Source: Candidatus Roizmanbacteria bacterium (GTDB taxonomy: Bacteria; Patescibacteriota; Microgenomatia; UBA1406; GWC2-37-13). From it: a DNA stretch of 64,000 nt. Numbering within the stretch: position 1 is the stretch's first letter; each line of letters starts with the position of its first letter. The position numbers and the translations under genes were made by a program. This document shows positions 1 through 64,000 of this stretch, one piece after another. The notes beneath the pieces were generated by a model. It was not told the origin of the DNA, ran no database searches, and saw only the letters and a list, made by a program, of their open reading frames with translations. Location: contig JACRPE010000005.1 of the NCBI GenBank assembly GCA_016214055.1, forward strand, positions 1-64,000, read 5' to 3'.

Positions 1-146
1 GCTTAAGATCTCAAACTGAATAATCGAAAGACCTGTAAACCTTAATAGTTTCCCCGGATTGTCAAAGAACTTTTTATAGGTTAACATATACTATTAACCT
101 ATCAAAATTAATAATTATTGTCTAATTACGCAATAGTTCTAATGAA

Positions 147-485
147 TTGAAAAAGTTAGTTTCAGCCAGAAGATTGGACGCAATCAAAAAAACACTTGAA
201 GGCAAAATCGATACCTGGGATTATTTATGGCAGTATGCCATGCTTCTTAATGAAGGATTATGCGTATATCCATCTATTAATTTAGTTAAGAATATCGGAT
301 TTGGAAGTGGAGCTACTCATACAAAATATCGTACGTTTCATTCCTCACTTTTACAAAAGGCTATCCCATTTCCGCTTAAACACCCGGAAAGAATCGAGGC
401 AAATAAATATTTTGATTCTGCCATCTCCCGCACCTATCATCCTTTCTTCTCTCTGATCGATGTCATTTTCCACTTTTTTCGATGA
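147..485 (+). pseudogene. C-terminal remnant of a glycosyltransferase
   Basis: The 112-residue frame opens at a TTG with an in-frame stop at 123-125. It resembles only the last third of HlpA-like nucleotide-sugar transferases found in capsule loci: the segment DTWDYLWQYAMLLNEGLCVYPSI split as DTWDYLWQYAML followed by NEGLCVYPSINLVKNIGFG, with a later ATHTKYRT. The N-terminal GT-A fold, including the nucleotide-binding part, is absent, and bases 1-146 contain no matching frame without stops. I read it as a decayed gene at the edge of the surface-polysaccharide locus. Its 3' end runs 23 nt into the convergent methyltransferase gene. The family assignment rests on remembered motif similarity only. 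Confidence 0.5.
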
Positions 486-1176
486 CGAGAGTTATGTTGG
501 TCGTCAAAACGTGCGGGTAAACACCTCCATTAGCCATAAATAAAAGTTTAAACAATCCATGGAGAATAAATTGAAGCCCAGATCGTATTATATTTAAGAG
601 ATCGTATGTGGGTATATAAAATCCCTGGACTCTCATTTTGGAATTCTTCAGATGAGCAAAATCTGCCAATTGAATGAGTGAATGATCGGTAAAGGCCGTC
701 TCATGGGTATAATCATAATACCGCTCATAGATAGCCAAAGGATTTCCAATATTCGGGACGGTGATGATGATGACGCCTCCCACATTCAGGTGGCTATACA
801 GCGTTTGTAAGTAGGTAATGTGCTTCTCAACCGGAATATGCTCCAACACCTGTGTCATCATAATGATGTCATAAGTTCCCAATTTTTCTTTGATGGGGAA
901 TACATCCGCTGATATAAATTTATTTTTGACTTTAAATTTTTTACTCACATAATCCAATACTTCTTTTTCATAATCGATTACATCCATTGATTCTGTGCCC
1001 TGATCATTGCAGTACGATACAAATTCTCCCAATCCCGGACCGATTTCAAGTACCGTGCAGTTTTTAAACTTCAATTTATCATCAATGAGTCGGCCGAAAT
1101 TATAACGGATGTATTCTTTTTTCCGCTTGAATGTAAGATCGTTCCCACTGTTTGAAAGTTGAGATAAATACGTCAT
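463..1176 (-). CDS. Class I SAM-dependent methyltransferase
   Basis: A 237-residue protein with the methyltransferase motif I VLEIGPGLGEF near residues 43-53, an acidic motif II region (MDVIDYEKE), and the post-motif TQVLEHIP near residue 110, all typical of Methyltransf_11/23 enzymes. The C-terminal third is hydrophobic and may lie against the membrane. The start overlaps the stop of the upstream glycosyltransferase gene (ATGA), so the two are co-translated. The context suggests methylation of a sugar or lipid-linked glycan. The substrate cannot be read from the sequence. Confidence 0.85.
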   Translation of the reverse strand: MTYLSQLSNSGNDLTFKRKKEYIRYNFGRLIDDKLKFKNCTVLEIGPGLGEFVSYCNDQGTESMDVIDYEKEVLDYVSKKFKVKNKFISADVFPIKEKLGTYDIIMMTQVLEHIPVEKHITYLQTLYSHLNVGGVIIITVPNIGNPLAIYERYYDYTHETAFTDHSLIQLADFAHLKNSKMRVQGFYIPTYDLLNIIRSGLQFILHGLFKLLFMANGGVYPHVLTTNITLVIEKSGK

Positions 1177-1937
1177 GATTTTATGATTTGATACACAAAA
1201 TTAATAAGGATATTGTGTATTTTATGTAAAAATATGATGAGGCCGTTATGATTATATTGCTTTGCAACTTGCACTTCCTCCTTAAACTGTATTCCATACT
1301 GTAGTTTCCCTTTTGATGTACCGTGGATGCGGAATGCTGAAAGGGGAGAGGTGATAACTGAGGGGGGACTGCTTCTCATCAACCTCAACCATAGATCGTA
1401 GTCCATGCAGAGATGATATTCCTCTCTCAAATATCCAATCTTTTTCAACATTTCCCTTTTCCAAAAAGTACTCGGCTGGATGATGAAGTTTGCAAAAGAA
1501 AGCATATTGAAAGTAGGCTGTTTTCGTAATAGGCTTTTATACGAACTGACAAATGATTGAATTTGCTTTCTCTTTTCGTCAACGATAATGTAATCCCCGG
1601 TTACCCATTGAACTTTCATATTTCTCTCAAATTCATCCGCAACTTTTTGCAAAGTATCGGGAAGATAATAATCGTCAGAGTTGAGCCAAGCGACCACATC
1701 ACCGGTTGCCATTTTCAGACCTTTATTTATAGCATCTGACTGTCCTTTATCCTTTTCAGAAAACCACTTCAGCTTTCCTTCATATTTTTTCAAAATCGAT
1801 AAAGTATTATCTGTCGATCCTCCATCCATAACAATATATTCGAGATTAGAATAATTCTGATTCAAGACACTTTGAATTGTTTGTTCAATGTACTGTCCTT
1901 GATTAAATGATGGAGTTACTATTGAGATTTTTAACAT
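1173..1937 (-). CDS. Family 2 glycosyltransferase
   Basis: A 254-residue GT-A enzyme. It begins ISIVTPSFNQGQYIEQTI, followed by the conserved DGGSTDNT and, near residue 87, the DXD-like WLNSDDYY that would bind the metal-nucleotide sugar. It lacks strong transmembrane segments and so probably works at the inner face of the membrane on a lipid-linked glycan. It is the penultimate gene of the minus-strand GDP-fucose operon and overlaps the methyltransferase by 4 nt. The donor sugar is unknown; GDP-fucose from the neighbouring enzymes is only a possibility. Confidence 0.85.
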   Translation of the reverse strand: MLKISIVTPSFNQGQYIEQTIQSVLNQNYSNLEYIVMDGGSTDNTLSILKKYEGKLKWFSEKDKGQSDAINKGLKMATGDVVAWLNSDDYYLPDTLQKVADEFERNMKVQWVTGDYIIVDEKRKQIQSFVSSYKSLLRKQPTFNMLSFANFIIQPSTFWKREMLKKIGYLREEYHLCMDYDLWLRLMRSSPPSVITSPLSAFRIHGTSKGKLQYGIQFKEEVQVAKQYNHNGLIIFLHKIHNILINFVYQIIKS

Positions 1938-1939
1938 AT

Positions 1940-2021
1940 CAATTAACGAATTAACAAATTAAAAAATTAACGGGTTCAAAACAATAATTCATTAACTCGT
2001 TAATTCGTTAACCCGTTAATT
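1940..2021. repeat. AT-rich TTAACGAA-type repeat with perfect 12-bp inverted ends
   Basis: Iterated units of about 8-9 nt (ATTAACGA, TTAACAAA, TTAACTCG, TTAATTCG). AATTAACGGGTT at 1965-1976 is the exact reverse complement of AACCCGTTAATT at 2010-2021, so the RNA could form a 12-bp stem. It fills the gap between the fcl-like gene and the next glycosyltransferase. Related units occur at 3291-3332 and 5030-5100. Confidence 0.7.
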
Positions 2022-2954
2022 GTTTTTATAATACCATTCAATCGTCTTTTTCAATCCCTCGTCGAATGATGTAGTTGCTTTAAACCCGAATTCCTTTTCC
2101 GCTCGTGAAGTGTCCAAGCAACGGCGCGGCTGACCATTGGGTTTTGTCTTATCCCACACAATTTTTCCTTTAAACTTCATCAAATCAACAAGTTTGGTAA
2201 CTAAATCTTTTATGCTTATCTCAAATCCTGCCCCGATATTAACCGGCTCTCCCTTGTCATATTTTACCGTTGCCGCAATGATTGCCCGAGCCGCATCCTC
2301 TACGTAAAAGAATTCCCGCGTTGCGGACCCGTTTCCCCATACGGATATTTCTTTTTTGCCTGCGTGTTTTGCATCATATATTTTCTTTATGAGAGCGGCT
2401 ATGACGTGTGAGCTCTTCGGATCAAAATTATCTCCCGGTCCATACATGTTGACGGGGAGAAGGTAAATGCCGGGAAAATGGTACTGTGTGCGGTATGACT
2501 GAATCATGACAAGCAGTGCTTTTTTTGCGATACCATAGGGGGCATTTGTTTCCTCAGGATACCCGTTCCATAAATCTTCCTCCCGAAAGGGGATTGGGGT
2601 ATATTTTGGATATGCGCAGATGGTACCAATTTGCACAAACTTTTTTACTTTGTTTATCCGTGCGGCCTCTATGAGATTTACCCCCATCATCATGTTGTCA
2701 TAAAAAAGAAGGCCTGGATTTTCACGGTTATATCCGATACCTCCCACATTACCTGCAAGATTTATTACGATGTCAGCGTGTTCAGTCAGATCAAGGCAAA
2801 CTTTTTCTCGTCGCAGGTCATGTTCCAAATGGCGGGGGATGACGATATTTTTTTTATCCGCTCCCTGTTTAATAAGTTCGCGTAATACATGCTGCCCCAC
2901 AAATCCGACCCCGCCGGTGAGTAAAATTTTTTTGTTTTGAAAATAATTATTCAT
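2016..2954 (-). CDS. fcl: GDP-L-fucose synthase (NAD-dependent epimerase/reductase)
   Basis: A 312-residue extended short-chain dehydrogenase that would convert GDP-4-keto-6-deoxymannose to GDP-L-fucose with NADPH. It has the N-terminal Rossmann motif LLTGGVGFVGQHV, the fucose-synthase signature LAGNVGGIGYNRENP near residues 67-81, GTICAYPKYTP, and the catalytic YGIAK (Tyr-x3-Lys) near residues 139-143. The later PNGQPRRCLD segment is also typical of the family. The gmd gene upstream on the same strand supplies its substrate, which makes the pair a complete GDP-fucose pathway from GDP-mannose. It overlaps the DUF2304 gene by 4 nt. Confidence 0.88.
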   Translation of the reverse strand: MNNYFQNKKILLTGGVGFVGQHVLRELIKQGADKKNIVIPRHLEHDLRREKVCLDLTEHADIVINLAGNVGGIGYNRENPGLLFYDNMMMGVNLIEAARINKVKKFVQIGTICAYPKYTPIPFREEDLWNGYPEETNAPYGIAKKALLVMIQSYRTQYHFPGIYLLPVNMYGPGDNFDPKSSHVIAALIKKIYDAKHAGKKEISVWGNGSATREFFYVEDAARAIIAATVKYDKGEPVNIGAGFEISIKDLVTKLVDLMKFKGKIVWDKTKPNGQPRRCLDTSRAEKEFGFKATTSFDEGLKKTIEWYYKNN

Positions 2955-3289
2955 TTTAAATCCTTTAGCGCCTCTTTCCTCACAACTTCCGTAATATTTC
3001 GCTCCATGTTTTCGATGCTTGCCAGTAATTTGAACAGTATAACAAATACCATCACAAATCCAAAAAAGATAAGAGTGTTTAAGTTATCACCGAAGCCGAG
3101 TGTCCGTGACAGGTTATGGACTGTTACCGGAAATAATGAGGTAAAAAGAATGCCTCCCCACACCAAGAGAGTCATGATGAGTTTGAATCCTGTCTGAGTG
3201 CGCTCCTTTCTCAAGAATCTGATTATTCTATTTCCCAGAAAAAAAAGAGCAATGAGACTTAGAATAAGTTGTATCAACGTAAATTCCAT
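2951..3289 (-). CDS. DUF2304 small membrane protein
   Basis: A 112-residue protein with three hydrophobic helices (about residues 3-22, 36-55, 71-92) and a charged C-terminal tail with ENMERNITE. The pattern fits DUF2304 proteins, which very often lie beside polyprenyl-phosphate glycosyltransferases and may assist them; that role is not established. Here it follows a GT2 gene on the same strand and overlaps the fucose synthase start, which supports the assignment. Confidence 0.75.
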   Translation of the reverse strand: MEFTLIQLILSLIALFFLGNRIIRFLRKERTQTGFKLIMTLLVWGGILFTSLFPVTVHNLSRTLGFGDNLNTLIFFGFVMVFVILFKLLASIENMERNITEVVRKEALKDLK

Positions 3290-3290
3290 A

Positions 3291-3332
3291 ATCTGTTAAT
3301 CTGTTAATTTTTTAATTCGTTAACTAGCTAAT
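3291..3332. repeat. Short AT-rich TTAAT(T/C)CG repeat
   Basis: Iterated AATCTGTTAATCTGTTAATT followed by TTTTTTAATTCGTTAACTAG. It is the same unit type as at 1940-2021 and sits in the only sizeable gap between the GT2 and DUF2304 genes. It overlaps the last codons of the GT2 gene. Confidence 0.6.
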
Positions 3333-3991
3333 ATCATTTTTATAACCGTCTTAATTGCTCCGGTATAAGATTGTCTATTTATTTTTTTCTGAGAATACTC
3401 GGTATAGTGTACGTGAATTGGCATTTCTGTATAAGTCAATTTATTTCTTACTATTTCACGCATGATCTCACTATCGTAATCATAACGATCTGCAAGAGTT
3501 TCGATAAGTGATATTGCCTTTTTTGAATAAGCCCGCATGCCAGACTGGCTATCGCTTACCCATAAGCCATGGATGAACCACGTGATAACATTCCCAAAAA
3601 AATTACCTACTTTTTTAAAAAAAGGAATATGTTTCTCGTTAAAGTTGCGCTTGCCAAGTACCACATCATATTTTTCAAGCAGAGTAAGAGCTTCTTTTAT
3701 ATCTTGAGGTTCGTGCTGACCGTCAGCATCAAAGGTGATGACCTGATCGGAATGTAATAGCTTTGCGGCTTCAATACCGGTCTTAATAGCGGCTCCCTTT
3801 CCGCGGTTGAGCATGTGCCGAAGAACAACCGCATCTTTTCCTTTTGCTTTAAGGTAAGTTGTGTCAGTTGACCCGTCATCAACCACAATGATATTCCGGT
3901 AGTTTTGCTTATGAAGTTCATCCAGTACTAATCCTATAACTTCCGATTCATTATATGCCGGAACCACGATATAGGTCTTCTTGTCTGTCAT
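3320..3991 (-). CDS. DPM1-like family 2 glycosyltransferase
   Basis: A 223-residue GT-A domain with VVPAYNESEVIG, VDDGSTDTT and the metal site FDADGQHEP near residue 87, followed by SDSQSGMRAYS. This layout matches polyprenyl-phosphate mannosyl/glucosyl transferases that load a sugar onto undecaprenyl phosphate for use on the outer face. There is no C-terminal membrane domain. The adjacent DUF2304 protein may provide membrane anchoring. It lies 12 nt downstream of gmd in the same operon. The sugar is not known. Confidence 0.85.
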   Translation of the reverse strand: MTDKKTYIVVPAYNESEVIGLVLDELHKQNYRNIIVVDDGSTDTTYLKAKGKDAVVLRHMLNRGKGAAIKTGIEAAKLLHSDQVITFDADGQHEPQDIKEALTLLEKYDVVLGKRNFNEKHIPFFKKVGNFFGNVITWFIHGLWVSDSQSGMRAYSKKAISLIETLADRYDYDSEIMREIVRNKLTYTEMPIHVHYTEYSQKKINRQSYTGAIKTVIKMILAS

Positions 3992-4003
3992 GAATGAAAA
4001 AAA

Positions 4004-4993
4004 TTATGAATTCTTGAGAACCATCTCCTGCCTTTTGATATCGGCCGTAACCATCATAGATACTAATTCTTCAAAGGTGACTTTCGGCTTCCATCCGAGC
4101 TTGGTATTGACTTTAGTGGTGCGCGCACGAAGATGGGGAACCTCGGCAGGCCGGTTGTAACGGGGGTCGATGATGACGTACTGTTTCCAATCAGATACCC
4201 CAATCTGTTTAAAGGCAAGTGCGACGAAGTCCTGTACACTGTGAAACTCGCCCGTACCCACGACGTAATCATCCGGATCCTTTTGCTGAAGCATGAGATA
4301 CATCGCCTCGACATAATCCCCTGCAAATCCCCAGTCACGCTTGGCCGCAAGATTTCCCAAAGAAATATTTTTTGCCATCCCCAGTTTTATCTTTGCCACT
4401 CCGTCGGTGATTTTCCGGGTAACAAACTGGATTCCGCGAAGAGGAGATTCATGGTTGAAAAGGATACCGTTTGAAGTGTAGATACCGTAGGATTCACGGA
4501 AGTTCACCGTCATCCAATATGCATATACTTTTGATATACCGTAGGGGGAACGGGGATGAAACATGGTGTTTTCATCCTGATAGCCGTTATCGTTACCCAA
4601 ACCAAACATCTCACTCGTGGACGCCTGATAAAACTTGGACGTGGGGGAAAAATATTTGATCGCATTCAAAAGAGAAAGGACTCCGAGTGCGTTTATCTCA
4701 GTCGTAATCTTTGCCTGTTCCCATGAGGCGGCAACAAACGATTGCGCGGCCAGATTATAGACCTCCTCAGGTCGTACTGTCTTTATGACGTTAAGTAACG
4801 ATGCATCATCAGTCAGATCCCCATCCACAAAATTAATTTTGTCCATGATGCCTAAAAATTGAAGATTCTCATAATGAGGCGAGGAATATCGGCGTATAAG
4901 ACCGTATACTTTATATCCTTTTTCGAGGAGTAATTTTGCGAGATAAGGACCGTCCTGACCTAAGATACCTGTGATAAGTGCCGTTTTTGCCAT
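4004..4993 (-). CDS. gmd: GDP-mannose 4,6-dehydratase
   Basis: A 329-residue enzyme of usual family length, making GDP-4-keto-6-deoxy-D-mannose, the first step to GDP-L-fucose. Visible features are the Rossmann motif TGILGQDGPYLAKLLL, LIRRYSSPHYENL (NADP binding), YNLAAQSFV, the catalytic STSEMFG and YGISK, and NHESPLRG and RDWGFAGDYVEAM, all typical of Gmd. It is the promoter-proximal gene of the minus-strand operon running to 463. A TATAAT-like box (reverse complement of ATTATA at 5022-5027) lies about 28 nt upstream, so this operon may have a short leader, unlike many genes here. Confidence 0.92.
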   Translation of the reverse strand: MAKTALITGILGQDGPYLAKLLLEKGYKVYGLIRRYSSPHYENLQFLGIMDKINFVDGDLTDDASLLNVIKTVRPEEVYNLAAQSFVAASWEQAKITTEINALGVLSLLNAIKYFSPTSKFYQASTSEMFGLGNDNGYQDENTMFHPRSPYGISKVYAYWMTVNFRESYGIYTSNGILFNHESPLRGIQFVTRKITDGVAKIKLGMAKNISLGNLAAKRDWGFAGDYVEAMYLMLQQKDPDDYVVGTGEFHSVQDFVALAFKQIGVSDWKQYVIIDPRYNRPAEVPHLRARTTKVNTKLGWKPKVTFEELVSMMVTADIKRQEMVLKNS

Positions 4994-5029
4994 GTATGTA
5001 TTAAATAATTAACAATGTCTCATTATAAC

Positions 5030-5100
5030 ATTAACAGATTAAAAGATTAACAGATTAACGAATTCTTTAATTTTTTAATCCGCTAATTCGTTAACTGATT
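5030..5100. repeat. AT-rich TTAACAGATTAA/TTAATTCG repeat
   Basis: Tandem ATTAACAGATTAAAAGATTA then AACAGATTAACGAATTC, followed by TTTAATTTTTTAATCCGC and TAATTCGTTAACTGATT. It separates the divergent gmd and flippase genes. It belongs to the same unit family as 1940-2021. Confidence 0.65.
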
Positions 5101-5119
5101 TATTTGCTACAATTAGCTT

Positions 5120-6397
5120 ATGATTTATCGGATTAAGTCTTTTTTTTTGAGACCTACAAGTCGCGACATTATCATAAACACCCTGGGAAATTATCTGAAT
5201 GTCTTCTTTTCAGCCTTTTTTGTATACCTTCTCGTCCGTATCCTTGACCCGAATCAATACGGGGTATTAAGTGTATTGTTTGGGATTGCTTATGTTTTAG
5301 CCAACATCCTGGACTTCGGTACGACAGCGACTATTTATTCATATCTTCCTCCACTTATTGACGCGAAACAACCCACTCTATATCGGTTTATAAAAAGCAC
5401 CTTTTTTTATCAGACTCTTTTTTCCACTATTGTCATTGCGGTCCTTTTTGTTACCTTTCCTTATCTTGATACCTTTTTTTTTAAAACGGGAGCTCCCCTC
5501 ATCGAACTTTATCTGACGGCTATCTCCGTTCTTTTTTTTATCTGGCAAAATTTCTTGGGCAACTGCCTCTATGCCGCAAAGAGAGTATTTCAAAATAATG
5601 TGTACAATAATGTGGCGAATCTGGCCAAAACGTTTGTCATCATCGCACTTGCCTTAACTCATACGGTCACGGTCGGCTCCATCATCTTTACTTTCGGTAT
5701 CGTGGGGCCTGTGGTGTTTTTTGTTTTGGTATACATAAATAAAAAAAACCACATTTCACTTGTTCTTAATGCCCCTATTGCTCGTGAAGACTTCCGTTTC
5801 AACTATACTTTGACTTATTTTGTTGCCTCCCAGTTTTTTAACCTGGGACTCCGGATGGACCTGTTTCTTCTCTCTTATTTCAGACCGAAGGATGAGGTGG
5901 GGTTTTATGGATTAGCTCAAAAAATTATTCTCACGATAATTGCGACCGTCATCAGTATCACACAAGTTATATCTCCGGCTTTTTCTAAAATTCAGTTTAA
6001 AAAAGATTTCTTTGTACATGTCAAATCGGCCGCACTGTATATGCTTCTTCCAACCATATTGTTCATCGTTCTTGCGGTTACACCCAACTGGATATTCTTT
6101 CTCGTGTTTACGGAGAAGTTCGTGAAGACGGCAGATATCACACGCGCTCTCGCCATTCCTTTCATCCTGTACCCCCTCATGAGCTTGGGTCATCTTTTTC
6201 TTCTCTATACCGTAAAAAAACCCAGTCATATTCTGGTGACCAACGTCGTTCTTTTTTTGACGATTACGTTGGGCTGTTATTTCTTTATTCCCCTTTACGG
6301 AGTACAGGCCGCCATTTACTCAATTGCCGCCGCCTTCCTTCTCTCAGGTGGTCTTCTCACCATACTTGCACTGTATGAATTTAGGAAGATGAAATAA
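5120..6397 (+). CDS. Polysaccharide flippase (Wzx/MATE-like)
   Basis: A 425-residue protein, almost entirely hydrophobic with about 12 membrane helices. The N-terminal SRDIIINTLGNYLNVFFSAF and DPNQYGVLSVLFGIAYVLAN are typical of polysaccharide-biosynthesis (RfbX/Wzx) flippases, which move lipid-linked glycans to the outer leaflet. A TACAAT box at 5108-5113 lies 6 nt before the ATG, which suggests a leaderless mRNA. The 3' end overlaps the convergent GT39 gene by 17 nt. Its place beside nucleotide-sugar and transferase genes supports export of a surface glycan. Confidence 0.85.
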   Translation: MIYRIKSFFLRPTSRDIIINTLGNYLNVFFSAFFVYLLVRILDPNQYGVLSVLFGIAYVLANILDFGTTATIYSYLPPLIDAKQPTLYRFIKSTFFYQTLFSTIVIAVLFVTFPYLDTFFFKTGAPLIELYLTAISVLFFIWQNFLGNCLYAAKRVFQNNVYNNVANLAKTFVIIALALTHTVTVGSIIFTFGIVGPVVFFVLVYINKKNHISLVLNAPIAREDFRFNYTLTYFVASQFFNLGLRMDLFLLSYFRPKDEVGFYGLAQKIILTIIATVISITQVISPAFSKIQFKKDFFVHVKSAALYMLLPTILFIVLAVTPNWIFFLVFTEKFVKTADITRALAIPFILYPLMSLGHLFLLYTVKKPSHILVTNVVLFLTITLGCYFFIPLYGVQAAIYSIAAAFLLSGGLLTILALYEFRKMK

Positions 6398-7916
6398 ATC
6401 CGCAGTTCCATTTTTCAAAGTATATTTCCCTGAACGTATATCTCTTGTTAAAGTGACACCCTTTATTGCGAAGTGCGTTTTCATAGTCAAACCCGTAGAT
6501 GGGGGAGGTGTAGGGGACCACATAGGTGTCTTTGCTCAAAAATTCATTGTCCCCTATTGTCCGGAGTTCTTTCAGGGTTATGTCCGGACGATAGTACAAG
6601 AGCGGATCAGATGACGGGAGTATTATGTAGACCGGGGAATTGGCGGGGAGTATCTGAGACATGCGCTTCCAATCTTCCCGGTGGTGAGCCGGTATGAGGA
6701 GGTAAAGCAATGAAAACAGGATAAAAAAAACCATGAGTATCTCAAAAACCGCGTTGTTGCGTATTTTATCAAGCAATTTTTCTTCATGTCTTTTCCAAAA
6801 AAGACTGAAAAAACCCTTCCTTTCTTTTACTGAAATATACTGATCAACACCTGCCACAATGAGGAGACTCATAACGGGTAACAAATATAAAAATCTGAAA
6901 TATTGCATGAGCGGGGAAAAAAAGGAAAACAGGAACGCCAAGAGAAGGGGAAAGAGAAAAATGAAGAATAGAAAACGTCTTTTAATGGCTCCCAGTATGA
7001 CAAATGAAAAGGTAAACAAAGTCCACAAACCCGCAACCGCATAATAGAAAATCTTTGGATAAAAACTTATTCTTCCGACTGAAAACTTGACGGGGATAAG
7101 AAGCAGATTTTTGAGTGAGGGAGTGCCCAGTACCAAGCTCCAGTAAGGCACTTGAGTCAGAGAAACTCCGGCATTCGCCATCTGAGTTGATAGGAGAGGA
7201 TATTGGATGATGAGAGATAAAGACAACACGCATGAGGAAATGATGAATTGCCGGTATTGTTTTCTGAGAAGAAAGAGAAGGAGAAGGCCTGCAATAAAAA
7301 ACACGCTTCCATAAAAAGTCCATACGGAAAGTACCAGCAGGAGGTTGAAAAGTATTACCAACACCGCTTTATTCTTTATCCGAAGCAATAATACCGGACT
7401 GTCATGAGGTTTTGTACGAAACAGTTTGAGAAAAGTGGAAAACACACCAAGCAGGGAGTTTTGCTTTTTTTCTTCCTGATGGTGCATGATTTCCAGCCAG
7501 AAATAGAGTGCAAAAGTTAAGAGGTATGTCACCATAGAATACATGCGTGCTTCTTGTGAATAATAAATGACAAGAGGATTGAAAAGATAGAGAGCCGCGG
7601 CCCAAAGGCCGAACTTTTGATTTTTCAAACGGGTACCGATGAGGAAGATTGCATGTCCGGTGAGAAGTGAAAAGATGACTGACGGCATGCGGAGTACAGC
7701 TTCACTGGAGCCAAAAATCGAAGTCCACATCTTCATGACAATATAGAAAAGCGGCGGGTGGAAATCAGAAGGAGAAAACAATGCAGATATCTGAAAGAGG
7801 GAGAATTGACGGGCTACTTTGGCCGTAATCGCCTCGTCAAGCCACAGAGACTGGTTGAGTGCTATGAGACGGATGAGAAATGCCACTCCAAAAAGAATCA
7901 TGAATTTCTTTCTCAT
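6381..7916 (-). CDS. GT39/PMT-type membrane glycosyltransferase
   Basis: A 511-residue multi-pass protein. The N-terminal LIALNQSLWLDEAITAKVAR contains the DE pair of the first outer loop that is catalytic in PMT/ArnT-like GT-C enzymes, followed by SPSDFHPPLFYIVMK. These enzymes move sugars from polyprenyl phosphate to acceptors outside the membrane. The soluble C-terminal part is about 100 residues. A perfect TATAAT box (minus strand, 7923-7928) lies 6 nt before the ATG, inside the 12-nt gap after the LCP gene, so it likely has its own leaderless transcript. Confidence 0.85.
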   Translation of the reverse strand: MRKKFMILFGVAFLIRLIALNQSLWLDEAITAKVARQFSLFQISALFSPSDFHPPLFYIVMKMWTSIFGSSEAVLRMPSVIFSLLTGHAIFLIGTRLKNQKFGLWAAALYLFNPLVIYYSQEARMYSMVTYLLTFALYFWLEIMHHQEEKKQNSLLGVFSTFLKLFRTKPHDSPVLLLRIKNKAVLVILFNLLLVLSVWTFYGSVFFIAGLLLLFLLRKQYRQFIISSCVLSLSLIIQYPLLSTQMANAGVSLTQVPYWSLVLGTPSLKNLLLIPVKFSVGRISFYPKIFYYAVAGLWTLFTFSFVILGAIKRRFLFFIFLFPLLLAFLFSFFSPLMQYFRFLYLLPVMSLLIVAGVDQYISVKERKGFFSLFWKRHEEKLLDKIRNNAVFEILMVFFILFSLLYLLIPAHHREDWKRMSQILPANSPVYIILPSSDPLLYYRPDITLKELRTIGDNEFLSKDTYVVPYTSPIYGFDYENALRNKGCHFNKRYTFREIYFEKWNCGFISSS

Positions 7917-7928
7917 AACCTCATTATA

Positions 7929-9134
7929 TTACTTTTTCGTAACTCCGGTAGGCGTTATTTTACTCGGTGGTTTCGGACTTGGTGTAGGAGTAATTTCATT
8001 TATTCCGTTTTGCACTACGTTATGGATAAGCCCCCACTTATCCACTCCTTCACGGGAAATAAGGATGTACTGGCCATCGTCCGAGTATGAATTTTTCAAA
8101 TAATCTTTATCACTCATATGCACGCTGATAATTTTATATGCTCCCGCATCTTTGACCTCTCCCATCATCTTTTTCATATCATCCATTGAGATATCTGTTT
8201 GTATGTGCTTCTTTAACTCATCCAAAAGGGGGATGATCTTGGTGATAATTCCCAACGATATCGCCTTATCTTTGACCGCCTTTACAAACTGTTGCTGACG
8301 TTCTCCACGACCAAAATCTGTACCGTCTTGAGATGAGTGGCGGGATCGGACATACTTCAGTGCGGTTTCACCATTCATAAACACTTTTCCAGCATCAAAA
8401 TGTAGGTGTTCATAACGACAGGGGAATGCGCTTTTTGGGTCTTCGGTTATACTTTTGAAAAATACTTCAAGTTCCGGTTTATCTTTAAAAAGTTGTTGTT
8501 TTTCACCCGGATCAAATCCAGGTTTCAGAAATTTTTCAATTTGAATAAATTCTGCATCCCGTCCACATAACTCTTTTTCTTTTCCTTCGATAGGGTACTC
8601 ATAATCGTCAAAAGTTTTTTGAACATCTACGACGACTCCTCCTAGGATATCGATTCCCTTCGTAAACCCGGCAAAATCCACAGTCACATAGTTATCTACG
8701 GATAAACCAGTGATGTCTGAAACTGCTTTCTTGACCAGTGTCACATCGGGATATGTTGTGGTATCAACATCTGGGAATTCAGTAGGGAATAATCCCAACT
8801 GATAAATGGAGTTAATCTTTGCATGGAAGTCAACTTTAGATTTAGTCGGAAGTTTGTACCAAAGATCCCGTGGAAGTGAGATGAGAGCAACCTTATTTTT
8901 CTTAATATCAATATGGACCACCATCATGCTGTCGGTGAGGAAGGGTCCTTCATGGCCGGGCCCTCCAAACCCCAGAAGGAGTATATTATATTCTGTCTTT
9001 TCTTTAGGGATAACAAATCCACTTTTGGAGGGGAATTTTTTATATATACCGTTATAAAAATCCAGGCCCGACTTAATAAAGTACGCAAATACAACCGCAA
9101 AAAATACTGTTGCAACAATAATCGCTTTTTTCAT
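7929..9134 (-). CDS. LytR-CpsA-Psr (LCP) family protein
   Basis: A 401-residue protein: an N-terminal membrane anchor (about residues 4-20), then the LCP domain with NILLLGFGGPGHEGPFLTDS, VALISLPRDLWY and HAKINSIYQLG. Later come NYVTVDFAGFTKGIDILGG and the arginine-rich KYVRSRHSSQDGTDFGRGER. LCP enzymes attach polyprenyl-linked polymers to peptidoglycan or protein outside the cell. A roughly 75-residue insertion (about 175-250) breaks the usual spacing before the KYVRSRH motif. The C-terminus is proline/threonine-rich. The likely role is anchoring the glycan made by the surrounding genes. Confidence 0.92.
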   Translation of the reverse strand: MKKAIIVATVFFAVVFAYFIKSGLDFYNGIYKKFPSKSGFVIPKEKTEYNILLLGFGGPGHEGPFLTDSMMVVHIDIKKNKVALISLPRDLWYKLPTKSKVDFHAKINSIYQLGLFPTEFPDVDTTTYPDVTLVKKAVSDITGLSVDNYVTVDFAGFTKGIDILGGVVVDVQKTFDDYEYPIEGKEKELCGRDAEFIQIEKFLKPGFDPGEKQQLFKDKPELEVFFKSITEDPKSAFPCRYEHLHFDAGKVFMNGETALKYVRSRHSSQDGTDFGRGERQQQFVKAVKDKAISLGIITKIIPLLDELKKHIQTDISMDDMKKMMGEVKDAGAYKIISVHMSDKDYLKNSYSDDGQYILISREGVDKWGLIHNVVQNGINEITPTPSPKPPSKITPTGVTKK

Positions 9135-9199
9135 AAAAAAGATATTCTATTATACAACAAACTGAAGATTGGGGGAGCCTTAGGCTCTATCTTTTTTTG

Positions 9200-9270
9200 A
9201 GCGGGATAGGGGAATCGAACCCCTGCCGAAAGATTGGAAATCTTTCGTTCTACCATTAAACTAATCCCGC
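9200..9270 (-). tRNA. tRNA-Gly (anticodon UCC)
   Basis: On the minus strand: acceptor GCGGGAT pairs with ATCCCGC, discriminator U, D-arm GTTT...GAAC, anticodon loop TTTCCAA (UCC, reads GGA) on stem AAAGA/TCTTT, and T-arm GGGG TTCGATT CCCC. The length is 71 nt. No CCA is encoded. A GAGCC-TTA-GGCTC hairpin lies just beyond the 3' end at 9179-9191. Confidence 0.95.
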
Positions 9271-9321
9271 AATCTAACTAGTATACTAAAAAAAATCGAA
9301 TTTTGATAAAATAAAAATAAT

Positions 9322-10146
9322 ATGACGCAACCAAAAATTGCTATTTTTGAAGGAAAAAGAATTCGCCGGCAGTGGGATGATGAGAGGGAACTATGGTATT
9401 TCTCAGTTGTTGACGTTGTGAGAGTGCTGACTAACAGTGTAGACGCTCTAGCTTATTGGAGAAAGTTTAAGGAAAGATTATTGAAAGAGGGAGGAAATGA
9501 AACCGTGACAAAATGTCACGGTTTGAAAATGATAGCCGCCGATGGAAAAATGAGGGTGACTGATGTAGCTGATACTGAAGTTATGCTACGCATCATCCAA
9601 TCGATTCCCTCACCCAATGCTGAACCATTTAAGTTGTGGTTGGCTAAGGTTGGTTATGAGCGACTCGAAGAAACAGCTGATCCGGAATTGGCTATTAATC
9701 GGGCGCTAAAAACATATTTACAAAAGGGTTACAGCAAGGAATGGATTAATCAGCGACTGAAATGTATTGAAATTCGTAAAGCGTTAACCGATGAGTGGGA
9801 AAATCGAGGGGTTAAAGAAGGATTGGAGTTTGCTATTCTCACCGATGAAATATCTCAAGCTTGGGCTGGTTTAACCACCAAACAATATAAAAACCTCAAA
9901 GGCTTGAAGAAAGAAAACCTACGGGATAATATGACCAATCTTGAGTTGGTACTCAACATGCTTGCTGAAACAGCAACAACTGAAATTTCATATAAAAGAC
10001 AACCTAAAAATCTTCCTGAAAACAAAAAGGTTGCTCGTGAAGGAGGAACCGTAGCAGGAAATGCGAGAAAAGAAATTGAATCGAAGACTGGTAAAAGGGT
10101 AATTACACAGAAAAACGCCAAAAAGTTGAAATTGATGAAAATATGA
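9322..10146 (+). CDS. BRO-N domain (phage antirepressor/DinD-like) protein
   Basis: A 274-residue protein. The N-terminal IAIFEGKRIRRQWDDEREL followed by WYFSVVDVVRVLTNSVDALAYW matches the BRO-N fold seen in phage antirepressors and DinD-like proteins. The middle (TDVADTEVMLRIIQSIPSPN, then AEPFKLWLAKVGYERLEE) is the usual second half. The C-terminus is lysine-rich. Such proteins are often of phage or mobile origin and may bind DNA. It overlaps the HD-domain gene by 4 nt. A TAAAAT box lies at 9307-9312. Function here is unknown. Confidence 0.85.
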   Translation: MTQPKIAIFEGKRIRRQWDDERELWYFSVVDVVRVLTNSVDALAYWRKFKERLLKEGGNETVTKCHGLKMIAADGKMRVTDVADTEVMLRIIQSIPSPNAEPFKLWLAKVGYERLEETADPELAINRALKTYLQKGYSKEWINQRLKCIEIRKALTDEWENRGVKEGLEFAILTDEISQAWAGLTTKQYKNLKGLKKENLRDNMTNLELVLNMLAETATTEISYKRQPKNLPENKKVAREGGTVAGNARKEIESKTGKRVITQKNAKKLKLMKI

Positions 10147-10700
10147 AAAATTTAATTGATCTTCAAGTCCATTTTGAACCGCATATCTTGAAATGCCGAG
10201 CCGGGGATTGGGAGCATGCAAAAAGAGTTGTCTCTTGGATTAAGGAGCTTGCGGGAGATAGGGTTGATATAAATCTATTGATTATTGCTGGATATATCCA
10301 TGACATTGGGTGGAGTGGGTTGGTTCCAAAGGATAAAAAACTTACGAGAACTGAATTATTGAAGCTTCAACCTCAAGCTGATAAACAAACAAACACATTA
10401 GTCAAAAAAGTATTATCGGATTTTTCATTTACTGAAGATGAAATGAATAAAATTTTGAGGCTCATTAAAGCAACTGAAACATATGATGCATCTCAGGAAG
10501 ATGAGATGATTTTGGTTGATTCAGATAATTTAAGCAAGACTTCTCCCGAACATGTAAAAGAAAAGTATATAAAGTCAGACTGGTTGAGTATCTGTGATTT
10601 GTTTGAAGAAAAATTACCCCAGCGAATCAAAACCGAGAAAGGAAAACAATTATTCCCAGTTAAATTGGCTGAGTTAAGAAAATATTTGGAGAGCGAGTGA
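10143..10700 (+). CDS. HD-domain phosphohydrolase
   Basis: A 185-residue protein with the metal-binding pattern of the HD superfamily: H25 in GDWEHAKRV, H53-D54 in AGYIHDIGW, and a later Asp in LVDSDNLS near residue 127. HD proteins hydrolyse phosphate esters, commonly nucleotides. The start codon overlaps the BRO-N stop (ATGA), so the two are translated together. Whether BRO-N and HD cooperate cannot be told from the sequence. Confidence 0.85.
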   Translation: MKNLIDLQVHFEPHILKCRAGDWEHAKRVVSWIKELAGDRVDINLLIIAGYIHDIGWSGLVPKDKKLTRTELLKLQPQADKQTNTLVKKVLSDFSFTEDEMNKILRLIKATETYDASQEDEMILVDSDNLSKTSPEHVKEKYIKSDWLSICDLFEEKLPQRIKTEKGKQLFPVKLAELRKYLESE

Positions 10701-10733
10701 GTTATAAGTTGGTTGGTCCTTTTAGTGAAATTT

Positions 10734-11075
10734 ATGAGTAAGCACGTTTTACATAAACCTAAGGAATACTCGTTCATAAAAGTTGGAATTCGAGGCAGAA
10801 AATTTTCTTTTTCTGATGTTACATCTAGGACTGGTGTTTGCATTATCGAAACAGAAAGTGGTCACGAAACCACAATAATTGAACATAAATGTGATTTTAT
10901 CTATTATATTTTGGAAGGTAGCGGATATTTTGAAATAAACGGACAGCGAGAAGATTTTATTCAAGATGATTTAGTAGTTATTCCGGCTGGTTCAAAGTTC
11001 ACTTATAAGGGCACGTGTAAAATGCTTTTAATTACAACTCCAGCTTTCTTTCCTGAACAAGAGGAAACCTTGTAA
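10734..11075 (+). CDS. Cupin-domain protein
   Basis: A small single-domain protein of about 113 residues. YILEGSGYFEINGQ followed by DLVVIPAGSKFTYKG is the two-motif cupin barrel. The usual first-motif histidine pair is absent, so metal binding is uncertain. I chose the ATG at 10734 over the TTG at 10713, because the alignable cupin region begins after it. It follows the HD gene by 33 nt on the same strand and may share its transcript. The ligand is unknown. Confidence 0.75.
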   Translation: MSKHVLHKPKEYSFIKVGIRGRKFSFSDVTSRTGVCIIETESGHETTIIEHKCDFIYYILEGSGYFEINGQREDFIQDDLVVIPAGSKFTYKGTCKMLLITTPAFFPEQEETL

Positions 11076-11112
11076 TTTAATCAACTTTCTCATAGCTGAG
11101 GTTGAATCTTAT

Positions 11113-12267
11113 TCATGCTTTATTTTTATATATAATTCCATAAATATACGTAACAGAAAATGCGAGGATAGTCATCATGAGGAGGGCGAGACGGGGACCG
11201 AACACATCTGCAGTCTTACCTAGAACCAACGACATGAACATAACACCTATACTCCTCCCAAAAGAGATAAGTGAACCCATCGTAGCCCGTTGGTGATTGG
11301 CAAACTCTTTCTGGCGTAGCTCACTCTCGGCAACCAATCCGACTCCGTACAAGAATGAAGTGCTCGACATGATGACGGGGGATAAAATCGTAGGAAAGAC
11401 TAGTGAAATGATATTGATAACTTTATCAGATGCACTTCGTAATAGTACTGCAATCTCTGCCTTCATTTTATTTAGTATTTTGCCGCTGAAATATAAACCC
11501 ATAGAAGCACACATGTTTGATACCACACTGGCAAAACCAAGCGCCCATACCGGCCAAAGGGTAATAAAAAAAGCACCCCGAAATTGATAGGCCAGTTCAC
11601 TTAAAGAATTATCCAGCATGGTCGCAAGACTCAATAAACGAAGTTTTTTATTTGTCAGAAAGAGTGCTATCGCTTCTCGCAAATGAGCATGTGTGTTGGT
11701 ATCTTCCTTATGACGCGAACATGGCTCGATGAATAAAAAACTTACCATCAGCAGAATAATTTGTGAAAATACCGCCAGCCACATAACATAGACAAATGAA
11801 ATCTGTGCTACTAACCCACCAATGACGGCAGAAAGGGTAAGCCCGGTAAACTCGGTCGCACTTGTTTTCCCAAGTTGCTCTTTGTACTCTTTTTCCTTGC
11901 CATCATCGGCAAGAGTATCATATAAAAGTGCTTCATTATTCCCACTGTAGAATGCGCGGGATAAACCCTCTAAGATTGCCCCTCCAACTAAAAACCAATA
12001 AGAGATACCGATTGCATAAAAGATAAATGCGATTACTCTGGCCCATGAACCTAAAATAATGGTATATCTTCGACCAACTTTATCTGACAAAATACCGGTT
12101 GGGACTTCGAAAATGGCGGCGCTCAACATCATAATTCCGAAAATACTCGTTCCCAGAGTATATGATCCGGATACTTTTGCAAAATAAATAATCGCTAAAG
12201 GAGCAAAAAAAGTAAAACCGATGAGGAAATTAAAGATGGATAAAAGGCGGATATTTCTGTGGTACAT
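11113..12267 (-). CDS. MFS transporter
   Basis: A protein of about 384 residues with about 11-12 membrane helices and the MFS loop motif GILSDKVGRRYTI near residues 60-72. The overall layout is that of small-molecule efflux MFS proteins. The substrate is unknown. An alternative TTG lies one codon upstream (12270), but a perfect TATAAT box (minus strand, 12274-12279) sits 6 nt before the ATG at 12267. That spacing recurs throughout the window and decides the start. Confidence 0.87.
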   Translation of the reverse strand: MYHRNIRLLSIFNFLIGFTFFAPLAIIYFAKVSGSYTLGTSIFGIMMLSAAIFEVPTGILSDKVGRRYTIILGSWARVIAFIFYAIGISYWFLVGGAILEGLSRAFYSGNNEALLYDTLADDGKEKEYKEQLGKTSATEFTGLTLSAVIGGLVAQISFVYVMWLAVFSQIILLMVSFLFIEPCSRHKEDTNTHAHLREAIALFLTNKKLRLLSLATMLDNSLSELAYQFRGAFFITLWPVWALGFASVVSNMCASMGLYFSGKILNKMKAEIAVLLRSASDKVINIISLVFPTILSPVIMSSTSFLYGVGLVAESELRQKEFANHQRATMGSLISFGRSIGVMFMSLVLGKTADVFGPRLALLMMTILAFSVTYIYGIIYKNKA

Positions 12268-12281
12268 CAAAAAATTATACC

Positions 12282-14480
12282 TTAAAATGGCCTCATCATC
12301 TCCCTCAAATGAAACAGGGGAGAGTAATATATTTTCAATATTCCCGCTTCTTTAATAGGGATAATCAGTTTGAAGTCCTGCTTTTCAGTATTAACTTTTT
12401 TACCATTCAATTCAGCAACGAAGCCATTAGGATTAATGATGATAATAAGTTTTTTCCCCAGATCTTCTTTTTTTATTTGAAATAACATCTCATTTGGGTT
12501 TTCATAATATGCTTTTGCGGCTTCTATCTTCCCATCGATTCCAGTGAAGTGTTTCACTGGAATGGCGTCTTTATTTTCATAAAAATATTTATTTCCCGCC
12601 TGAGAAATGAGAGTATATTTTTTTAGCGGGCGATCAGAGATGAAGTAGCGCACCCCCAGCTCTCCCCAGCGGGGGTCACCTAACGTTATACGGGACGACT
12701 CTATTGCGTTGATGTGAGATCCTTTTTCGCTTTGCGCAAATAATGAATTCCTCTCAAGTATGTAGACATACTCCTGACGGTAATCTGAAGAAGGTTTATC
12801 AAAATAGTGTGCTAATTTCTGCGGCACAAACGTGTTGTATCCCTGAACAGCATTTATCCCTTCAACCATTGCCCAGGAGGAGGGGATTGTACCAAATATA
12901 TTTCTCAACGCACCGAACGACTGTGATTCTTTATCCGTTATAACCGGCGGCTCTTTTGAAAAAGGAGGACGGAATAACACATTGCCCATATAATTATGAA
13001 ACCCGGTGTAGGGAACTACATCGGAGGCGGTTTGTACACGATAATTTTGGGAGTTTATCACTTGGGGTAACGTTGAATTGTTATTTATAAACAGTCGGGA
13101 CGGCGTAAAATAATTATGAAAAAAGTTGAGTAATACTCCTTCGAGTATGACAAAAAGAATAAGAGATGTTTGGATGTTTTTTATCCATCTGTTATTTATA
13201 GATAACGTCAGACCAAATAATATAATTGGAACAAAACTCAAAGCAATTAATTTTCCTATTGCCTGAACGGTACTTAAATCAAAAAACAGACTTTCCTGAC
13301 CGTGTTTAAGTATCTTGTAGCCTTTGATAAACAAAACTGAAAATATAGGAGAGACGATGAACAAAGCTCCTAATGCGAGGATGATGCTCAAATAACCAAA
13401 TAAAGAAATCACACCTTCCTTTGAAAAGATGGTGAATACTTTTTCATTTCTTGCCAATACAATCAGCGTAAAAATGTGAATGAGAATAAAAATTTGTCCC
13501 GGCCCTCTGAAAAAAGGCAGATTGACAAACCCGAGTGAGAATATGAGGAGGAGTGACAATAGCACCGTTGAAATCACATCAATTTTCCGCTTTATTATCG
13601 TGACGCTCAGACCAAGACTTAATACGACTGACGACAGGAGAACATTTGTTGGCCCCACACCCCACTTGCTCCCATTCTGCACATATCCCCACACAAAGGG
13701 AAAGAAAAGTTGGATAAACTGGAGGAAATAAATCGGTCCTGTCTCTATATAATCCTTTCTGAGCGTGAGACGTGTTGATTCTATTATGAGAGGGATGGAA
13801 AGGAGATAGTACCAACTGGTAAGTAATGAGAGAATGAAAAAGAAGAACAAGGTTTTCTTGAATGAGTTTTTATAATAGAAAAGTGAAAGGATAATTCCCA
13901 ATATGTATCCGTACAATACAAACTGAAAATGACCTGATAAAGTAAGTAATAATCCAAAAAATAAAGCAATAAAAAACGATTTTTTTGTACCATCTTTTAA
14001 TTTATATAGAGAATATGCGAATACTCCATAATGTGCAATGACTGAAAAAATTGTGGGATTGTTCATGCGGAGAAAAAACCCGCTACCCGAAAAGAAAAAA
14101 ATGAGGGTCAAAAGGAGAGGTTGCTTTTTATCTTTTGAAAAGATGCCGAAGAGTAAATAAAAACCTACAAGAAACAAGAGGCTCGTCGCAGCCGACCAAA
14201 AGGCAAACGAATACGGGTAAGGCAATATAAAGAAGAGATTGAATGGGTGCAGATTACCCATCCCCACGTCAAATAAAAAAGGGATCCCCAAAAATATATG
14301 CGGGTTAAAGAGAGGAATGATACCGCGCGCTAACCATTTACCCAAGAATAACTTTTGCGCGAGAAAAAGTATGATGGTGTCGGTTGAAAGATTGATGAAA
14401 AAAAGGTAGAAGAAAAATATGAAAAGAGATATGCCGATACAAATCCATACCGGCCAATCAAATAACTTTTTTTTAATCAT
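12282..14480 (-). CDS. YfhO-like multi-pass membrane protein
   Basis: A 732-residue protein: about 12 membrane helices over the first 430 residues, then a soluble beta-rich outer domain of about 280 residues and a short hydrophobic end. FNPHIFLGIPFLFDVGMGNL near residue 60 and NPFLF-type loops resemble YfhO/GT-C proteins, which are thought to glycosylate lipoteichoic acid or similar polymers from lipid-linked sugars. It overlaps the upstream GT2 gene by 4 nt; that GT2 is a plausible maker of its lipid-phosphate-sugar donor. Confidence 0.7.
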   Translation of the reverse strand: MIKKKLFDWPVWICIGISLFIFFFYLFFINLSTDTIILFLAQKLFLGKWLARGIIPLFNPHIFLGIPFLFDVGMGNLHPFNLFFILPYPYSFAFWSAATSLLFLVGFYLLFGIFSKDKKQPLLLTLIFFFSGSGFFLRMNNPTIFSVIAHYGVFAYSLYKLKDGTKKSFFIALFFGLLLTLSGHFQFVLYGYILGIILSLFYYKNSFKKTLFFFFILSLLTSWYYLLSIPLIIESTRLTLRKDYIETGPIYFLQFIQLFFPFVWGYVQNGSKWGVGPTNVLLSSVVLSLGLSVTIIKRKIDVISTVLLSLLLIFSLGFVNLPFFRGPGQIFILIHIFTLIVLARNEKVFTIFSKEGVISLFGYLSIILALGALFIVSPIFSVLFIKGYKILKHGQESLFFDLSTVQAIGKLIALSFVPIILFGLTLSINNRWIKNIQTSLILFVILEGVLLNFFHNYFTPSRLFINNNSTLPQVINSQNYRVQTASDVVPYTGFHNYMGNVLFRPPFSKEPPVITDKESQSFGALRNIFGTIPSSWAMVEGINAVQGYNTFVPQKLAHYFDKPSSDYRQEYVYILERNSLFAQSEKGSHINAIESSRITLGDPRWGELGVRYFISDRPLKKYTLISQAGNKYFYENKDAIPVKHFTGIDGKIEAAKAYYENPNEMLFQIKKEDLGKKLIIIINPNGFVAELNGKKVNTEKQDFKLIIPIKEAGILKIYYSPLFHLREMMRPF

Positions 14481-15226
14481 CTCGTAAACAGATTAAAATA
14501 TACTATTTCCCAAAGAGCCTTAATCCCGTCGACCAATCCGATTTTTTTCCCTTCGGCATAGGTCCTGCCCGCATATGAAATACCGACCTCATATATTTTT
14601 ACCTCCTTAATCTTCGAAATCCGCGCAGTTATCTCCGGCTCAAAACCAAACCTTTTTGTTTGCAAGTTCGGGGCAATCTTGCGAATCAGATCCCCCCGGA
14701 AGACTTTAAACCCTGTCTCCATATCGGTCAGATTAAGATTGGTAAATATATTGGAAAGCATCGTGAGAAACCGGTTGATGATAGAGTGCCAAAAATAAAG
14801 AACCCGATGGGGCCGGTCAGAAATAAAACGAGAACCATAGACAACATCCGCATTATTTTTTAAAAATGGTTCAAGAAGATAGGGATAATCTGATGGATCA
14901 TACTCAAGATCCGCATCTTGAACGAGGACAATGTCACCGATTGACTTCATAAATCCATCTCTCAATGCGGCTCCTTTTCCTTCATTCTTTTTCTTCTCAA
15001 TAAAAATAAATTTAGGGTTTTGTAATTTGATATTTGAATTTGATTTTAAATTTGAAATTTCAAATTTCAAATTATTAACAGTTCCGTCCGTACTCCCATC
15101 ATCCACCACAATTATTTCTTTTATGAGACCTGAAGAATCTGCGGTCATGACCTTCTCTATCGTCTGTCCGATGAGTTTTTCCTCATTATAAACGGGGATG
15201 ATGATGGATAATTTTTTGAAAGCCAT
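14477..15226 (-). CDS. DPM1-like family 2 glycosyltransferase with repeat-derived insertion
   Basis: A 249-residue GT-A enzyme with IIPVYNEEKLIGQTIEKV, VDDGSTDGT, NEGKGAALRDGF, the metal motif QDADLEYDPSDYP and TDMETGFKVF. It probably forms a polyprenyl-phosphate sugar. Residues about 51-72, between DDGSTDGT and the NEGKG motif, are an asparagine/lysine-rich insertion (NLKFEISNLKSNSN) encoded by the AT repeat at 15021-15074. The enzyme should still fold, because the insertion sits in a surface loop. A TATAAT box (minus, 15233-15238) lies 6 nt before the ATG. Confidence 0.88.
   Translation of the reverse strand: MAFKKLSIIIPVYNEEKLIGQTIEKVMTADSSGLIKEIIVVDDGSTDGTVNNLKFEISNLKSNSNIKLQNPKFIFIEKKKNEGKGAALRDGFMKSIGDIVLVQDADLEYDPSDYPYLLEPFLKNNADVVYGSRFISDRPHRVLYFWHSIINRFLTMLSNIFTNLNLTDMETGFKVFRGDLIRKIAPNLQTKRFGFEPEITARISKIKEVKIYEVGISYAGRTYAEGKKIGLVDGIKALWEIVYFNLFTR
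15021..15074. repeat. AAATTTGAAATTTCAAAT-type repeat inside a gene
   Basis: Palindromic AT units (TTTGAATTTGATTTTAAATT, then TGAAATTTCAAATTTCAAAT) inserted in frame into the GT2 gene. The same units occur at 18814-18850 and 46551-46580, and a related one at 59213-59241. Confidence 0.75.
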
Positions 15227-15243
15227 GGGATTATTATAGCAAA

Positions 15244-16406
15244 TTAAGCCCCTTTAAGCTTCCCTTGAAGATAGATGAAAACTCCGAATAGAACTCCCGC
15301 CGCCAGGAAAAAAGGCATGTCTTTCCCGTAATGAAAAAATATCTCTCCGCCTATGATGGGTCCAAATATACGACCGAGACTTCCTGCCGACTGTAGTATT
15401 CCCAAGGTTCCTCCGTATTCCTCTTTCGGAACATTTTCTGATGCGAGTGCCTGGATCGAAGGATTGGCCATACTGTTTCCTAATACGAACAATAATTGGG
15501 TTAACAAAAGAAAGGATGCCATGGGGATGAGGGGCATAAGGAACATGCTGAGTGCAAGAAAAAAGAAAGAATATTTTAATAATTTTTTTTCATGAAACCG
15601 TTTCACCGCAAAAGGAAGAACCTTCAACTGAAAAATGACGGCAAGGATCCCGATATAGGCAAAGAAAAATCCGTTTTGCTGAGGACCGAAGCCAAATTTT
15701 GCCTGAGTGTCCAGAGGGCAAAATTACCCTGGAGCACTGAGAATGACGTATTGAGGAGAAAAAAGACGACGATAAGATATCCAATCGTGGGATTGAATAT
15801 GATTTTTTTAAATTCAGCCAAATTAAATGCAGTTTGTTTCGTAGTGGCCGCTTTCTTTACATCTACCGACTCGGGAAGAAACAAAGCAGTTGCAAGCACG
15901 GTGATGCAGGATACACCCATTGCAAAATATGCGGGGTAACTGTATCCAAATCCCGCCAGAAATCCTCCTATTGCGGGACCGAATATAAATCCAAGTCCGA
16001 ATGCGGCTCCGATCATACCCATACCCTTCGCTCTGTTTTCTTTGGTAGTGACATCGGCAATGTACGCTTGAGCTATGGAAATATTACCTCCTGTTATCCC
16101 ATCCACCATCCGAGAAATAAATAAAAGAGGAAGATTATGTGCTAATCCGAGTAATAAATAGCCAAGCGTACTTCCGATCTGGGATATGATCAAGAGTTTC
16201 TTTCTCCCATAACGGTCAGAGAGTCTACCTAATATGGGTGTTGCGATAAGTTGGAAGAACGAATACGTTGCACTGAGAAATCCAATTTGTGCAGGATCGG
16301 CCTTAAACTTCTCGGCAATATAGGGAAGAAGGGGAAGGATGATCCCGAATCCCAACAAATCCACGAATACAATAAGAAATATGGTCAAAAGCGGTTTATT
16401 TTTCAT
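15244..16406 (-). pseudogene. MFS transporter (TetA-like) broken by a 2-bp frameshift
   Basis: Together the pieces code for about 387 residues of a drug/H+ antiporter-like MFS protein: DLLGFGIILPLLPYIAEKF, loop motif GRLSDRYGRKKLL, then LGNSMANPSIQALASENVP and GRIFGPIIGG in the second half. The reading frame changes in the dinucleotide repeat GTGT at 15707-15710. Removing one GT gives ...FALWTQAKFGFGPQQNG, which joins the two halves smoothly in the frame expected for the family. As it stands the first half ends at 15624 after an unrelated tail. Either a recent mutation or a sequencing/assembly slip. A TATAAT box lies 11 nt before the ATG. Confidence 0.85.
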
Positions 16407-16418
16407 ACGAGGTATCTA

Positions 16419-16865
16419 TTATACTCCCTTGATGTCCTGAAGTATGGTTTCTGCGTGGTTAAGGACGTCGACCTTGTCATACGTTTTCCTTATTTCGCCC
16501 TCCGGATCGATCAAAAATGTCTTTCGTAAAACTCCCTCAAATGTTTTGCCAAGAAATTTTTTCTCCCCCCAAGCGTCATATGCTTTGATCGTATCTTTTG
16601 ATTCATCACTCAAAAGGGGAAAGGTGAGGTGATATTTTTCTGCAAATTTTTTGTGGGAGGCAACTGAGTCTTTTGAGATGCCTAAAATTACGATGTTTTG
16701 ATCCTTGTAGGGTTGGGATTTGTCCCGAAATCCACACGCTTCCTTTGTGCATCCCGGAGTATCGTCACGGGGGTAAAAATACACGACAACCCATTGACCC
16801 TTATAATCTGCTAAGGTGTGAATTTTGTTATTTTGGTCCGGTAAAGAAAAGTTGACTGCCTTCAT
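16419..16865 (-). CDS. bcp: Peroxiredoxin, Bcp type
   Basis: A 148-residue thiol peroxidase of normal length. PRDDTPGCTKEACGF carries the peroxidatic Cys39 and a resolving Cys44, the atypical 2-Cys arrangement of Bcp. It also has FPLLSD and VLRKTFLIDPEG. It reduces hydrogen and organic peroxides using thioredoxin in the cytoplasm. It lies 1 nt after the deacetylase gene on the same strand and so is part of the galE-deacetylase-bcp run. Confidence 0.93.
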   Translation of the reverse strand: MKAVNFSLPDQNNKIHTLADYKGQWVVVYFYPRDDTPGCTKEACGFRDKSQPYKDQNIVILGISKDSVASHKKFAEKYHLTFPLLSDESKDTIKAYDAWGEKKFLGKTFEGVLRKTFLIDPEGEIRKTYDKVDVLNHAETILQDIKGV

Positions 16866-16866
16866 A

Positions 16867-17793
16867 TTATTTTTTCATGCCCTCGAGCGAACTGACAATG
16901 CCGTTTGAAAAATATCCGGGCCGAATCCGTGAGAGAAAAAATAAATTTTCCTCAGACTGGAGGGTCCCTGAAATAACCGATGCCGCGGTCGTATATCCTG
17001 CCTCTTTTACTTGTAGTATAGCATACGGACTCATCGCTCCGTACGGATATGCAAAAGTGAATATCTTTATATGATAATCCTCTTCAAACTTTTTTTTACT
17101 TTCCTTTATCTGCTTTTCAACAACTTTGTCAGGGAGGCCTTTTAAATAGAGATGGTCAAGAGTATGGGAACCAATTTCAACAAGGTCGCTGTTGATAAGT
17201 TCTTCAATCTGAGCCTTCGTAACAAATCCCTTCCTCCCGATAAAATCATATATGACATAAAGAGTTGCGCGCATGTGATATTTTTTGAGAAGAGGAAATA
17301 CCACGGTATAAAAATCTTCATAACCGTCGTCAAAAGAGAGAACGACGCTTTTTGGGGAGTAATGAATATTTCCGATTAATATTTCGGGAACGTCTTTGAC
17401 AAAATAAGTATCATATCCGGCATTTTTCAGGTCTTTGAGATGTCTTTCAAATGTGCTCGGAATGATGTCGAGTCGTTTGCGGATAAGATCTCCCGCGTCC
17501 TGTACATACTCTACATAGTGATACATAACGATGGGAATTTTAAACTGTTCAAGAGTTGCCTCTTTTGTTGCGGGGGTCGGTAAAAATAAAGGTCTTTCAA
17601 AAGATTGCTTATTATAATAGGGCGCTTCCATGGTGTCTGCCGGCTTTTTCTTATTCTGTTCTTTCTTTTTGGGATTAAGAACTGAGATTAGGGTAACACC
17701 TAGGAGTACTACCACAGCAATACCTATCCACCTGTTGTATTTGGAAAGCATACGAAGAGCTTTTTTTACTATAACTTTTCTTCTGATTTTCAT
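16867..17793 (-). CDS. Membrane-anchored polysaccharide deacetylase (NodB family)
   Basis: A 308-residue protein: an N-terminal membrane helix (about residues 22-39), a basic linker, then the NodB fold with VMYHYVEY, the metal/base motif SFDDGYED, SHTLDH supplying the two metal histidines, and FAYPYGAMSP. It would remove acetyl groups from cell-wall or surface polysaccharide outside the membrane. An alternative start at 17811 would overlap galE by 17 nt; the ATG at 17793 follows the galE stop directly (TAG-T-ATG) and is preferred. Confidence 0.87.
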   Translation of the reverse strand: MKIRRKVIVKKALRMLSKYNRWIGIAVVVLLGVTLISVLNPKKKEQNKKKPADTMEAPYYNKQSFERPLFLPTPATKEATLEQFKIPIVMYHYVEYVQDAGDLIRKRLDIIPSTFERHLKDLKNAGYDTYFVKDVPEILIGNIHYSPKSVVLSFDDGYEDFYTVVFPLLKKYHMRATLYVIYDFIGRKGFVTKAQIEELINSDLVEIGSHTLDHLYLKGLPDKVVEKQIKESKKKFEEDYHIKIFTFAYPYGAMSPYAILQVKEAGYTTAASVISGTLQSEENLFFLSRIRPGYFSNGIVSSLEGMKK

Positions 17794-17794
17794 A

Positions 17795-18799
17795 CTATTT
17801 TTCCCAACCATGAGGATGTGTCCGATACCAGGCAGTTAATGATTTCACGCTGTCTTCAATTGTTCTCTTTGGTTCCCAGCCGAGGACTTCTTTTGCTTTT
17901 GTGATGTTTGCAATTTTTTTTGCATCATCTCCTTCACGAGGTGCTGATTTCCCGATATGAAAGGTTGCCCCCGTTATATCTTTAACTTTATTTACAATTT
18001 CCAAAACCGAGTTTCCGGTTCCGGTTCCCAGATTGATTGTATTATTATCTTTACCTGCGAAAAGGTGCTCAAGACCTTTCAGGTGCGCCTCATTTAAATC
18101 AACCACATTTACATAATCACGTATGGGTGTCTTGTCAGGAGTATCCACCTCAGGACAGGTTAGGCTAAACGGCCCTATTCCAAGTGCTCCGCGGACGGCG
18201 TTTTGCATAAGCAGGCTTGAGGGTTTTTTTGAGTCGCCAATAAGTCCGTCATCACTTGCCCCACATACGTTAAAGTACCTTAAAATCATATATTTTAATC
18301 CCTTGAGACGCCCGTACCACGCAATCATTTCTTCCACCATTTTTTTTGATGCCCCGTATGGGGTAGTGGGGGATAAGGGGTGCTTTTCATCAATAGGCAT
18401 ATATTGCGCCTCGCCATATACCGCACACGTCGAGGAAAAAACAATTTTATTCACTCCCGCGTCAGTCATGGCGGTAAGGAGAGCATTTGTCCCCCCAACA
18501 TTATTGGAAAAATATTTACCCGGATTTTTCATGGACTCATCCACCAGACATGAGGCGGCATAGTGTGCAACCGCCTCAATTCCAGACTCTTTTTGAAATA
18601 CTGAGGACGAATTTGTCAAATCAGATTCATAAAATCTGAATTTCTCACTGAACTTTTCTTTTAAAATATCCAAAGGGCTTTTATATCCCGTACATAGATT
18701 ATCCAAGGCAACTACCTCATATCCATTTTGAAGAAATAAGTAAGCAGCAACTGACCCGATATATCCTCCAGCTCCGGTAACAAGAATTTTATGTTTCAT
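17795..18799 (-). CDS. galE: UDP-glucose 4-epimerase
   Basis: A 334-residue enzyme of family length with VTGAGGYIGSVAAY, DNLCTGY, the catalytic SSTCAVYG and YGASK, and RYFNVCGA and PIRDYVNVVDLNEAH. It interconverts UDP-glucose and UDP-galactose (or the N-acetyl forms) for surface glycans. A TATAAT box (minus, 18807-18812) lies 7 nt before the ATG, suggesting a leaderless transcript that continues through the deacetylase and bcp. Confidence 0.92.
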   Translation of the reverse strand: MKHKILVTGAGGYIGSVAAYLFLQNGYEVVALDNLCTGYKSPLDILKEKFSEKFRFYESDLTNSSSVFQKESGIEAVAHYAASCLVDESMKNPGKYFSNNVGGTNALLTAMTDAGVNKIVFSSTCAVYGEAQYMPIDEKHPLSPTTPYGASKKMVEEMIAWYGRLKGLKYMILRYFNVCGASDDGLIGDSKKPSSLLMQNAVRGALGIGPFSLTCPEVDTPDKTPIRDYVNVVDLNEAHLKGLEHLFAGKDNNTINLGTGTGNSVLEIVNKVKDITGATFHIGKSAPREGDDAKKIANITKAKEVLGWEPKRTIEDSVKSLTAWYRTHPHGWEK

Positions 18800-18813
18800 A
18801 CTATTGATTATAG

Positions 18814-18850
18814 TTCAAATTTCAAATTTTAAATTTCGAATTTCTCATTC
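18814..18850. repeat. AAATTTCAAATT-type repeat between galE and the DMT gene
   Basis: TTCAAATTTCAAATTTTAAA followed by TTTCGAATTTCTC. It lies between galE and the DMT gene and supplies the last codons of the DMT protein (…RNSKFKI). Confidence 0.7.
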
Positions 18851-19751
18851 CAAGCTTGTGGAATGGGTGCCACTGCAACCTTCCTTCCGCAATTATTATG
18901 CCGAGAAACACGAGAAGTGTCCCCGCATAAAAATAAACGGTAGGATATTCCTGAAGGAGGGGGATGGCAAGAAGTACGGCGATGACAGGATCAATATAGC
19001 TGAAAATACCCACTTCCTGACCCTCCATCTTCGATAATCCATAGAAATAGAGAGCATATGCAATAGCCGAAGAAAAGACCACTCCAAAGATGATGCCAAT
19101 CCACCCCCGGTAATCAAGCTGGGCAAATGACCACTGTTGCAGTTCTCCATACATGAGGGGAAAAAAATTGAGCGCTCCAAAAACAAAACTTATGAGGGTA
19201 ATCTGATAAAAATTTATTTCCTTCAAAACTTTTTTAAATATGAGCGTATTCATAACCGCTCCAAAGGTTGCAATGACCAGAAATATATTTCCCTCAACCG
19301 CACTTTCTTTCGCCGCAACAGACATGGCACCATCCATGAAAAGTGGGGAAAGTATGATGACAAGGACTCCGATAAATGACATGACAATACCGTAGAAAAC
19401 CTTCTTGTGGGGTTTTTCCTTCAGAAAAAAAATGAATAAAAGAAAGAGAAAGATCGGTTGAGCTGACCCGATGATCGGCGCGTTGATACTTGCGGTCTTG
19501 GGGAGGGCAAGAAAGAAAAAGCCGATGTTGATGGTAATGGCAAAAAAGGACCCGACCAATATCTCAATCAATTGACGGCGATTCAATTTTTGCCAATGCT
19601 GGAATGCGACGTGGATGAAGAGAAGAGCTGCAAAAAAGAAGCGGGTGAATGCCAGGGTAAACGGAGGAATATTTTGAAGGGCAAGTTTGAAGATTGGGGC
19701 GGCCGCACCCCAGATGAGGTTGGCAATGATGAGGGCAAGCACGGGGTTCAT
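18822..19751 (-). CDS. EamA/DMT-family transporter
   Basis: A 309-residue protein with about ten helices and two EamA repeats. The first starts LALIIANLIWGAAAPIFKLA. The second half contains GWIGIIFGVVFSSAIAYALY and SYIDPVIAVLLAIPLLQE, typical of drug/metabolite exporters. The C-terminal GMRNSKFKI is encoded by the intergenic AT repeat, so the natural end of the gene may have been replaced by repeat sequence. The start overlaps the upstream GT2 stop by 4 nt. The substrate is unknown. Confidence 0.85.
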   Translation of the reverse strand: MNPVLALIIANLIWGAAAPIFKLALQNIPPFTLAFTRFFFAALLFIHVAFQHWQKLNRRQLIEILVGSFFAITINIGFFFLALPKTASINAPIIGSAQPIFLFLLFIFFLKEKPHKKVFYGIVMSFIGVLVIILSPLFMDGAMSVAAKESAVEGNIFLVIATFGAVMNTLIFKKVLKEINFYQITLISFVFGALNFFPLMYGELQQWSFAQLDYRGWIGIIFGVVFSSAIAYALYFYGLSKMEGQEVGIFSYIDPVIAVLLAIPLLQEYPTVYFYAGTLLVFLGIIIAEGRLQWHPFHKLGMRNSKFKI

Positions 19752-20644
19752 GATTTTTTCTTATGTACGTACACTATTAACTCTCCGAGTATTCCCGTCA
19801 TCGCAATCTGAATACCAATGGTGATGAGAAGTATTCCCAGTTGCAGTAAGGGGCGTCGATATAAAGGCATATTAAAAAAGATTCGCTCAAAAGCCAGATA
19901 AAAAGTGATGATGAAACCCGTACCGAAGAAAAGCAGACCCCATGCACCGAAAAAATGGAGGGGTTTTTCCGCGAAACGATAAAGAAAGTGTGCAGTAACG
20001 GTATCAAAAATACCGGTGAGTAATTTACTTATTCCAAATTTCGATTTGCCATACTTTCGTACCCGGTTGTGAACCGGTATTTCAGTCACTTTAAATCCTT
20101 TGTAGTGGGCGGCAAGGGGAAAGAATCGAAAGCTGTTGCCATATAACACAATCTCATCTAATACTTCTTTTCTGAATGCCTTAAATCCGCAATTGATATC
20201 AGTTAAAGGTGAGCGGAGAAATATGTTTAAAAATATTTTGGCAATTTGGGAATAAGCTTTGATTATGATGTTATCCTTACGATCTACTCGTATCCCGTTC
20301 ACAAAATCATACCCCTCATCTATCTTCTTGATGAATGCTGGTAGGTCGTGGGGGTCATCCTGAAGGTCTCCATCCATGAAGATGATGATGTCGCCCTTTG
20401 CCCCATCAAGCCCTGTTTGCAAAGCCGGGCCTTTTCCAAAACGTTTTCGATGATGGAATAAAACGACGTGAGAATCACTCTTTTTAATACTTTCAATTTC
20501 CTGTTTGCTCTGATCTATCGACCCGTCATCAATAAATATAATTTCATACTCATATTTATGATTTTCCAAGACGGAAATAAGTTCATTGTGCAGTAAAGAA
20601 ACATTTTTTTCCTCATTATAGAAGGGAATAATTATTGATAGCAT
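19748..20644 (-). CDS. GtrB/ArnC-like polyprenyl-phosphate glycosyltransferase
   Basis: A 298-residue protein: a GT-A domain with IIPFYNEEKNVS, IDDGSIDQS, FGKGPALQTGLDGAKGD, FMDGDLQDDPHDLP and DINCGFKAF, then RVRKYGKSKFG and two C-terminal membrane helices (about 226-248 and 263-287). This is the GtrB/ArnC/DPMS layout that transfers a sugar from UDP or GDP to undecaprenyl phosphate at the inner leaflet. It probably feeds GT-C enzymes such as the GT39 and YfhO-like proteins. Confidence 0.9.
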   Translation of the reverse strand: MLSIIIPFYNEEKNVSLLHNELISVLENHKYEYEIIFIDDGSIDQSKQEIESIKKSDSHVVLFHHRKRFGKGPALQTGLDGAKGDIIIFMDGDLQDDPHDLPAFIKKIDEGYDFVNGIRVDRKDNIIIKAYSQIAKIFLNIFLRSPLTDINCGFKAFRKEVLDEIVLYGNSFRFFPLAAHYKGFKVTEIPVHNRVRKYGKSKFGISKLLTGIFDTVTAHFLYRFAEKPLHFFGAWGLLFFGTGFIITFYLAFERIFFNMPLYRRPLLQLGILLITIGIQIAMTGILGELIVYVHKKKS

Positions 20645-20646
20645 AC

Positions 20647-20684
20647 TTTATGAACTTTATAACTTGTCACTTTATAACTTCTTA
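20647..20684. repeat. TTTATAACTT-type repeat
   Basis: TTTATGAACTTTATAACTT followed by GTCACTTTATAACTTCTTA. The same unit is at 62157-62185, more than 40 kb away. It overlaps the last codons of the DUF2079 gene. Confidence 0.6.
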
Positions 20685-22129
20685 TATACCTCCATATTTT
20701 CATTCTTATAAATAAAACGGTACCTCTTATCTTTTTGCAACTTCTCATACACGGGAATGAGAGTGTCTTTATCAGGATAATTATATATTTCATTGAGACT
20801 CAATACAACATAGTCTGCCAGGTTATAATTCTTCGAAAATACATAAAAAAATCTCCGCGATGAGAAAAATGGTGCTAGCTGTCCGGTTGCAGACACTTTT
20901 AATTTTTTATTTTTTAATAAATTTTGCCAAAACGCTGTGTCGGTGCGTTCTTTTTGAGGGTAGAGAAAAGGGTGTACTTCGCGCGCTCTTGAGTAGGGAA
21001 GGGGACCGATAAAATAGGAAAAAAGAAGCGAGAAAATAAGAATTATGATCCCTACTATAATTAATCGTCTTTGACTAAATTTTTTTGTTCCGTAAATGGC
21101 CGCGATAAATACAAACGGCTGAATAACCGAAGTGTAATGAAACACAATGTTCCGCATATTCCAATTGTTGGAAAGCAGGTTTATCCCAAACTCAGGAAGC
21201 GCGATGAACAAATGAAGCGGAGAAAGAAGTGACAAAAAAGCCGTAGGTCCCAACAATAAGAAAAAATATCGGAGGGTGTCTAAATTAAATATATATTTCC
21301 CGATGCTCCACGGTTTATCCAATATTCCGAGAATTATCCGCATCGGTGAATCACCAAAGTCCGCATAATAATTAAGGGCAAAATGATTGCTCCCGCGGAA
21401 ATAAGGGATGATGATGAGCATGGAGGCGGCAAACCAGATAATACTTGTAATTATAATGAGCAACGAAAATCGGAAGATTTTATTACTTTTCCAACTTTCA
21501 AAGAGTGTGAATAATCCAAAAAACAAAGTCGTAAGTGCTACCTGTTCTTTTGCAATGATGGATAAAATAAAAAAAAGAAAACTCCACTTATATTTTTTTA
21601 TCAGCCAGAAATAAAACATGAAAAGAAGGGTGGTCGTGGCAAGCGTCACTGCGTGGAATTCAAATATATTTGCCCGTTGCATCGGGGGATATAAAAGATA
21701 CGCAGTTACAAATATAAGCCCCATGAGATTTCTTTTTTTCTCTTTTTCAAACACCTGTTTCGCAATCAAAAAAACTGCCCATGCACCAAGGGCAAGTACT
21801 ACGGTTTGGATTACCAGCAGAGTTTCCGGCCCCGAATAAATAAAATAAAAAGGTGCCATGAATGCAAGGAGAATGTCATTATGAATTGCCATACGTTTGA
21901 TTTGTTCAGGACCAAAGGGATTGGTCAGTTCGAGAAACCGACTCATATCATGTCGTTTGATCGCCTGATACGTGTTATAAACCGTCTGGTGCATGATGCC
22001 CAGATCAAAATAAGATGAATATAATGTTTTATAGCGCAGTATGGTGAAGTATGAAAAATAACCGATGTAAAGGAGTATCAATGTCCAAAGAATTATTTTG
22101 ATTTTATGTCTATTTAAAATATTTAACAT
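20672..22129 (-). CDS. DUF2079 membrane protein
   Basis: A 485-residue protein with about 11 membrane helices and a short soluble C-terminus. The first outer loop SSYFDLGIMHQTVYNTYQ and the next IHNDILLAFMAPFYFIYSGP are the hallmark of DUF2079, a GT-C-like family of unknown donor and acceptor. It is followed on the same strand, 27 nt downstream, by the GtrB-like gene, which could supply its lipid-linked sugar. Confidence 0.8.
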   Translation of the reverse strand: MLNILNRHKIKIILWTLILLYIGYFSYFTILRYKTLYSSYFDLGIMHQTVYNTYQAIKRHDMSRFLELTNPFGPEQIKRMAIHNDILLAFMAPFYFIYSGPETLLVIQTVVLALGAWAVFLIAKQVFEKEKKRNLMGLIFVTAYLLYPPMQRANIFEFHAVTLATTTLLFMFYFWLIKKYKWSFLFFILSIIAKEQVALTTLFFGLFTLFESWKSNKIFRFSLLIIITSIIWFAASMLIIIPYFRGSNHFALNYYADFGDSPMRIILGILDKPWSIGKYIFNLDTLRYFFLLLGPTAFLSLLSPLHLFIALPEFGINLLSNNWNMRNIVFHYTSVIQPFVFIAAIYGTKKFSQRRLIIVGIIILIFSLLFSYFIGPLPYSRAREVHPFLYPQKERTDTAFWQNLLKNKKLKVSATGQLAPFFSSRRFFYVFSKNYNLADYVVLSLNEIYNYPDKDTLIPVYEKLQKDKRYRFIYKNENMEVYKKL

Positions 22130-22139
22130 ACATATTTAT

Positions 22140-22219
22140 GTCATTTCGAGCGTAGCGAGAAATCTAGCGAAGCGCTACGCTCTGGATTTCTCACTATAAT
22201 ATAACTCGTTCGAAATGAC
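22140..22219. repeat. GTCATTTCGAG palindromic repeat element
   Basis: An 80-nt element with inverted ends GTCATTTCGA (22140-22149) and TCGAAATGAC (22210-22219). Inside, GAGAAATC pairs with GATTTCTC and AGCGAAGCGCT is self-complementary. It resembles the widespread GTCATT(G/T)CGAGCGTAGCGA extragenic elements. It fills the gap between the recombinase and DUF2079 genes. Confidence 0.8.
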
Positions 22220-22225
22220 TCTAAA

Positions 22226-23164
22226 TTATTTATTCCCCGAATGAAACTTTTCATGCACTTCACGTAATCCTGCATCAGTTACGTGGGTGTATATCTGGGT
22301 CGTTGCGAGATTTTTGTGTCCCAACATCGCTTGAACACTGCGCAAATCTGCGCCTCGAGAGAGTAAATTAGTTGCAAAGCTGTGCCTGAGGGCATGCGGA
22401 CCAATCTTATCTAGTAATCCTGCTTTTTTCCGATACTTATCGACCAAGCGTTCTATTGACCGCACGGATAGACGACCCTTTTCTACCGAAAGTTCAGGTG
22501 ACTCTTTTGGCCCTGAATAGTGGATGAAGAGAGGCGCATAGTTATCTTTTCGCAAGGATAGATATTTTTTGAGCCATTCTATGGCTTTCTTCGTCAAAAA
22601 CACCACTCGATTTTTCCTCCCTTTTCCAAACACATTAAACTCATTCGTCTGTAGACTCAGGCTTTCTCTGTTAAGGCCTGCCAATTCTGACACGCGTAAT
22701 CCTGTCGAGAATAGCACTTCAAGTATTGTCATGTCCCTTACTCCGCGTTCGTCTGTTGTATCTACGCTTCGAAATAATCTCTCAAGCTGTGATTCATTTA
22801 AAAAGTTAATCTTTCGGTCTCCCAGCTTGCCCAACTCTATCATATCGGGAGAAAGTACGTTGAGTTTTTGTTTAATCAAATAACGAAGGAGCGATCGTAT
22901 GGCTACAAGAAAATATCCCTGTGTCTGCCTTTTGAGATTGCCCTTATAAGGATTTCGGTAATTGATCGATAAATATAAACGAAAGTTTCGAACCAATGTT
23001 TCGTCAATATCCTCTACGTCAAGATCTGCTTTATTATTTTTTTGGAAAACCCATCCCTCAAAAAAATTGAGATAATACGCATACATTTTTATCGTCTTAT
23101 CAGAGAGATTTAGATCGATATTACAGTGTTCCAAAAAACGAAGAATTGCTTCTTTAAGTTTCAT
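22226..23164 (-). CDS. Tyrosine recombinase, XerC/XerD type
   Basis: A 312-residue protein with an N-terminal SAM-like core-binding domain (residues 1-105) and a catalytic domain. Visible active-site residues are R157 (TGLRVSEL), K181 (VFGKGRK), H257 and R260 (PHALRHSFAT), H283 (LGHKN) and nucleophile Y292 (QIYTHV). The length and motifs fit the chromosome-dimer-resolving Xer recombinases better than phage integrases. With one gene visible, a single-recombinase system is possible. A TAATAT box lies 6 nt before the ATG. Although it lies near tRNA-Leu, no att duplication was seen. Confidence 0.9.
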   Translation of the reverse strand: MKLKEAILRFLEHCNIDLNLSDKTIKMYAYYLNFFEGWVFQKNNKADLDVEDIDETLVRNFRLYLSINYRNPYKGNLKRQTQGYFLVAIRSLLRYLIKQKLNVLSPDMIELGKLGDRKINFLNESQLERLFRSVDTTDERGVRDMTILEVLFSTGLRVSELAGLNRESLSLQTNEFNVFGKGRKNRVVFLTKKAIEWLKKYLSLRKDNYAPLFIHYSGPKESPELSVEKGRLSVRSIERLVDKYRKKAGLLDKIGPHALRHSFATNLLSRGADLRSVQAMLGHKNLATTQIYTHVTDAGLREVHEKFHSGNK

Positions 23165-23240
23165 GTCTTTATATTAAACGACGTTGGGAAAAAAAACAAG
23201 AAGGTGTTTACACCGTAAAATTTATTAAGAAATTTTACGG

Positions 23241-23321
23241 TGCCGGGGAGAGGACTTGAACCTCCACGCCTTACGGCACAGGTTCCTAAAACCTGCGTGT
23301 ATGCCATTTCACCACCCCGGC
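23241..23321 (-). tRNA. tRNA-Leu (anticodon UAG)
   Basis: Minus strand: acceptor GCCGGGG/CCCCGGC, discriminator A, anticodon loop TTTAGGA on stem CAGGT/ACCTG, a variable arm of about 14 nt typical of class II tRNAs (GCCGTAAGGC), and T-arm with loop TTCAAGT. The length is 81 nt. CCA is not encoded (the following bases are CCG). Confidence 0.95.
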
Positions 23322-23353
23322 TCTTGGAAGGTTTTGACTGAATAATTATATCA

Positions 23354-24073
23354 TTATATTCCAGCCAGTAGGTCGCTTTCCGGGAATGCCAGGTTTGTTA
23401 AAGAAGTCCTTGCGAGTTGGAAGTATTCATGATCTACATACTCCTTCTTTTGCTTTTTGAGCACTTCACCACGCTCGATGATCATCTTCCAATCCTTTTC
23501 CTGAGAAAGATGGGATTTCATCGCTTTTATTTTTAGATCAAGAAAATCTTTTATGTCAATAATTGCTCTTTTTTCATTCCCCAACCCACCTTCGCGACCA
23601 AAAAAGCTCATGACTTCGTGAGGAAGACCAAAGTAATATATTTTTGGCACCGCTATCTTTCCGGCATCATATAAAGTAATAACTGATTTAGTGACTGCAA
23701 TATGATCCAAGTGGAGTGATATTCCGTTGCGTTCATAGATGATGATGACATCGGGTTGAAACTTTTGAACCTCCTCAAGTATAAAGTGTTGTAAGAGAGG
23801 GATTTGGTGTTCACAAAGGGTACCATCATAAAAATCAAGGAGACGAGAATACTGTACTCCCATGATGGAAAATGCATCTTTTAATTCTTTTTTTCTATGC
23901 TCGCCGAGGGTTGTTTGAATGGGAAGACCAGCGGCACGGCCGGCTTGACCCGAGGTTGCGGTAAGAATGTGTACATCATGACCCGCTTTTGCATATTTGG
24001 CAAAAGTTCCTCCCGGTCCAAATGTGTCATCGTCAGGATGGGCAAAAATCCCCATGATTTTTCTTTTTTTCAT
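23354..24073 (-). CDS. PIG-L/LmbE family deacetylase
   Basis: A 239-residue protein with the zinc motif AHPDDD (residues 11-16) and the later HLDH (121-124), the metal and catalytic residues of PIG-L-type N-acetylglucosamine deacetylases. Family members act on GlcNAc-containing lipids or thiol precursors; the substrate is not evident. There is no signal peptide, so it is cytoplasmic. A TAAAAT box lies 6 nt before the ATG. Confidence 0.88.
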   Translation of the reverse strand: MKKRKIMGIFAHPDDDTFGPGGTFAKYAKAGHDVHILTATSGQAGRAAGLPIQTTLGEHRKKELKDAFSIMGVQYSRLLDFYDGTLCEHQIPLLQHFILEEVQKFQPDVIIIYERNGISLHLDHIAVTKSVITLYDAGKIAVPKIYYFGLPHEVMSFFGREGGLGNEKRAIIDIKDFLDLKIKAMKSHLSQEKDWKMIIERGEVLKKQKKEYVDHEYFQLARTSLTNLAFPESDLLAGI

Positions 24074-24096
24074 AACATTATTTTACCAAAATAAAA

Positions 24097-24948
24097 TCAT
24101 AAAGTTATACTGATTCTGTATAAGTTTAGATCTTTTGCTCCCAGATCATATTTATACCTTTCCTTCCCCCGCAAAAAATCGTGCACCTTAAATCCTTTTT
24201 CAATGTTTCGTTTGATGAGAAGCGCATGAAGCATGAGACCATTACTGTAATACTTATATGCGGGATCATACCCCGAGTTATAAAGCATGGCAATGGTGGC
24301 GTTCTCAAAGAATAATATTGCCGCCGAATATTTATTTTCTATTTTTAAAGTGGCTGTCGACATCTGCCATTCAGTCTTTGGAACCCGTGCTAATTCGTGA
24401 AAAAAGTTCTCCATCTCCGGTGACATAAAAGTATCTTTATGAGTGTTTGAAAGTTTATGGAGTTTAATAAGTTCTGAAAAAGCCGCATCGCTACTTGAGG
24501 GGAAAACTTCAAAGGAGTAGGGGACCGTCTCAAGGCGTTTTAACTTGCGTTTTAACTCTTTCCGCTCTACGCGGTCAAGCGTTTCCAAATAAGCATCCCA
24601 TGTTTGAGGTAGCTCGATAAACGGAGCTACTTCCTGTAAATGTATCGATACATTTTCTTGAGACCTAAAATATGAATAATAACGACTGTCCTCACGAACA
24701 TAATCCAACACGATTTCATGACACCCCAGCTCTTTTGCTTTTTGTGATAATAATGCCGGATCAATATCTGCGTCTCCATAATCAGTTACTTCCTCTTTTC
24801 CCATCACTTTTCTCATCCCTAAGAAAATGAGGGTCGTCCCCACTTTTTCAAAAGGAAATGACATGTCGATGGGATAATCTTTTTGAATAAAATTATTGGC
24901 AAACGTTTGCAGATACCAAGGGGTTTGAAAGGGGGATGAGTATGTCAT
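24097..24948 (-). CDS. GNAT-fold acyltransferase, BioF2/FemAB-like
   Basis: A 283-residue protein. The middle (WDAYLETLDRVERKELKRKL, residues about 117-136) and the C-terminal FLRGKERYKYDLGA are the pattern of BioF2-like/Acetyltransf_6 proteins, cousins of FemAB and CelD. MLYNSGYDPAYKYYSNGLML before it is also typical. Such enzymes transfer acyl or aminoacyl groups onto surface glycans or cell-wall precursors. It lies 23 nt upstream of the deacetylase gene on the same strand, so an acylation/deacylation pair acting on related substrates is possible. Confidence 0.72.
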   Translation of the reverse strand: MTYSSPFQTPWYLQTFANNFIQKDYPIDMSFPFEKVGTTLIFLGMRKVMGKEEVTDYGDADIDPALLSQKAKELGCHEIVLDYVREDSRYYSYFRSQENVSIHLQEVAPFIELPQTWDAYLETLDRVERKELKRKLKRLETVPYSFEVFPSSSDAAFSELIKLHKLSNTHKDTFMSPEMENFFHELARVPKTEWQMSTATLKIENKYSAAILFFENATIAMLYNSGYDPAYKYYSNGLMLHALLIKRNIEKGFKVHDFLRGKERYKYDLGAKDLNLYRISITL

Positions 24949-24958
24949 AAATTTGGTG

Positions 24959-25045
24959 CGGAGAAGGAGGGAGTCGAACCCTCGATAGACTTTCGTCTAT
25001 ATACGCTTTCCAGGCGTACGCACTAGGCCACTATGCGACTTCTCC
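24959..25045 (-). tRNA. tRNA-Ser (anticodon GGA)
   Basis: Minus strand: acceptor GGAGAAG/CTTCTCC, discriminator G as expected for Ser, anticodon loop CTGGAAA on stem TACGC/GCGTA, a long variable arm (ATAGACGAAAGTCTAT), and T-arm GAGGG TTCGACT CCCTC. The length is 87 nt, with no encoded CCA. Confidence 0.96.
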
Positions 25046-25132
25046 TCTTATTTTATCGCATTCCAAGTATATCAAATTTATGAGCGTCTCGTTGTATTCC
25101 TACCGTATTTCAACTTCTGTTATACTTAAAAA

Positions 25133-25702
25133 ATGGATTTGATGAAGAAAAAATGGCATCGTTATCACTATAAAAATCTCACTTATTTATTCATCAGTAT
25201 TGTCATTGCAATACTTCTTTTGCAAAATCAGTCCTTTCGAGATGTGTTAGTTCACTTGGGAAATTACGGATATGTAGGTGCTTTTATTGGCGGAATATTA
25301 TTCGTGTCAACTTTTACTGTTTCTATCGGGACCGTTCTTCTCATTATTCTTACATCCACTCTCCATCCAATCGAGATAGGTATTATTGCAGGTCTCGGAG
25401 CTGTTCTGGGAGATTTAACTATTTTTCAATTTATAAGGGGTAAGGGTTTGATGGAAGAAATCAAACATTTTTTCCATTATTTTGGCGGCGAAAGAATATC
25501 TCATCTTATTCATACAAAATATTTTAGTTGGACACTGCCTGTCATAGGAGCGCTCATCATTGCGTCACCGCTTCCTGATGAATTAGGAGTTAGTCTTATG
25601 GGTATATCAAAGTTGAAAACGTATCAATTTATCATTCTTTCTTTTGTACTTAACTCACTCGGAATATTTTTCATTATCACCGCATCAAGTTTTTTAAAGT
25701 AG
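25133..25702 (+). CDS. Small membrane protein, possibly VTT/DedA-like
   Basis: A 189-residue protein with about five helices. The glycine-rich YVGAFIGGILFVSTFTVSIG, GLGAVLGDLTIFQFIRGKG and IIASPLPDELGVSLMGISKL resemble the re-entrant-loop region of VTT/DedA proteins, which act in lipid movement. The match is by motif feel only. A TATACT box at 25121-25126 lies 6 nt before the ATG, so the message is likely leaderless. Confidence 0.6.
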   Translation: MDLMKKKWHRYHYKNLTYLFISIVIAILLLQNQSFRDVLVHLGNYGYVGAFIGGILFVSTFTVSIGTVLLIILTSTLHPIEIGIIAGLGAVLGDLTIFQFIRGKGLMEEIKHFFHYFGGERISHLIHTKYFSWTLPVIGALIIASPLPDELGVSLMGISKLKTYQFIILSFVLNSLGIFFIITASSFLK

Positions 25703-25746
25703 CTTTTGTTCACACACATCATAACCTGCTCGGCTATAATACATGA

Positions 25747-26286
25747 ATGGAAATATTTCTTAAAAAAGGTTCGGAATTAAGCATAGATGAATTAGCTCAA
25801 ATAAAAGATGCAATTTTTCGAGAGTTTAAAGTGCCGTTTCAAATTGCAGACCAATCTCCTGATAGATTATTCTTTCTTCTTAAACAAGAAAATAAAATAC
25901 TTTCAATGGGAGCATTGTGGGAAGTGAAACCAGTGAGCTTTGAAGGGGAAGAATTTTCTTTTTTTGGTGTTTTAAATGTAGTGGCAAATGAAAAGGGCAA
26001 AGGACATGGCAGACAAGTTGTGGAGGCAATGAGAAAATATGCTTTAGCCCACAATAAAACAGCGTTTGGTTTTTGCATGCCAAAAAATAAGGGATTTTAT
26101 GCAAAATGTGGATTTCAAATTGAGGAAAATTCAACTCAACGATTTGTGTATGCAAAAGGGACGGAAAGAATTACGAATAAAGATGGGCAAATAATTTTTT
26201 ATCAAGAATCCTCAGATAATTTTATGAAAAAAGTTCTTGCCCAACCGGAGAAAGAAGTATCTATCCCAACTGAGAAACTTTGGTAG
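25747..26286 (+). CDS. GNAT family N-acetyltransferase
   Basis: A 179-residue protein. VLNVVANEKGKGHGRQVVEA, with the acetyl-CoA pyrophosphate loop GKGHGRQ, and KNKGFYAKCGFQIEEN are the central GNAT elements. The substrate is unknown. A perfect TATAAT at 25735-25740 lies 6 nt before the ATG at 25747. Another ATG at 25743 is in a different frame. Confidence 0.82.
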   Translation: MEIFLKKGSELSIDELAQIKDAIFREFKVPFQIADQSPDRLFFLLKQENKILSMGALWEVKPVSFEGEEFSFFGVLNVVANEKGKGHGRQVVEAMRKYALAHNKTAFGFCMPKNKGFYAKCGFQIEENSTQRFVYAKGTERITNKDGQIIFYQESSDNFMKKVLAQPEKEVSIPTEKLW

Positions 26287-26305
26287 ATACTGTTATAATG
26301 ACAAT

Positions 26306-26875
26306 ATGGATAAAAAGCTAAAAATTGTGGGAATTTGTGGGAGCCTTAGGAAAGAATCCTTAAATAGAAAGGCTTTGAATGCATCAAGGAAATTCTTTCC
26401 ACCAGATGTGGAGTTTGAAATTGTGGAGATTGGGGATATGCCTTTTTTTAATCAAGACCTTGAGCTGAATCTGCCCGAAAGTGTAGCCAAGTTCCGGGAA
26501 AAGATTCAATCCGCAGACGGCATCCTTTTTGCCATGCCGGAATATAACTATTCGGTCTCGGCAGTTCTCAAGAATGCCATTGAATGGGGTTCCCGCCCTT
26601 ATGGAAAAGCAGTATTATATGGCAAACCTGTTGGGATTATGGGGGTTTCGACAGGAATGATGGGGACAGGAAGAGCCCAATATCACCTGCGGCAAATATG
26701 TGTTCAGGTTGATATGTATCCTTTAAACAAACCCGAGGTTATGATTCCTCTCGGCATGGATAAATTTGATAAGGAAGGAAGTCTTATTGATGTTCACTCT
26801 GCAGATAAGATTGAGAGATTAGTCAATGCGCTCGTGATTTGGACCTCTAAATTGGCCTCAGTTGTGGTAAAATAG
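26306..26875 (+). CDS. NAD(P)H-dependent FMN reductase
   Basis: A 189-residue flavodoxin-like protein. GICGSLRKESLNRKAL binds the FMN phosphate and PEYNYSVSAVLKNAIEWGSRP is the conserved flavin-ring loop of the SsuE/azoreductase-like family. It would reduce FMN or quinones. I start it at 26306 rather than at an in-frame codon 69 nt upstream, because the family motif begins there and a TATAAT at 26294-26299 lies 6 nt before this ATG. Confidence 0.9.
   Translation: MDKKLKIVGICGSLRKESLNRKALNASRKFFPPDVEFEIVEIGDMPFFNQDLELNLPESVAKFREKIQSADGILFAMPEYNYSVSAVLKNAIEWGSRPYGKAVLYGKPVGIMGVSTGMMGTGRAQYHLRQICVQVDMYPLNKPEVMIPLGMDKFDKEGSLIDVHSADKIERLVNALVIWTSKLASVVVK
26865..26873 (+). promoter_or_regulatory. 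Extended -10 box (TGGTAAAAT) of the ABC-F gene
   Basis: TG-n-TAAAAT at the very end of the FMN reductase gene. At the 6-7 nt distance seen for other genes here, the first codon would be CTG at 26881, in frame with the ABC-F protein. Confidence 0.55.
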
Positions 26876-26880
26876 TACTT

Positions 26881-28338
26881 CTGGAAACGATCATAAAGTT
26901 TTCTCAAGTCTCCTTTGACTTTGGGCATGACAAAACCATTCTCGACGAAGTTAGCTTCTCTGTCCGCCGTGGCATGAAGGTTGCTCTTATGGGCCAAAAT
27001 GGGGCGGGCAAAAGCACCCTTTTCAAACTTATTACACGGGTGCTCGAACCCACTTCGGGGGATATTTCAGTCGACAAACGACTCGTGGTGGCAACAGCCC
27101 ACCAAGTCATTGCGCCTTCTGATATGACTTTGACGGTGGAGGAATATTTTCAAAAATGGCTCGGAGGAGTTGAGCTACACGAATTACAGCGCAAGTTGAG
27201 CACTGTCTTAGCCGTCGTAAATTTGAAGGCACCCTTAGACAAAATAATTAAATCTTTTTCGGGTGGGCAACAAGCCCGCTTGCTTCTAGCATCCGCTCTC
27301 ATCCAGGACCCGGATCTCCTCTTACTTGATGAACCTACGAATAATCTTGATCACACCGGCATCGCACACCTTACCAACTTCCTCATGAATTATAAAAAAA
27401 GTGTCGTGGTTATTTCCCATGACGCGGAGTTCCTGAATGCCTTTACTGAGGGAGTTTTATATCTGGATAATTTTACGAAAAAAATTGAGCAGTATGCCGG
27501 TGACTATAATGACGTGATTGAGCAAATTGCGGTCCGCATCGAGCGGGAGCAGAGGCAAAATGCCCAGATGGAGCGGGGGATTCAGGAGAATAAAGCCCGG
27601 TCAAACTTCTTCGCAAATAAAGGGGGAAAGATGCGGCTGGTTGCTAAAAAAATGAGGGAAAAAGCGGAAAAGATGGAGAGTGAAAAAGTTGCGGTCCGCC
27701 GCGAGGATAAAACAATCCGCCCTTTTATAATCCCTACACAAGAAGGGTTGGTGAATGAGGACATGAAGATATCGTCTTTCACGATCATACAGGACCATGT
27801 GGAAATTTCAAAAACAGCACGCATATTTCTTGTGAAAAATAAACACCTCCTTATCAAAGGACCCAACGGAATCGGAAAAAGTAACTTGCTCGAATCTCTT
27901 GCTCGGGGGACTGCACCGGGAGTAACTTTATCTCCGGGGATTCGTATCGGTTATTACCGTCAGGATTTTTCGACGCTTGATTTTAACGACACCGTATATG
28001 AATCTTTTATAAAAGCAGTTAAGGAGTCTGAAGGAATAATAAACGAGCAACATATCCGCTCCGTCGCGTCAGGATTTCTGATAACCCATGAACATATCCA
28101 TTCAAAAATCGGTTCTCTGTCTGAGGGACAAAAGGGGCTCGTGGCATTTGCACAATTAGTACTGCAACGGCCGGGCCTCCTCATCCTCGATGAGCCGACC
28201 AACCACATCAACTTCCGTCATCTTCCCCGAATAGCTGAGGCACTCAGCGCTTACCAAGGGATGATGATCCTCGTCTCCCACGTCCCTGAATTTGTGGCGC
28301 AGGTAAGGATTGATGAAGTATTGGATTTGGAAATATAA
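26881..28338 (+). CDS. ABC-F family ATPase (non-canonical start)
   Basis: Two ABC domains in one chain without membrane segments, as in ribosome-acting ABC-F proteins. Numbering from 26881: Walker A GQNGAGKST (38-46), signature SGGQQ (127-131), Walker B LLLLDEPTNNLDH, an arginine/lysine-rich linker (about 215-260), then second-domain GPNGIGKS, a degenerate signature LSEGQKG and LLILDEPTNH. The first ATG (26974) would begin only seven residues before Walker A and lose the strand KFSQVSFDFGHDKTILDEV that every ABC domain needs. That strand is present in frame upstream, but no ATG, GTG or TTG precedes it. CTG at 26881 fits best; ATC 26890 and ATA 26893 are alternatives. It probably protects or rescues ribosomes. 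Confidence 0.85.
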   Translation: METIIKFSQVSFDFGHDKTILDEVSFSVRRGMKVALMGQNGAGKSTLFKLITRVLEPTSGDISVDKRLVVATAHQVIAPSDMTLTVEEYFQKWLGGVELHELQRKLSTVLAVVNLKAPLDKIIKSFSGGQQARLLLASALIQDPDLLLLDEPTNNLDHTGIAHLTNFLMNYKKSVVVISHDAEFLNAFTEGVLYLDNFTKKIEQYAGDYNDVIEQIAVRIEREQRQNAQMERGIQENKARSNFFANKGGKMRLVAKKMREKAEKMESEKVAVRREDKTIRPFIIPTQEGLVNEDMKISSFTIIQDHVEISKTARIFLVKNKHLLIKGPNGIGKSNLLESLARGTAPGVTLSPGIRIGYYRQDFSTLDFNDTVYESFIKAVKESEGIINEQHIRSVASGFLITHEHIHSKIGSLSEGQKGLVAFAQLVLQRPGLLILDEPTNHINFRHLPRIAEALSAYQGMMILVSHVPEFVAQVRIDEVLDLEI

Positions 28339-28367
28339 GCGGATAAAATTGATTATAATATACCCTT

Positions 28368-29291
28368 ATGTCCTCACCCCAACTCACCGATACTGTCGTC
28401 ATGATTTCACCCGATCAATTTGGATTTAATCCCCAGACGGCGGAATCGAATAACTTTCAACATAAACTTGATATCTCCGCGCAAGAAGTGCAAAAAAGAG
28501 CCATGCGCGAATTTGAAAATATGGTTGCTTTACTTCGTTCGAAAGGAATAACTGTCTTGACGCTACCAAGTCGTAAGGATGCGATTACACCCGACGCAGT
28601 CTACCCAAATAATTGGTTTTCGCACCATGCAGGAGGAATTCTGATCGTTTACCCGATGTTGGCCCACAATCGAAGACTTGAAAGGCAAACTCAAGAATTA
28701 AAACAACTACTCACTGACAATAATATTTCTGTTTCAAAATTATTTGATATCACCTCTCATGAAAAAGAAGGCCATATTCTTGAAGGAACCGGAAGTATGG
28801 TATTGGACCGGGAACATAAAGTGGCCTTTGCCATGGCGTCGGTCCGTACGGATAAACATGAGTTTGGTGCATGGTGCCGCATGATGGGATATGAAGGAAT
28901 TTTTTTTCATGCTATAGACTCAAGTAAATTCCCGGTGTACCACACTAATATTGCCATGAATATGGGAAAAGAGTTTGCAGTCGTATGTCTTGAATCTATT
29001 CCTGATGCAACAGAACGAAAGAGCGTTGAACAAAAACTCAAATTTCTGAAAAAAGAAATCGTGAAAATATCGGTTGCTCAAATACATCAATACTGCGGAA
29101 ATGTTCTGCAACTTGTATCAAATGAAGGAAAGCCAATGATTGTCATGTCCAAAACTGCCCATTCTGCATTTACTCAAGAGAATAAAAATACTCTTTCAAA
29201 AAATGGCGAATTAATAATTGCCGATATTCCCACTATCGAGCAAGTCGGGGGAGGAAGCGCCCGTTGCATGATGGCAGAAGTGTTTAAATAA
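28368..29291 (+). CDS. ctlX: Citrulline hydrolase-like amidinotransferase (CtlX type)
   Basis: A 307-residue guanidino-group-modifying enzyme. Visible catalytic positions are D76 in TPDAVYPNNWFS, E139 in LEGTGSMVLD, H192 in VYHTN and the nucleophile C300 in GGSARCMMAE, with QVGGGSARC characteristic of CtlX rather than arginine deiminase. CtlX proteins hydrolyse citrulline or a related ureido compound. A TATAAT box at 28354-28359 lies 8 nt before the ATG. For a small-genome bacterium this could be a scavenging step; that is inference. Confidence 0.85.
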   Translation: MSSPQLTDTVVMISPDQFGFNPQTAESNNFQHKLDISAQEVQKRAMREFENMVALLRSKGITVLTLPSRKDAITPDAVYPNNWFSHHAGGILIVYPMLAHNRRLERQTQELKQLLTDNNISVSKLFDITSHEKEGHILEGTGSMVLDREHKVAFAMASVRTDKHEFGAWCRMMGYEGIFFHAIDSSKFPVYHTNIAMNMGKEFAVVCLESIPDATERKSVEQKLKFLKKEIVKISVAQIHQYCGNVLQLVSNEGKPMIVMSKTAHSAFTQENKNTLSKNGELIIADIPTIEQVGGGSARCMMAEVFK

Positions 29292-29296
29292 AAAAA

Positions 29297-29914
29297 ATGA
29301 AAACAACGTTATACATCGTCCGTCACGGAGAGTCTGAAGGAAATGTGCAGGGTGATATCTTTGGCGCCGATCCGCCCCTCACGGAAAAAGGAATCCATCA
29401 AGCTCAAGCCCTCTCACTTATTTTTGAATCTAAAATTCTTCATCATGTTTATGCATCAAGTTTGAAACGGGCACACAAGACTGCGCAGATAATTGCGGAT
29501 AAAAAAGGACTGCCCGTTTCACTTCATGAAGGTATACGGGAACGCCACTTCGGATCACTTGAGGGCAAAACTGGAGCTTATGGAAAAGAGCACCATGGGC
29601 TAGCATATGAAAAATTTAATACTGTTTCGGCTGTCGAACAAATGAATTGGAAGGTCGTGCCGGATATGGAATCTTTTGGAGAAGCATTGAAGCGTGTTTT
29701 GAAAGCATTTGACGAAATCACTCACACTCATAAAGGGAAAACCCTTTTACTCGTCTCTCATGCCAACGTCATGCTCTCACTCCTTGCCCATTTACAGTTT
29801 GCAACGTTCAATGAAATGCCTCAGGGTACTATTCAAAACACGGCCTATATAAAAATTGAAAAGAATGATGATGTTTATTCAATAACTGAGACGCAGGGGA
29901 TTACAAAAAAATGA
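29297..29914 (+). CDS. Histidine phosphatase family protein
   Basis: A 205-residue protein with the phosphohistidine motif VRHGESEGN (R9 H10 G11 E12), the second-arginine segment SSLKRAHKTAQ, the acid IRERHFGSLEG, and the C-terminal catalytic LLVSHANVM. It belongs to the phosphoglycerate-mutase-like branch 1. The substrate is unknown. It starts 5 nt after the ctlX stop and overlaps the alkA-like gene by 4 nt, so the three form an operon. Confidence 0.9.
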   Translation: MKTTLYIVRHGESEGNVQGDIFGADPPLTEKGIHQAQALSLIFESKILHHVYASSLKRAHKTAQIIADKKGLPVSLHEGIRERHFGSLEGKTGAYGKEHHGLAYEKFNTVSAVEQMNWKVVPDMESFGEALKRVLKAFDEITHTHKGKTLLLVSHANVMLSLLAHLQFATFNEMPQGTIQNTAYIKIEKNDDVYSITETQGITKK

Positions 29915-30516
29915 AACAAGCCTTACAGCATCTTAAAATCAAAGATCCAATTCTCCACGAGTATGCCCTTAAAGTAAAAAGGATTGAAGTCATTCAAAAA
30001 GAAAAACCGGAACGATATTTTTATCAGCTTTGCCGGGACATAGTCGGCCAACAGCTTTCAGGAAAAGCGGCGGAGACGATATTTGGAAGATTTGAAAAAT
30101 TATTCCCTGATGGAAAAATCCAACCCTCAAACATTCTTACAATCCCTCATGAGAAAATGCGTGCAGTAGGTATGTCCAATGCTAAGGCCCGTTATGTTCA
30201 CCACCTTGCCGAGGCAGTTCAAAACGAAGGTTTACGACTATTACAGTTAGATTCACTTCCCGATGAAGAAGTAATAATAGAACTGACGAAAGTCAAAGGC
30301 ATCGGCCGCTGGACTGCAGAAATGTTTCTCATTTTCACTCTGGGAAGACAAGATATATTTTCATATGGGGATCTGGGATTGAAAAAAGGATTGATGAAAA
30401 TATACGGATTTAAAAAAGAACCTACTAAAAAACAAGTTGAAAAAATCGTTAAAAAATGGTCCCCATACAAATCCTTCGCCTCACGAGTACTGTGGGGGAG
30501 TTTGGAGATGAAGTAA
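29911..30516 (+). CDS. DNA-3-methyladenine glycosylase (AlkA-like, HhH-GPD)
   Basis: A 201-residue protein with the helix-hairpin-helix VKGIGRWTAEMFLIFTLG followed by FSYGDLGLKKG. The Asp in GDLGL occupies the catalytic position of the HhH-GPD superfamily. RDIVGQQLSGKAAETIFGRF and VGMSNAKARYVHHLA match the compact AlkA/Mag1 enzymes that lack the N-terminal domain of E. coli AlkA. It removes alkylated bases in base-excision repair. Confidence 0.9.
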   Translation: MKQALQHLKIKDPILHEYALKVKRIEVIQKEKPERYFYQLCRDIVGQQLSGKAAETIFGRFEKLFPDGKIQPSNILTIPHEKMRAVGMSNAKARYVHHLAEAVQNEGLRLLQLDSLPDEEVIIELTKVKGIGRWTAEMFLIFTLGRQDIFSYGDLGLKKGLMKIYGFKKEPTKKQVEKIVKKWSPYKSFASRVLWGSLEMK

Positions 30517-30518
30517 GG

Positions 30519-30680
30519 TTAACGAGATCGTCTTGGCCCTCGAGTAGGCTTTAATGGTTTTCCAGGTGCCCTTGGCCTTGTTGCGTAAGGATCTATTTTT
30601 GAATCTTTCGGTGGAGGAGTAAGGGGATATGGTCTTTCTATAATTTTTCTAGCGGTTGGATCCCAAAGTTCTTTCTCCAT
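30519..30680 (-). CDS. Small proline/arginine-rich protein, unknown
   Basis: A 53-residue frame, ATG at 30680 to TAA at 30519. It begins MEKELWDPTARKII, continues ERPYPLTPPPKDSK and ends in a Pro/Arg/Gly-rich tail (TRPRAPGKP, TRGPRRSR). It ends 2 nt from the convergent alkA stop. A perfect TATAAT (minus, 30688-30693) stands 7 nt before the ATG, the spacing found for many confirmed genes here; that is the main reason to believe it. The strongly basic, proline-rich tail is what one sees in nucleic-acid- or ribosome-binding tails, but no family is recognised. Confidence 0.6.
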   Translation of the reverse strand: MEKELWDPTARKIIERPYPLTPPPKDSKIDPYATRPRAPGKPLKPTRGPRRSR

Positions 30681-30687
30681 TGATGTG

Positions 30688-30693
30688 ATTATA
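30688..30693 (-). promoter_or_regulatory. -10 box TATAAT of the small Pro/Arg-rich gene
   Basis: ATTATA on the plus strand, inside the symmetric GTGATATAATCAC. Seven nt separate it from the ATG. Confidence 0.55.
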
Positions 30694-30767
30694 TCACTTT
30701 TTGAAACTTTTTTCCAATTCTTCGCATATACATAGTTGATAGTCTTTAATAATTTTATTTTACGAGT

Positions 30768-31211
30768 ATGAAAAAAACTCTTATGATCGCGGTATTAGCC
30801 GCAACCCTGTTATCCATTCCTCTATTTGTACATGCAGAAGAAGCTTCACCTTCGGGTGCTCCAGGTAAAAAGTGGAAAGACGGTGTGAAAGAATTTCGCA
30901 AGGAAATTAAGACCGAACGAGAAGGCATTAGGAAAGAAAATAAAGAAGAGCGAAACAAACTTCGCAACGAGAACAAGATGGAAAGAGAAAAGTTTCGTGA
31001 TGATACAAAGGAATTGCTGAAGGGAAAAACTCCCGAAGAACAACTCACCTTGATTCCCTCAATCAAAGCAGACCGAAAAAAGTTGATGGAATCGAATAGA
31101 GCAGAACGTCAGAGTTTGAGAAAAAGCAACTTTGAACAGTTGGCAACATTCCGCCAATCGGTTGCAACCAGATGGCAGAATCTATGGGGATCAATATTTG
31201 GAAAGAAGTAA
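30768..31211 (+). CDS. Secreted charged coiled-coil protein
   Basis: A 147-residue protein. Residues 1-23 are a clear signal peptide (basic MKK, hydrophobic core, cleavage after VHA), followed by a short Pro/Gly linker. From residue 36 on it is very rich in Lys, Arg and Glu with heptad-like spacing (EFRKEIKTEREGIRKENK), predicting one long helix or coiled coil. The tail ends with NLWGSIFGKK. No enzyme motif is visible. It resembles periplasmic or wall-associated helical proteins of CPR genomes with no known role. A terminator follows 17 nt after the stop. Confidence 0.8.
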   Translation: MKKTLMIAVLAATLLSIPLFVHAEEASPSGAPGKKWKDGVKEFRKEIKTEREGIRKENKEERNKLRNENKMEREKFRDDTKELLKGKTPEEQLTLIPSIKADRKKLMESNRAERQSLRKSNFEQLATFRQSVATRWQNLWGSIFGKK

Positions 31212-31228
31212 TTTCTTTATAAGGCTAA

Positions 31229-31258
31229 AGCAGGAGCGCAAATGCTCCTGCTTTTTTT
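31229..31258 (+). terminator. Rho-independent terminator
   Basis: AGCAGGAGC (31229-31237), loop GCAAAT, GCTCCTGCT (31244-31252), then a run of seven T. It ends the coiled-coil protein gene, and the next gene's -10 box (TACAAT 31262-31267) follows at once. Confidence 0.9.
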
Positions 31259-31274
31259 GTGTACAATATACTCC

Positions 31275-32174
31275 ATGGAAAGCATTCCCGAAGTTTTTAT
31301 CAAGCGCATCACCTCGCGCTACTCAACAATTACAAAAGATACTATCACGTATATTTTTTGTAAAAAACCCGTTTCCATTCGCGTAAACACAATCAAGACG
31401 ATGGTGCAGAATGTAACAAAACAACTTGATGATTTGGCGATTCCTTATGAAAAAATTTCGTGGTATCAAGATGCCTTTTTATTGCCAACCGCAACCTCCA
31501 AAAAAATAACCGAAACACATCTTTATAAAGACGGAAAAATATATATTCAATCCCTTTCCAGTATGCTTCCCGCATTAGTTCTCAATCCGCAAAGTGGGGA
31601 AAGGGTTCTTGATATGTCTGCGGCTCCGGGAAGTAAGACTACCCAAATGGCTATGATGATGAAGAATGAAGGTGAAATACTCGCCAACGATATTGATTCA
31701 AATAGGATATATCGGCTGAAGTCGGTCCTTGCAAATCAAGGCGTCACAAACACGATAACCTCACGCTTTCCTGGCCAGTCACTCTGGACCAAATACCCTG
31801 AATACTTTGATAAAGTTTTGCTTGATGCTCCTTGTTCGATGGAGGGAAAGTTCGACGCCACCGATCCGAAAACATATTCTCATTGGTCTCTAAAAAAGGT
31901 AAGGAACTTAAGCAAATTACAACGCTGGATGCTCCGCTCCGCGGTAAGCGCCACAAAAGTTGGCGGAACCATCGTATACTCGACATGTACCCTTTCACCC
32001 GAGGAAAATGAAGAAGTAATCGATTGGATTCTTGAAAAAGAAAAAGACAATATTATTTTTGAAAAAATAGAGTTGCAGAATCTCTCTCTGACAAATGGTT
32101 ACGTTCTTCCCTCAAGTACTATAGAAGGCTTCTTTGTTGCAAAATTAAAAAAAATAAAATCAAATATCGTATGA
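31275..32174 (+). CDS. RsmB/NSUN-like RNA m5C methyltransferase
   Basis: A 299-residue protein with the Sun/NOP2 catalytic layout: VLDMSAAPGSKTTQMA (SAM site), ANDIDSNRIYRLKS, LLDAPCSMEG (motif IV cysteine, releases product), and VYSTCTLSPEENEEV (motif VI TC, the nucleophile). It has a short N-terminal RNA-binding region but no NusB domain, so it is closer to archaeal-type rRNA/tRNA m5C methyltransferases than to full RsmB. The start is set at 31275 because the earlier ATG at 31242 lies in the terminator and TACAAT sits 7 nt upstream of this ATG. The ATGA overlap with feoB is unusual company. Confidence 0.88.
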   Translation: MESIPEVFIKRITSRYSTITKDTITYIFCKKPVSIRVNTIKTMVQNVTKQLDDLAIPYEKISWYQDAFLLPTATSKKITETHLYKDGKIYIQSLSSMLPALVLNPQSGERVLDMSAAPGSKTTQMAMMMKNEGEILANDIDSNRIYRLKSVLANQGVTNTITSRFPGQSLWTKYPEYFDKVLLDAPCSMEGKFDATDPKTYSHWSLKKVRNLSKLQRWMLRSAVSATKVGGTIVYSTCTLSPEENEEVIDWILEKEKDNIIFEKIELQNLSLTNGYVLPSSTIEGFFVAKLKKIKSNIV

Positions 32175-33997
32175 AGATACTCCCGGCCGACTGTTGTAAA
32201 ACCGAGATTGCTTTTTCTCCTTCAAAAATAAAACAAATTGTCCTCGTTGGGCCTCCCAATGTGGGAAAAAGCGCCCTTTTTAACAGTCTGACGGATAGTT
32301 ATGTGACCGTATCCAACTATCCGGGGACTACCGTCGGCATTTCAAAAACGACTACACACATTTTGGGAAATAAATTTGAGGTGATTGACACTCCCGGCAT
32401 GTATTCTTTAACTTCGCTGTCAAAAGAAGAAAAGATTTCCGCGAGTATTTTATTTACCACCTCGCCCTATGTGGTAATCCATGTGATTGATGCCAAAAAT
32501 ATTAAAAGATTGCTCCCGTTTACCTTACAGCTTATCGATGTGGGGTTGCCCGTGATTCTCGTCCTTAACATGAGTGATGAATTAAAAAAATACGGGCTGT
32601 TGATTGATATTACAAAACTGCAAAAACTGCTTCATATTCCCGTCATCGCAACTACCGCAACCACCGGAAAAGGGGTGGATGAAGTGAAAAGTGCTATTGC
32701 CGCGCCTCGTGGCGCATCATCTCAAAAATACTCAGTGACTTACGATCCCCGCATCGAAAACGATCCGCACCTTTTATATAAAGTCGCCCTTACCAGACAA
32801 CAGAATGTAATTGAAATGGTTAAAAAAGTAATCTCTCACACGAAACCTCAAAGGAAAACATGGAGTGACAAGTTAAGCAATCTTATGGTCCATCCCTTAA
32901 CCGGAATTCCTTTTCTCTTATTGGTAATGTATGTGGGACTCTATCTCATCGTAGGCAAGTTTGGTGCGGGAATTGCGGTTGATTTTATTGAAAATAATAT
33001 TTTTAAAGCTTACCTTAATCCATTTTTTTATAAAACAGTTACACAGATTGTTCCCTGGACCCTGTTGCAGGACTTATTGGTAGGGGAGTTTGGGATCCTC
33101 ACATTGGGACTGCGTTATGCGATTGCCATCATTCTTCCCATCGTAAGTACTTTTTTCTTTGTATTTGCAATTATTGAAGATTCGGGATATCTACCGCGTC
33201 TTGCGATGCTCATAGATCGATTATTTAAAAAGATAGGACTTTCAGGTCGGTCGGTCATCCCCATGGTCTTGGGACTAGGGTGTACCACGATGGCCACCAT
33301 GGTTACCCGAACACTTCCTACAAAAAGAGAGCGTGTTATGGCAACCATCCTTTTGGCACTCGCAGTGCCGTGCTCTGCACAACTGGGGGTTTTGTTTACT
33401 CTTCTTGTAGCCTATCCAAACGCGCTTCTCCTCTGGTGTTTTGTGATTACAGGAATTTTTTTACTGGTCGGCTACCTGGGAGCGCGACTCCTGCCGGGAA
33501 ATGCACCGCTCTTTTTCATGGAAATACCTCCCCTCCGGCTACCCACTCTCTCCAATATCCTCATCAAGACCTATGCCCGGATGGCTTGGTATATCCAGGA
33601 AGTGTTTCCGCTTTTTATCCTGGCCAGTTTTCTTTTATGGTTGGGGCAACTCTTAGGTATTTTTAAAATTCTTGTAGATGGTCTAAGATATCCCATGATA
33701 CTCATGGGCCTCCCCCCCCGCACCGCGGTTGCCTATATTTTTGGGTTTTTCCGGCGCGACTACGGAGCGGCTGGATTGTATGATATGCAAAAGGCGGGGA
33801 TATTTTCGGTGAATCAACTTGCGATAGCCGTCATCACCATGACGCTTCTTCCGGCCTGTGTGGCTTCAGGATTGATGATGGTTAAGGAGAGAGGAAAATG
33901 GATGGGAATTGCCATTTTTGTATTTTGTGTTGCTGTATCTTTTACGGTGGGCATTTTACTAAATATGATATTTACACAATTTAATATACGACTATGA
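32171..33997 (+). CDS. feoB: Ferrous iron transporter FeoB
   Basis: A 608-residue protein. N-terminal G domain: G1 GPPNVGKSA (27-35), G2 threonine in YPGTTVG, G3 DTPGMY (73-78), G4 NMSD (133-136). The membrane part has Gate-type motifs, including GLGCTTMATMVTRTLPTKRE and VPCSAQLGV with the conserved cysteine, and about eight or nine helices. It is shorter than E. coli FeoB (773), mainly in the cytoplasmic helical domain. It starts 4 nt before the methyltransferase stop and overlaps the feoA-like gene by 4 nt, so translation is coupled. Confidence 0.95.
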   Translation: MKILPADCCKTEIAFSPSKIKQIVLVGPPNVGKSALFNSLTDSYVTVSNYPGTTVGISKTTTHILGNKFEVIDTPGMYSLTSLSKEEKISASILFTTSPYVVIHVIDAKNIKRLLPFTLQLIDVGLPVILVLNMSDELKKYGLLIDITKLQKLLHIPVIATTATTGKGVDEVKSAIAAPRGASSQKYSVTYDPRIENDPHLLYKVALTRQQNVIEMVKKVISHTKPQRKTWSDKLSNLMVHPLTGIPFLLLVMYVGLYLIVGKFGAGIAVDFIENNIFKAYLNPFFYKTVTQIVPWTLLQDLLVGEFGILTLGLRYAIAIILPIVSTFFFVFAIIEDSGYLPRLAMLIDRLFKKIGLSGRSVIPMVLGLGCTTMATMVTRTLPTKRERVMATILLALAVPCSAQLGVLFTLLVAYPNALLLWCFVITGIFLLVGYLGARLLPGNAPLFFMEIPPLRLPTLSNILIKTYARMAWYIQEVFPLFILASFLLWLGQLLGIFKILVDGLRYPMILMGLPPRTAVAYIFGFFRRDYGAAGLYDMQKAGIFSVNQLAIAVITMTLLPACVASGLMMVKERGKWMGIAIFVFCVAVSFTVGILLNMIFTQFNIRL

Positions 33998-34368
33998 AGT
34001 GTACTCTCTGCGGAAACCAATTTGAGTGGAAGGAAAAAGATATCGTTTGCTCGGGTTGCCCGTTTGAGCCGGAGTGCAAATTGATAAGGTGTCCCCGCTG
34101 TGGCTTCGAGTGGCCTCTCACGGGGTATGATAAATCCGTGACGGTACCTCTCTCGCACATGAAGCTGGGGGAGTCGGGGCAGATTGTGAATATCTGCACT
34201 TTGAAAACCGAACATGTGAAAAAGATTATATCTTTAGGACTGATGCCGGGTATGAATGTTCGCCTGATCCGGACCTTTCCTACACTCCTTTGTCAGATTG
34301 AATACAGTCAATTTGCACTTGATCGGGAGATCGCCTCATATGTAGTTGTAAAACGGAAAGAAGTATGA
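33994..34368 (+). CDS. feoA: FeoA-domain protein with N-terminal zinc ribbon
   Basis: A 124-residue protein. Residues 1-40 hold seven cysteines (C3, C6, C19, C22, C28, C33, C36) in CxxC pairs such as CTLC, CSGC and CPRC, a probable zinc or iron-binding ribbon. Residues about 50-122 are a FeoA SH3-like domain (LSHMKLGESGQIVNI, LGLMPGMNVRLIRTFP). FeoA normally contacts FeoB. The added ribbon recalls the metal-sensing parts of FeoC-type proteins, so it could be an iron-responsive regulator of the transporter; this is inference. Confidence 0.88.
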   Translation: MKCTLCGNQFEWKEKDIVCSGCPFEPECKLIRCPRCGFEWPLTGYDKSVTVPLSHMKLGESGQIVNICTLKTEHVKKIISLGLMPGMNVRLIRTFPTLLCQIEYSQFALDREIASYVVVKRKEV

Positions 34369-34428
34369 TACAATATATCTATTCGCATGGATTTTGAACC
34401 TGCTTATTGAACGCTACATAAAAGTATT

Positions 34429-34656
34429 TTACTTTTTTCGCAAACGTTTCATTTCTTTAAAAAGAAGGGGATTATGAACAATTTCGTTTAAAGGGTCCCG
34501 ACCTTCTGAAAAGCTCCGTCGCAACATACAGTTCGATGAGGTAATTCGAAAAAGAAAATGAGCAGATTCAAGATTCATGCTTTTTTTGTCGAGTAAATTG
34601 CAAAAATGATTTTTTATGCAATCGCCTGGGCCCCCAAACAGAGGGTGAGGCGGCAT
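34429..34656 (-). CDS. Possible small protein, unknown
   Basis: A 75-residue frame, or 49 residues from an inner Met (MNLESAHFLFRITSSNC…). The C-terminal part FSEGRDPLNEIVHNPLLFKE, ending in a KRLRKK tail, looks like real protein rather than noise, and no frame on the other strand competes. No -10 box at the usual distance, no family recognised. The remaining sequence of the gap 34369-34683 holds a TACAAT box at 34369-34374 with no evident gene behind it, and nothing else recognisable. Confidence 0.35.
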   Translation of the reverse strand: MPPHPLFGGPGDCIKNHFCNLLDKKSMNLESAHFLFRITSSNCMLRRSFSEGRDPLNEIVHNPLLFKEMKRLRKK

Positions 34657-34683
34657 AAAAAAGCGTTTTGCAATTTTAATATA

Positions 34684-35136
34684 TTAAGTAAGGCTAGAAA
34701 TAGTATATGTAACCTGTCCCGTCGGGGTAATGACCGTTACCTTAACCCCCTCCCTTTTCCCTCTCAATGCTTTCCCGATAGGGGAGTAGACCGAAATCTT
34801 TCCTTTCATAAAGTCCGATTCGTAACCGTCAACTAAAACTATCTCTCTTTCCTCATCTCCATCGTGGATAACCACTCTTGACCCCATATCCGCAAACCCG
34901 TTCAGAGGAGCCTGTATGACCACCGCCCGCTTCAATATTCCCTTTACCCGTCTCAATCTATTGTCTATGCCTGAGAGGCGGGACCGCGCCACCCGGTAGG
35001 CGGCATTCTCGGACAAATCACCCATTTCCCGTGCCCGTTGAAGCTCTTTTACGGCGAGGATCCGGTCAGCTTGCATTTTTTTTTCTTCTTGAACTAAATC
35101 CTCGTAGCCTTGCTTGGTAAGTTGAATTTTCCGCAT
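34684..35136 (-). CDS. greA: Transcription elongation factor GreA/GreB
   Basis: A 150-residue protein: an N-terminal coiled coil with the acidic tip MGDLSENAAYRVARSR, whose D and E reach into RNA polymerase's secondary channel to stimulate transcript cleavage, and a C-terminal FKBP-like domain with FMKGKISVYSPIGKALRGK. It begins LTKQGYEDL as usual for the family. A TATAAT box (minus, 35144-35149) overlaps the upstream ATG at 35145, so the ATG at 35136, 7 nt from the box, is the likely start. Confidence 0.93.
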   Translation of the reverse strand: MRKIQLTKQGYEDLVQEEKKMQADRILAVKELQRAREMGDLSENAAYRVARSRLSGIDNRLRRVKGILKRAVVIQAPLNGFADMGSRVVIHDGDEEREIVLVDGYESDFMKGKISVYSPIGKALRGKREGVKVTVITPTGQVTYTISSLT

Positions 35137-35183
35137 AGTGCTCATTATACCTTATATAGGCACAAATAGCTCAGCCTCAAATC

Positions 35184-35212
35184 TTGACTTTTATTAACCT
35201 ATAGTATATAAT
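35184..35212 (+). promoter_or_regulatory. Sigma-70 promoter of the lipoprotein gene
   Basis: TTGACT (35184-35189), a 17-nt spacer, then TATAAT (35207-35212). The ATG at 35218 is only 5 nt past the -10, so transcription should begin at or near the A of the start codon. It is the clearest full promoter in the window. Confidence 0.85.
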
Positions 35213-35217
35213 ATAGG

Positions 35218-36426
35218 ATGAGTGAAAATAGTCCTCAAATGACTCGCAGACAATCATTTCTACCTATACTTTCATTATTATTAGGTACTCCATTGGTGCT
35301 TACAGGATGTTTAAGTCCTTCCGCATCACCTGCCCCTTCCACGCCTAATATTCCCGTTACACCCTCAACGCACTTAAAAGCAAAGACGATTGCCACAAGA
35401 GCGCCCACCCCCACGGAACTTGATTTGAAACGATCTACCAGTCTCGCTGAAATTGCCTTAAATGATAAGGCCACTGCTCTCATCGGCCCAAACGGTGAGC
35501 CACGTTTTTATACCGGTGGATATGACCCCTTTTCAGATAACCGAATTGATTACCCTGAAAAACTAGTAACACCGGAAACGCGAGTAACTTCATCTCCTAT
35601 TAAACTCAAAGTACCCAATAGCAACGTATCATTTGATGCCCAATTTTATATGATCGGGGATGGTTCGCCACAGTCAGGGCAATATATGCAGGAATCTTTT
35701 TCTTTTGTAGTTAATTATTACAAAGGGATTTTAGAAAAAACTCTGTCGAGTAAACAAAATCCTTCCCCTCAAGATCGAGAAGCAATTAGTACAATTGAAC
35801 AGAAGGGGGGAGTTGCCAAATACTTAGAAAGCTGGCTCGCTGGATTCTCAAAAAGCAATGTCATATCCGTCTGGAATCAAGTAATATCGGATGGGGATGG
35901 GCCACCTTATGCAGTTACGCTTCCCCCAGGGAATCCTAACGTTCCATTCCCCACACCTGATGCAGTGCGAAAAATCATTACCCAAAAGATAACTCACGAC
36001 ACTTTAGGCTTTCCATTATCACAATTGATCAAATTGATGGGCGCCGACGATGAAATAACACAAAACCCTTGGATTGTCCGATTTTCAGAAGGGGCCGGTT
36101 CTTGTTTATATAATGCAAAAACAAGACAGTTCAGTATTGCAATTAATCCCTCTCAAGCCCATTGGTTTAGCCCAAACATAGCTGAATTGCAGACAGATAA
36201 AGCAGTAACTAAATCCGCTTTAGTGAATGAATTTGCAAATATCGTAGCTGAAGGACTGGATCCTTCAGTTCAAGCTCTTATGTATTCTCAGATTGAAAAA
36301 GAAGCTGGAGTAAATCAAGCTCGCTTGGCACAAGCTCAAAAGGATCATCCAAACGTAAGAAATGAATTTGCATCAACCATGGCAATGATCGAGTATCAAA
36401 AAAGTGTTCTTGCCGCCCATAAATAA
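35218..36426 (+). CDS. Lipoprotein of unknown function, possible Tat signal
   Basis: A 402-residue protein. The leader has a twin arginine (R10-R11 in TRRQSFLPIL), a hydrophobic stretch and the lipobox VLTGC with lipidated Cys31. A Ser/Pro/Thr-rich linker follows. The bulk has no recognised domain; it contains FEE-like acidic and aromatic patches (IGDGSPQSGQYMQESFSFVV; GAGSCLYNAKTRQFSIAINP) and a helical C-terminus. If the twin arginine is real, it would be exported folded. Lgt near 62 kb would lipidate it. It is transcribed alone from the promoter at 35184-35212. Confidence 0.75.
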   Translation: MSENSPQMTRRQSFLPILSLLLGTPLVLTGCLSPSASPAPSTPNIPVTPSTHLKAKTIATRAPTPTELDLKRSTSLAEIALNDKATALIGPNGEPRFYTGGYDPFSDNRIDYPEKLVTPETRVTSSPIKLKVPNSNVSFDAQFYMIGDGSPQSGQYMQESFSFVVNYYKGILEKTLSSKQNPSPQDREAISTIEQKGGVAKYLESWLAGFSKSNVISVWNQVISDGDGPPYAVTLPPGNPNVPFPTPDAVRKIITQKITHDTLGFPLSQLIKLMGADDEITQNPWIVRFSEGAGSCLYNAKTRQFSIAINPSQAHWFSPNIAELQTDKAVTKSALVNEFANIVAEGLDPSVQALMYSQIEKEAGVNQARLAQAQKDHPNVRNEFASTMAMIEYQKSVLAAHK

Positions 36427-36434
36427 TAAAAATG

Positions 36435-36443
36435 TGTTATAAT
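36435..36443 (+). promoter_or_regulatory. Extended -10 promoter of the helicase gene
   Basis: TGTTATAAT, an extended -10. Start of transcription near 36450 would leave a leader of about 127 nt before the ATG at 36577, unusually long in this window. Confidence 0.6.
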
Positions 36444-36505
36444 GTATCTAGATTGTAAGATACTGTTTTGTATTTATACATATTTGGGTTTTTACTCAAA
36501 TAGTG

Positions 36506-36560
36506 AGGCTCTTCTTTAATTTATAAGAGCCTATGTCACAGGCTCTTCTTTCTTTTTACC
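36506..36560 (+). promoter_or_regulatory. Attenuator-like leader with competing hairpins
   Basis: Three matching segments: AGGCTCTT (36506-36513), AAGAGCCT (36525-36532) and AGGCTCTT (36540-36547). The middle one can pair with either neighbour. Pairing 2:3 gives a perfect 8-bp hairpin with loop ATGTCAC followed by CTTTCTTTTT, resembling a weak terminator. Pairing 1:2 would prevent it. Confidence 0.55.
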
Positions 36561-36576
36561 ATTTATCTTTTTTCGT

Positions 36577-37788
36577 ATGTTTAATCACCGACCCGTGAGT
36601 AATGCTCGTTTTAGTAACAAAAGCCGTTTTGGTGGCCCCAGCCGTTTTGGCGGAGGTAGGGGAGGATTTCGCGGACGCGGAGTACCCGTTGTCCCCATCC
36701 AATCTTTCATTAGAAAAGCTTCAGTTCAGGTACCGGCTCAACCCGTGGTTGCGCCCACAGTTAGCATTGAAACGCTTTTAATTGATCAGAAGTTAAAAAA
36801 TAATATCATGAGCCGGGGATACAAACTCCTCATGCCTATCCAGGAAAAGGCAATCCCTTCTATTTTGCAAGGAAAAGATGTAATCGGAATTGCTAACACC
36901 GGAACCGGAAAGACGGCTGCTTTTTTGATTCCTATCATCCAACACGTCATCGAAAACCCAAATTATAAAACTCTTATCATCACTCCCACTCGCGAATTAG
37001 CTCTACAAATACAAGAGGAACTTCGCAGATTTACTCAGGGAATCAGACTCAATAGCACGTTCTGTATTGGTCAATCTTCCATGAGGAACCAAATCTATGA
37101 TTTGAGACGCAATCCTCATGTGGTCATCGGGACCCCGGGAAGACTTAAGGATTTGATAGAACGAAGAATACTCAATCTTTCAGTATTTTCAATGATTGTG
37201 TTAGACGAAGTTGACCAGATGTTAGATATGGGATTTATCAATGATGTCAAACACATCATTTCATTTCTTCCCGCCAAACGTCAGTCACTTTTCTTCTCAG
37301 CAACCGTATCGCCGGAAATAAATAGAATCATTCAGACCTTTGTCACCAATCCGGTAACTATTTCCGTAAAGACTCAGGAAACGGTTAGCCACATCAAACA
37401 GGATGTAGTCAAGGTCGATATGGGAAAAACGAAAATACAGGTACTTGATGATCTTCTCAAAAAAGCAGAGTTCAAAAAGGTACTCGTGTTCGGTAGAACA
37501 AAATTTGGAGTCGAACGCTTAGGACAGGAACTTTTCAGAAAAGGATTTAAAGTCACCTCCATCCATGGAGACAAACCGCAGGTCAAACGTCAACAGGCCA
37601 TCCGCATGTTTAAAGATGATGTGGTAAATGTCATGATTGCAACCGACGTAGCCGCACGCGGACTGGATATACACGATGTTACCCACGTGATCAACTATGA
37701 TCCACCGGCAACATACGAAGATTATATTCACCGAATTGGAAGAACAGGAAGAGCAAATAAGACGGGAACCGCTTTGACTTTCGTCTAA
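36577..37788 (+). CDS. DEAD-box RNA helicase with N-terminal RGG tail
   Basis: A 403-residue protein. Residues 1-40 are Arg/Gly/Phe-rich (FGGGRGGFRGRG), an RNA-binding tail usually found at the C-terminus of such helicases. The core has the Q-motif, Walker A ANTGTGKT (106-113), PTRELALQ, TPGRL, motif II DEVD (210-213, instead of DEAD), SAT (241-243), ATDVAARGLD and HRIGRTGR. The core ends almost at the C-terminus. It probably unwinds rRNA or mRNA structure, often cold-induced. The leader may regulate it. Confidence 0.93.
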   Translation: MFNHRPVSNARFSNKSRFGGPSRFGGGRGGFRGRGVPVVPIQSFIRKASVQVPAQPVVAPTVSIETLLIDQKLKNNIMSRGYKLLMPIQEKAIPSILQGKDVIGIANTGTGKTAAFLIPIIQHVIENPNYKTLIITPTRELALQIQEELRRFTQGIRLNSTFCIGQSSMRNQIYDLRRNPHVVIGTPGRLKDLIERRILNLSVFSMIVLDEVDQMLDMGFINDVKHIISFLPAKRQSLFFSATVSPEINRIIQTFVTNPVTISVKTQETVSHIKQDVVKVDMGKTKIQVLDDLLKKAEFKKVLVFGRTKFGVERLGQELFRKGFKVTSIHGDKPQVKRQQAIRMFKDDVVNVMIATDVAARGLDIHDVTHVINYDPPATYEDYIHRIGRTGRANKTGTALTFV

Positions 37789-38154
37789 TTATTCGGAGCT
37801 CATGGCACTGATGTCAAGCTCGTTCACGTTGTCGTCATGATTTAAATCAAGATCTGAAGCATAGATGGGGTTATCTCCGTCTTTGGTTTTGCCGACGACT
37901 TTATTCCAACATGCAAATGCATGATTGCAGGGTGAGGCTTTGCGGACCAAATCCGCATCTTCCGCATCTATCTTTCCATCACGGTTAATATCTCCTTTCA
38001 GTTTCGTCTCTGTTAATCCTCCTCCTTGTTTAGGTGTTGATGGAGTTTGAGGAGAACTTTTGAAGAATAACATGCCCGCGACCGCAACTCCCAGAAGAAT
38101 TACGATCACAAGGGCTACAATGATGATTACTGCTGATCCTCTTTCATTTTTCAT
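37789..38154 (-). CDS. Membrane-anchored dockerin-domain protein
   Basis: A protein of about 121 residues: an N-terminal membrane helix (AVIIIVALVIVILLGVAVAG), a Pro/Gly linker, then two calcium-loop dockerin repeats, GDINRDGKIDAEDADLVRK and LDLNHDDNVNELDISAM, with a C...C pair between them. Dockerins bind cohesins; in CPR genomes they appear on many surface proteins of unknown partners. I start at the ATG at 38154 rather than a far upstream Met, since the signal-anchor begins there and a TATACT box lies about 9 nt before it. Confidence 0.85.
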   Translation of the reverse strand: MKNERGSAVIIIVALVIVILLGVAVAGMLFFKSSPQTPSTPKQGGGLTETKLKGDINRDGKIDAEDADLVRKASPCNHAFACWNKVVGKTKDGDNPIYASDLDLNHDDNVNELDISAMSSE

Positions 38155-38190
38155 ACTAGAAATAGTATATAATAAATTATCGCGTATGTT

Positions 38191-39297
38191 ATGAAAACAA
38201 AATACCATTCCTTCTTCAAAAAATATGGTTCTTATCTGGTGCTGGTATTTCTTTTCCTTCTTTTGGCTTTTGTACTGAAAAATCTTCAAAATAAAGAGCG
38301 GAAGACGACTTTCAATATTAATTTTCTGGAACGGTATAAAGATACGCCGACTCTTGAAATTGCAGGATTTGAGGAGGGGGAAAACTGGAGGGGTAACTTT
38401 ACCCGCGACTCGGGAAGGACCTTTGATGGCGAGACGGGGATGAATATTTTTACTCAGGGAAAACCGAACGTTATCACATTAAGCAAATCACTCAACTTAG
38501 CACCTTTTGATACCATTTTTACCTATGTCAATATTGACACTGAGGAAATGATACAGAAAATCGACTCCCTCGTGATCGGCTTTCAAACAAAAGATAAAAA
38601 TAAAGCAACTTTTGCGGTCCCACCCCTCAAGCAGGGCTGGAATCTTCTCACCTTACCCATAAAGGGTTTTAAACAAAACAAATTTGATTGGAAACAGATT
38701 GAAGAAACATCGGTTGAGTTAACTGCCAAAAAAAGGGAGACGGCACAGATTGCACTTGACCGCATCTGGACACAGCAATCCATGAAGGGTAAGGCAGATT
38801 TTCTCTTATATCCGAAAGAGTTTATTAATCTGAAGACGGTCGGGAAAAAGACATTTCTCCATCTGGGTTCCCCCCTTCTGTCCCAGATCCTTTTCAATAA
38901 AATAGTTGAAAAGAATGACTTTTCCTACACCGCGTCTTTTGCACCGAAGAAATTCGGCACGTTTGGTTTGTCATTTCAAACAAATAGGAAGCTTGATGAA
39001 GGATATTTCTTTGCAATTGAGGGAACGCAAATGAATACATGGCGGCTATACAAAAAAGCGGGTGGAAAAGAGATTGTTATCGCCCAAGATACATTAAAAA
39101 GTAATATATTTGAAAAGGAAGCCTACTTGTGGTTGCGTATTGAGAAAAAAGGGGACAAAATAATTCCTTCTTTTTCAATAAATAATCAGCAATATATTCC
39201 ATTCAAAGATGTGGAGGACTCTTCTTTTTCAAAAGGATATGTGGGGATTTTTTCACAGGGGTCTTATCTTATCAATTCTGTCGAGGTGAAAGAATAA
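38191..39297 (+). CDS. Membrane-anchored protein with two lectin/CBM-like domains
   Basis: A 368-residue protein with one N-terminal membrane helix (about residues 14-30). Residues 50-190 look like a galactose-binding-type beta-sandwich (FEEGENWRGNFTRDSGRTF, VPPLKQGWNLLTLPI). Residues about 205-368 resemble a concanavalin-like fold (EAYLWLRIEKKGDKIIPSFS, SKGYVGIFSQGS). No catalytic residues are evident, so glycan binding outside the cell is the simplest role. It is divergent from the dockerin gene and 4 nt upstream of the next gene. Domain calls rest on pattern only. Confidence 0.65.
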   Translation: MKTKYHSFFKKYGSYLVLVFLFLLLAFVLKNLQNKERKTTFNINFLERYKDTPTLEIAGFEEGENWRGNFTRDSGRTFDGETGMNIFTQGKPNVITLSKSLNLAPFDTIFTYVNIDTEEMIQKIDSLVIGFQTKDKNKATFAVPPLKQGWNLLTLPIKGFKQNKFDWKQIEETSVELTAKKRETAQIALDRIWTQQSMKGKADFLLYPKEFINLKTVGKKTFLHLGSPLLSQILFNKIVEKNDFSYTASFAPKKFGTFGLSFQTNRKLDEGYFFAIEGTQMNTWRLYKKAGGKEIVIAQDTLKSNIFEKEAYLWLRIEKKGDKIIPSFSINNQQYIPFKDVEDSSFSKGYVGIFSQGSYLINSVEVKE

Positions 39298-39301
39298 ATC
39301 T

Positions 39302-41299
39302 ATGAAAAAAGGTTTTGGCTCTTTAACCCTTATATTAGTCATTGTTCTTATTGCCGCAATCGGTGGGGGGGCATATTATTTGGGGACACGCTCAGCCGGT
39401 TCTCTAAAACCTGAAAGTAATGTTACCTCCAATTCTCAATCTTCATCTTCCGTGAGTACTCAATCATCAGCGGCAAAGGTCGAGCCTCTTTTTTCCGGAA
39501 AAGTGACGAGGATAATCGAAGATCTCAAACTTTTCAAACCTCTTGAGGGCGATGTGGAAAATGGGGTGAATGAATCCATCGTCTACTATGAGGCGGGAAC
39601 CTATCTGAAGGGTCCTTATCAAGGGTATAAACGTATCCTTGCCATCCGCCCGTCTGAGGGACCCGGACCGAGCTTGCAATTTATACTCGCAACCAAGGAT
39701 ATGAAAATGTTTGTTCTTGATGACCCCGAAAAGAAGAGTCAGAAGTTTCCTGAAAGTGATTGGGATAGCCCTTTCATGTATTTGGACAAGAATAAAATTT
39801 CAGCTATAGCTGCATTCGATTCTGAACATCCGGCAACCGTCTCACTTCAAAGTCCGTATGCATTAATCCGGGAGGAAAAAGTATTGCTTGAAAATATAAA
39901 ATCCGGAAAAAAAGATAAGAACGGATATGATATATACATCGAGAAACCCATCACTGAGTTTGAAAAAAAATACGCCTTAACATCTTCCGTTCCAACTCTC
40001 TCATTCTTCGGAGGGGGAGTAGATTGGGGTAATACAAACGGAATGAATGATAAGGAGAAGAAGATGAATCAACTGCGAGTGAAGTATCTCTCCGGATCAA
40101 CGAAGGTATTTGGAGCTGACTCAACGGGTCTTACTTATTCATATATTCTTACTTCACAAAAAGTACTGGATAAGTATCTCGCTGACAAACCGCTAGCCGA
40201 CCAAAAAGATATTGAGTATAAGAAACAGGTTGAGCTTTTCAATCAAAAAAAGTTGAAAGAATATCCGCAATCCCCGGATTATCTCAAATTTCCCAGGCTT
40301 CGTTTTAATCGGGCAGACGCCCAACTTTCCAATCAATATTATGACACTTATGATGCGGCGTTTCCCGGTGCTTGTGGGGGAACTATGAGCACCTTTATCG
40401 TTGATAATATTGCCGAGACAGACTTGGAGCTTGTTTCGTCCAATTTTGAACTTCCTCTTTTTACCTTGAAAGATGAGAAGCATCCTTTATATGAGTTGGC
40501 GTATGATGCAAAAACAAATCAGGACGATGAGTCATACAAAAGTGTGAATGACGGCAAATCAAAACCGACGCTTGCCCAGTATGTGGCAAAACGTCCCCTT
40601 CTGTTTTTCAAGGACTCATGGGGGAGATGGGCGGTGGTGGGGGAGTTTGATATAAAACTTATGGGAGGATGCGGAAAGCCGGTCATTTATCTTTATCCCG
40701 AGAAGACGACGGCGGTCCATGTAGATTTTGTTTCACCTATAAAGTTAGATACTCAAATTCCACAATATCACAACGGGTGGCTTGTATCAGCCGATCCGCA
40801 GGGTAACTTGAAAGATTTGCAACCTTCCTACACCGACTGCTCGCAGATTGATGGAATAAAAACAGGGTCGGAATATGCACGGGTTGCATGCCAAACAAAT
40901 AACTACCCCTACATCTACTGGTCGGGAAAAAGTGTGAGCAATGAATATCCAAGAGTTGATGCGGGGACGGTGGTTGCAAAAAATGAGGTGCAAAATTTCA
41001 TGATACAGACGTTATTGAATGCAGGATTGAACACGAAAGAAGTCGCAGATATGACCGGCTATTGGGTCCCCAAAATGCTGGAAAAGAATGCTCCCTATTA
41101 CCGGATCAGTTTTCTGCAAACGGGTGATATGGATGCATTCATTCCTATGCGAGTCGATCCTGTTCCAAATACCGTATATCGTATATTTTTAGATTATAAA
41201 CCGCTTGTATCCATACCAAGTAAATTACCTGAGCCTCAACAACTCAAGAAACTCAATCGCCAAGGATTTGTCCTGATTGAGTGGGGAGGACTCCTATGA
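39302..41299 (+). CDS. Exported protein with KPVIYLYPE motif
   Basis: A 665-residue protein: N-terminal membrane helix (residues 8-28), Ser/Thr-rich linker to about 58, then a long extracytoplasmic part. GCGKPVIYLYPE at 456-467 is a signature shared by large exported proteins of unknown function in CPR bacteria and others; it is followed by a beta-rich region and, near 590, NGxxTKEVADMTGYWVPKML. Four visible cysteines flank the motif region. I know no biochemical role. The stop overlaps the NYN gene start (ATGA). Confidence 0.7.
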   Translation: MKKGFGSLTLILVIVLIAAIGGGAYYLGTRSAGSLKPESNVTSNSQSSSSVSTQSSAAKVEPLFSGKVTRIIEDLKLFKPLEGDVENGVNESIVYYEAGTYLKGPYQGYKRILAIRPSEGPGPSLQFILATKDMKMFVLDDPEKKSQKFPESDWDSPFMYLDKNKISAIAAFDSEHPATVSLQSPYALIREEKVLLENIKSGKKDKNGYDIYIEKPITEFEKKYALTSSVPTLSFFGGGVDWGNTNGMNDKEKKMNQLRVKYLSGSTKVFGADSTGLTYSYILTSQKVLDKYLADKPLADQKDIEYKKQVELFNQKKLKEYPQSPDYLKFPRLRFNRADAQLSNQYYDTYDAAFPGACGGTMSTFIVDNIAETDLELVSSNFELPLFTLKDEKHPLYELAYDAKTNQDDESYKSVNDGKSKPTLAQYVAKRPLLFFKDSWGRWAVVGEFDIKLMGGCGKPVIYLYPEKTTAVHVDFVSPIKLDTQIPQYHNGWLVSADPQGNLKDLQPSYTDCSQIDGIKTGSEYARVACQTNNYPYIYWSGKSVSNEYPRVDAGTVVAKNEVQNFMIQTLLNAGLNTKEVADMTGYWVPKMLEKNAPYYRISFLQTGDMDAFIPMRVDPVPNTVYRIFLDYKPLVSIPSKLPEPQQLKKLNRQGFVLIEWGGLL

Positions 41300-41805
41300 T
41301 AGTACGAAATAAAGATCAACGAGTGGTGGTATTGGTCGATGTACAAAACCTGTACTATTCTGCAAAGAATCTCTATCAATCGCGGGTGAACTATAAAAAC
41401 CTGCTTACCTTGGTTGCCCAGAAACGCCTATTGGTACGGGCTATCGCCTATGTTATTAAGGCCGACCCGAGTGAAAAAGAAAATGATTTTTTCGATGCAG
41501 TCAATTCCGCAGGATTTGAAGTAAAGGAAAAACTATTGCAGACATTCTACGGAGGGGCAAAGAAGGGGGACTGGGACTTAGGAATTGCGATGGATGCAAT
41601 ACGGCTCGGTCATAAGGTAGACTCAATCATATTGGTATCAGGTGACGGCGACTTTAAACCCGTCGTAAACTACCTGCAGCAATCCCTCGGGTGTCTGGTC
41701 GAAGTAGTCGCTTTCCGCAAGACGGCAAACCATGAACTTATTGATATAGCCGACGATTTTATAGACATCGAAAAACACAAGGAGTCGCTTCTTTTCAAGA
41801 TATAG
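41296..41805 (+). CDS. NYN-domain RNase-like protein (LabA/DUF88)
   Basis: A 169-residue PIN-like nuclease fold. VVLVDVQNLYYSAKN holds the first acid, GDWDLGIAMDAIRLG the second group and LVSGDGDFKPVVNYLQ the third, all with the aspartates expected for metal-dependent RNA cleavage. Cytoplasmic. The start ATG overlaps the upstream stop and has a rare strong Shine-Dalgarno (GGGGAGGA at 41283-41290), so it is translated by reinitiation, unlike the leaderless genes nearby. A GTG 15 nt upstream is part of that ribosome site. Confidence 0.88.
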   Translation: MIVRNKDQRVVVLVDVQNLYYSAKNLYQSRVNYKNLLTLVAQKRLLVRAIAYVIKADPSEKENDFFDAVNSAGFEVKEKLLQTFYGGAKKGDWDLGIAMDAIRLGHKVDSIILVSGDGDFKPVVNYLQQSLGCLVEVVAFRKTANHELIDIADDFIDIEKHKESLLFKI

Positions 41806-41827
41806 GATAACTTGATATAATGAGATC

Positions 41828-42589
41828 ATGACAATCGTATGGATCTATGCTCTCATCGGCGTCTTATTTGTAAGCTCCCTTTCGCTTTTGGGTGCCTTTA
41901 CCTTAGCCATAAAAGATAGCCTCTTGAAAAAAATACTCATATACTTTGTAAGCTTTTCGGCGGGCGCTATTCTCGGAGATGTCTTCATCCATCTTCTTCC
42001 AGAGATATCTAAAGCGTATGGTTTTACCCTTCAGGCTTCGTTTTACTTTCTAATTGGGATTGTGGCATCATTTATGATCGAAAAGGCGATCTGTTGGCAA
42101 CACACAGGCCATAACGATGACTGCGAATCCGATCATCATGTGAAACGCTTCACCTACATGGTGTTGTTTGGTGACGGGGTGCACAATTTTATTGACGGAC
42201 TGATAATCGGGGCAGGGTTTCTTTCGGGAATTCCTATCGGTATTGGTACGACCCTCGCCGTAATTTTTCATGAAATACCCCATGAAATAGGGGACTTCGG
42301 AGTCCTCATACATGGGGGATTGAGCCGTAAAAGGGCACTGCTCTATAATTTTATCTCCGGGCTCACGGCGGTTGCCGGTACGGTTATTTCTCTTATATTA
42401 AGTCAATATTTGAAAGGAACACACCTGTTTCTGCTCTGCTTTGCCTCCGCAAATCTAATATATGTTGCCGGAAGCAACCTCATTCCGGAGCTCCACAAAG
42501 GCTCAAACCTAATAAAAGACCTTGTTCAGATTGTGAGCTTTATTGCCGGGATTCTAATAATGCTCCCCCTGCTTTTGTTGGAAAGGTAA
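41828..42589 (+). CDS. ZIP family metal transporter
   Basis: A 253-residue protein with about eight helices. The metal-binding helices are clear: DGVHNFIDGLIIGAGF and FHEIPHEIGDFGVLIHGG. A short His/Asp-rich loop (HTGHNDDCESDHH) lies between helices 3 and 4, as usual for ZIPs. It imports zinc or another divalent metal. TATAAT at 41816-41821 lies 6 nt before the ATG, so it is likely leaderless. Confidence 0.92.
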   Translation: MTIVWIYALIGVLFVSSLSLLGAFTLAIKDSLLKKILIYFVSFSAGAILGDVFIHLLPEISKAYGFTLQASFYFLIGIVASFMIEKAICWQHTGHNDDCESDHHVKRFTYMVLFGDGVHNFIDGLIIGAGFLSGIPIGIGTTLAVIFHEIPHEIGDFGVLIHGGLSRKRALLYNFISGLTAVAGTVISLILSQYLKGTHLFLLCFASANLIYVAGSNLIPELHKGSNLIKDLVQIVSFIAGILIMLPLLLLER

Positions 42590-42614
42590 TATTTTATTCG
42601 TAAATGCATACTTC

Positions 42615-42670
42615 TTGTCATCCCCGTGAAGACGGGGATCCATGGATTCCCGCCTACGCGGGAATGACAA
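42615..42670. repeat. GTCAT...ATGAC double-hairpin repeat element
   Basis: Ends TTGTCAT and ATGACAA are inverted. Inside are two GC-rich hairpins, TCCCCGTGAAGACGGGGA and ATTCCCGCCTACGCGGGAAT, around CCATGG. Half of the same unit is found twice inside the femX-like gene (46971-46997, 47088-47114). Confidence 0.85.
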
Positions 42671-42699
42671 AGGATATTTCTATCGTTTTGAACTAAGGC

Positions 42700-42825
42700 C
42701 TGTTACAACAATCTAATTAAATGCTCCCTCCACACTGAATATGTATAAAGCCTCAAAATAGAGCTAGCAGACTGGTATCATGTCTGCTAATGATGATATT
42801 ATTAGTATTTAGCTTGTTGTGACAG
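42700..42825. other. Structured element with inverted ends, possible ncRNA or MITE
   Basis: CTGTTACAACAATCTAA (42700-42716) matches the reverse complement of 42809-42825 at 15 of 17 positions, one of the differences being a G-U pair. Near its centre AGCAGAC (42766-42772) and GTCTGCT (42782-42788) are perfectly complementary. The rest of the gap 42590-42900 contains the repeat at 42615-42670 and a TAAAAT box at 42886-42891; no coding frame is credible. Confidence 0.45.
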
Positions 42826-42900
42826 TCTATTGTGGCACTCAATGTTTCATTTTCCAATTCGATTGCATTTTGGGAATCAACCTATTAAAATGACAACATT

Positions 42901-43548
42901 ATGAAATACAAGACTCATCTTATCATCGCAGGATCACTCGTTTTCCTCTTCCTTTTTCTTTTCGGAGTATATAAATTAACCAACACGACTGTCGATTATA
43001 AGGATGTTATGACTCTTTCGGCATCCGATCATGTGAAATGGTCCCCTGATAAGAAACATGTACTGGTCGAGTATAGTGATCTTCAGTGTCCTGCATGTAA
43101 GGCATATCATGATATAATGAGTACTTTTGAGGCATCAGGAAGCCCTAATCTTGCAATTCCAAAGCAAATTACTTTGGTATTTCGCCATTTTCCCCTGTAT
43201 CAAATTCATGAAAATGCCCTTGAAATGGCCTATGGTGCAGAGGCGGCAAGCCGGCAGGGAAAGTTTTTTGAAATGGCAAATGTATTATTTTCAGACCAGG
43301 ACAACTTAGCAAAAACCAAAGATCCCAAAGGATTCCTTGCGGGAAAAGCAAAAGCAATCGGGCTGAATGTTGACCAATTTAAGAATGATGAGGAGTCGGC
43401 AAATGTAAAGAATAAAGTAAATGCGGATTTATCCGGTGGAGAGCGGGCGGGGATCAACGGCACACCCACTTTTTTCCTTGATGGGCAAAAGCTTGAGTTC
43501 CAATCACCACAGGAATTTGTAAAGATACTCCAAGCCGTTTTACAGTAA
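42901..43548 (+). CDS. DsbA-like thiol-disulfide oxidoreductase
   Basis: A 215-residue protein: an N-terminal membrane anchor (residues 7-24), then a thioredoxin fold with an inserted helical domain. The active site is C63-P-A-C66 (YSDLQCPACKAYH), and GTPTFFLDGQ supplies the cis-proline. It belongs to the BdbD/DsbA-like Thioredoxin_4 group and works outside the membrane, making or reshuffling disulfides. The cysteine-rich secreted proteins at 47.9-51 kb are likely substrates. A TAAAAT box lies 9 nt before the ATG. Confidence 0.92.
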   Translation: MKYKTHLIIAGSLVFLFLFLFGVYKLTNTTVDYKDVMTLSASDHVKWSPDKKHVLVEYSDLQCPACKAYHDIMSTFEASGSPNLAIPKQITLVFRHFPLYQIHENALEMAYGAEAASRQGKFFEMANVLFSDQDNLAKTKDPKGFLAGKAKAIGLNVDQFKNDEESANVKNKVNADLSGGERAGINGTPTFFLDGQKLEFQSPQEFVKILQAVLQ

Positions 43549-43557
43549 GACGCCCTT

Positions 43558-43595
43558 TGGCAACCTCGCAGGTTGCCAGGCTCCTGGCAATGACA
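43558..43595. repeat. Palindromic repeat ending in GGCAATGACA
   Basis: TGGCAACCTCGCAGGTTGCCA is a near-perfect palindrome in two parts (GGCAACCT, AGGTTGCC), followed by GGCTCCTGGCAATGACAT. It lies between dsbA and the hydrolase promoter and could also serve as a terminator, though no T-run follows. Confidence 0.65.
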
Positions 43596-43607
43596 TGAGT
43601 AGTGAGG

Positions 43608-43613
43608 TATAAT
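43608..43613 (+). promoter_or_regulatory. -10 box TATAAT of the cell-wall cassette
   Basis: Six nt before the ATG at 43620. It is the only promoter-like site ahead of four genes joined by ATGA overlaps (43620-47885). Confidence 0.65.
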
Positions 43614-43619
43614 AGAGGC

Positions 43620-44327
43620 ATGTTCCTAGATGTTGAGGGGAAGAAGATTTACTATCACAAAATGGGTACCGGCGCCCCCCTATTATTCGTACACGGTTGG
43701 GGCGGGTCTTCTGCGAGCCTTTTACCTCTGGCGAGGCTATTTACCGGTCATGAAACGATCGTTTTGGACCTTCCCGGATTTGGAAAAAGCGACCTCCCTG
43801 ATCCCTCATGGGGGGTACAGGAATATGCCACTCTTGTCAATCAATTCTGTCTGCAGCTTGGATTAAGAAATATCACCTACTTCGGTCATTCATTCGGAGG
43901 AAGCCTGGGTATATATCTTGCATCAACTAAACCAGATCTTTTCAAAAAACTCATTCTTTGCAATAGCGCATTTAAAAGAACCGCCCCCGGCAAATCTAGA
44001 TATCCTCTTTTGAAACACTTGCCGACGAGTATGAAAAAATTCCTTTACCGGTTCTTCTATCCAAACTCCGACAGCATGAAATATCCTCAACTTGAAACAA
44101 ATTTCAGGAGAATAATTACTGAAGATATTTCTCATCTTTTACCCATGGTCAAGGTGCCGACCCTTATCCTTTGGGGGAGTGCAGACAAAGATACGCCGAC
44201 ACCCATGGCCCAAGATCTCCATGAAAAGATAGAAGGTTCAACTTTAAAAATATTTGAAGGGGTCACTCACGGGCTACCGTTAAAATATCCCGGTCTTGTT
44301 TACCAGGAAATGATTAAATTCTTATGA
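43620..44327 (+). CDS. Alpha/beta hydrolase
   Basis: A 235-residue protein. LLFVHGWGGSSASLLPLA forms the oxyanion loop, GHSFGGSLG the nucleophile elbow, GSADKDTPTP contributes the acid and GVTHGLPLKYP the histidine, a complete triad. No signal peptide. The substrate is unknown. I start it at 43620 (not the GTG at 43602, which precedes the -10 box). It is the first gene of an ATGA-linked run with MurF-like, aminotransferase and FemX-like genes, so an ester or amide of a wall precursor is conceivable. Confidence 0.85.
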   Translation: MFLDVEGKKIYYHKMGTGAPLLFVHGWGGSSASLLPLARLFTGHETIVLDLPGFGKSDLPDPSWGVQEYATLVNQFCLQLGLRNITYFGHSFGGSLGIYLASTKPDLFKKLILCNSAFKRTAPGKSRYPLLKHLPTSMKKFLYRFFYPNSDSMKYPQLETNFRRIITEDISHLLPMVKVPTLILWGSADKDTPTPMAQDLHEKIEGSTLKIFEGVTHGLPLKYPGLVYQEMIKFL

Positions 44328-45637
44328 TCCAAAACCTCATAGCCATCTTATTTTTCATAGTCGGGTCATGGAAGATTTTGGACCTAATTTACGTATTTCA
44401 GATTAAAGAATACCGTATGGATCGCTTTATTGCGGCGCTCTATGATGAAGGTATTGTACATATTATATTAACACCCAGGCGTTTTCCGGCAAAGTCAGTA
44501 AGGAATATCCTCATTGCGGGCATTTCCCTTCTTCTGCTCGGACTCCATAGTTGGCTGGTTAAGGACGATAGGATGGGTGCCCCCGTGTCTTTTTTTCTGT
44601 TTCCTATCATGAGTTTTATCTGTGTTCTTGTGGGGGTTTATATCACATCAATTTTTGCTCATTTGAAACGTGAGTCAATTATAAAAAAAGCGTCTATCCT
44701 GTTATCTCAATCAAAAGTGACGGTAATCGGTGTCACCGGATCATATGGGAAAACAACCACAAAGGAATATCTCTATGAAATATTATCAACAACGTTTAAA
44801 GTTGCCAAAACGGACGAAAATATGAACTCCGATGTGGGGGTTGCGTTATCTATTTTAAAAAACCTGAAACCCGATACTCAATATTTTATTGCCGAGATGG
44901 GTGCATATCGAGTGGGGGAGATAAAGAAAATTTGTGACCTAGTCAAACCAACATTTGGGATAATTACTGCCATTGGAAATCAGCACGTGGGTCTGTTTGG
45001 ATCAAGAGAGAATATTATAAAGACAAAAGTGGAACTCCTTGAAGCATTACCCGTAAACGGATGCGGCTGGGTAAATGCAGATTCACTACCAAAGAATAAA
45101 ATAAGTAAAAACGTGAAATCCAGCCTCATTTTTTATAAAAACGGTGATAATGAGACGTTACCGGGTATTACCCCTTGCGTTCTGCTTGCGCAAACATTGG
45201 GGATGAGTAAGAGTATAGTCTCTGATGCCATCGCCAACCTCGAAAAGAAAGTAACAAGGACAACACCAGTCGCAGGTATAAAACAATCCGTTATCATCGA
45301 TAATTCCTATAACACCAGCGTTGAGGGGTGTATACATACCATACAGGTTTTAGGAAAACGCAAAGAAAAAAGAAAAATCCTTGTGACCCGTGGCATCATA
45401 GAATTGGGTTCTGAAAAAAGATCATCGTATGATCGCATACTCAAAACACTCAATCAACATCACGTTTCCCTGTATACTACGGATATCGATTTTAATCTTC
45501 TTCATCCGCACTGGGTCCATTATTTTTCAAAAGAGTCAAGATTATCTGAATCCTTACTGAAAGAATTCGGGAAGAATACCGTAGTTGCATTTGAAGGTAA
45601 ATATGATAAAAAGTTTATAGCTCAAGTCAAAATATGA
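44324..45637 (+). CDS. Membrane-anchored MurF-like Mur ligase
   Basis: A 437-residue protein. Residues 1-115 carry about three membrane helices absent from ordinary MurF. Then come the ATP site GVTGSYGKTTTKE (136-148), the MurF-like MNSDVGVALSILKNL, FIAEMGAYRVGEIK, and NQHVGLFGS, followed by IDNSYNTSVEGC and a C-terminal domain with LVTRGIIELGSEK. The domain order matches MurF, which adds D-Ala-D-Ala to the UDP-tripeptide, but the membrane anchor suggests a lipid-linked or altered substrate. It is coupled by ATGA overlaps on both sides. Confidence 0.8.
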   Translation: MIQNLIAILFFIVGSWKILDLIYVFQIKEYRMDRFIAALYDEGIVHIILTPRRFPAKSVRNILIAGISLLLLGLHSWLVKDDRMGAPVSFFLFPIMSFICVLVGVYITSIFAHLKRESIIKKASILLSQSKVTVIGVTGSYGKTTTKEYLYEILSTTFKVAKTDENMNSDVGVALSILKNLKPDTQYFIAEMGAYRVGEIKKICDLVKPTFGIITAIGNQHVGLFGSRENIIKTKVELLEALPVNGCGWVNADSLPKNKISKNVKSSLIFYKNGDNETLPGITPCVLLAQTLGMSKSIVSDAIANLEKKVTRTTPVAGIKQSVIIDNSYNTSVEGCIHTIQVLGKRKEKRKILVTRGIIELGSEKRSSYDRILKTLNQHHVSLYTTDIDFNLLHPHWVHYFSKESRLSESLLKEFGKNTVVAFEGKYDKKFIAQVKI

Positions 45638-46827
45638 TTTCAACAGATTTTGCCCCAAATGAATTTCAAGATGACGCAATGGCAAGCCTTATAACTCTCT
45701 TTTCCATCTGGAAATGGAAAAGAGGAAATGAGCTGAATTTAGTGAAAAAGAGAATAGAATCATATTTTCTTGGAGCAAAATCCATATTTTTTTTATCGGG
45801 CAGATCTGCTCTGTCAATACTTCTAGCCGAGCTCAAACTTCCTCAAAACAGTGAAGTGGTCGTACAAGGCTTTACTTGTGAAGCTGTAGTACTCCCAATC
45901 ATCCATAACAAATTGAAGCCTGTATACGCAGACATAGAGGGGGAGACTTATTCATTTGACCTGAGCGATTTGGAAAGAAAAATAACCGATAACACGCGCG
46001 TACTCATCCTCCAACATACCTTTGGGATGGTCCCAAAATACAGAGATAGGGTCTTGCAACTTGCTATACAGAAAAAACTGTTCGTTATCGAAGACCTGGC
46101 ACATGGCTGTAACCCTGCTTTCTGGCAGACGCAAAATTTGAGTGATAACCAAGTACTCACATTGTCCTTTGGACGCTCCAAAGCGTTATCTTCAGTGTTT
46201 GGAGGAGCGCTTATCACCTCAAACAAAAGTTTGACTCATAAGCTTGAACAAGCTGAGGCTTGTCTTCCGTACCCATCATATAGTATGATGTTTAAATTAT
46301 TATGCTATAAACCTCTTGCCGTGCTTATAAAAAGTACCTATAATTATTTATTTCTTGGAAAAGTTATTCATAAAATCATTACTATTCTGGGGCTCATGAC
46401 AGCCGAAATATCTAAACAAGAGAAGAGTGGGGAATACGACCCATACCTTGAAAAAAAGTATCCCAATTTTCTTGCAAAACTACTCCTCATTCAGCTTAAT
46501 AAGTTTGAAATAACCCTGAGTCAGAGAACTAATATTTGTTCACAGTATGCTTTCAAATTTCAAATTTCAAATTTCAAATTACCCCTCAGCCGTTTCCCCC
46601 TATTGGTAAAAAATAAAACTGAGATATTGTATAAACTGGCAAACCGAAATATTTTCCTTGGGAGTTGGTATTCCCAACCGATTGCACCGAAGGAATTGCG
46701 ACTTGATAGGGTAGGGTATACAATGGGATCTTGCCCGGAGGCAGAGAGAATAAATAAAGAGATAATTAATTTGCCAACATTGATATCTATCCAAGATGCA
46801 CAAAAAATTACTCAGGCAATATCATGA
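45634..46827 (+). CDS. DegT/DnrJ-type PLP aminotransferase
   Basis: A 397-residue fold-type I protein. FLSGRSALSILLAEL and FTCEAVVLPII are cofactor-loop regions, EDLAHG contributes the PLP-ring Asp, and SFGRSKALSSVFGGAL holds the probable PLP lysine. Usual DegT enzymes aminate keto-sugars. A hydrophobic segment around residues 215-255 is unusual and may attach it to the membrane. Residues about 308-318 (FKFQISNFKL) are coded by the AT repeat 46551-46580, inserted in frame. Its position between MurF-like and FemX-like genes is suggestive of a wall-precursor amino group. Confidence 0.78.
   Translation: MISTDFAPNEFQDDAMASLITLFSIWKWKRGNELNLVKKRIESYFLGAKSIFFLSGRSALSILLAELKLPQNSEVVVQGFTCEAVVLPIIHNKLKPVYADIEGETYSFDLSDLERKITDNTRVLILQHTFGMVPKYRDRVLQLAIQKKLFVIEDLAHGCNPAFWQTQNLSDNQVLTLSFGRSKALSSVFGGALITSNKSLTHKLEQAEACLPYPSYSMMFKLLCYKPLAVLIKSTYNYLFLGKVIHKIITILGLMTAEISKQEKSGEYDPYLEKKYPNFLAKLLLIQLNKFEITLSQRTNICSQYAFKFQISNFKLPLSRFPLLVKNKTEILYKLANRNIFLGSWYSQPIAPKELRLDRVGYTMGSCPEAERINKEIINLPTLISIQDAQKITQAIS
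46551..46580. repeat. CAAATTTCAAATTTCAAATT repeat inside the aminotransferase gene
   Basis: Three and a half tandem CAAATTT units, in frame, coding FKFQISNFKL. Same family as 15021-15074 and 18814-18850. Confidence 0.8.
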
Positions 46828-47885
46828 TAAAAGAAATAACATCACAATTTGAATGGACCTCCTTCTTCAACGAAGCAGGCTCTCCTTCCTTCCTCCATTC
46901 ATGGGAGTGGGGAGAGTTTCAAACCAAGCTTGGTTATGGCGTTTTACGTCTTGCTATCACTGATGATTCCGTCATTCCCGCGGAGGCGGGAATCCAATCT
47001 ATAAGTAACATCATTGCGATTTGTCAGGTAATCAAAATCAAAGCCAAACGGGGAAACATGCTCTTTATCCCGCACGGGCCAATTTTTGTCATTCCCGCGG
47101 AGGCGGGAATCCAGACTAAAAATATCATTGATGAATTGAAGAAATACTTGATTGATATCGCCAAACGTGAAGACTTTTCCTTTATCCGCATGGCTCCTAT
47201 CTTTCAAGACAGTAAAGAGCATCGTGAAACGTTTACCATCCTTGGATTTCGTACGGCACCCATCTACATGCACGCAGAACGTTTATGGGTCTTAGATATA
47301 TCAAAAGATGAGGATACGCTCCTTAAGGAGATGCGAAAGACTACCCGTTATTCCATCCGCAAGGCGGAGAAGGAAGGAGTTACCGTGGTTAAAAGAACGG
47401 ATGAAAAAGCACTCCGGGAATTCCAAGATCTTTATAACAGAACTGCCGCGCGGGAGAACTTCACTGCATATTCACCTTCATATCTGAAACATGAATATGA
47501 TGCATTTCATAGGACCGAGAATGCCAACTGGTTTTTTGCTTATGAAAAAGACGGGAAACTGACTGCCGCCGCCCTCATCGATTACACCAAATCAACCGCC
47601 TTTTACCATCAAGGAGCAACACTTCATAGTAAGGTTCCAACATCCTATCTCCTTCAATGGGAGTCAATCAAGGAGGCAAAAAGGCGCGGTTGTACCCACT
47701 ATAATTTCTGGGGAACACTCCAACCCGGCAGAACCCCGAAAAACTGGGGTGGTTTATCCCTTTTCAAAGAAGGCTTTGGAGGCTATCAAGTTGACTATGT
47801 ACCCACTCAAGACCTGATACTTTCACCTAAATATTGGATAACATACCTCTACGAACTCTACTTGAAGTGGAGAAGGGGAGTCTAA
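46824..47885 (+). CDS. FemX/FemAB-type peptidyltransferase with two inserted repeats
   Basis: A 353-residue protein. FLHSWEWGEFQTKLGYGVLR, NMLFIPHGPIF, LLKEMRKTTRYSIRKAEKEG and ATLHSKVPTSYLLQWESI, ending with NFWGTLQPGRTPKNWGGLSL split as HYNFWGTL and KNWGGLSLFKEGFGG, match Fem enzymes that add amino acids from aminoacyl-tRNA to the peptidoglycan stem peptide. VIPAEAGIQ occurs twice (near residues 51-59 and 90-98), each coded by a copy of the GTCATTCCCG repeat. Both fall in loops around the acceptor site. Last gene of the ATGA-linked cassette. Confidence 0.9.
   Translation: MIKEITSQFEWTSFFNEAGSPSFLHSWEWGEFQTKLGYGVLRLAITDDSVIPAEAGIQSISNIIAICQVIKIKAKRGNMLFIPHGPIFVIPAEAGIQTKNIIDELKKYLIDIAKREDFSFIRMAPIFQDSKEHRETFTILGFRTAPIYMHAERLWVLDISKDEDTLLKEMRKTTRYSIRKAEKEGVTVVKRTDEKALREFQDLYNRTAARENFTAYSPSYLKHEYDAFHRTENANWFFAYEKDGKLTAAALIDYTKSTAFYHQGATLHSKVPTSYLLQWESIKEAKRRGCTHYNFWGTLQPGRTPKNWGGLSLFKEGFGGYQVDYVPTQDLILSPKYWITYLYELYLKWRRGV
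46971..46997 (+). repeat. In-gene GTCATTCCCGCGGAGGCGGG repeat, copy 1
   Basis: Half-unit palindrome ATTCCCGC/GCGGGAAT, encoding VIPAEAGIQ in the femX-like gene. Confidence 0.85.
47088..47114 (+). repeat. In-gene GTCATTCCCGCGGAGGCGGG repeat, copy 2
   Basis: Nearly identical to copy 1 over 26 nt, same orientation and same reading frame (VIPAEAGIQ), 117 nt further on. Confidence 0.85.
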
Positions 47886-48790
47886 TTACTAGGGCATTCA
47901 GTAAGTCTTTTTGGTGTGTACAATATGGGATAAGTAATCCAGGTGTTTTCTGGATCACATCCGCATATTCGTACTACTCCGTTTGAGTCCTTTTCACACT
48001 TGTTGATATACCATCCCTCGACTCCGCAGTTATAGTCTCCAAATTTATTTATGTCACAATTTAATTGTTGAGGTTGAGCGGGTGCTTGAGTATCCACCGG
48101 TTGCGAGGGTGATGATGTAGTTGCTGGATTAGTTGGTGAGGCTGTAACAAGAATCTGCGGAGCATTCAGAGGGCAGTGAGTTTCGTCACTCATATTGTAA
48201 TTTGCAATGATATTGCCTGCGTTATCGGTTATACAACGGGTACCAACATTTAATCCATTACTCTTTATGCATTTATAGGTTGAATTAACAGGTGTTTGCG
48301 CTCCAAGAGTTTGAGTTAATGAATCTGAATAATAATAAGGACTTGATACGTCGGTCACTATTTGACTGTTATACATACATTCATATTCAGACAGTTGAGC
48401 TCTTGTTACAGCATTTGCACTTAAGCATTTTTCCATATCTATCGGCTCATTAATACATTTTGTATCTTTATTTATGTTTAATAGACAGTCTGTTGAATTA
48501 CAGCCTGGATACTTTGAGCAGAGTGCGGTTGCAGTAAAACACTTGGCTTTATTGCCTTTTTCCCCATTCCATATGGGTGCATTTTTGACACAATTTAAAT
48601 TGAAATAATTATTCACCCATCCTCCTTCTACTGAATATAGACCAACACTTTCGCAGAAAGAATTTGGTGCCGCTTTACTTCTGAATGAATTGACTTTATT
48701 CTGAGTAATTAGATTAACAATAAATGCTAATAAAAGGATTAAAACAATAAAGCCTGAGATTGTGACATTTTTTTTAGATACACAATACAT
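47882..48790 (-). CDS. Secreted cysteine-rich protein (shared Cys domain)
   Basis: A 302-residue protein: an N-terminal membrane helix (about residues 11-28), then a domain at 46-122 with eight cysteines (C46, C67, C84, C91, C97, C102, C112, C122). Its core IWNGEKG…AKCFTATALC…CNSTDCL…KCIN aligns with the neighbouring 697-residue protein with identical spacing between the last six cysteines. A Ser/Thr/Pro linker (212-242) and a second cysteine cluster (C245-C299) with ICGCDPENTW follow. No known family. Probably anchored outside the cell with disulfides made by the DsbA-like protein. It converges with the femX-like gene (4-nt overlap). Confidence 0.78.
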   Translation of the reverse strand: MYCVSKKNVTISGFIVLILLLAFIVNLITQNKVNSFRSKAAPNSFCESVGLYSVEGGWVNNYFNLNCVKNAPIWNGEKGNKAKCFTATALCSKYPGCNSTDCLLNINKDTKCINEPIDMEKCLSANAVTRAQLSEYECMYNSQIVTDVSSPYYYSDSLTQTLGAQTPVNSTYKCIKSNGLNVGTRCITDNAGNIIANYNMSDETHCPLNAPQILVTASPTNPATTSSPSQPVDTQAPAQPQQLNCDINKFGDYNCGVEGWYINKCEKDSNGVVRICGCDPENTWITYPILYTPKRLTECPSN

Positions 48791-48858
48791 ATATCATTGC
48801 TCCAATACTCATAACTCACCTATATTCATAGTACATGATTTGCTTGGGTGTGTCAAAC

Positions 48859-48884
48859 AAAACCCCCGCTTTCGCGGGGATTTT
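48859..48884 (-). terminator. Probable terminator of the 697-residue protein gene
   Basis: AAAACCCCCGC-TTTC-GCGGGGATTTT, a GC-rich stem flanked by A and T runs, 27 nt downstream of the gene end. The A/T flanks could let it act in both directions. Confidence 0.7.
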
Positions 48885-48910
48885 GAAAAATTAAAGGGAA
48901 AGTTTCTTCA

Positions 48911-51004
48911 CTACTTCTTTACAAAGAAAGGACATTTTGTATTACCTCCACTGAACGTATATCCTTGCTCTGTACACTGACAGTACTGGTCGTCAACCAT
49001 CGTTGAAGTGTCACACGCAACGTTAGTCAAGCTGTTGACATTTTTTGCGTAACAAGTTCTAAACTTTTTTAGGGATTTCTTGGTTGCCGGAACTCCAGAT
49101 GCGATTGTTGTTGAATATTCATAAGTCGCACCATCCCATACATAATTTTCTGTAGGAATACAAAATCCATAATTTTTTTTGGAAGCATCGGCAATGAAGC
49201 TTCTTGCCTTCGCAACTGTAGCGGCATCCGTATCAGCCACCAGTTTATTCATGCAGAATTTTTTTGTACTTTGAGTAAACATCTCTCCATTAGTAAGATA
49301 AAGTTTACCATCCCGCTCAAAATAATTTTCTACTCCACCAGGAGGACAGCTGAATCCTGCCTGTAAGACATCTTTTGGAGCGGTTGGTGGAACTGCACCC
49401 GTACACTTGGACAAATCCACTTCCTTGTTTATACAGGCAATCACATTGTCAATTCTTGTCAAACAATCGACCGTGTTACATGCACTACCTCTCTTGCACA
49501 TACCCGTAGCCGTATAACATCGTGCTTCTGAACCCCATTTACCATTCCATGCGGGCTGGTTTTCATACTGTTTACAATTACCTAAGCCAAGGGGATTTGT
49601 ACCGTCATAATAGGTCTGTGCCCATCCATCGGAGCCATCTAACGTAAGAGGTACTATTGCATTCTCTCCATCTTCCGGATCATTCGGAAAGTATGCTTTT
49701 TGTAAATCCTTACAGTACTTTTCATAAGATTGAGTCTGGGCTCCCTTATTTTTATCAGCGTCAGTTATGGTTTTGTCCAGAGCGTCATAAGAGCTACTTG
49801 TTGCTAATAAAGCTCCGTTAACTTTATCAACTCCGGTATTTATGTCAGCAATGACTACTGTACTTACCCCATAATCAGGACTGGGTAAAGCCAACTTTGA
49901 AAGCTGTCCAGGCAAAACAGACGTCTCGGAAAGTGAGCCTGAAAAAGTCTTAAGGGCTCCTTCAAATGCGGTCACTGAGTCGGTCATTTGCTTCACTACA
50001 CTCTCTTTGTTCTGCTCGTCAAGCAATTCAATAGCGACTTTATTCTCTTCTCCTATTGCATCAACTAGTTTTTGGGCGCTCTGGTCAAGACTTATTTTTA
50101 ATAAGTTGATAGTTGCGTTTGCCGCACTCAGTTCAGCTGGGGTAACTTCCCATGATTTGTAAGTTGCTTGAGCTGTAATTAACGCCTCCAAGCTGGGAGA
50201 AAATCTGAATTTCTCGGTATCACTAAATATTACCGCAGCTGAGACGTTTGACTCAAGATTTTTGAGTGATTCGATATACTTATCTGTATCCGTTATATCT
50301 TTTGCTGCTCTGAGACCTGTCAAGGTGTCATCGTTATTTGGATCAGACGAAGTATTATTGCTTAGTAATGCCGTGACTGCATTATCCATTATCTTCCTTT
50401 GACTATTTACAGCATTCTTTGCAGGTTCTGCATCAGCAAGTTTTTTATCTAATTCATCTTGTTTGTTTTTTAAATTTTTCGCGTCCTCATCTCTGTCATC
50501 CTGAGCTTGCTTTGTATTAGTCTTTGCCGTAGCTAAGAGGGCTTCTTTTGCTGAAACCTTAGTTGTAGCGGCTAATAAATCGCCTCCCAGTGCCGTCTTC
50601 TTAGCAGTAACTAAATCTCCGAGAGTTCCCAATTCCTTTTTTGTATCCGTTAATGCTTTTTCAGCTGACGAAACATTTGCAGTTATTGCACTTTTCGCAT
50701 CCTCAAGTTGTTTACTGTTTGAGAGTACTGCTGAAGTTCTAAGCATATTTGCTAAACTTTGAACAGTAGCAGAGGCTCTTGTTTTTAATTCTGAAAGTTT
50801 AAATAATGACATCGCGACCGTTGCACCTGGTGTTGGCGTACCCGCTCCTCCGAGCAATGCATTTGCCGGTTCATCGGCGCGGGACTTCGTGGAGAGGTTC
50901 TGATTGTTTACGTAATTCGTCGCCATCACGACTCCTATCAATATAACCAAGACCGCCGCTATGAACATCACGCTTTTATTGATGCATATTTTGTCATTTT
51001 TCAT
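48911..51004 (-). CDS. Large membrane-anchored coiled-coil protein with shared Cys domain
   Basis: A 697-residue protein. A membrane helix at about 12-29 is followed by a helical region of about 350 residues rich in Ala, Lys, Asp and Glu (DAKNLKNKQDELDKKLADAE), predicting coiled coils. The C-terminal 270 residues are cysteine-rich. Residues 431-534 form the shared domain (C477, C496, C503, C509, C514, C524, C534; PAWNGKWG, CYTATGMC, CNTVDCL, ACIN). The end has a CQC and CPFF. The architecture suggests a surface stalk with a disulfide-bonded head. The function is unknown. Confidence 0.78.
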   Translation of the reverse strand: MKNDKICINKSVMFIAAVLVILIGVVMATNYVNNQNLSTKSRADEPANALLGGAGTPTPGATVAMSLFKLSELKTRASATVQSLANMLRTSAVLSNSKQLEDAKSAITANVSSAEKALTDTKKELGTLGDLVTAKKTALGGDLLAATTKVSAKEALLATAKTNTKQAQDDRDEDAKNLKNKQDELDKKLADAEPAKNAVNSQRKIMDNAVTALLSNNTSSDPNNDDTLTGLRAAKDITDTDKYIESLKNLESNVSAAVIFSDTEKFRFSPSLEALITAQATYKSWEVTPAELSAANATINLLKISLDQSAQKLVDAIGEENKVAIELLDEQNKESVVKQMTDSVTAFEGALKTFSGSLSETSVLPGQLSKLALPSPDYGVSTVVIADINTGVDKVNGALLATSSSYDALDKTITDADKNKGAQTQSYEKYCKDLQKAYFPNDPEDGENAIVPLTLDGSDGWAQTYYDGTNPLGLGNCKQYENQPAWNGKWGSEARCYTATGMCKRGSACNTVDCLTRIDNVIACINKEVDLSKCTGAVPPTAPKDVLQAGFSCPPGGVENYFERDGKLYLTNGEMFTQSTKKFCMNKLVADTDAATVAKARSFIADASKKNYGFCIPTENYVWDGATYEYSTTIASGVPATKKSLKKFRTCYAKNVNSLTNVACDTSTMVDDQYCQCTEQGYTFSGGNTKCPFFVKK

Positions 51005-51100
51005 ATATGTGCAATAACTGTATATAAATAATAATGTACTATTACCTTCATTATGGAGAGTATAAAAGCGTTTGTCAAGGCCTTTTATATTTGAAGAAGA

Positions 51101-52234
51101 TTATACAGTTCCCCTTCGTTGCTTGATCGCCTTTACCATAAGTTGCAGGTAGGAGTCTATCATTTGCAAAGGCTTTCCCTCATCCAAATTTGCCTCTTCA
51201 CTATTGGCCATCGCCGCGTCGAAATATTTATTTAGCCCATCGCTCGCATATGATTTTGTGCATTGACCAAGATGTTTACTATCCAAATTAAACTCATACA
51301 TTATACTTTGGATTTTTAATCTTTCCTCATTTGATACTCCATTTTTTACCGCATTGGGGATTGCATATCTTTGATCTAAGATGACTCGTAATGCAGTAGT
51401 GTGAATCCTTCCTTTACTTGACTCCCCGAGAAAGCGGTTGTCATACTCAACTAATTGAAATGCCATTTGAGGCATATCGCTGACATATTCAATCGGCCAT
51501 TCAGTCGGAATAACATGCTTATCATCCCTGCCTGAGAATGGATATGTCATAACTTCTCCAACTTTACTCCCATCATTTGGTCCAAGACGAGATGCCTCAG
51601 AATGCATCGCCCCCATCATGTACAACGTCTGTATTTCTCTCACATTTGCTTCGATAGTATTTTTAACTCCTTCACTTTTTCCATCTGGTCCTGCAAGTTT
51701 TTCTTGGAGGGTTCTCAAAAGAGGTTCTGGAGATATCGACTCCAAAGACCTTCTCATATCTGTAAGCCATGATGGAATTCTGTTAGTAGCTAAATCATAC
51801 TCATCAGCTTTACTCAATTTAACTACTTCTCCTTTATCGTTATAGGTATGGCATAGTAACGGATCATAATGAGCAAATGGGGGAGTGAATGTAGCTCTTT
51901 TTCGGTACCTTCGGTCATATCCATATTGCGACCCTTCAGACTCCCATACGGTGATTACATATCCGTTCATAGGTGAAGGTTTTCCATCTGCGTCTTCAGC
52001 GAGGGGGTAGTGAGACAAAGTATAGTGAATCATAGGATTTGACTCTGATTGGATAAGCCCTGAATGAGTGATGTAAAGTCGCCTATCTTTAGTTGGAATG
52101 CAGTAGGGATGAAGGGGGAGTCCTTGATAATATTTTGCGCTTCGAATTACTTTTGCATCCATCGCCATAGAATCCCAAAGCCTTGTTCTTTCCGCTTTCG
52201 ATAATATAGGGGCAGAGATTTTTGATTCACTCAT
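51101..52234 (-). CDS. Unknown protein, 377 residues
   Basis: No family recognised. No signal peptide or membrane helix, so cytoplasmic. The composition is ordinary for a folded globular protein. Noticeable segments are THSGLIQSESNPMIHYTLSH, ITVWESEGSQYGYDRRYRKR, MMGAMHSEASRLGPNDGSK and a helical C-terminus (LQMIDSYLQLMVKAIKQRR). It lies 53 nt downstream of the putative metallopeptidase on the same strand and upstream of the cysteine-domain genes. Confidence 0.72.
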   Translation of the reverse strand: MSESKISAPILSKAERTRLWDSMAMDAKVIRSAKYYQGLPLHPYCIPTKDRRLYITHSGLIQSESNPMIHYTLSHYPLAEDADGKPSPMNGYVITVWESEGSQYGYDRRYRKRATFTPPFAHYDPLLCHTYNDKGEVVKLSKADEYDLATNRIPSWLTDMRRSLESISPEPLLRTLQEKLAGPDGKSEGVKNTIEANVREIQTLYMMGAMHSEASRLGPNDGSKVGEVMTYPFSGRDDKHVIPTEWPIEYVSDMPQMAFQLVEYDNRFLGESSKGRIHTTALRVILDQRYAIPNAVKNGVSNEERLKIQSIMYEFNLDSKHLGQCTKSYASDGLNKYFDAAMANSEEANLDEGKPLQMIDSYLQLMVKAIKQRRGTV

Positions 52235-52287
52235 AAGCCCTATAGTGTATATTATTTCTGGCTATTTGTCAAGAAAAAAATGCCAAT

Positions 52288-53169
52288 TCAATCGTGAAGT
52301 TTAGCATCTAGCAGTGCTTTTATTTGATTTCTATCAAATCCTCGAGCTATATCAACCCCCTTAGCTTTTGCAAAATCAAGAAAATGCATGGCAAAATTAC
52401 TTGCCGCCACTTCATCTCGGTAATTTGCAGGAAGAAAACCATTCACTAGAAAGTTCATATCGGTAAGTTGCAGATAATGTTTGAGTAAAAATAAAGGTTC
52501 GAGATATTTCATTTCCACTACATGAAATAGCTCATGAGCGGGGCAGACGAGAGATCCTTCAATGCCGTTTTGAATTTCATCAAACTCTGATTTTATAAGT
52601 TCTCCCGTGGTATAAAACAGTTTGGCTCTCTGATAATGTGGATCTTTATTTGGCACTAAAATATGTGGAATATCAGTTACGGCTCCTTTAAGTTTAGAGC
52701 CAGCTCCTTGCCACTTCTCACCCTTCATGTACCAATTAATACTTGGATCAATAGAAATCATATCAATGGCTTTTTCATTCTTTGTATCAACATACAAATA
52801 ATGAAGTATTTTATTCTGTTGTGGATCTCCCCATTTATTTTTCTCAACGCCATAAATAGCTAAGCATTCGTTACCATATCCCTCCATGATTACTCGCATA
52901 TTTTCTGTTTCTACCATTTTTGTTGGAGGTGCTTTACTCTTTGAAACGGATTCTAGCTCTGATTTAACCATAATAAAAATATCAGGAGGAAGAGATTGAT
53001 CGATGGGTTTGGCTTGAACATGAAGTAGTAATTCTTTGATTTTCTTCTCTCTAAGGGAACTGACGAGGCTTTCTATCCCCGGTGAGGGGGTTGGAAAAAT
53101 CTCACTAGGCAACACTCTACGTGAAAACTTTCTTTCAATTGTTCGTGGTAGTGAAAGTTTATCTGGCAT
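52288..53169 (-). CDS. Putative HExxH zinc metallopeptidase
   Basis: A 293-residue protein without signal peptide. VCPAHELFHVVEM contains H212-E-L-F-H216, the zinc-binding and catalytic motif of gluzincin-type peptidases. About 37 residues later RDEVAASNFAMHF offers E253 in an ExxA-like context, as third zinc ligand. The family is not recognised. It begins 5 nt after the ABC permease stop with a Shine-Dalgarno-like GGAGGGG that includes the permease's last codons, so it is the third gene of that operon. It may process a peptide exported by the transporter. Confidence 0.65.
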   Translation of the reverse strand: MPDKLSLPRTIERKFSRRVLPSEIFPTPSPGIESLVSSLREKKIKELLLHVQAKPIDQSLPPDIFIMVKSELESVSKSKAPPTKMVETENMRVIMEGYGNECLAIYGVEKNKWGDPQQNKILHYLYVDTKNEKAIDMISIDPSINWYMKGEKWQGAGSKLKGAVTDIPHILVPNKDPHYQRAKLFYTTGELIKSEFDEIQNGIEGSLVCPAHELFHVVEMKYLEPLFLLKHYLQLTDMNFLVNGFLPANYRDEVAASNFAMHFLDFAKAKGVDIARGFDRNQIKALLDAKLHD

Positions 53170-53174
53170 ATTTT

Positions 53175-53960
53175 TTACCCCTCCAACCTCGCAAATTGTC
53201 CGGTTTCTTTGGACTTCTTAAACATGCGTTGGAAGAAAATAATGGCACCCAAAAGAAATATAAAGTTAAAAGTAAAAGAATAAAGAATGTCAATAAAAAT
53301 GGGTTCTCCGCGCATGGCTTTTCTCAGGGCTTCAAACGCATAGGTGGGAGCAAACAGATATGATATGCTCCTGAGGGGTTCAGGTAACACCGAAACCGGA
53401 TAAAATACTGCCATGAGAGGTTGGGCAACATTCAGAAGTCCCCAGGCAAATGCCTGTATCCTCGTACCGAATCGGAATATGAGCCCGAGAATCACAACTC
53501 CGAAGGAAAATCCGAACATGATAAGATTGAGGCAGATAAAAAATAGGGGTATCAATCCGACCGAAAAAATATTCAGATGAAACACAAAATAGGCAAGAAC
53601 ACATGATAAGCCGATCACAATGATTGCCTTCACCGTACCCGTCACCGCATAGGAAAAAAGATATTCTGTTACGGTAATGGGGGTGATAAATATATTCGTC
53701 AAATTACGGGACCACACATCCCACAAGCACCCGACCGCAATAGAGTATTGAGTGATATTGATCATCTGCCAGAGTATCATACCGGCCAATACTTGATTCG
53801 CCACTATCTTTCCCGTTGCGTTGGCAAGGTATAACGTCATAAATCCGAATACGATCACATTGAACAAGGGGTAAAGCAAAAGATCATTAAAAACCTCATA
53901 CGAGTGTCTTGTTATGTTGAGCTCATGCAAAAAAATGGCTTTTATTCTATGAAAAGACAT
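53175..53960 (-). CDS. ABC-2 type transporter permease
   Basis: A protein of about 261 residues with six helices and the ABC-2 pattern: NDLLLYPLFNVIVFGFMTLY, the WGLLNVAQPLMAVFYPVSVL region and the final LLGAIIFFQRMF. It starts at the ATG at 53960 (MSFHRIK), 14 nt inside the ATPase gene; an earlier Met would overlap by 74 nt and lacks family similarity. It exports lipids, polysaccharide or peptides with the ATPase next to it. Confidence 0.87.
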   Translation of the reverse strand: MSFHRIKAIFLHELNITRHSYEVFNDLLLYPLFNVIVFGFMTLYLANATGKIVANQVLAGMILWQMINITQYSIAVGCLWDVWSRNLTNIFITPITVTEYLFSYAVTGTVKAIIVIGLSCVLAYFVFHLNIFSVGLIPLFFICLNLIMFGFSFGVVILGLIFRFGTRIQAFAWGLLNVAQPLMAVFYPVSVLPEPLRSISYLFAPTYAFEALRKAMRGEPIFIDILYSFTFNFIFLLGAIIFFQRMFKKSKETGQFARLEG

Positions 53961-54885
53961 AAGGTTCTCCCCGGGCAATTTGTAAAAATACATGTTCCAG
54001 AGTCGGCTTTTTGACCTCAATATCCGTCATCCAAATACCCAGCTTACTCAAACCAAAAATGATTTTGGGAAGACTCGTTTCCTCGGTCGTAATATATACT
54101 ACATGCTCTCCGTCAAAACGATAGGTCAACCTTTCATTTTTTAAATATGTCTCGACGGTTCCCTTATTTTCATTAAAGGTAAGGCGAAGTTGCGCGACTT
54201 GAATGCGTTTAGTAAGTCCTAAGGGCGTGTCTTGCGCGACTATTTTTCCTTTATCAAGGAATATAACCCGGTCACAGATACGGGTCACCTCGGCCATGTT
54301 GTGACTGGTATAGAGAATCGTTATTTTGTGTTCATGACGCAGTTCTTCGATAAAAGTAAGCGTTTTATCCGCGATGTCCGGGTCGAGAGACGCCGTGGGC
54401 TCATCCATCAAAATTATTTTCGGATCGTTAAGCAACGCTTTTATAAAGTTCGCCCGAGTTCGCTGACCGGTTGAAAGATCCCAGTATCTTTTATGTATCA
54501 GATCATTCATCTCAAACCGTTCGACTAATTTTTTTATCTTGGGCAGGGGATTCTCAACATGATAGAGGTGGGCAAAGACGACCAAGTTTTCCCATACCGT
54601 AACTCTTCCCTGGAGTGTGTTAAACGCCGAAGTAAAGTTGATGCGGCTTAAACAATATTGGGGATCTTTAAAAAAGTCTTTATCAAAATAGTGGATGGTG
54701 CCGCTTGTGGGAGTGGTGATTCCTAGAAGCATTTGAATGGTGGTCGTCTTACCCGCGCCGTTTGGACCCAAAAAACCCACTACCTCTCCTTCCTTCACTG
54801 AAAAAGATACGTTGTCCACTGCAACGAACTCATTTTTCCCTGTCCCAAAACGTTTGGTAAGTTTTTCAACGCGAAGAATATCCAT
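53947..54885 (-). CDS. ABC transporter ATP-binding protein
   Basis: A 312-residue protein with Walker A LGPNGAGKTTT, signature LSTGQRTRANF (degenerate LSGGQ), Walker B IILMDEPTASLDPDIA and the H-loop TSHNMAE. The C-terminal 90 residues (after 225) are the regulatory extension of exporter-type DrrA-like subunits. The start at 54885 is preferred over one 57 nt upstream, since TATAAT (minus, 54892-54897) stands 6 nt before it. It is the first gene of the operon with the permease and the putative metallopeptidase. Confidence 0.9.
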   Translation of the reverse strand: MDILRVEKLTKRFGTGKNEFVAVDNVSFSVKEGEVVGFLGPNGAGKTTTIQMLLGITTPTSGTIHYFDKDFFKDPQYCLSRINFTSAFNTLQGRVTVWENLVVFAHLYHVENPLPKIKKLVERFEMNDLIHKRYWDLSTGQRTRANFIKALLNDPKIILMDEPTASLDPDIADKTLTFIEELRHEHKITILYTSHNMAEVTRICDRVIFLDKGKIVAQDTPLGLTKRIQVAQLRLTFNENKGTVETYLKNERLTYRFDGEHVVYITTEETSLPKIIFGLSKLGIWMTDIEVKKPTLEHVFLQIARGEPYVFS

Positions 54886-54897
54886 GCACTCATTATA

Positions 54898-55817
54898 CAT
54901 CGTGAGGGGGTGGGGAAGTGGGAATTGGCAAAATAGGCACAAAGGGCATATTTTGGTAGGAGCTAGATTTGGGGGAAGAATGGGGGCAATTATTTCGAAT
55001 TAATTACAAATAAGCAAATTACAAATAAACAAATGAATGATTAATTTTAAATTAATTCATAACATCAAATAAACATCCTCTTCTCCGAGCGAGGCTGGTT
55101 GACGTCGTAAAAGATACAATTTACGACGTTATACGTCTTTCTTCCCTGATACAGATATGTCCTATTTTTACTAATTCTGACCCCGGACAAAAAAACTATT
55201 ATATCTGTCAGGAGGAGTATGGCCCCGACTTCTCCTCCCATACTCTCTCCATAATGTTCATCGGATGCATCATTCAACGAGGTTAATTCTTAAGAATTCA
55301 TGGAGATTGATCGGAAGCGAGCCCTTCTCTTCCATACTGGTGGCAGTATGTTAAATTTAGAGTATTAAATGGCGCTAAACTGTTACATTTGAGGCTAAAT
55401 ATTGAGAGATTGCTTCGGTCCCCTCCGAATCGGAGGGTCCTCGCAATGACACTGGTTTAGATTGTTATATCAATCCAAATATCAGTTTCCAAGGCTGGAT
55501 TTCTGCAGATATACCGCATGAGTGATAAGCGATTCAGACTGTCAAATCGTTCTATTCCCTCAGTACTGTGCCTATTCAGAGATAGAGGGACGACGATCGA
55601 AGATGGAACATAGACGCTAGAAGCTCCTGGCTAAAAGCTAATAGCTAAAGGCTAACAGCTACCGAAGTTATCCACAAAATAAGACCTATAGTTTATTTAT
55701 CCTATAATACTATAGGCTATTTATACTATAGGATATATTGTTCACGTCCGTACTCCACTCCTCTATCCCCCTTTGGCCGCCGTAGCCATTTTAGGCGTAG
55801 GCGGCTCCCCTAATTCT
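54898..55817. other. Repeat-rich gap without a credible gene
   Basis: Contents seen: tandem AAATTACAAATAAACAAAT (55001-55035); a perfect 10-bp inverted repeat ACGTCGTAAA/TTTACGACGT (55102-55129); CATACTG/CAGTATG (55334-55351); the element at 55404-55452; AGCTAATAGCTAAAGGCTAA units (55630-55661); one DnaA-box-like TTATCCACA (55668-55676) next to an AT-rich stretch with CCTATAG/CTATAGG repeats (55684-55735); and an imperfect GCCGCC/GGCGGC stem (55776-55805) before the next gene. One 70-residue frame on the minus strand is not convincing. Confidence 0.6.
55404..55452. repeat. GAGATTGCTTCGG...CGCAATGACA repeat element
   Basis: GAGAGATTGCTTCGGTC, hairpin CCCTCCGAATCGGAGGG, then TCCTCGCAATGACAC. 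It is the common extragenic GTCATTGCGAGG...AAGCAATCTC element in reverse, related to that at 22140-22219. Confidence 0.8.
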
Positions 55818-56615
55818 TTACCAATTAATCGTCAAAATAACTATTCCAAGCACGAAAATTAATACAAAAAGATACTCACGGATCGTCTCCTTGAAAAGCC
55901 TCTCGTCAAGATGAAGATACACTAACCCGCCTACACTGTAGTAAACCGAAGATAGAAGGAGGGCCATAATTGAGCTTTGAAGAGGAATAAATGAGGCTAA
56001 AATCCCCACCTGAAAGAGGATAAAACCAACCAAAAGCCCCAACTGGACCACGTGTTTTTCCCAATGCATCTCAAGCTTGATGCTCCAGAATAAGTGAGTT
56101 GCCATAGCCGATCCAAGGACAAAAAAGAGAAGACCCCCCAGAAATAAATTTAATTTCAAAGAAAGAATGAGGTTGGCAAAAAGAAACACCATGAGTGATT
56201 GATAAAAATAGTTCACTGAAAAAGCGGCGCGATACAGTTGAAGGCTCTTCTCTACTCCGACATTAAAAATATTGGAGACCAGAAACATCGCATAGACGGA
56301 TATGGAATAAAAAATAATAAATGGTATGCGGGTTATCCATCGGGTCGGAAAAAGAAAATAAAATAAGTAGAAGGAAATCGTCACCATAATCGGCATCAAA
56401 AAAAGAGTCAGCCATTCGATGTGACTGATTCCCTCGTAGATAGAAAAGTATGTGCTAATATATGCGACGATGATAAACACAGGTATGAAAAGCCACGCCT
56501 TATCAAAAAAGAAAAACGTGGATACCAATAGAAGAAGGGTTAATATGAGGGTACTGATCATGAAGCGCGTCCTCTTCTCTATCTTCTCAATCCAGGTTAC
56601 ATTTAATTTCATCAT
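55818..56615 (-). CDS. Unknown eight-helix membrane protein
   Basis: A 265-residue protein with about eight helices and few charged loops (YEGISHIEWL; SIKLEMHWEKH; LHLDERLFKETIREYL). I recognise no family; proteins of this type occur next to yebC in related CPR genomes only as far as I recall. The start overlaps the yebC stop (ATGA), so it is co-translated with it. Confidence 0.75.
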   Translation of the reverse strand: MMKLNVTWIEKIEKRTRFMISTLILTLLLLVSTFFFFDKAWLFIPVFIIVAYISTYFSIYEGISHIEWLTLFLMPIMVTISFYLFYFLFPTRWITRIPFIIFYSISVYAMFLVSNIFNVGVEKSLQLYRAAFSVNYFYQSLMVFLFANLILSLKLNLFLGGLLFFVLGSAMATHLFWSIKLEMHWEKHVVQLGLLVGFILFQVGILASFIPLQSSIMALLLSSVYYSVGGLVYLHLDERLFKETIREYLFVLIFVLGIVILTINW

Positions 56616-57331
56616 AATTCCATATTGCTATAAACTTGATGGACATCATCCAGATCTTCTAATGCATCTATGAGGCCTAATACCTGTTTTGCTTCTTCTT
56701 CTTTTGATAATGAAATAATCGTTTGGGGCTTGAAATATATCTCGGTAGATCGGGGTTTCACTTTTTCCAAATGTTCTTTGATCCGGCCAAACAGTTCAAA
56801 AGGAATGTAAACATAATAGGACGTCTCATCTTCGTCGAAGTCCACAGCTTTCAGGCTCTGGGCGAACTCAAACACATCCTCTTCTTTATGCCCGGCGAGA
56901 TCAAAAGTAACTTTGGCACAGTGCTGGAAAAGATAGGCAACCGAATGCTGGCTTCCCAATTTCCCTCCATGTTGCTCAAAAGTGTTTTTTATCTCACTCA
57001 CGGTGCGGTTCGGATTATCTGACGTGGCATGAATCATGATGGCAACTCCGTGGGGGCCAAATCCCTCATACATAACTTCTTTTAAAAAGTGCTTATCACT
57101 CCCCGTCCCCTTTTCAATTGCCCTCTGGATGTTTTCCTTGGGCATATTCGTATCTCGAGCCTTATCGATGGTAAGCCTTAATTTGAAATTATGATCGGGA
57201 TTGCCTTCATTCCCTCCTTCAACCACTGCTAGGGTAATAAGACGAGAGAGCTTAGCAAAAGCTACCCCCCGAGCTTTATCGGTTACTTCTTTTTTCCGCT
57301 TTATATTGGCCCACTTGGAGTGACCTGACAT
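56612..57331 (-). CDS. yebC: YebC/PmpR family translation/transcription factor
   Basis: A 239-residue protein of full family length: MSGHSKWANIKRKKEVTDKA start, RLITLAVVEGGNEGNPDHNF, NMPKENIQRAIEKGTG, YEGFGPHGVAIMI and the C-terminal ALEDLDDVHQVYSNMEL. YebC proteins bind DNA or help ribosomes with proline-rich stretches. A good Shine-Dalgarno (AAGGAGAT) directly precedes the ATG and TATAAT lies 9 nt upstream, so the box and the ribosome site share the leader. Confidence 0.96.
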   Translation of the reverse strand: MSGHSKWANIKRKKEVTDKARGVAFAKLSRLITLAVVEGGNEGNPDHNFKLRLTIDKARDTNMPKENIQRAIEKGTGSDKHFLKEVMYEGFGPHGVAIMIHATSDNPNRTVSEIKNTFEQHGGKLGSQHSVAYLFQHCAKVTFDLAGHKEEDVFEFAQSLKAVDFDEDETSYYVYIPFELFGRIKEHLEKVKPRSTEIYFKPQTIISLSKEEEAKQVLGLIDALEDLDDVHQVYSNMEL

Positions 57332-57385
57332 ATCTCCTTTATTATACTTGACTTTCGGTATAAATCATATATATTGGTATCACTT

Positions 57386-58189
57386 ATGAATGATATTGAA
57401 CTTCTTGAGCAACAGGCAATCGATGCAGCCATAAACATCCAATGGAAGCAGGCAATAGAGCTTAACAACAAGATAATAAAACTTGACCCGAAAAATGAAA
57501 GTGCCCATTTGCGACTCGGATTCGTATATTTACAACTGCGTGATATTGTAAAAGCAAAAAAATATTACTCCAAAGCCTTGCGCTTGCAACCCCGGAATAG
57601 CGTAGCATTGCAAAATCTTGAAAGAGTGAAAGTGCTGGAGAATGAGAAGGTGCAAAAAAAAGACGGAGACCAGACCGCATTTGACCCGGGGCTCTTCATG
57701 GACGCTGCCGGTAAAACAAAAACCGTCTCCCTCACGAACTTAGGTCAAAAAAACGTTCTGGCAGGCCTGACCATCGGACAGCCGATCCTCTTGAAAGTGA
57801 AAAAACACCGCGTTGAGGCTCGTTCTCAGTCCGATGATTATATTGGAACTCTTCCCGATGACCTTTCCAAGCGGCTTATCTATTTCTTTAAAGCAAAAAG
57901 TACTTACCTTACGTATGTCAAGGAGTCTACTCTTACCCGGGTGATCGTGTTTATCAAGGAAGAAAAAAAAGGAAAAACTGTCTATTATCAGATATCATTT
58001 CCCCAGAATATTCAAAAAAAACTTGAAGAAATCCCAGCCGCATCGGGCGAGGAAAAGGAAGAAGATGGCGAGGAAAATCAAGAAGAACACATCGACGCAT
58101 GGGAAAAGATGGCGGCCGAACGGGGAAATAGTGAAGAAAAAGAACTGCTTGTCGATATTCAACGGGACGACTTGGAAGATGAGGAGTAA
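57386..58189 (+). CDS. TPR protein with charged C-terminal tail
   Basis: A 267-residue protein. Residues about 5-75 hold two TPR repeats (AIDAAINIQWKQAIELNNKI; AHLRLGFVYLQLRDIVKAKK). Residues about 100-205 form a beta-rich domain (LAGLTIGQPILLKVKKHRVE; YIGTLPDDLSKRL) that resembles a HIRAN-like or SH3-like barrel by pattern only. A very acidic tail follows. Cytoplasmic adaptor is the likely role. I start at ATG 57386, not the TTG at 57374. The end overlaps the convergent small gene. Confidence 0.78.
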   Translation: MNDIELLEQQAIDAAINIQWKQAIELNNKIIKLDPKNESAHLRLGFVYLQLRDIVKAKKYYSKALRLQPRNSVALQNLERVKVLENEKVQKKDGDQTAFDPGLFMDAAGKTKTVSLTNLGQKNVLAGLTIGQPILLKVKKHRVEARSQSDDYIGTLPDDLSKRLIYFFKAKSTYLTYVKESTLTRVIVFIKEEKKGKTVYYQISFPQNIQKKLEEIPAASGEEKEEDGEENQEEHIDAWEKMAAERGNSEEKELLVDIQRDDLEDEE

Positions 58190-58341
58190 TGCTTGACTTT
58201 ATCCTTAAAAAATACGATACTCCCTCTGTGTTTGCGGATAGATATAAGTCTTGTAATTTCCTTGGGAATCCCCAAATCCTTCATCGAAATAAACGCCAGA
58301 ATGAATGAGGCTGCAATAATGATTATTATTATGAATATCAT
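58159..58341 (-). CDS. Small single-helix membrane protein, unknown
   Basis: A 60-residue protein: MIFIIIIIIAASFILAFIS is a membrane helix, then a basic cytoplasmic tail (GIPKEITRLISIRKHRGSIV) and a Ser-rich end. The ATG at 58341 overlaps the stop of the upstream gene by 4 nt in the ATGA pattern, which argues it is real and co-translated. An earlier Met would overlap more. It converges with the TPR gene and shares 31 nt with its end. Confidence 0.6.
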   Translation of the reverse strand: MIFIIIIIIAASFILAFISMKDLGIPKEITRLISIRKHRGSIVFFKDKVKHYSSSSKSSR

Positions 58342-59252
58342 AGTATCTCCCATTCTTTCTCAACTGATCCTAACTTCATAAGTATATCAGAACTCGCAGG
58401 ACTCCCCCTTTTCAGGTTGCATCCGAAAAATCCGGATATATCTTTTGCAGTTTGAGAAAATGTCTCAGCATCCTCAATCACCTCGCATGTTCCTTTGATG
58501 AAGTTTGTATCTGATAAATCAACCGTACGGATCCCGTCACCCTCTATGATTTTTGATATGAAAAGTGCGGTTTTGTAACTCTTTTCATACTGAATCTGCA
58601 CCGTCTTTTTTTCTTTCCGGTAAATCCGGTTATAGAGGAATCCCTGATATTTCTTGGCAAAATCTTTATCCTGGAAAAATTCTTCATCCGTTCCCAACAG
58701 GCTTTTATAATCTATTTCTGAAAACTGCCGCACCCGCTTGCCCAGAAACTGGAAAAAAACAAATGTCCGGTCAAACACATTGCTGTTAGATGTGGAGAAG
58801 AAAATATCTTTAAAGGAAGGAAACGAGAGAGAGTCTTCATCCATCTCCTCTTTTCCATAATATATATCCGTCGATGCGGTGTAGAAATAACGGTCTACGG
58901 TCGATGCGGTCGTGACGGAGAATGTTTTGCGGAACAGGTCGCTCTTTTTTTCAAGTACCACCAATTTGCCCAACCCACCTACCCGATAGTTACCATACCC
59001 TCCCGGGACCTTTACTTTTACGTCGGGATAAAATGAGATGAAGTAATGAACTCCATCATATTTTCCCAGAGAATAATACACCGTATTTTTTCCATAAAAC
59101 ACCACATTCACCCTGTCCTTCTTTTGAAAAAAAAGAGATGAAGAGTATTGTTGAAAGATGACAAGTCCGAATAGAAGAATCAAAAATAATCCAATAATGT
59201 ATTTCCCATATGTTTGGAAATTGGAATTTGGAAATTGGAACTTTTTCTTCAT
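58338..59252 (-). CDS. Membrane-anchored protein, unknown
   Basis: A 304-residue protein: a repeat-derived basic N-terminus (KFQFPNSNFQTYG), a membrane helix (about 17-34), then an extracytoplasmic part with RVNVVFYGKNTVYYSLGKYD and PGGYGNYRVGGLGKL that faintly recalls the start of LCP-family domains, but without the LCP arginines. A cysteine pair near the end (GTCEVIEDAE; FFGCNLKRG) could form a disulfide. Function unknown. It overlaps both the antiporter and the small gene by ATGA. Confidence 0.72.
   Translation of the reverse strand: MKKKFQFPNSNFQTYGKYIIGLFLILLFGLVIFQQYSSSLFFQKKDRVNVVFYGKNTVYYSLGKYDGVHYFISFYPDVKVKVPGGYGNYRVGGLGKLVVLEKKSDLFRKTFSVTTASTVDRYFYTASTDIYYGKEEMDEDSLSFPSFKDIFFSTSNSNVFDRTFVFFQFLGKRVRQFSEIDYKSLLGTDEEFFQDKDFAKKYQGFLYNRIYRKEKKTVQIQYEKSYKTALFISKIIEGDGIRTVDLSDTNFIKGTCEVIEDAETFSQTAKDISGFFGCNLKRGSPASSDILMKLGSVEKEWEIL
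59213..59241. repeat. TTTGGAAATTGGAATTTGGA repeat at a gene start
   Basis: TTTGGAAATTGGAATTTGGA then AATTGGAAC, coding FQFPNSNFQ at residues 5-13 of the downstream protein. Confidence 0.7.
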
Positions 59253-60976
59253 ATCCCCTCTTGTTCCAATTTGAAGTAGTGTAGTTTTTTTACAATTTCA
59301 TCTTTTGGCATTCTTTTCAGAAGCATGAGCTTACGGATGATGGATAAGGATGCTTCAAATTCCGGCTGAATTACCACTTTCACGCCCATATCCTTCATCC
59401 GTTTTTGATCTTTTTTGCGGTGGGCGCGGCTGATGATGAGAATATTTTTATTCAGCTTTCTTGCATGCAATATGATCGTTTCCTGAGAAAACCGGTCGGG
59501 TAACGCCGTGACTATGGCAACGGCGTGTTCAGCCTCCGCGTAATCGAGGATGTCTATGTCGGTCGGGTCCCCGTAGAGGATGTTTATACCCTCGCGCTTG
59601 GCTTTTTCAACAGTCGGAAAATTGTAATCTATCGCAATGAAGGGAATATTTGAAAGCATAAGGGCGCGTCCTACATAGGAACCGATTCTTCCGTAACCGC
59701 ATAGGATCACGTGATTTTTGATTTCAAGCGCTTCTATGTGTGACTGATCACGGTCAATATGATGTTTGATATAGGTATGAAGGGGTGGCAAGTAGGTGTT
59801 GATAAAACTGCGGATGAAGCGGTAAATTTTTTCCTTACTTCCGATGAGAAAGGGGGTACACAACAGACTCAGCATGACCGCGGTGATGATAAACAGATAC
59901 TCTTCCTGGGTAAACATTTTATTTACATAGGCAACTGACATGAGGATGAACGCGTCTTCATCGACCTGAAAAAGAAACAGGGAGAGATAGAGGGAGAGTT
60001 TTGAATGAAATTTCATAAAGAGGAAGATAAAAAGAATGACCAAGGCTTTCATTATCATGATGAGAAGGGCAAAGGCAATAATTTTCGGGAGAAGAAAACC
60101 GACTAACCCAATTTTTATATTTGTCCCGATGTAGATAAAGAAAATGATTGAAAGTAGGTCCCGAAGGGGTCTCACCTGTGAAAAGATATGATAGTGCTCC
60201 ATGGTCTGGGAGACGAGAATACCTGCCACAAACATACTGACCAACACGGGAATATGCAGGAGCGTTGAAATATAGGCGATGATGAAAATGGTTAATATGA
60301 TAAATAGATTCAGAAGCTCCCGCGACGCCCGGGCAATTTTATTAAAGATAAAAGGTGCTATCCTGTGGCCAAAGTAGTAGGCAAACCAGAGGATGAGGCC
60401 TGAGGTGAACATATCAATAAACACTCTCAGCGTTATATCCGTAAACGAAACCGTTTTCGTAGTTATGGAATTGAAGATGATGACAAAAGGGATGAATGCC
60501 AGGTCCTGAAACATCAGTATTCCCATCGCCAGCTCCCCGTGAAAAGAACCCTCCTCTCCCCTATCTTGGATTATCTTTGCAACAAGCGACGTTGACGAGG
60601 ATGAGAGCGCAATTCCGATGAGAAATGATTGGATGAGGGTAAATCCGAAAAGGAGACTGCAGACGCCGATGATGATGATCGATAATGTTATCTGTAAAAA
60701 TCCACCCCAGACGATGAATTTCCGGAGGGCAATCATCTGGTCAAACTGGATCTCCAGCCCAAGGGTAAACATGAGAAAGACAATCCCGAAGTAAGCAAAG
60801 TTGTTGATGATGTCCCGGGAAATAAGTCCGTCAAAAAAATTGCTGAGGACGATACCGCCCAGCATGTACCCGATGATGGGTGAGATGCGGCTCTTTCTGA
60901 AGAATAATGCAAATACAAACGGTATAAGGAGATAGAGGGAAAAGTTGAAAAAAAAGGAGGAAGGAATGTCACTCAT
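59249..60976 (-). CDS. CPA2 cation/proton antiporter with TrkA-N domain (Kef-like)
   Basis: A 575-residue protein. About 12 helices over residues 1-390 with the CPA2 core (LFRKSRISPIIGYMLGGIVL, FMLFTLGLEIQ-like FLMFTLGLEIQF, FLIGIALSSSSTSLVAKI, MGILMFQDLAFIPFV). Then a cytoplasmic TrkA-N Rossmann domain with VILCGYGRIGSYVGRAL, ending around residue 555. It exchanges K+ or Na+ for H+ under control of nucleotide binding. A TATACT-like box (minus, 60984-60989) stands 7 nt before the ATG. Confidence 0.92.
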   Translation of the reverse strand: MSDIPSSFFFNFSLYLLIPFVFALFFRKSRISPIIGYMLGGIVLSNFFDGLISRDIINNFAYFGIVFLMFTLGLEIQFDQMIALRKFIVWGGFLQITLSIIIIGVCSLLFGFTLIQSFLIGIALSSSSTSLVAKIIQDRGEEGSFHGELAMGILMFQDLAFIPFVIIFNSITTKTVSFTDITLRVFIDMFTSGLILWFAYYFGHRIAPFIFNKIARASRELLNLFIILTIFIIAYISTLLHIPVLVSMFVAGILVSQTMEHYHIFSQVRPLRDLLSIIFFIYIGTNIKIGLVGFLLPKIIAFALLIMIMKALVILFIFLFMKFHSKLSLYLSLFLFQVDEDAFILMSVAYVNKMFTQEEYLFIITAVMLSLLCTPFLIGSKEKIYRFIRSFINTYLPPLHTYIKHHIDRDQSHIEALEIKNHVILCGYGRIGSYVGRALMLSNIPFIAIDYNFPTVEKAKREGINILYGDPTDIDILDYAEAEHAVAIVTALPDRFSQETIILHARKLNKNILIISRAHRKKDQKRMKDMGVKVVIQPEFEASLSIIRKLMLLKRMPKDEIVKKLHYFKLEQEGI

Positions 60977-61000
60977 AATTATGAGTATAACAAGATATTT

Positions 61001-61366
61001 TTACTTGTGCATTTTCCTCTCACAATCGATACAGAATCGGGCCTCCGGTACGAGTTCCATACGGGTAAGGGAAATTGTTTTGTTGCATTTTTCGCATATC
61101 CCGTATTTGCCCTTTTGTATGCGTTGAAGTGCGATACTTAAATCTTTATGACGTGTCTCAAGATCCTTGATCTCTGCCTCAACCGTATCGTGACCTACCT
61201 GTTCGCGCACGTCGGTATCAACTGCCGCGTTATCTGATGCATGTTCACGATCCGCAAATGGATCATCTTTCTTTAATGCTTCAACTTGGAGAAGAATCTT
61301 TTTTTGCTCTTCGATGATCTTCTTTTTTTGCTTTTCGGAAAATGTTTTTGAAAGTCCTTTTGACAT
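61001..61366 (-). CDS. DksA/TraR-type C4 zinc-finger protein
   Basis: A 121-residue protein: an N-terminal helical region (KQKKKIIEEQKKILLQVEAL; ETRHKDLSIALQRIQKGKYG) and a C-terminal zinc finger C-E-K-C...C-I-D-C (ICEKCNKTI, RFCIDCERK). Smaller than E. coli DksA and closer to the YteA/TraR type, probably binding RNA polymerase's secondary channel. Its first 28 codons overlap the end of lgt in another frame. Translation from inside lgt suggests reinitiation. Confidence 0.87.
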   Translation of the reverse strand: MSKGLSKTFSEKQKKKIIEEQKKILLQVEALKKDDPFADREHASDNAAVDTDVREQVGHDTVEAEIKDLETRHKDLSIALQRIQKGKYGICEKCNKTISLTRMELVPEARFCIDCERKMHK

Positions 61367-62153
61367 AGTGGGTAATCAAATTTTTAATTTTAACGAGTTT
61401 CTCTTTTATGAGACTTCTGAAATAATACACAAAGTAAAAACTAAAAGTCAAGAGCAGAACGCTCGACACCATCCTGTTAAAACTATAACCCAAGAAGTAT
61501 AGTTGATACTGCTTCATATTGTCAAATAGAAAATAAACAAGTGCGTGTCCCCAGAAGAAGAAGGAAAGATTGAAGCCGCTCTGAAGACGGTCTTTACGGA
61601 TTTCAAACAATATTCTATGAGTGAAATAGGCCAGAAGGAAAAATAAAATGCTTTCATAAAATGGGGTGAGGTGCCGCAGGCCATCCATATTTGCATACTT
61701 AACCGAAAGAAGAAATGTCGTTTTTACTCCCACCTCACTCCCCGCAAAAAAACTCCCTAATTTCCCGATGCCTTCGGCGAGAAATAGAGACGGAATAAAA
61801 TAATCAGCCATTCCTCCCACTTTTATTTTTTTCAAACCGCACCAGAGATACAGGACGAGAAAAAATCCAAAAAGAGCCCCATACAGGGAAAGGCCAGGAT
61901 ATCCGTTGATCAACAAAAATTTCAATATATCAAATCCGAATTCGCTGAAATGGAGTGCCACGTACACAAGGCGCCCCACAAAAAGTCCTCCCCACAGACC
62001 ATTAAAAAGAGCATCAAAAATATCCTCTTCTTTATATGAGCTTAGCCTGATGAGTCGCCAAAGCACAAAGCTCCCCCAGAAAAAAGCGAGCACGAGAAAC
62101 ACCCCCATGGTGTAGATTTTTATGAATTTGAGATCAAGTAGAATTGGAAGCAT
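61281..62153 (-). CDS. lgt: Prolipoprotein diacylglyceryl transferase
   Basis: A 290-residue protein with seven helices, the Lgt pattern NGLWGGLFVGRLVYV and the YPGLSLYGALFGFFL region, GIGKLGSFFAGSEVGVKT and HLTPFYES (for HPTQLYE). The Arg of the usual GRIGNF motif is replaced by Lys (K131) and Asn by Ser, so it is a divergent member. It transfers diacylglycerol to lipobox cysteines such as Cys31 of the lipoprotein at 35.2 kb. The basic C-terminus (after 262) overlaps the dksA-like gene. A TATAAA box lies 6 nt before the ATG. Confidence 0.85.
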   Translation of the reverse strand: MLPILLDLKFIKIYTMGVFLVLAFFWGSFVLWRLIRLSSYKEEDIFDALFNGLWGGLFVGRLVYVALHFSEFGFDILKFLLINGYPGLSLYGALFGFFLVLYLWCGLKKIKVGGMADYFIPSLFLAEGIGKLGSFFAGSEVGVKTTFLLSVKYANMDGLRHLTPFYESILFFLLAYFTHRILFEIRKDRLQSGFNLSFFFWGHALVYFLFDNMKQYQLYFLGYSFNRMVSSVLLLTFSFYFVYYFRSLIKEKLVKIKNLITHYVKRTFKNIFRKAKKEDHRRAKKDSSPS

Positions 62154-62156
62154 GAC

Positions 62157-62185
62157 GACTTTATAACTTTATAACTTTATGAACT
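62157..62185. repeat. TTTATAACTT-type repeat
   Basis: GACTTTATAACTTTATAACTT then TATGAACTT. Same unit as 20647-20684. It contains the TATAAA box of lgt on the minus strand. Confidence 0.6.
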
Positions 62186-62208
62186 TAATCTAGTATAATT
62201 GAGCCTAC

Positions 62209-62766
62209 ATGAAAAAACAACCATTGAGAGTCGGGTTCGACCTGGATGGGGTCATCCTGTACAATCCCGCACGTGTCGTACGCCCTCTTATCTCCCTTGC
62301 CAAGCATCTTTTTTTGTCCAAACGTAAATTGGCCTTTTATTACCCGCACTCCCCTATTGAAAAGATGATGTGGAAATTATTCCACCTTTCAAGCATCTAT
62401 ATCTCATCGGGAATGAGTGATATAAAAAAACTGGTCGAAGAAAAAAAAATAAAAGCATACATTGTGACCGCCCGGTATGGATTTCTGGGGGATGACTTTA
62501 AAAAATGGGTTAAAAGAAATAACATCGATCTCTTTTTTGACGGAGTATATTACAACAAAGACGACGAGCAACCGCATCTGTTTAAAGAAAGAATGGTAAA
62601 GAAATTAAATCTTGATGTATATGTTGAAGACAACTATGACGTAGTGAAATATTTATCCCAGAAAAAAAATGCAAAAATAATATGGATATATAATATGTTT
62701 GATTTTTATCTCCGGCAGGCATATAAATTTCCTTCCCTGAAAAAGGCAGTTCAGTCGCTCCTATGA
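62209..62766 (+). CDS. HAD-superfamily phosphatase
   Basis: A 185-residue protein: FDLDGVIL (nucleophile and acid Asp), then YIVTARYG (motif II) and YVEDNYDV (motif IV acids). The cap is small, as in 5'(3')-deoxyribonucleotidase-like and nucleotide-sugar-locus HADs. Overlaps the epimerase by 4 nt. It may dephosphorylate a sugar phosphate used by the epimerase pathway; the substrate is not determined. TATAAT at 62194-62199 is 9 nt before the ATG. Confidence 0.85.
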   Translation: MKKQPLRVGFDLDGVILYNPARVVRPLISLAKHLFLSKRKLAFYYPHSPIEKMMWKLFHLSSIYISSGMSDIKKLVEEKKIKAYIVTARYGFLGDDFKKWVKRNNIDLFFDGVYYNKDDEQPHLFKERMVKKLNLDVYVEDNYDVVKYLSQKKNAKIIWIYNMFDFYLRQAYKFPSLKKAVQSLL

Positions 62767-63782
62767 AACTTCTTATCACCGGCGGAGCCGGATTTATCGG
62801 GACAAACACCGCGCTCTACTTTGCAAAAAACAAGCAAAATCAAATAACGATTGTTGATGATTTTTCCCGGCCGGGGGTTGAGGTGAATGCAAATTATTTG
62901 AATAAACAAATTTCTAATATACAAATAATCAAATGTGGCGTATGTGACATAAAGAAATATATTTCCGTATTAAAAAACGCAGACGCGGTTATTCACCTTG
63001 CGGGACAAACTGCTGTAACCAAATCAATTCAAGATCCGCTCCACGATTTTGAGACAAACATCCATGCTAGTTTTGTTCTTTTAGATACCATTCGAAACAT
63101 TAATCCCAAAACAGCATTTATCTATTCCTCAACGAACAAAGTGTATGGAGATCTTGACCGCCATAAAATACGAAAAAACAAAACAAAAAAACAGTATGAA
63201 GACGCCTGCCATCCAAAGGGGTTGGGTGAGGAAGAGCCTGTCGAATTTATTTCTCCCTATGGATGTTCAAAGGGCGCGTTTGATATGTATGCATTGGACT
63301 TTGCCAGAATATACAGCATGAATACGGTTGTTTTCAGACAATCGTGTATCTATGGCCCTTTTCAGATGGGGGTCGAAGACCAGGGTTGGGTAGCACACTT
63401 TTCAAAACAAATTTTGAAGAAGAAACCAATTACCATCTTCGGCGACGGCTTCCAAGTCCGGGACCTTTTATATGTGGAAGATCTGGTTGAGGCATATGAT
63501 CTGGCGATAAAGAATATCAAAAAGGTGAGGGGGTCTGCTTTCAACATCGGAGGAGGAATAAACAATGCTTACTCAGTGATACAAGTCATTAATCTGCTCC
63601 AAAAAAATATGAAGCAGGTTATCCCTGTGAGCTACGTGGATTCAAGACTCGGCGACCAAAAATATTTTGTTTCTGCAAATAAGAAAATTGGAAAAGAATT
63701 GAATTGGAAAGTCAGAACCGATTTCAAACAGGGTTTGCAACACATGATAGATTGGCAAAAAAAGAATTTGCACTTATTTTAA
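62763..63782 (+). CDS. NAD-dependent epimerase, CDP-paratose 2-epimerase-like
   Basis: A 339-residue extended SDR: LLITGGAGFIGTNTALYFA, STNKVYGDL, the catalytic SPYGCSKGAFDMYALD, VVFRQSCIYGPFQMGVEDQG and WVAHFSKQIL, then IFGDGFQVRDLLYVEDL. The SCIYG…EDQGWVAHF region is typical of the CDP-paratose/CDP-tyvelose 2-epimerase group. It would invert C2 of a nucleotide sugar. It lies directly before a GT4 gene, so its product may be used by it. Confidence 0.85.
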   Translation: MKLLITGGAGFIGTNTALYFAKNKQNQITIVDDFSRPGVEVNANYLNKQISNIQIIKCGVCDIKKYISVLKNADAVIHLAGQTAVTKSIQDPLHDFETNIHASFVLLDTIRNINPKTAFIYSSTNKVYGDLDRHKIRKNKTKKQYEDACHPKGLGEEEPVEFISPYGCSKGAFDMYALDFARIYSMNTVVFRQSCIYGPFQMGVEDQGWVAHFSKQILKKKPITIFGDGFQVRDLLYVEDLVEAYDLAIKNIKKVRGSAFNIGGGINNAYSVIQVINLLQKNMKQVIPVSYVDSRLGDQKYFVSANKKIGKELNWKVRTDFKQGLQHMIDWQKKNLHLF

Positions 63783-63785
63783 GTC

Positions 63786-64000
63786 ATGAAAATCTTATTT
63801 TTCTCTCCTTATTATTATCCTTATGTATCCGGACTGACCACCTATCCCTCTAAAATTTTAAAACATCTTGCAAAGAAGAATAAAATAACCGTTCTCACAT
63901 TTCCGCATAATGAAAAGGTTGCGCGGGGAGAAGAAATTGACGGATGTACAGTAAGAAGACTCCCCTATCTGTTCAAGATATCAAAGGGTTTTATCTCACC
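63786..64000 (+). CDS. Glycosyltransferase family 4, N-terminal part (cut by window end)
   Basis: 71 codons are visible from the ATG at 63786, 3 nt after the epimerase stop. The sequence begins MKILFFSPYYYPYVSGLTTY and has ITVLTFPHNEKVARGEEIDG, a typical N-terminal GT-B Rossmann half (donor-side loop G of GxxT) of GT4 enzymes. The reading frame is still open at the end of the window. Confidence 0.8.
   Translation, partial: MKILFFSPYYYPYVSGLTTYPSKILKHLAKKNKITVLTFPHNEKVARGEEIDGCTVRRLPYLFKISKGFIS

Follow-up and report, generated by a model that had tools for sequence, protein, structure and literature searches.

A shared N-terminal signal on cysteine-rich exported proteins of Roizmanbacteria, a candidate lineage-specific Sec signal

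A tripartite N-terminal signal, composed of the box K-x-C-[IFV]-[SDN]-K, one membrane helix and then the residues [STN]-[KR]-A, was found to be common to two neighbouring proteins of an uncultured Roizmanbacteria-type (CPR) bacterium, here named P0001 and P0002, and to at least 45 other proteins with unrelated passengers in 12 genomes. On the basis of sequence comparison, the signal of P0001 and P0002 is well supported as a shared element. The explanation that we favour, with a probability of about two in three, is that a Sec signal akin to YSIRK but particular to this lineage would deliver hypervariable, disulfide-locked surface proteins, P0001 and P0002 being presumably two members of a large lineage-specific exported set in Roizmanbacteria.

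Two neighbouring genes and their cysteine modules

The window, that is, the whole stretch of 64,000 nucleotides that was analysed, carries P0001 (302 aa) and P0002 (697 aa) as neighbouring open reading frames on the minus strand. A preliminary description of this DNA had already reported frames of 302 and 697 residues, both of which exist at the coordinates given there, with the strand left unstated. The features of this region are the following:

47882..48790, minus strand: P0001, with signal, module A, module B, Pro/Ser/Thr linker and module C; 1 box Cys and 18 ectodomain Cys
47891..48058, minus strand: module C in P0001, residues 245-300, with a C-x10-C-x-C core; shared with a G070 protein in L078
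48164..48379, minus strand: module B in P0001, residues 138-209, 4 Cys; six-stranded beta fold predicted, pLDDT 86
48416..48655, minus strand: module A in P0001, residues 46-125, 8 Cys
48671..48790, minus strand: N-terminal signal of P0001, residues 1-40, with the box Y-C3-V-S-K-K, TM helix and ...R-S-K-A40
48828..48856, minus strand: sigma-70-like promoter match TTGACA-17-TACTAT, 10/12, upstream of P0001
48911..51004, minus strand: P0002, with signal, long helical stalk, module A and a further Cys region; 1 box Cys and 16 ectodomain Cys
48929..49054, minus strand: C-terminal Cys region of P0002, residues 651-692, with a P0001-like C-x10-C-x-C core
49235..49348, minus strand: Cys region after module A of P0002, residues 553-590, CPPGG...LYLTNG...FC; aligns with the third module A protein, on L148
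49394..49714, minus strand: module A in P0002, residues 431-537, 8 Cys
49715..50824, minus strand: predicted helical stalk of P0002, residues 61-430, no Cys; composition and heptad test, modest support
50876..51004, minus strand: N-terminal signal of P0002, residues 1-43, with the box K-I-C7-I-N-K-S, TM helix and S-R-A43
51050..51078, minus strand: sigma-70-like promoter match TTGACA-17-CATAAT, 11/12, upstream of P0002

The two genes look separately transcribed, since a GC-rich hairpin with a T tract (ccccgcgaaagcggggg ttttgttt), read from the sequence and absent from the scan listing, follows P0002 just before the promoter match of P0001, and each gene has a promoter match of its own, the total number of sigma-70-like matches being not above chance.

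The cysteines of module A are found at residues 84, 91, 97, 102, 112 and 122 of P0001 and at 496, 503, 509, 514, 524 and 534 of P0002, so that the pattern C-x6-C-x5-C-x4-C-x9-C-x9-C, previously described as the same in both proteins, is reproduced with an exact 6-5-4-9-9 spacing. Because two additional upstream cysteines also lie in the region in each protein (C46 and C67 in P0001, C431 and C477 in P0002), module A is an eight-Cys module. The region had been proposed to be shared by two adjacent exported proteins, and its homology was verified to be far above chance, with a BLASTP E value of 4e-16 and a Smith-Waterman score of 172 versus a maximum of 53 among 1000 shuffles. The proposal that it is undescribed also held, since profile and sequence searches against Pfam, NCBIfam, PHROGs and PDB sequences returned no significant match to any described Cys-rich family; the AlphaFold model of the module was uninformative (pLDDT 37).

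Single-protein and profile searches of 72 family, 83 order and 373 class genomes, and of viral and genome contigs, found no relative of module A beyond the window pair, and a weak match in G296 was rejected as chance, being a short frame with an inner stop that overlaps other genes. A third copy, which brings the known total to three proteins, was found as the neighbour of a signal-bearing gene: it belongs to a 281-aa exported Cys-rich protein that follows a box protein on a 3.4-kb contig (L148), and this gene order, box protein and then module A protein, is common to the contig and the window. Its similarity to module A was detected by Smith-Waterman alignment with P0002 (139 versus a maximum of 69 in 2000 shuffles), by profile (24.5 bits) and by hhalign (probability 92%); the C-x6-C-x5-C-x4-C core is retained, the end diverges, and the protein itself carries no Cys box. 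The contig was binned as Omnitrophota, yet it carries Roizmanbacteria-type genes and is therefore probably mis-binned.

Module B is better conserved than module A, is well predicted and is present in relatives, namely in the same-genus genome G070, with two copies in L079 and two in L078, in G023 (L007) and, as degenerate copies numbering up to four, in G020 (L099). Twelve copies submitted to AlphaFold gave a pLDDT of 86, a pTM of 0.73 and six strands. Foldseek found no fold match for it in the PDB (best E 2.4, probability <= 0.08, top TM-score listed 0.38), a comparison in which small beta folds are hard, and none among viral folds. With regard to the C-termini, the previously noted CxC plus CP motifs are indeed present near both, as C276xC278...CP299 in P0001, which ends in ...RLTECPSN, and as C675xC677...CP691 in P0002, which ends in ...CPFFVKK. 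Homology of the two C-terminal regions was rejected, given a pairwise score of 22 versus a shuffled mean of 25, and their resemblance is limited to C-x10-C-x-C.

The 350-residue coiled-coil stalk attributed to P0002 was retained in part: a Cys-free stalk of this length, rich in A/L/K/S/T, is present, whereas the coiled coil is plausible rather than proven, the heptad periodicity being modest (p 0.01-0.35, depending on the sub-window). A candidate homology of this stalk with the C6 coiled-coil protein was borderline, possibly owing to low complexity, and was discarded.

The N-terminal signal and its distribution

Both proteins had been assigned an N-terminal membrane anchor; the hydrophobic helix is confirmed, although it looks like part of the shared signal rather than a generic anchor. 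When P0002 was compared with the other loci of its own genome, only its first ~60 residues matched, apart from module A in P0001. A profile of the N-termini recovered at least 8 box proteins in the window genome, P0001 and P0002 included, the counts per genome being lower bounds because they come from profile searches. The passengers in this genome comprise a trypsin-like protease (L105), a long coiled-coil-like protein that adjoins a small Cys-rich protein (L104), and orphans, and those in relatives comprise trypsin (PF00089), gametolysin-like M11 peptidases, NHL and DUF5122 propellers, and orphan Cys-rich proteins.

Among 47 N-termini from 12 genomes, in which the box Cys is present by definition of the set, position -2 is K in 32 and position +3 is K in 44 and R in 2, i.e. 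K/R in 46/47; position -1 is I/F/L/Y/V in all scored N-termini, while positions +1 and +2 are mostly I/F/V/L and S/D, respectively. The box Cys lies ~5 residues ahead of the helix and [STN]-[KR]-A lies ~10 hydrophilic residues past it, the distance from the box Cys to the tail Ala being 35-37 residues in 40/47. The box of P0001 is without K at -2 and scores weakly. In a non-circular check, a hold-out model built only from the genera g10 and g22 scored P0002 at E 3e-15, P0001 at E 2.5e-4 and most other members from their own genus below 1e-3. Additionally, the box was found in 0/45 of the other N-terminal-TM ORFs of the same loci.

No Pfam or NCBIfam model covers the signal in the 42 N-termini searched, with scattered weak matches of single members only, and no description of it was found in the literature, of which subscription papers were incompletely covered. 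Neither a cognate receptor nor a gene co-occurring with the box was identified. Signal peptidase I is encoded by 80/83 order genomes, and its gene number shows no visible correlation with the box.

In a class sample of 373 genomes, full-length box matches were concentrated in the window's family, in genera g1 and g10, to which the order search added g22. Two sporadic cases occurred elsewhere in the class, in a Cys-rich protein (L112) and in a trypsin-like protein with an interrupted frame (L117). The other class matches, among those inspected, have only the helix and the [ST][KR]A tail, without the box; this combination is apparently a more widespread trait of exported proteins in the class, so that the contribution of the box may be small. 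A search of 380 genomes sampled across the phylum gave matches at E < 1e-5 in the window's own genome only, and the named records carrying the P0002-type signal are mostly Roizmanbacteria.

Ectodomain turnover, cysteine parity and rival explanations

At two conserved loci, the signal was kept while the ectodomains were largely replaced. The first is the femX-yebC locus, at which the window genome holds P0001 and P0002, G070 holds a single protein (L078) with a P0002-like signal joined to P0001-like modules B and C, and the syntenic locus of G071 holds two box proteins with other ectodomains, adjoining a homologous ABC permease; the box proteins of G070 and G071 are without module A. The N-termini of P0002 and of its G070 and G071 counterparts align at scores of 120-147, versus up to 45 for shuffles, with the ectodomains at chance. 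The second locus, found in other Roizmanbacteria, consists of a propeller/phosphatase-like gene, a box protein and a kinase gene. Between species, the first 46 residues of this box protein are 51-88% identical and the upstream neighbour 46-76%, and most ectodomain pairs are at chance, the remainder being weak. Near-identical tandem Cys repeats in L153, and the fact that L071 and L073 have their first ~110 residues in common and then diverge, suggest duplication and recombination as the source.

Alternatively, the N-terminus could be a plain signal anchor inherited by common descent, in which case an ancestral gene was multiply duplicated, its ectodomains diverged or recombined, and the box has no special role. 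Consistent with this, the P0002-type N-termini of two genera are orthologous over all 46 residues, helix included, with a mean column identity of 62%, and L071 and L073 are recent duplicates. However, across 42 sequences the helices have diverged to a mean column identity of 36%, while the box Cys, the K and the tail Ala are nearly invariant and held at a near-fixed distance; moreover, trypsin, M11 and propeller passengers cannot stem from one ectodomain, and L112 and L117, from two further families of the class, carry the box as well. We thus regard this explanation as unlikely, at about one chance in four by our judgement, and as the strongest of the competitors. A narrower account would leave module A as the sole feature, an orphan Cys module tandemly duplicated at the species level, the two proteins that carry it being ordinary secreted proteins unconnected to any wider system. 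The restriction of module A to three proteins in total, with no relative in 72 family, 83 order and 373 class genomes, would fit it, but N-termini and synteny already speak against it, and it appears improbable, given that the third copy on L148 adjoins a box protein, that P0001 and P0002 both carry the wider signal, and that the syntenic loci of G070 and G071 hold box proteins lacking module A.

The cysteines themselves point to disulfide pairing. Their number in the ectodomain was even in 42/44 proteins with at least 2 Cys (binomial p 5.6e-11, a value somewhat optimistic owing to relatedness), in a set picked by N-terminus and not by Cys content, versus 10/17 of the other Cys-rich ORFs taken as control. 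The two exceptions are a 25-Cys protein and a short ORF (199 aa) that spans only the start of a trypsin domain. After the signal, the Cys content is 3.0%, versus 0.67% in window ORFs. From these counts, it is very probable that the ectodomain cysteines are all disulfide-paired, and since P0001 and P0002 have even numbers of them (18 and 16) and a separate box Cys, the latter would stand outside the pairs. A candidate catalyst is encoded in the window:

42901..43548, plus strand: DsbA/thioredoxin-like exported oxidoreductase (CPAC), candidate disulfide-bond catalyst; PF13462 E 1e-16, PF01323 E 6e-14

G070 has a counterpart of this gene at its syntenic locus, and a VKOR gene is present elsewhere, outside the window. 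A disulfide system composed of an MdbA-like oxidoreductase and VKOR was described in CPR, with pilins proposed as its clients (PMC6744442). Genes of the same kind are found here, whereas the Cys-rich box proteins would represent a larger candidate client set than pilins. The Cys-rich composition and the CxC motifs might alternatively indicate that the modules bind metal clusters or redox cofactors instead of forming disulfides. This we consider very improbable, because the proteins have an exported position, an even Cys number in 42/44 across unrelated ectodomains is predicted by disulfide pairing and not by metal sites, the DsbA-like and VKOR genes are present, and no metal-binding match was found in Pfam.

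Comparison with known signals and a proposed mechanism

Signal peptidase cuts off the YSIRK-G/S signal at a site of the AXA type, and septal placement requires this cleavage (PMC11898559). The Roizmanbacteria signal resembles that of Staphylococcus and Streptococcus in that a brief conserved motif recurs in the signal regions of otherwise unrelated surface proteins, which would likewise form a sub-class of Sec substrates. It differs in the motif itself, K-x-C-[IFV]-[SDN]-K, in a cleavage-like site that is farther away from the helix and nearly fixed in its spacing, and in having been found so far in CPR only. No match to the YSIRK-G/S family was obtained for 42 N-termini at E values up to 1, considering all matched NCBIfam families and the 25 Pfam families listed, and its motif is also absent; by these comparisons, the box proteins appear to lie outside that family. 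The LPXTG sorting signal is absent from the C-termini of P0001 and P0002. The window genome encodes two sortases.

The KxYKxGKxW signal is found on serine-rich repeat adhesins, for which the accessory Sec system is SecA2/Y2. It shares with the present signal a conserved Lys-rich box before the hydrophobic segment of large surface proteins, and both the box motif and the passengers differ in the Roizmanbacteria set. Lipoboxes and type IV prepilins also have conserved residues beside a single N-terminal hydrophobic helix. However, the lipobox Cys directly follows the hydrophobic region, whereas the box Cys here is predicted to be on the cytosolic side, ~5 residues before the helix; unlike prepilins, these N-termini lack both the Gly ahead of the helix and the Glu at +5, and a domain profile search returned no pilin domain for P0001 or P0002. 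Oomycete RxLR and Plasmodium PEXEL effectors combine a common N-terminal signal with rapidly evolving, often disulfide-rich C-terminal parts. The likeness lies in a conserved N-terminal targeting element followed by a hypervariable, disulfide-rich remainder, whereas the Roizmanbacteria set is bacterial and its motif is unrelated.

According to the lineage-specific Sec signal that we favour, the cytosolic box would mark these preproteins among Sec substrates, by a logic like that of YSIRK and KxYKxGKxW in Gram-positives, after which the helix would insert and signal peptidase I would probably cut after [STN][KR]A. This tail fits the -3/-1 pattern and the signal peptidase I gene is present; the tail sits ~10 residues beyond the helix, and the predicted c-region, of ~10 hydrophilic residues, would be unusually long for this enzyme, so that the helix may instead stay in place to anchor the protein, or the cut may be made by a different protease. 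The DsbA-like enzyme and VKOR would make the disulfides that lock the ectodomain. The ectodomains, whose building blocks would be coiled coils, proteases or small disulfide modules such as A, B and C, would be exchanged or diverge very fast while the signal and the gene neighbourhood persist. Whether displayed or released, the products would probably work at the cell surface or after secretion, by contacting or digesting other cells or proteins; their Sec routing, cleavage and processing, oxidative folding, localisation and role are what we infer from this combination of features.

A bolder reading, which we put forward tentatively and with the odds against it, is that a dedicated sorting or processing factor in Roizmanbacteria reads the box together with the near-fixed distance to [STN][KR]A, and would send a repertoire of proteases and hypervariable, disulfide-locked proteins to one particular site on the cell, e.g. 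where it contacts its host. If true, CPR would thereby gain their first N-terminal signal for surface sorting, one that joins YSIRK and KxYKxGKxW as a third kind.

The parity of cysteines over unrelated ectodomains constitutes a simple genome-level test of disulfide pairing, which may be used elsewhere. The cell-cell interactions of CPR are largely obscure because their exported proteins lack recognisable domains. A short, searchable signal would offer a handle for listing candidate interaction proteins, secreted proteases included, from genomes alone, and the diverse, rapidly evolving and disulfide-rich set that it marks would give proteomics of enrichment cultures something definite to look for.

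Genes upstream of the 697-residue protein

Between the 697-residue exported protein that carries cysteine module A and the ABC-2 transporter, the window contains:

51101-53169: two ORFs, of 377 and 293 amino acids

No Pfam match was obtained for either ORF, and both are absent from the corresponding locus of G070, a genome of the same genus. A HELFH motif is present in the 293-residue product, which is possibly a metallopeptidase.

Loci with signal-bearing proteins

Proteins bearing the N-terminal signal (Cys box, membrane helix and [STN]-[KR]-A) are clustered in G070 at L073:

G070:C1:714000-725000: a tandem pair of gametolysin-like M11 metalloproteases; the stretch read does not include the signal of the second
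G070:C1:714000-725000: an NHL-propeller protein, in the same cluster

C-terminal Cys-rich motifs (CSWYGGCSMC/CEYFTSCGGC) are common to these cluster proteins and recur in a trypsin-like protein that the window genome encodes at L105. At L106, L067 and L081, which represent three genomes of the genus, a signal peptidase I gene lies approximately 1.5-2.5 kb from a small box protein of 136-180 aa, which in L106 is flanked by a rodA/ftsW-like gene on one side and by ribosomal L21/L27-like genes on the other.

Tail motif, domain fusion and tandem repeats

Many exported proteins of the class (e.g., L121, L122, L130) lack the Cys box and carry the tail [ST/N][KR]A about 10 residues past the N-terminal helix (QDTRSRA, QDVRQRAA, QTFRSKA); this tail is possibly a class-wide processing site. 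A single 517-aa ORF (L143, 1480-3033) fuses a VKOR-like domain to a dihydroorotate dehydrogenase-like one, the latter assigned by reading the sequence. Contig JAMWCT010000146.1 (L148, 1-3357), which encodes a third module A protein, is labelled Omnitrophota and carries Roizmanbacteria-type genes; it is probably mis-binned. Within a further box protein (L153, 3968-4771), a Cys module of about 65 aa is repeated in tandem as near-identical copies, likely representing a snapshot of ectodomain growth.
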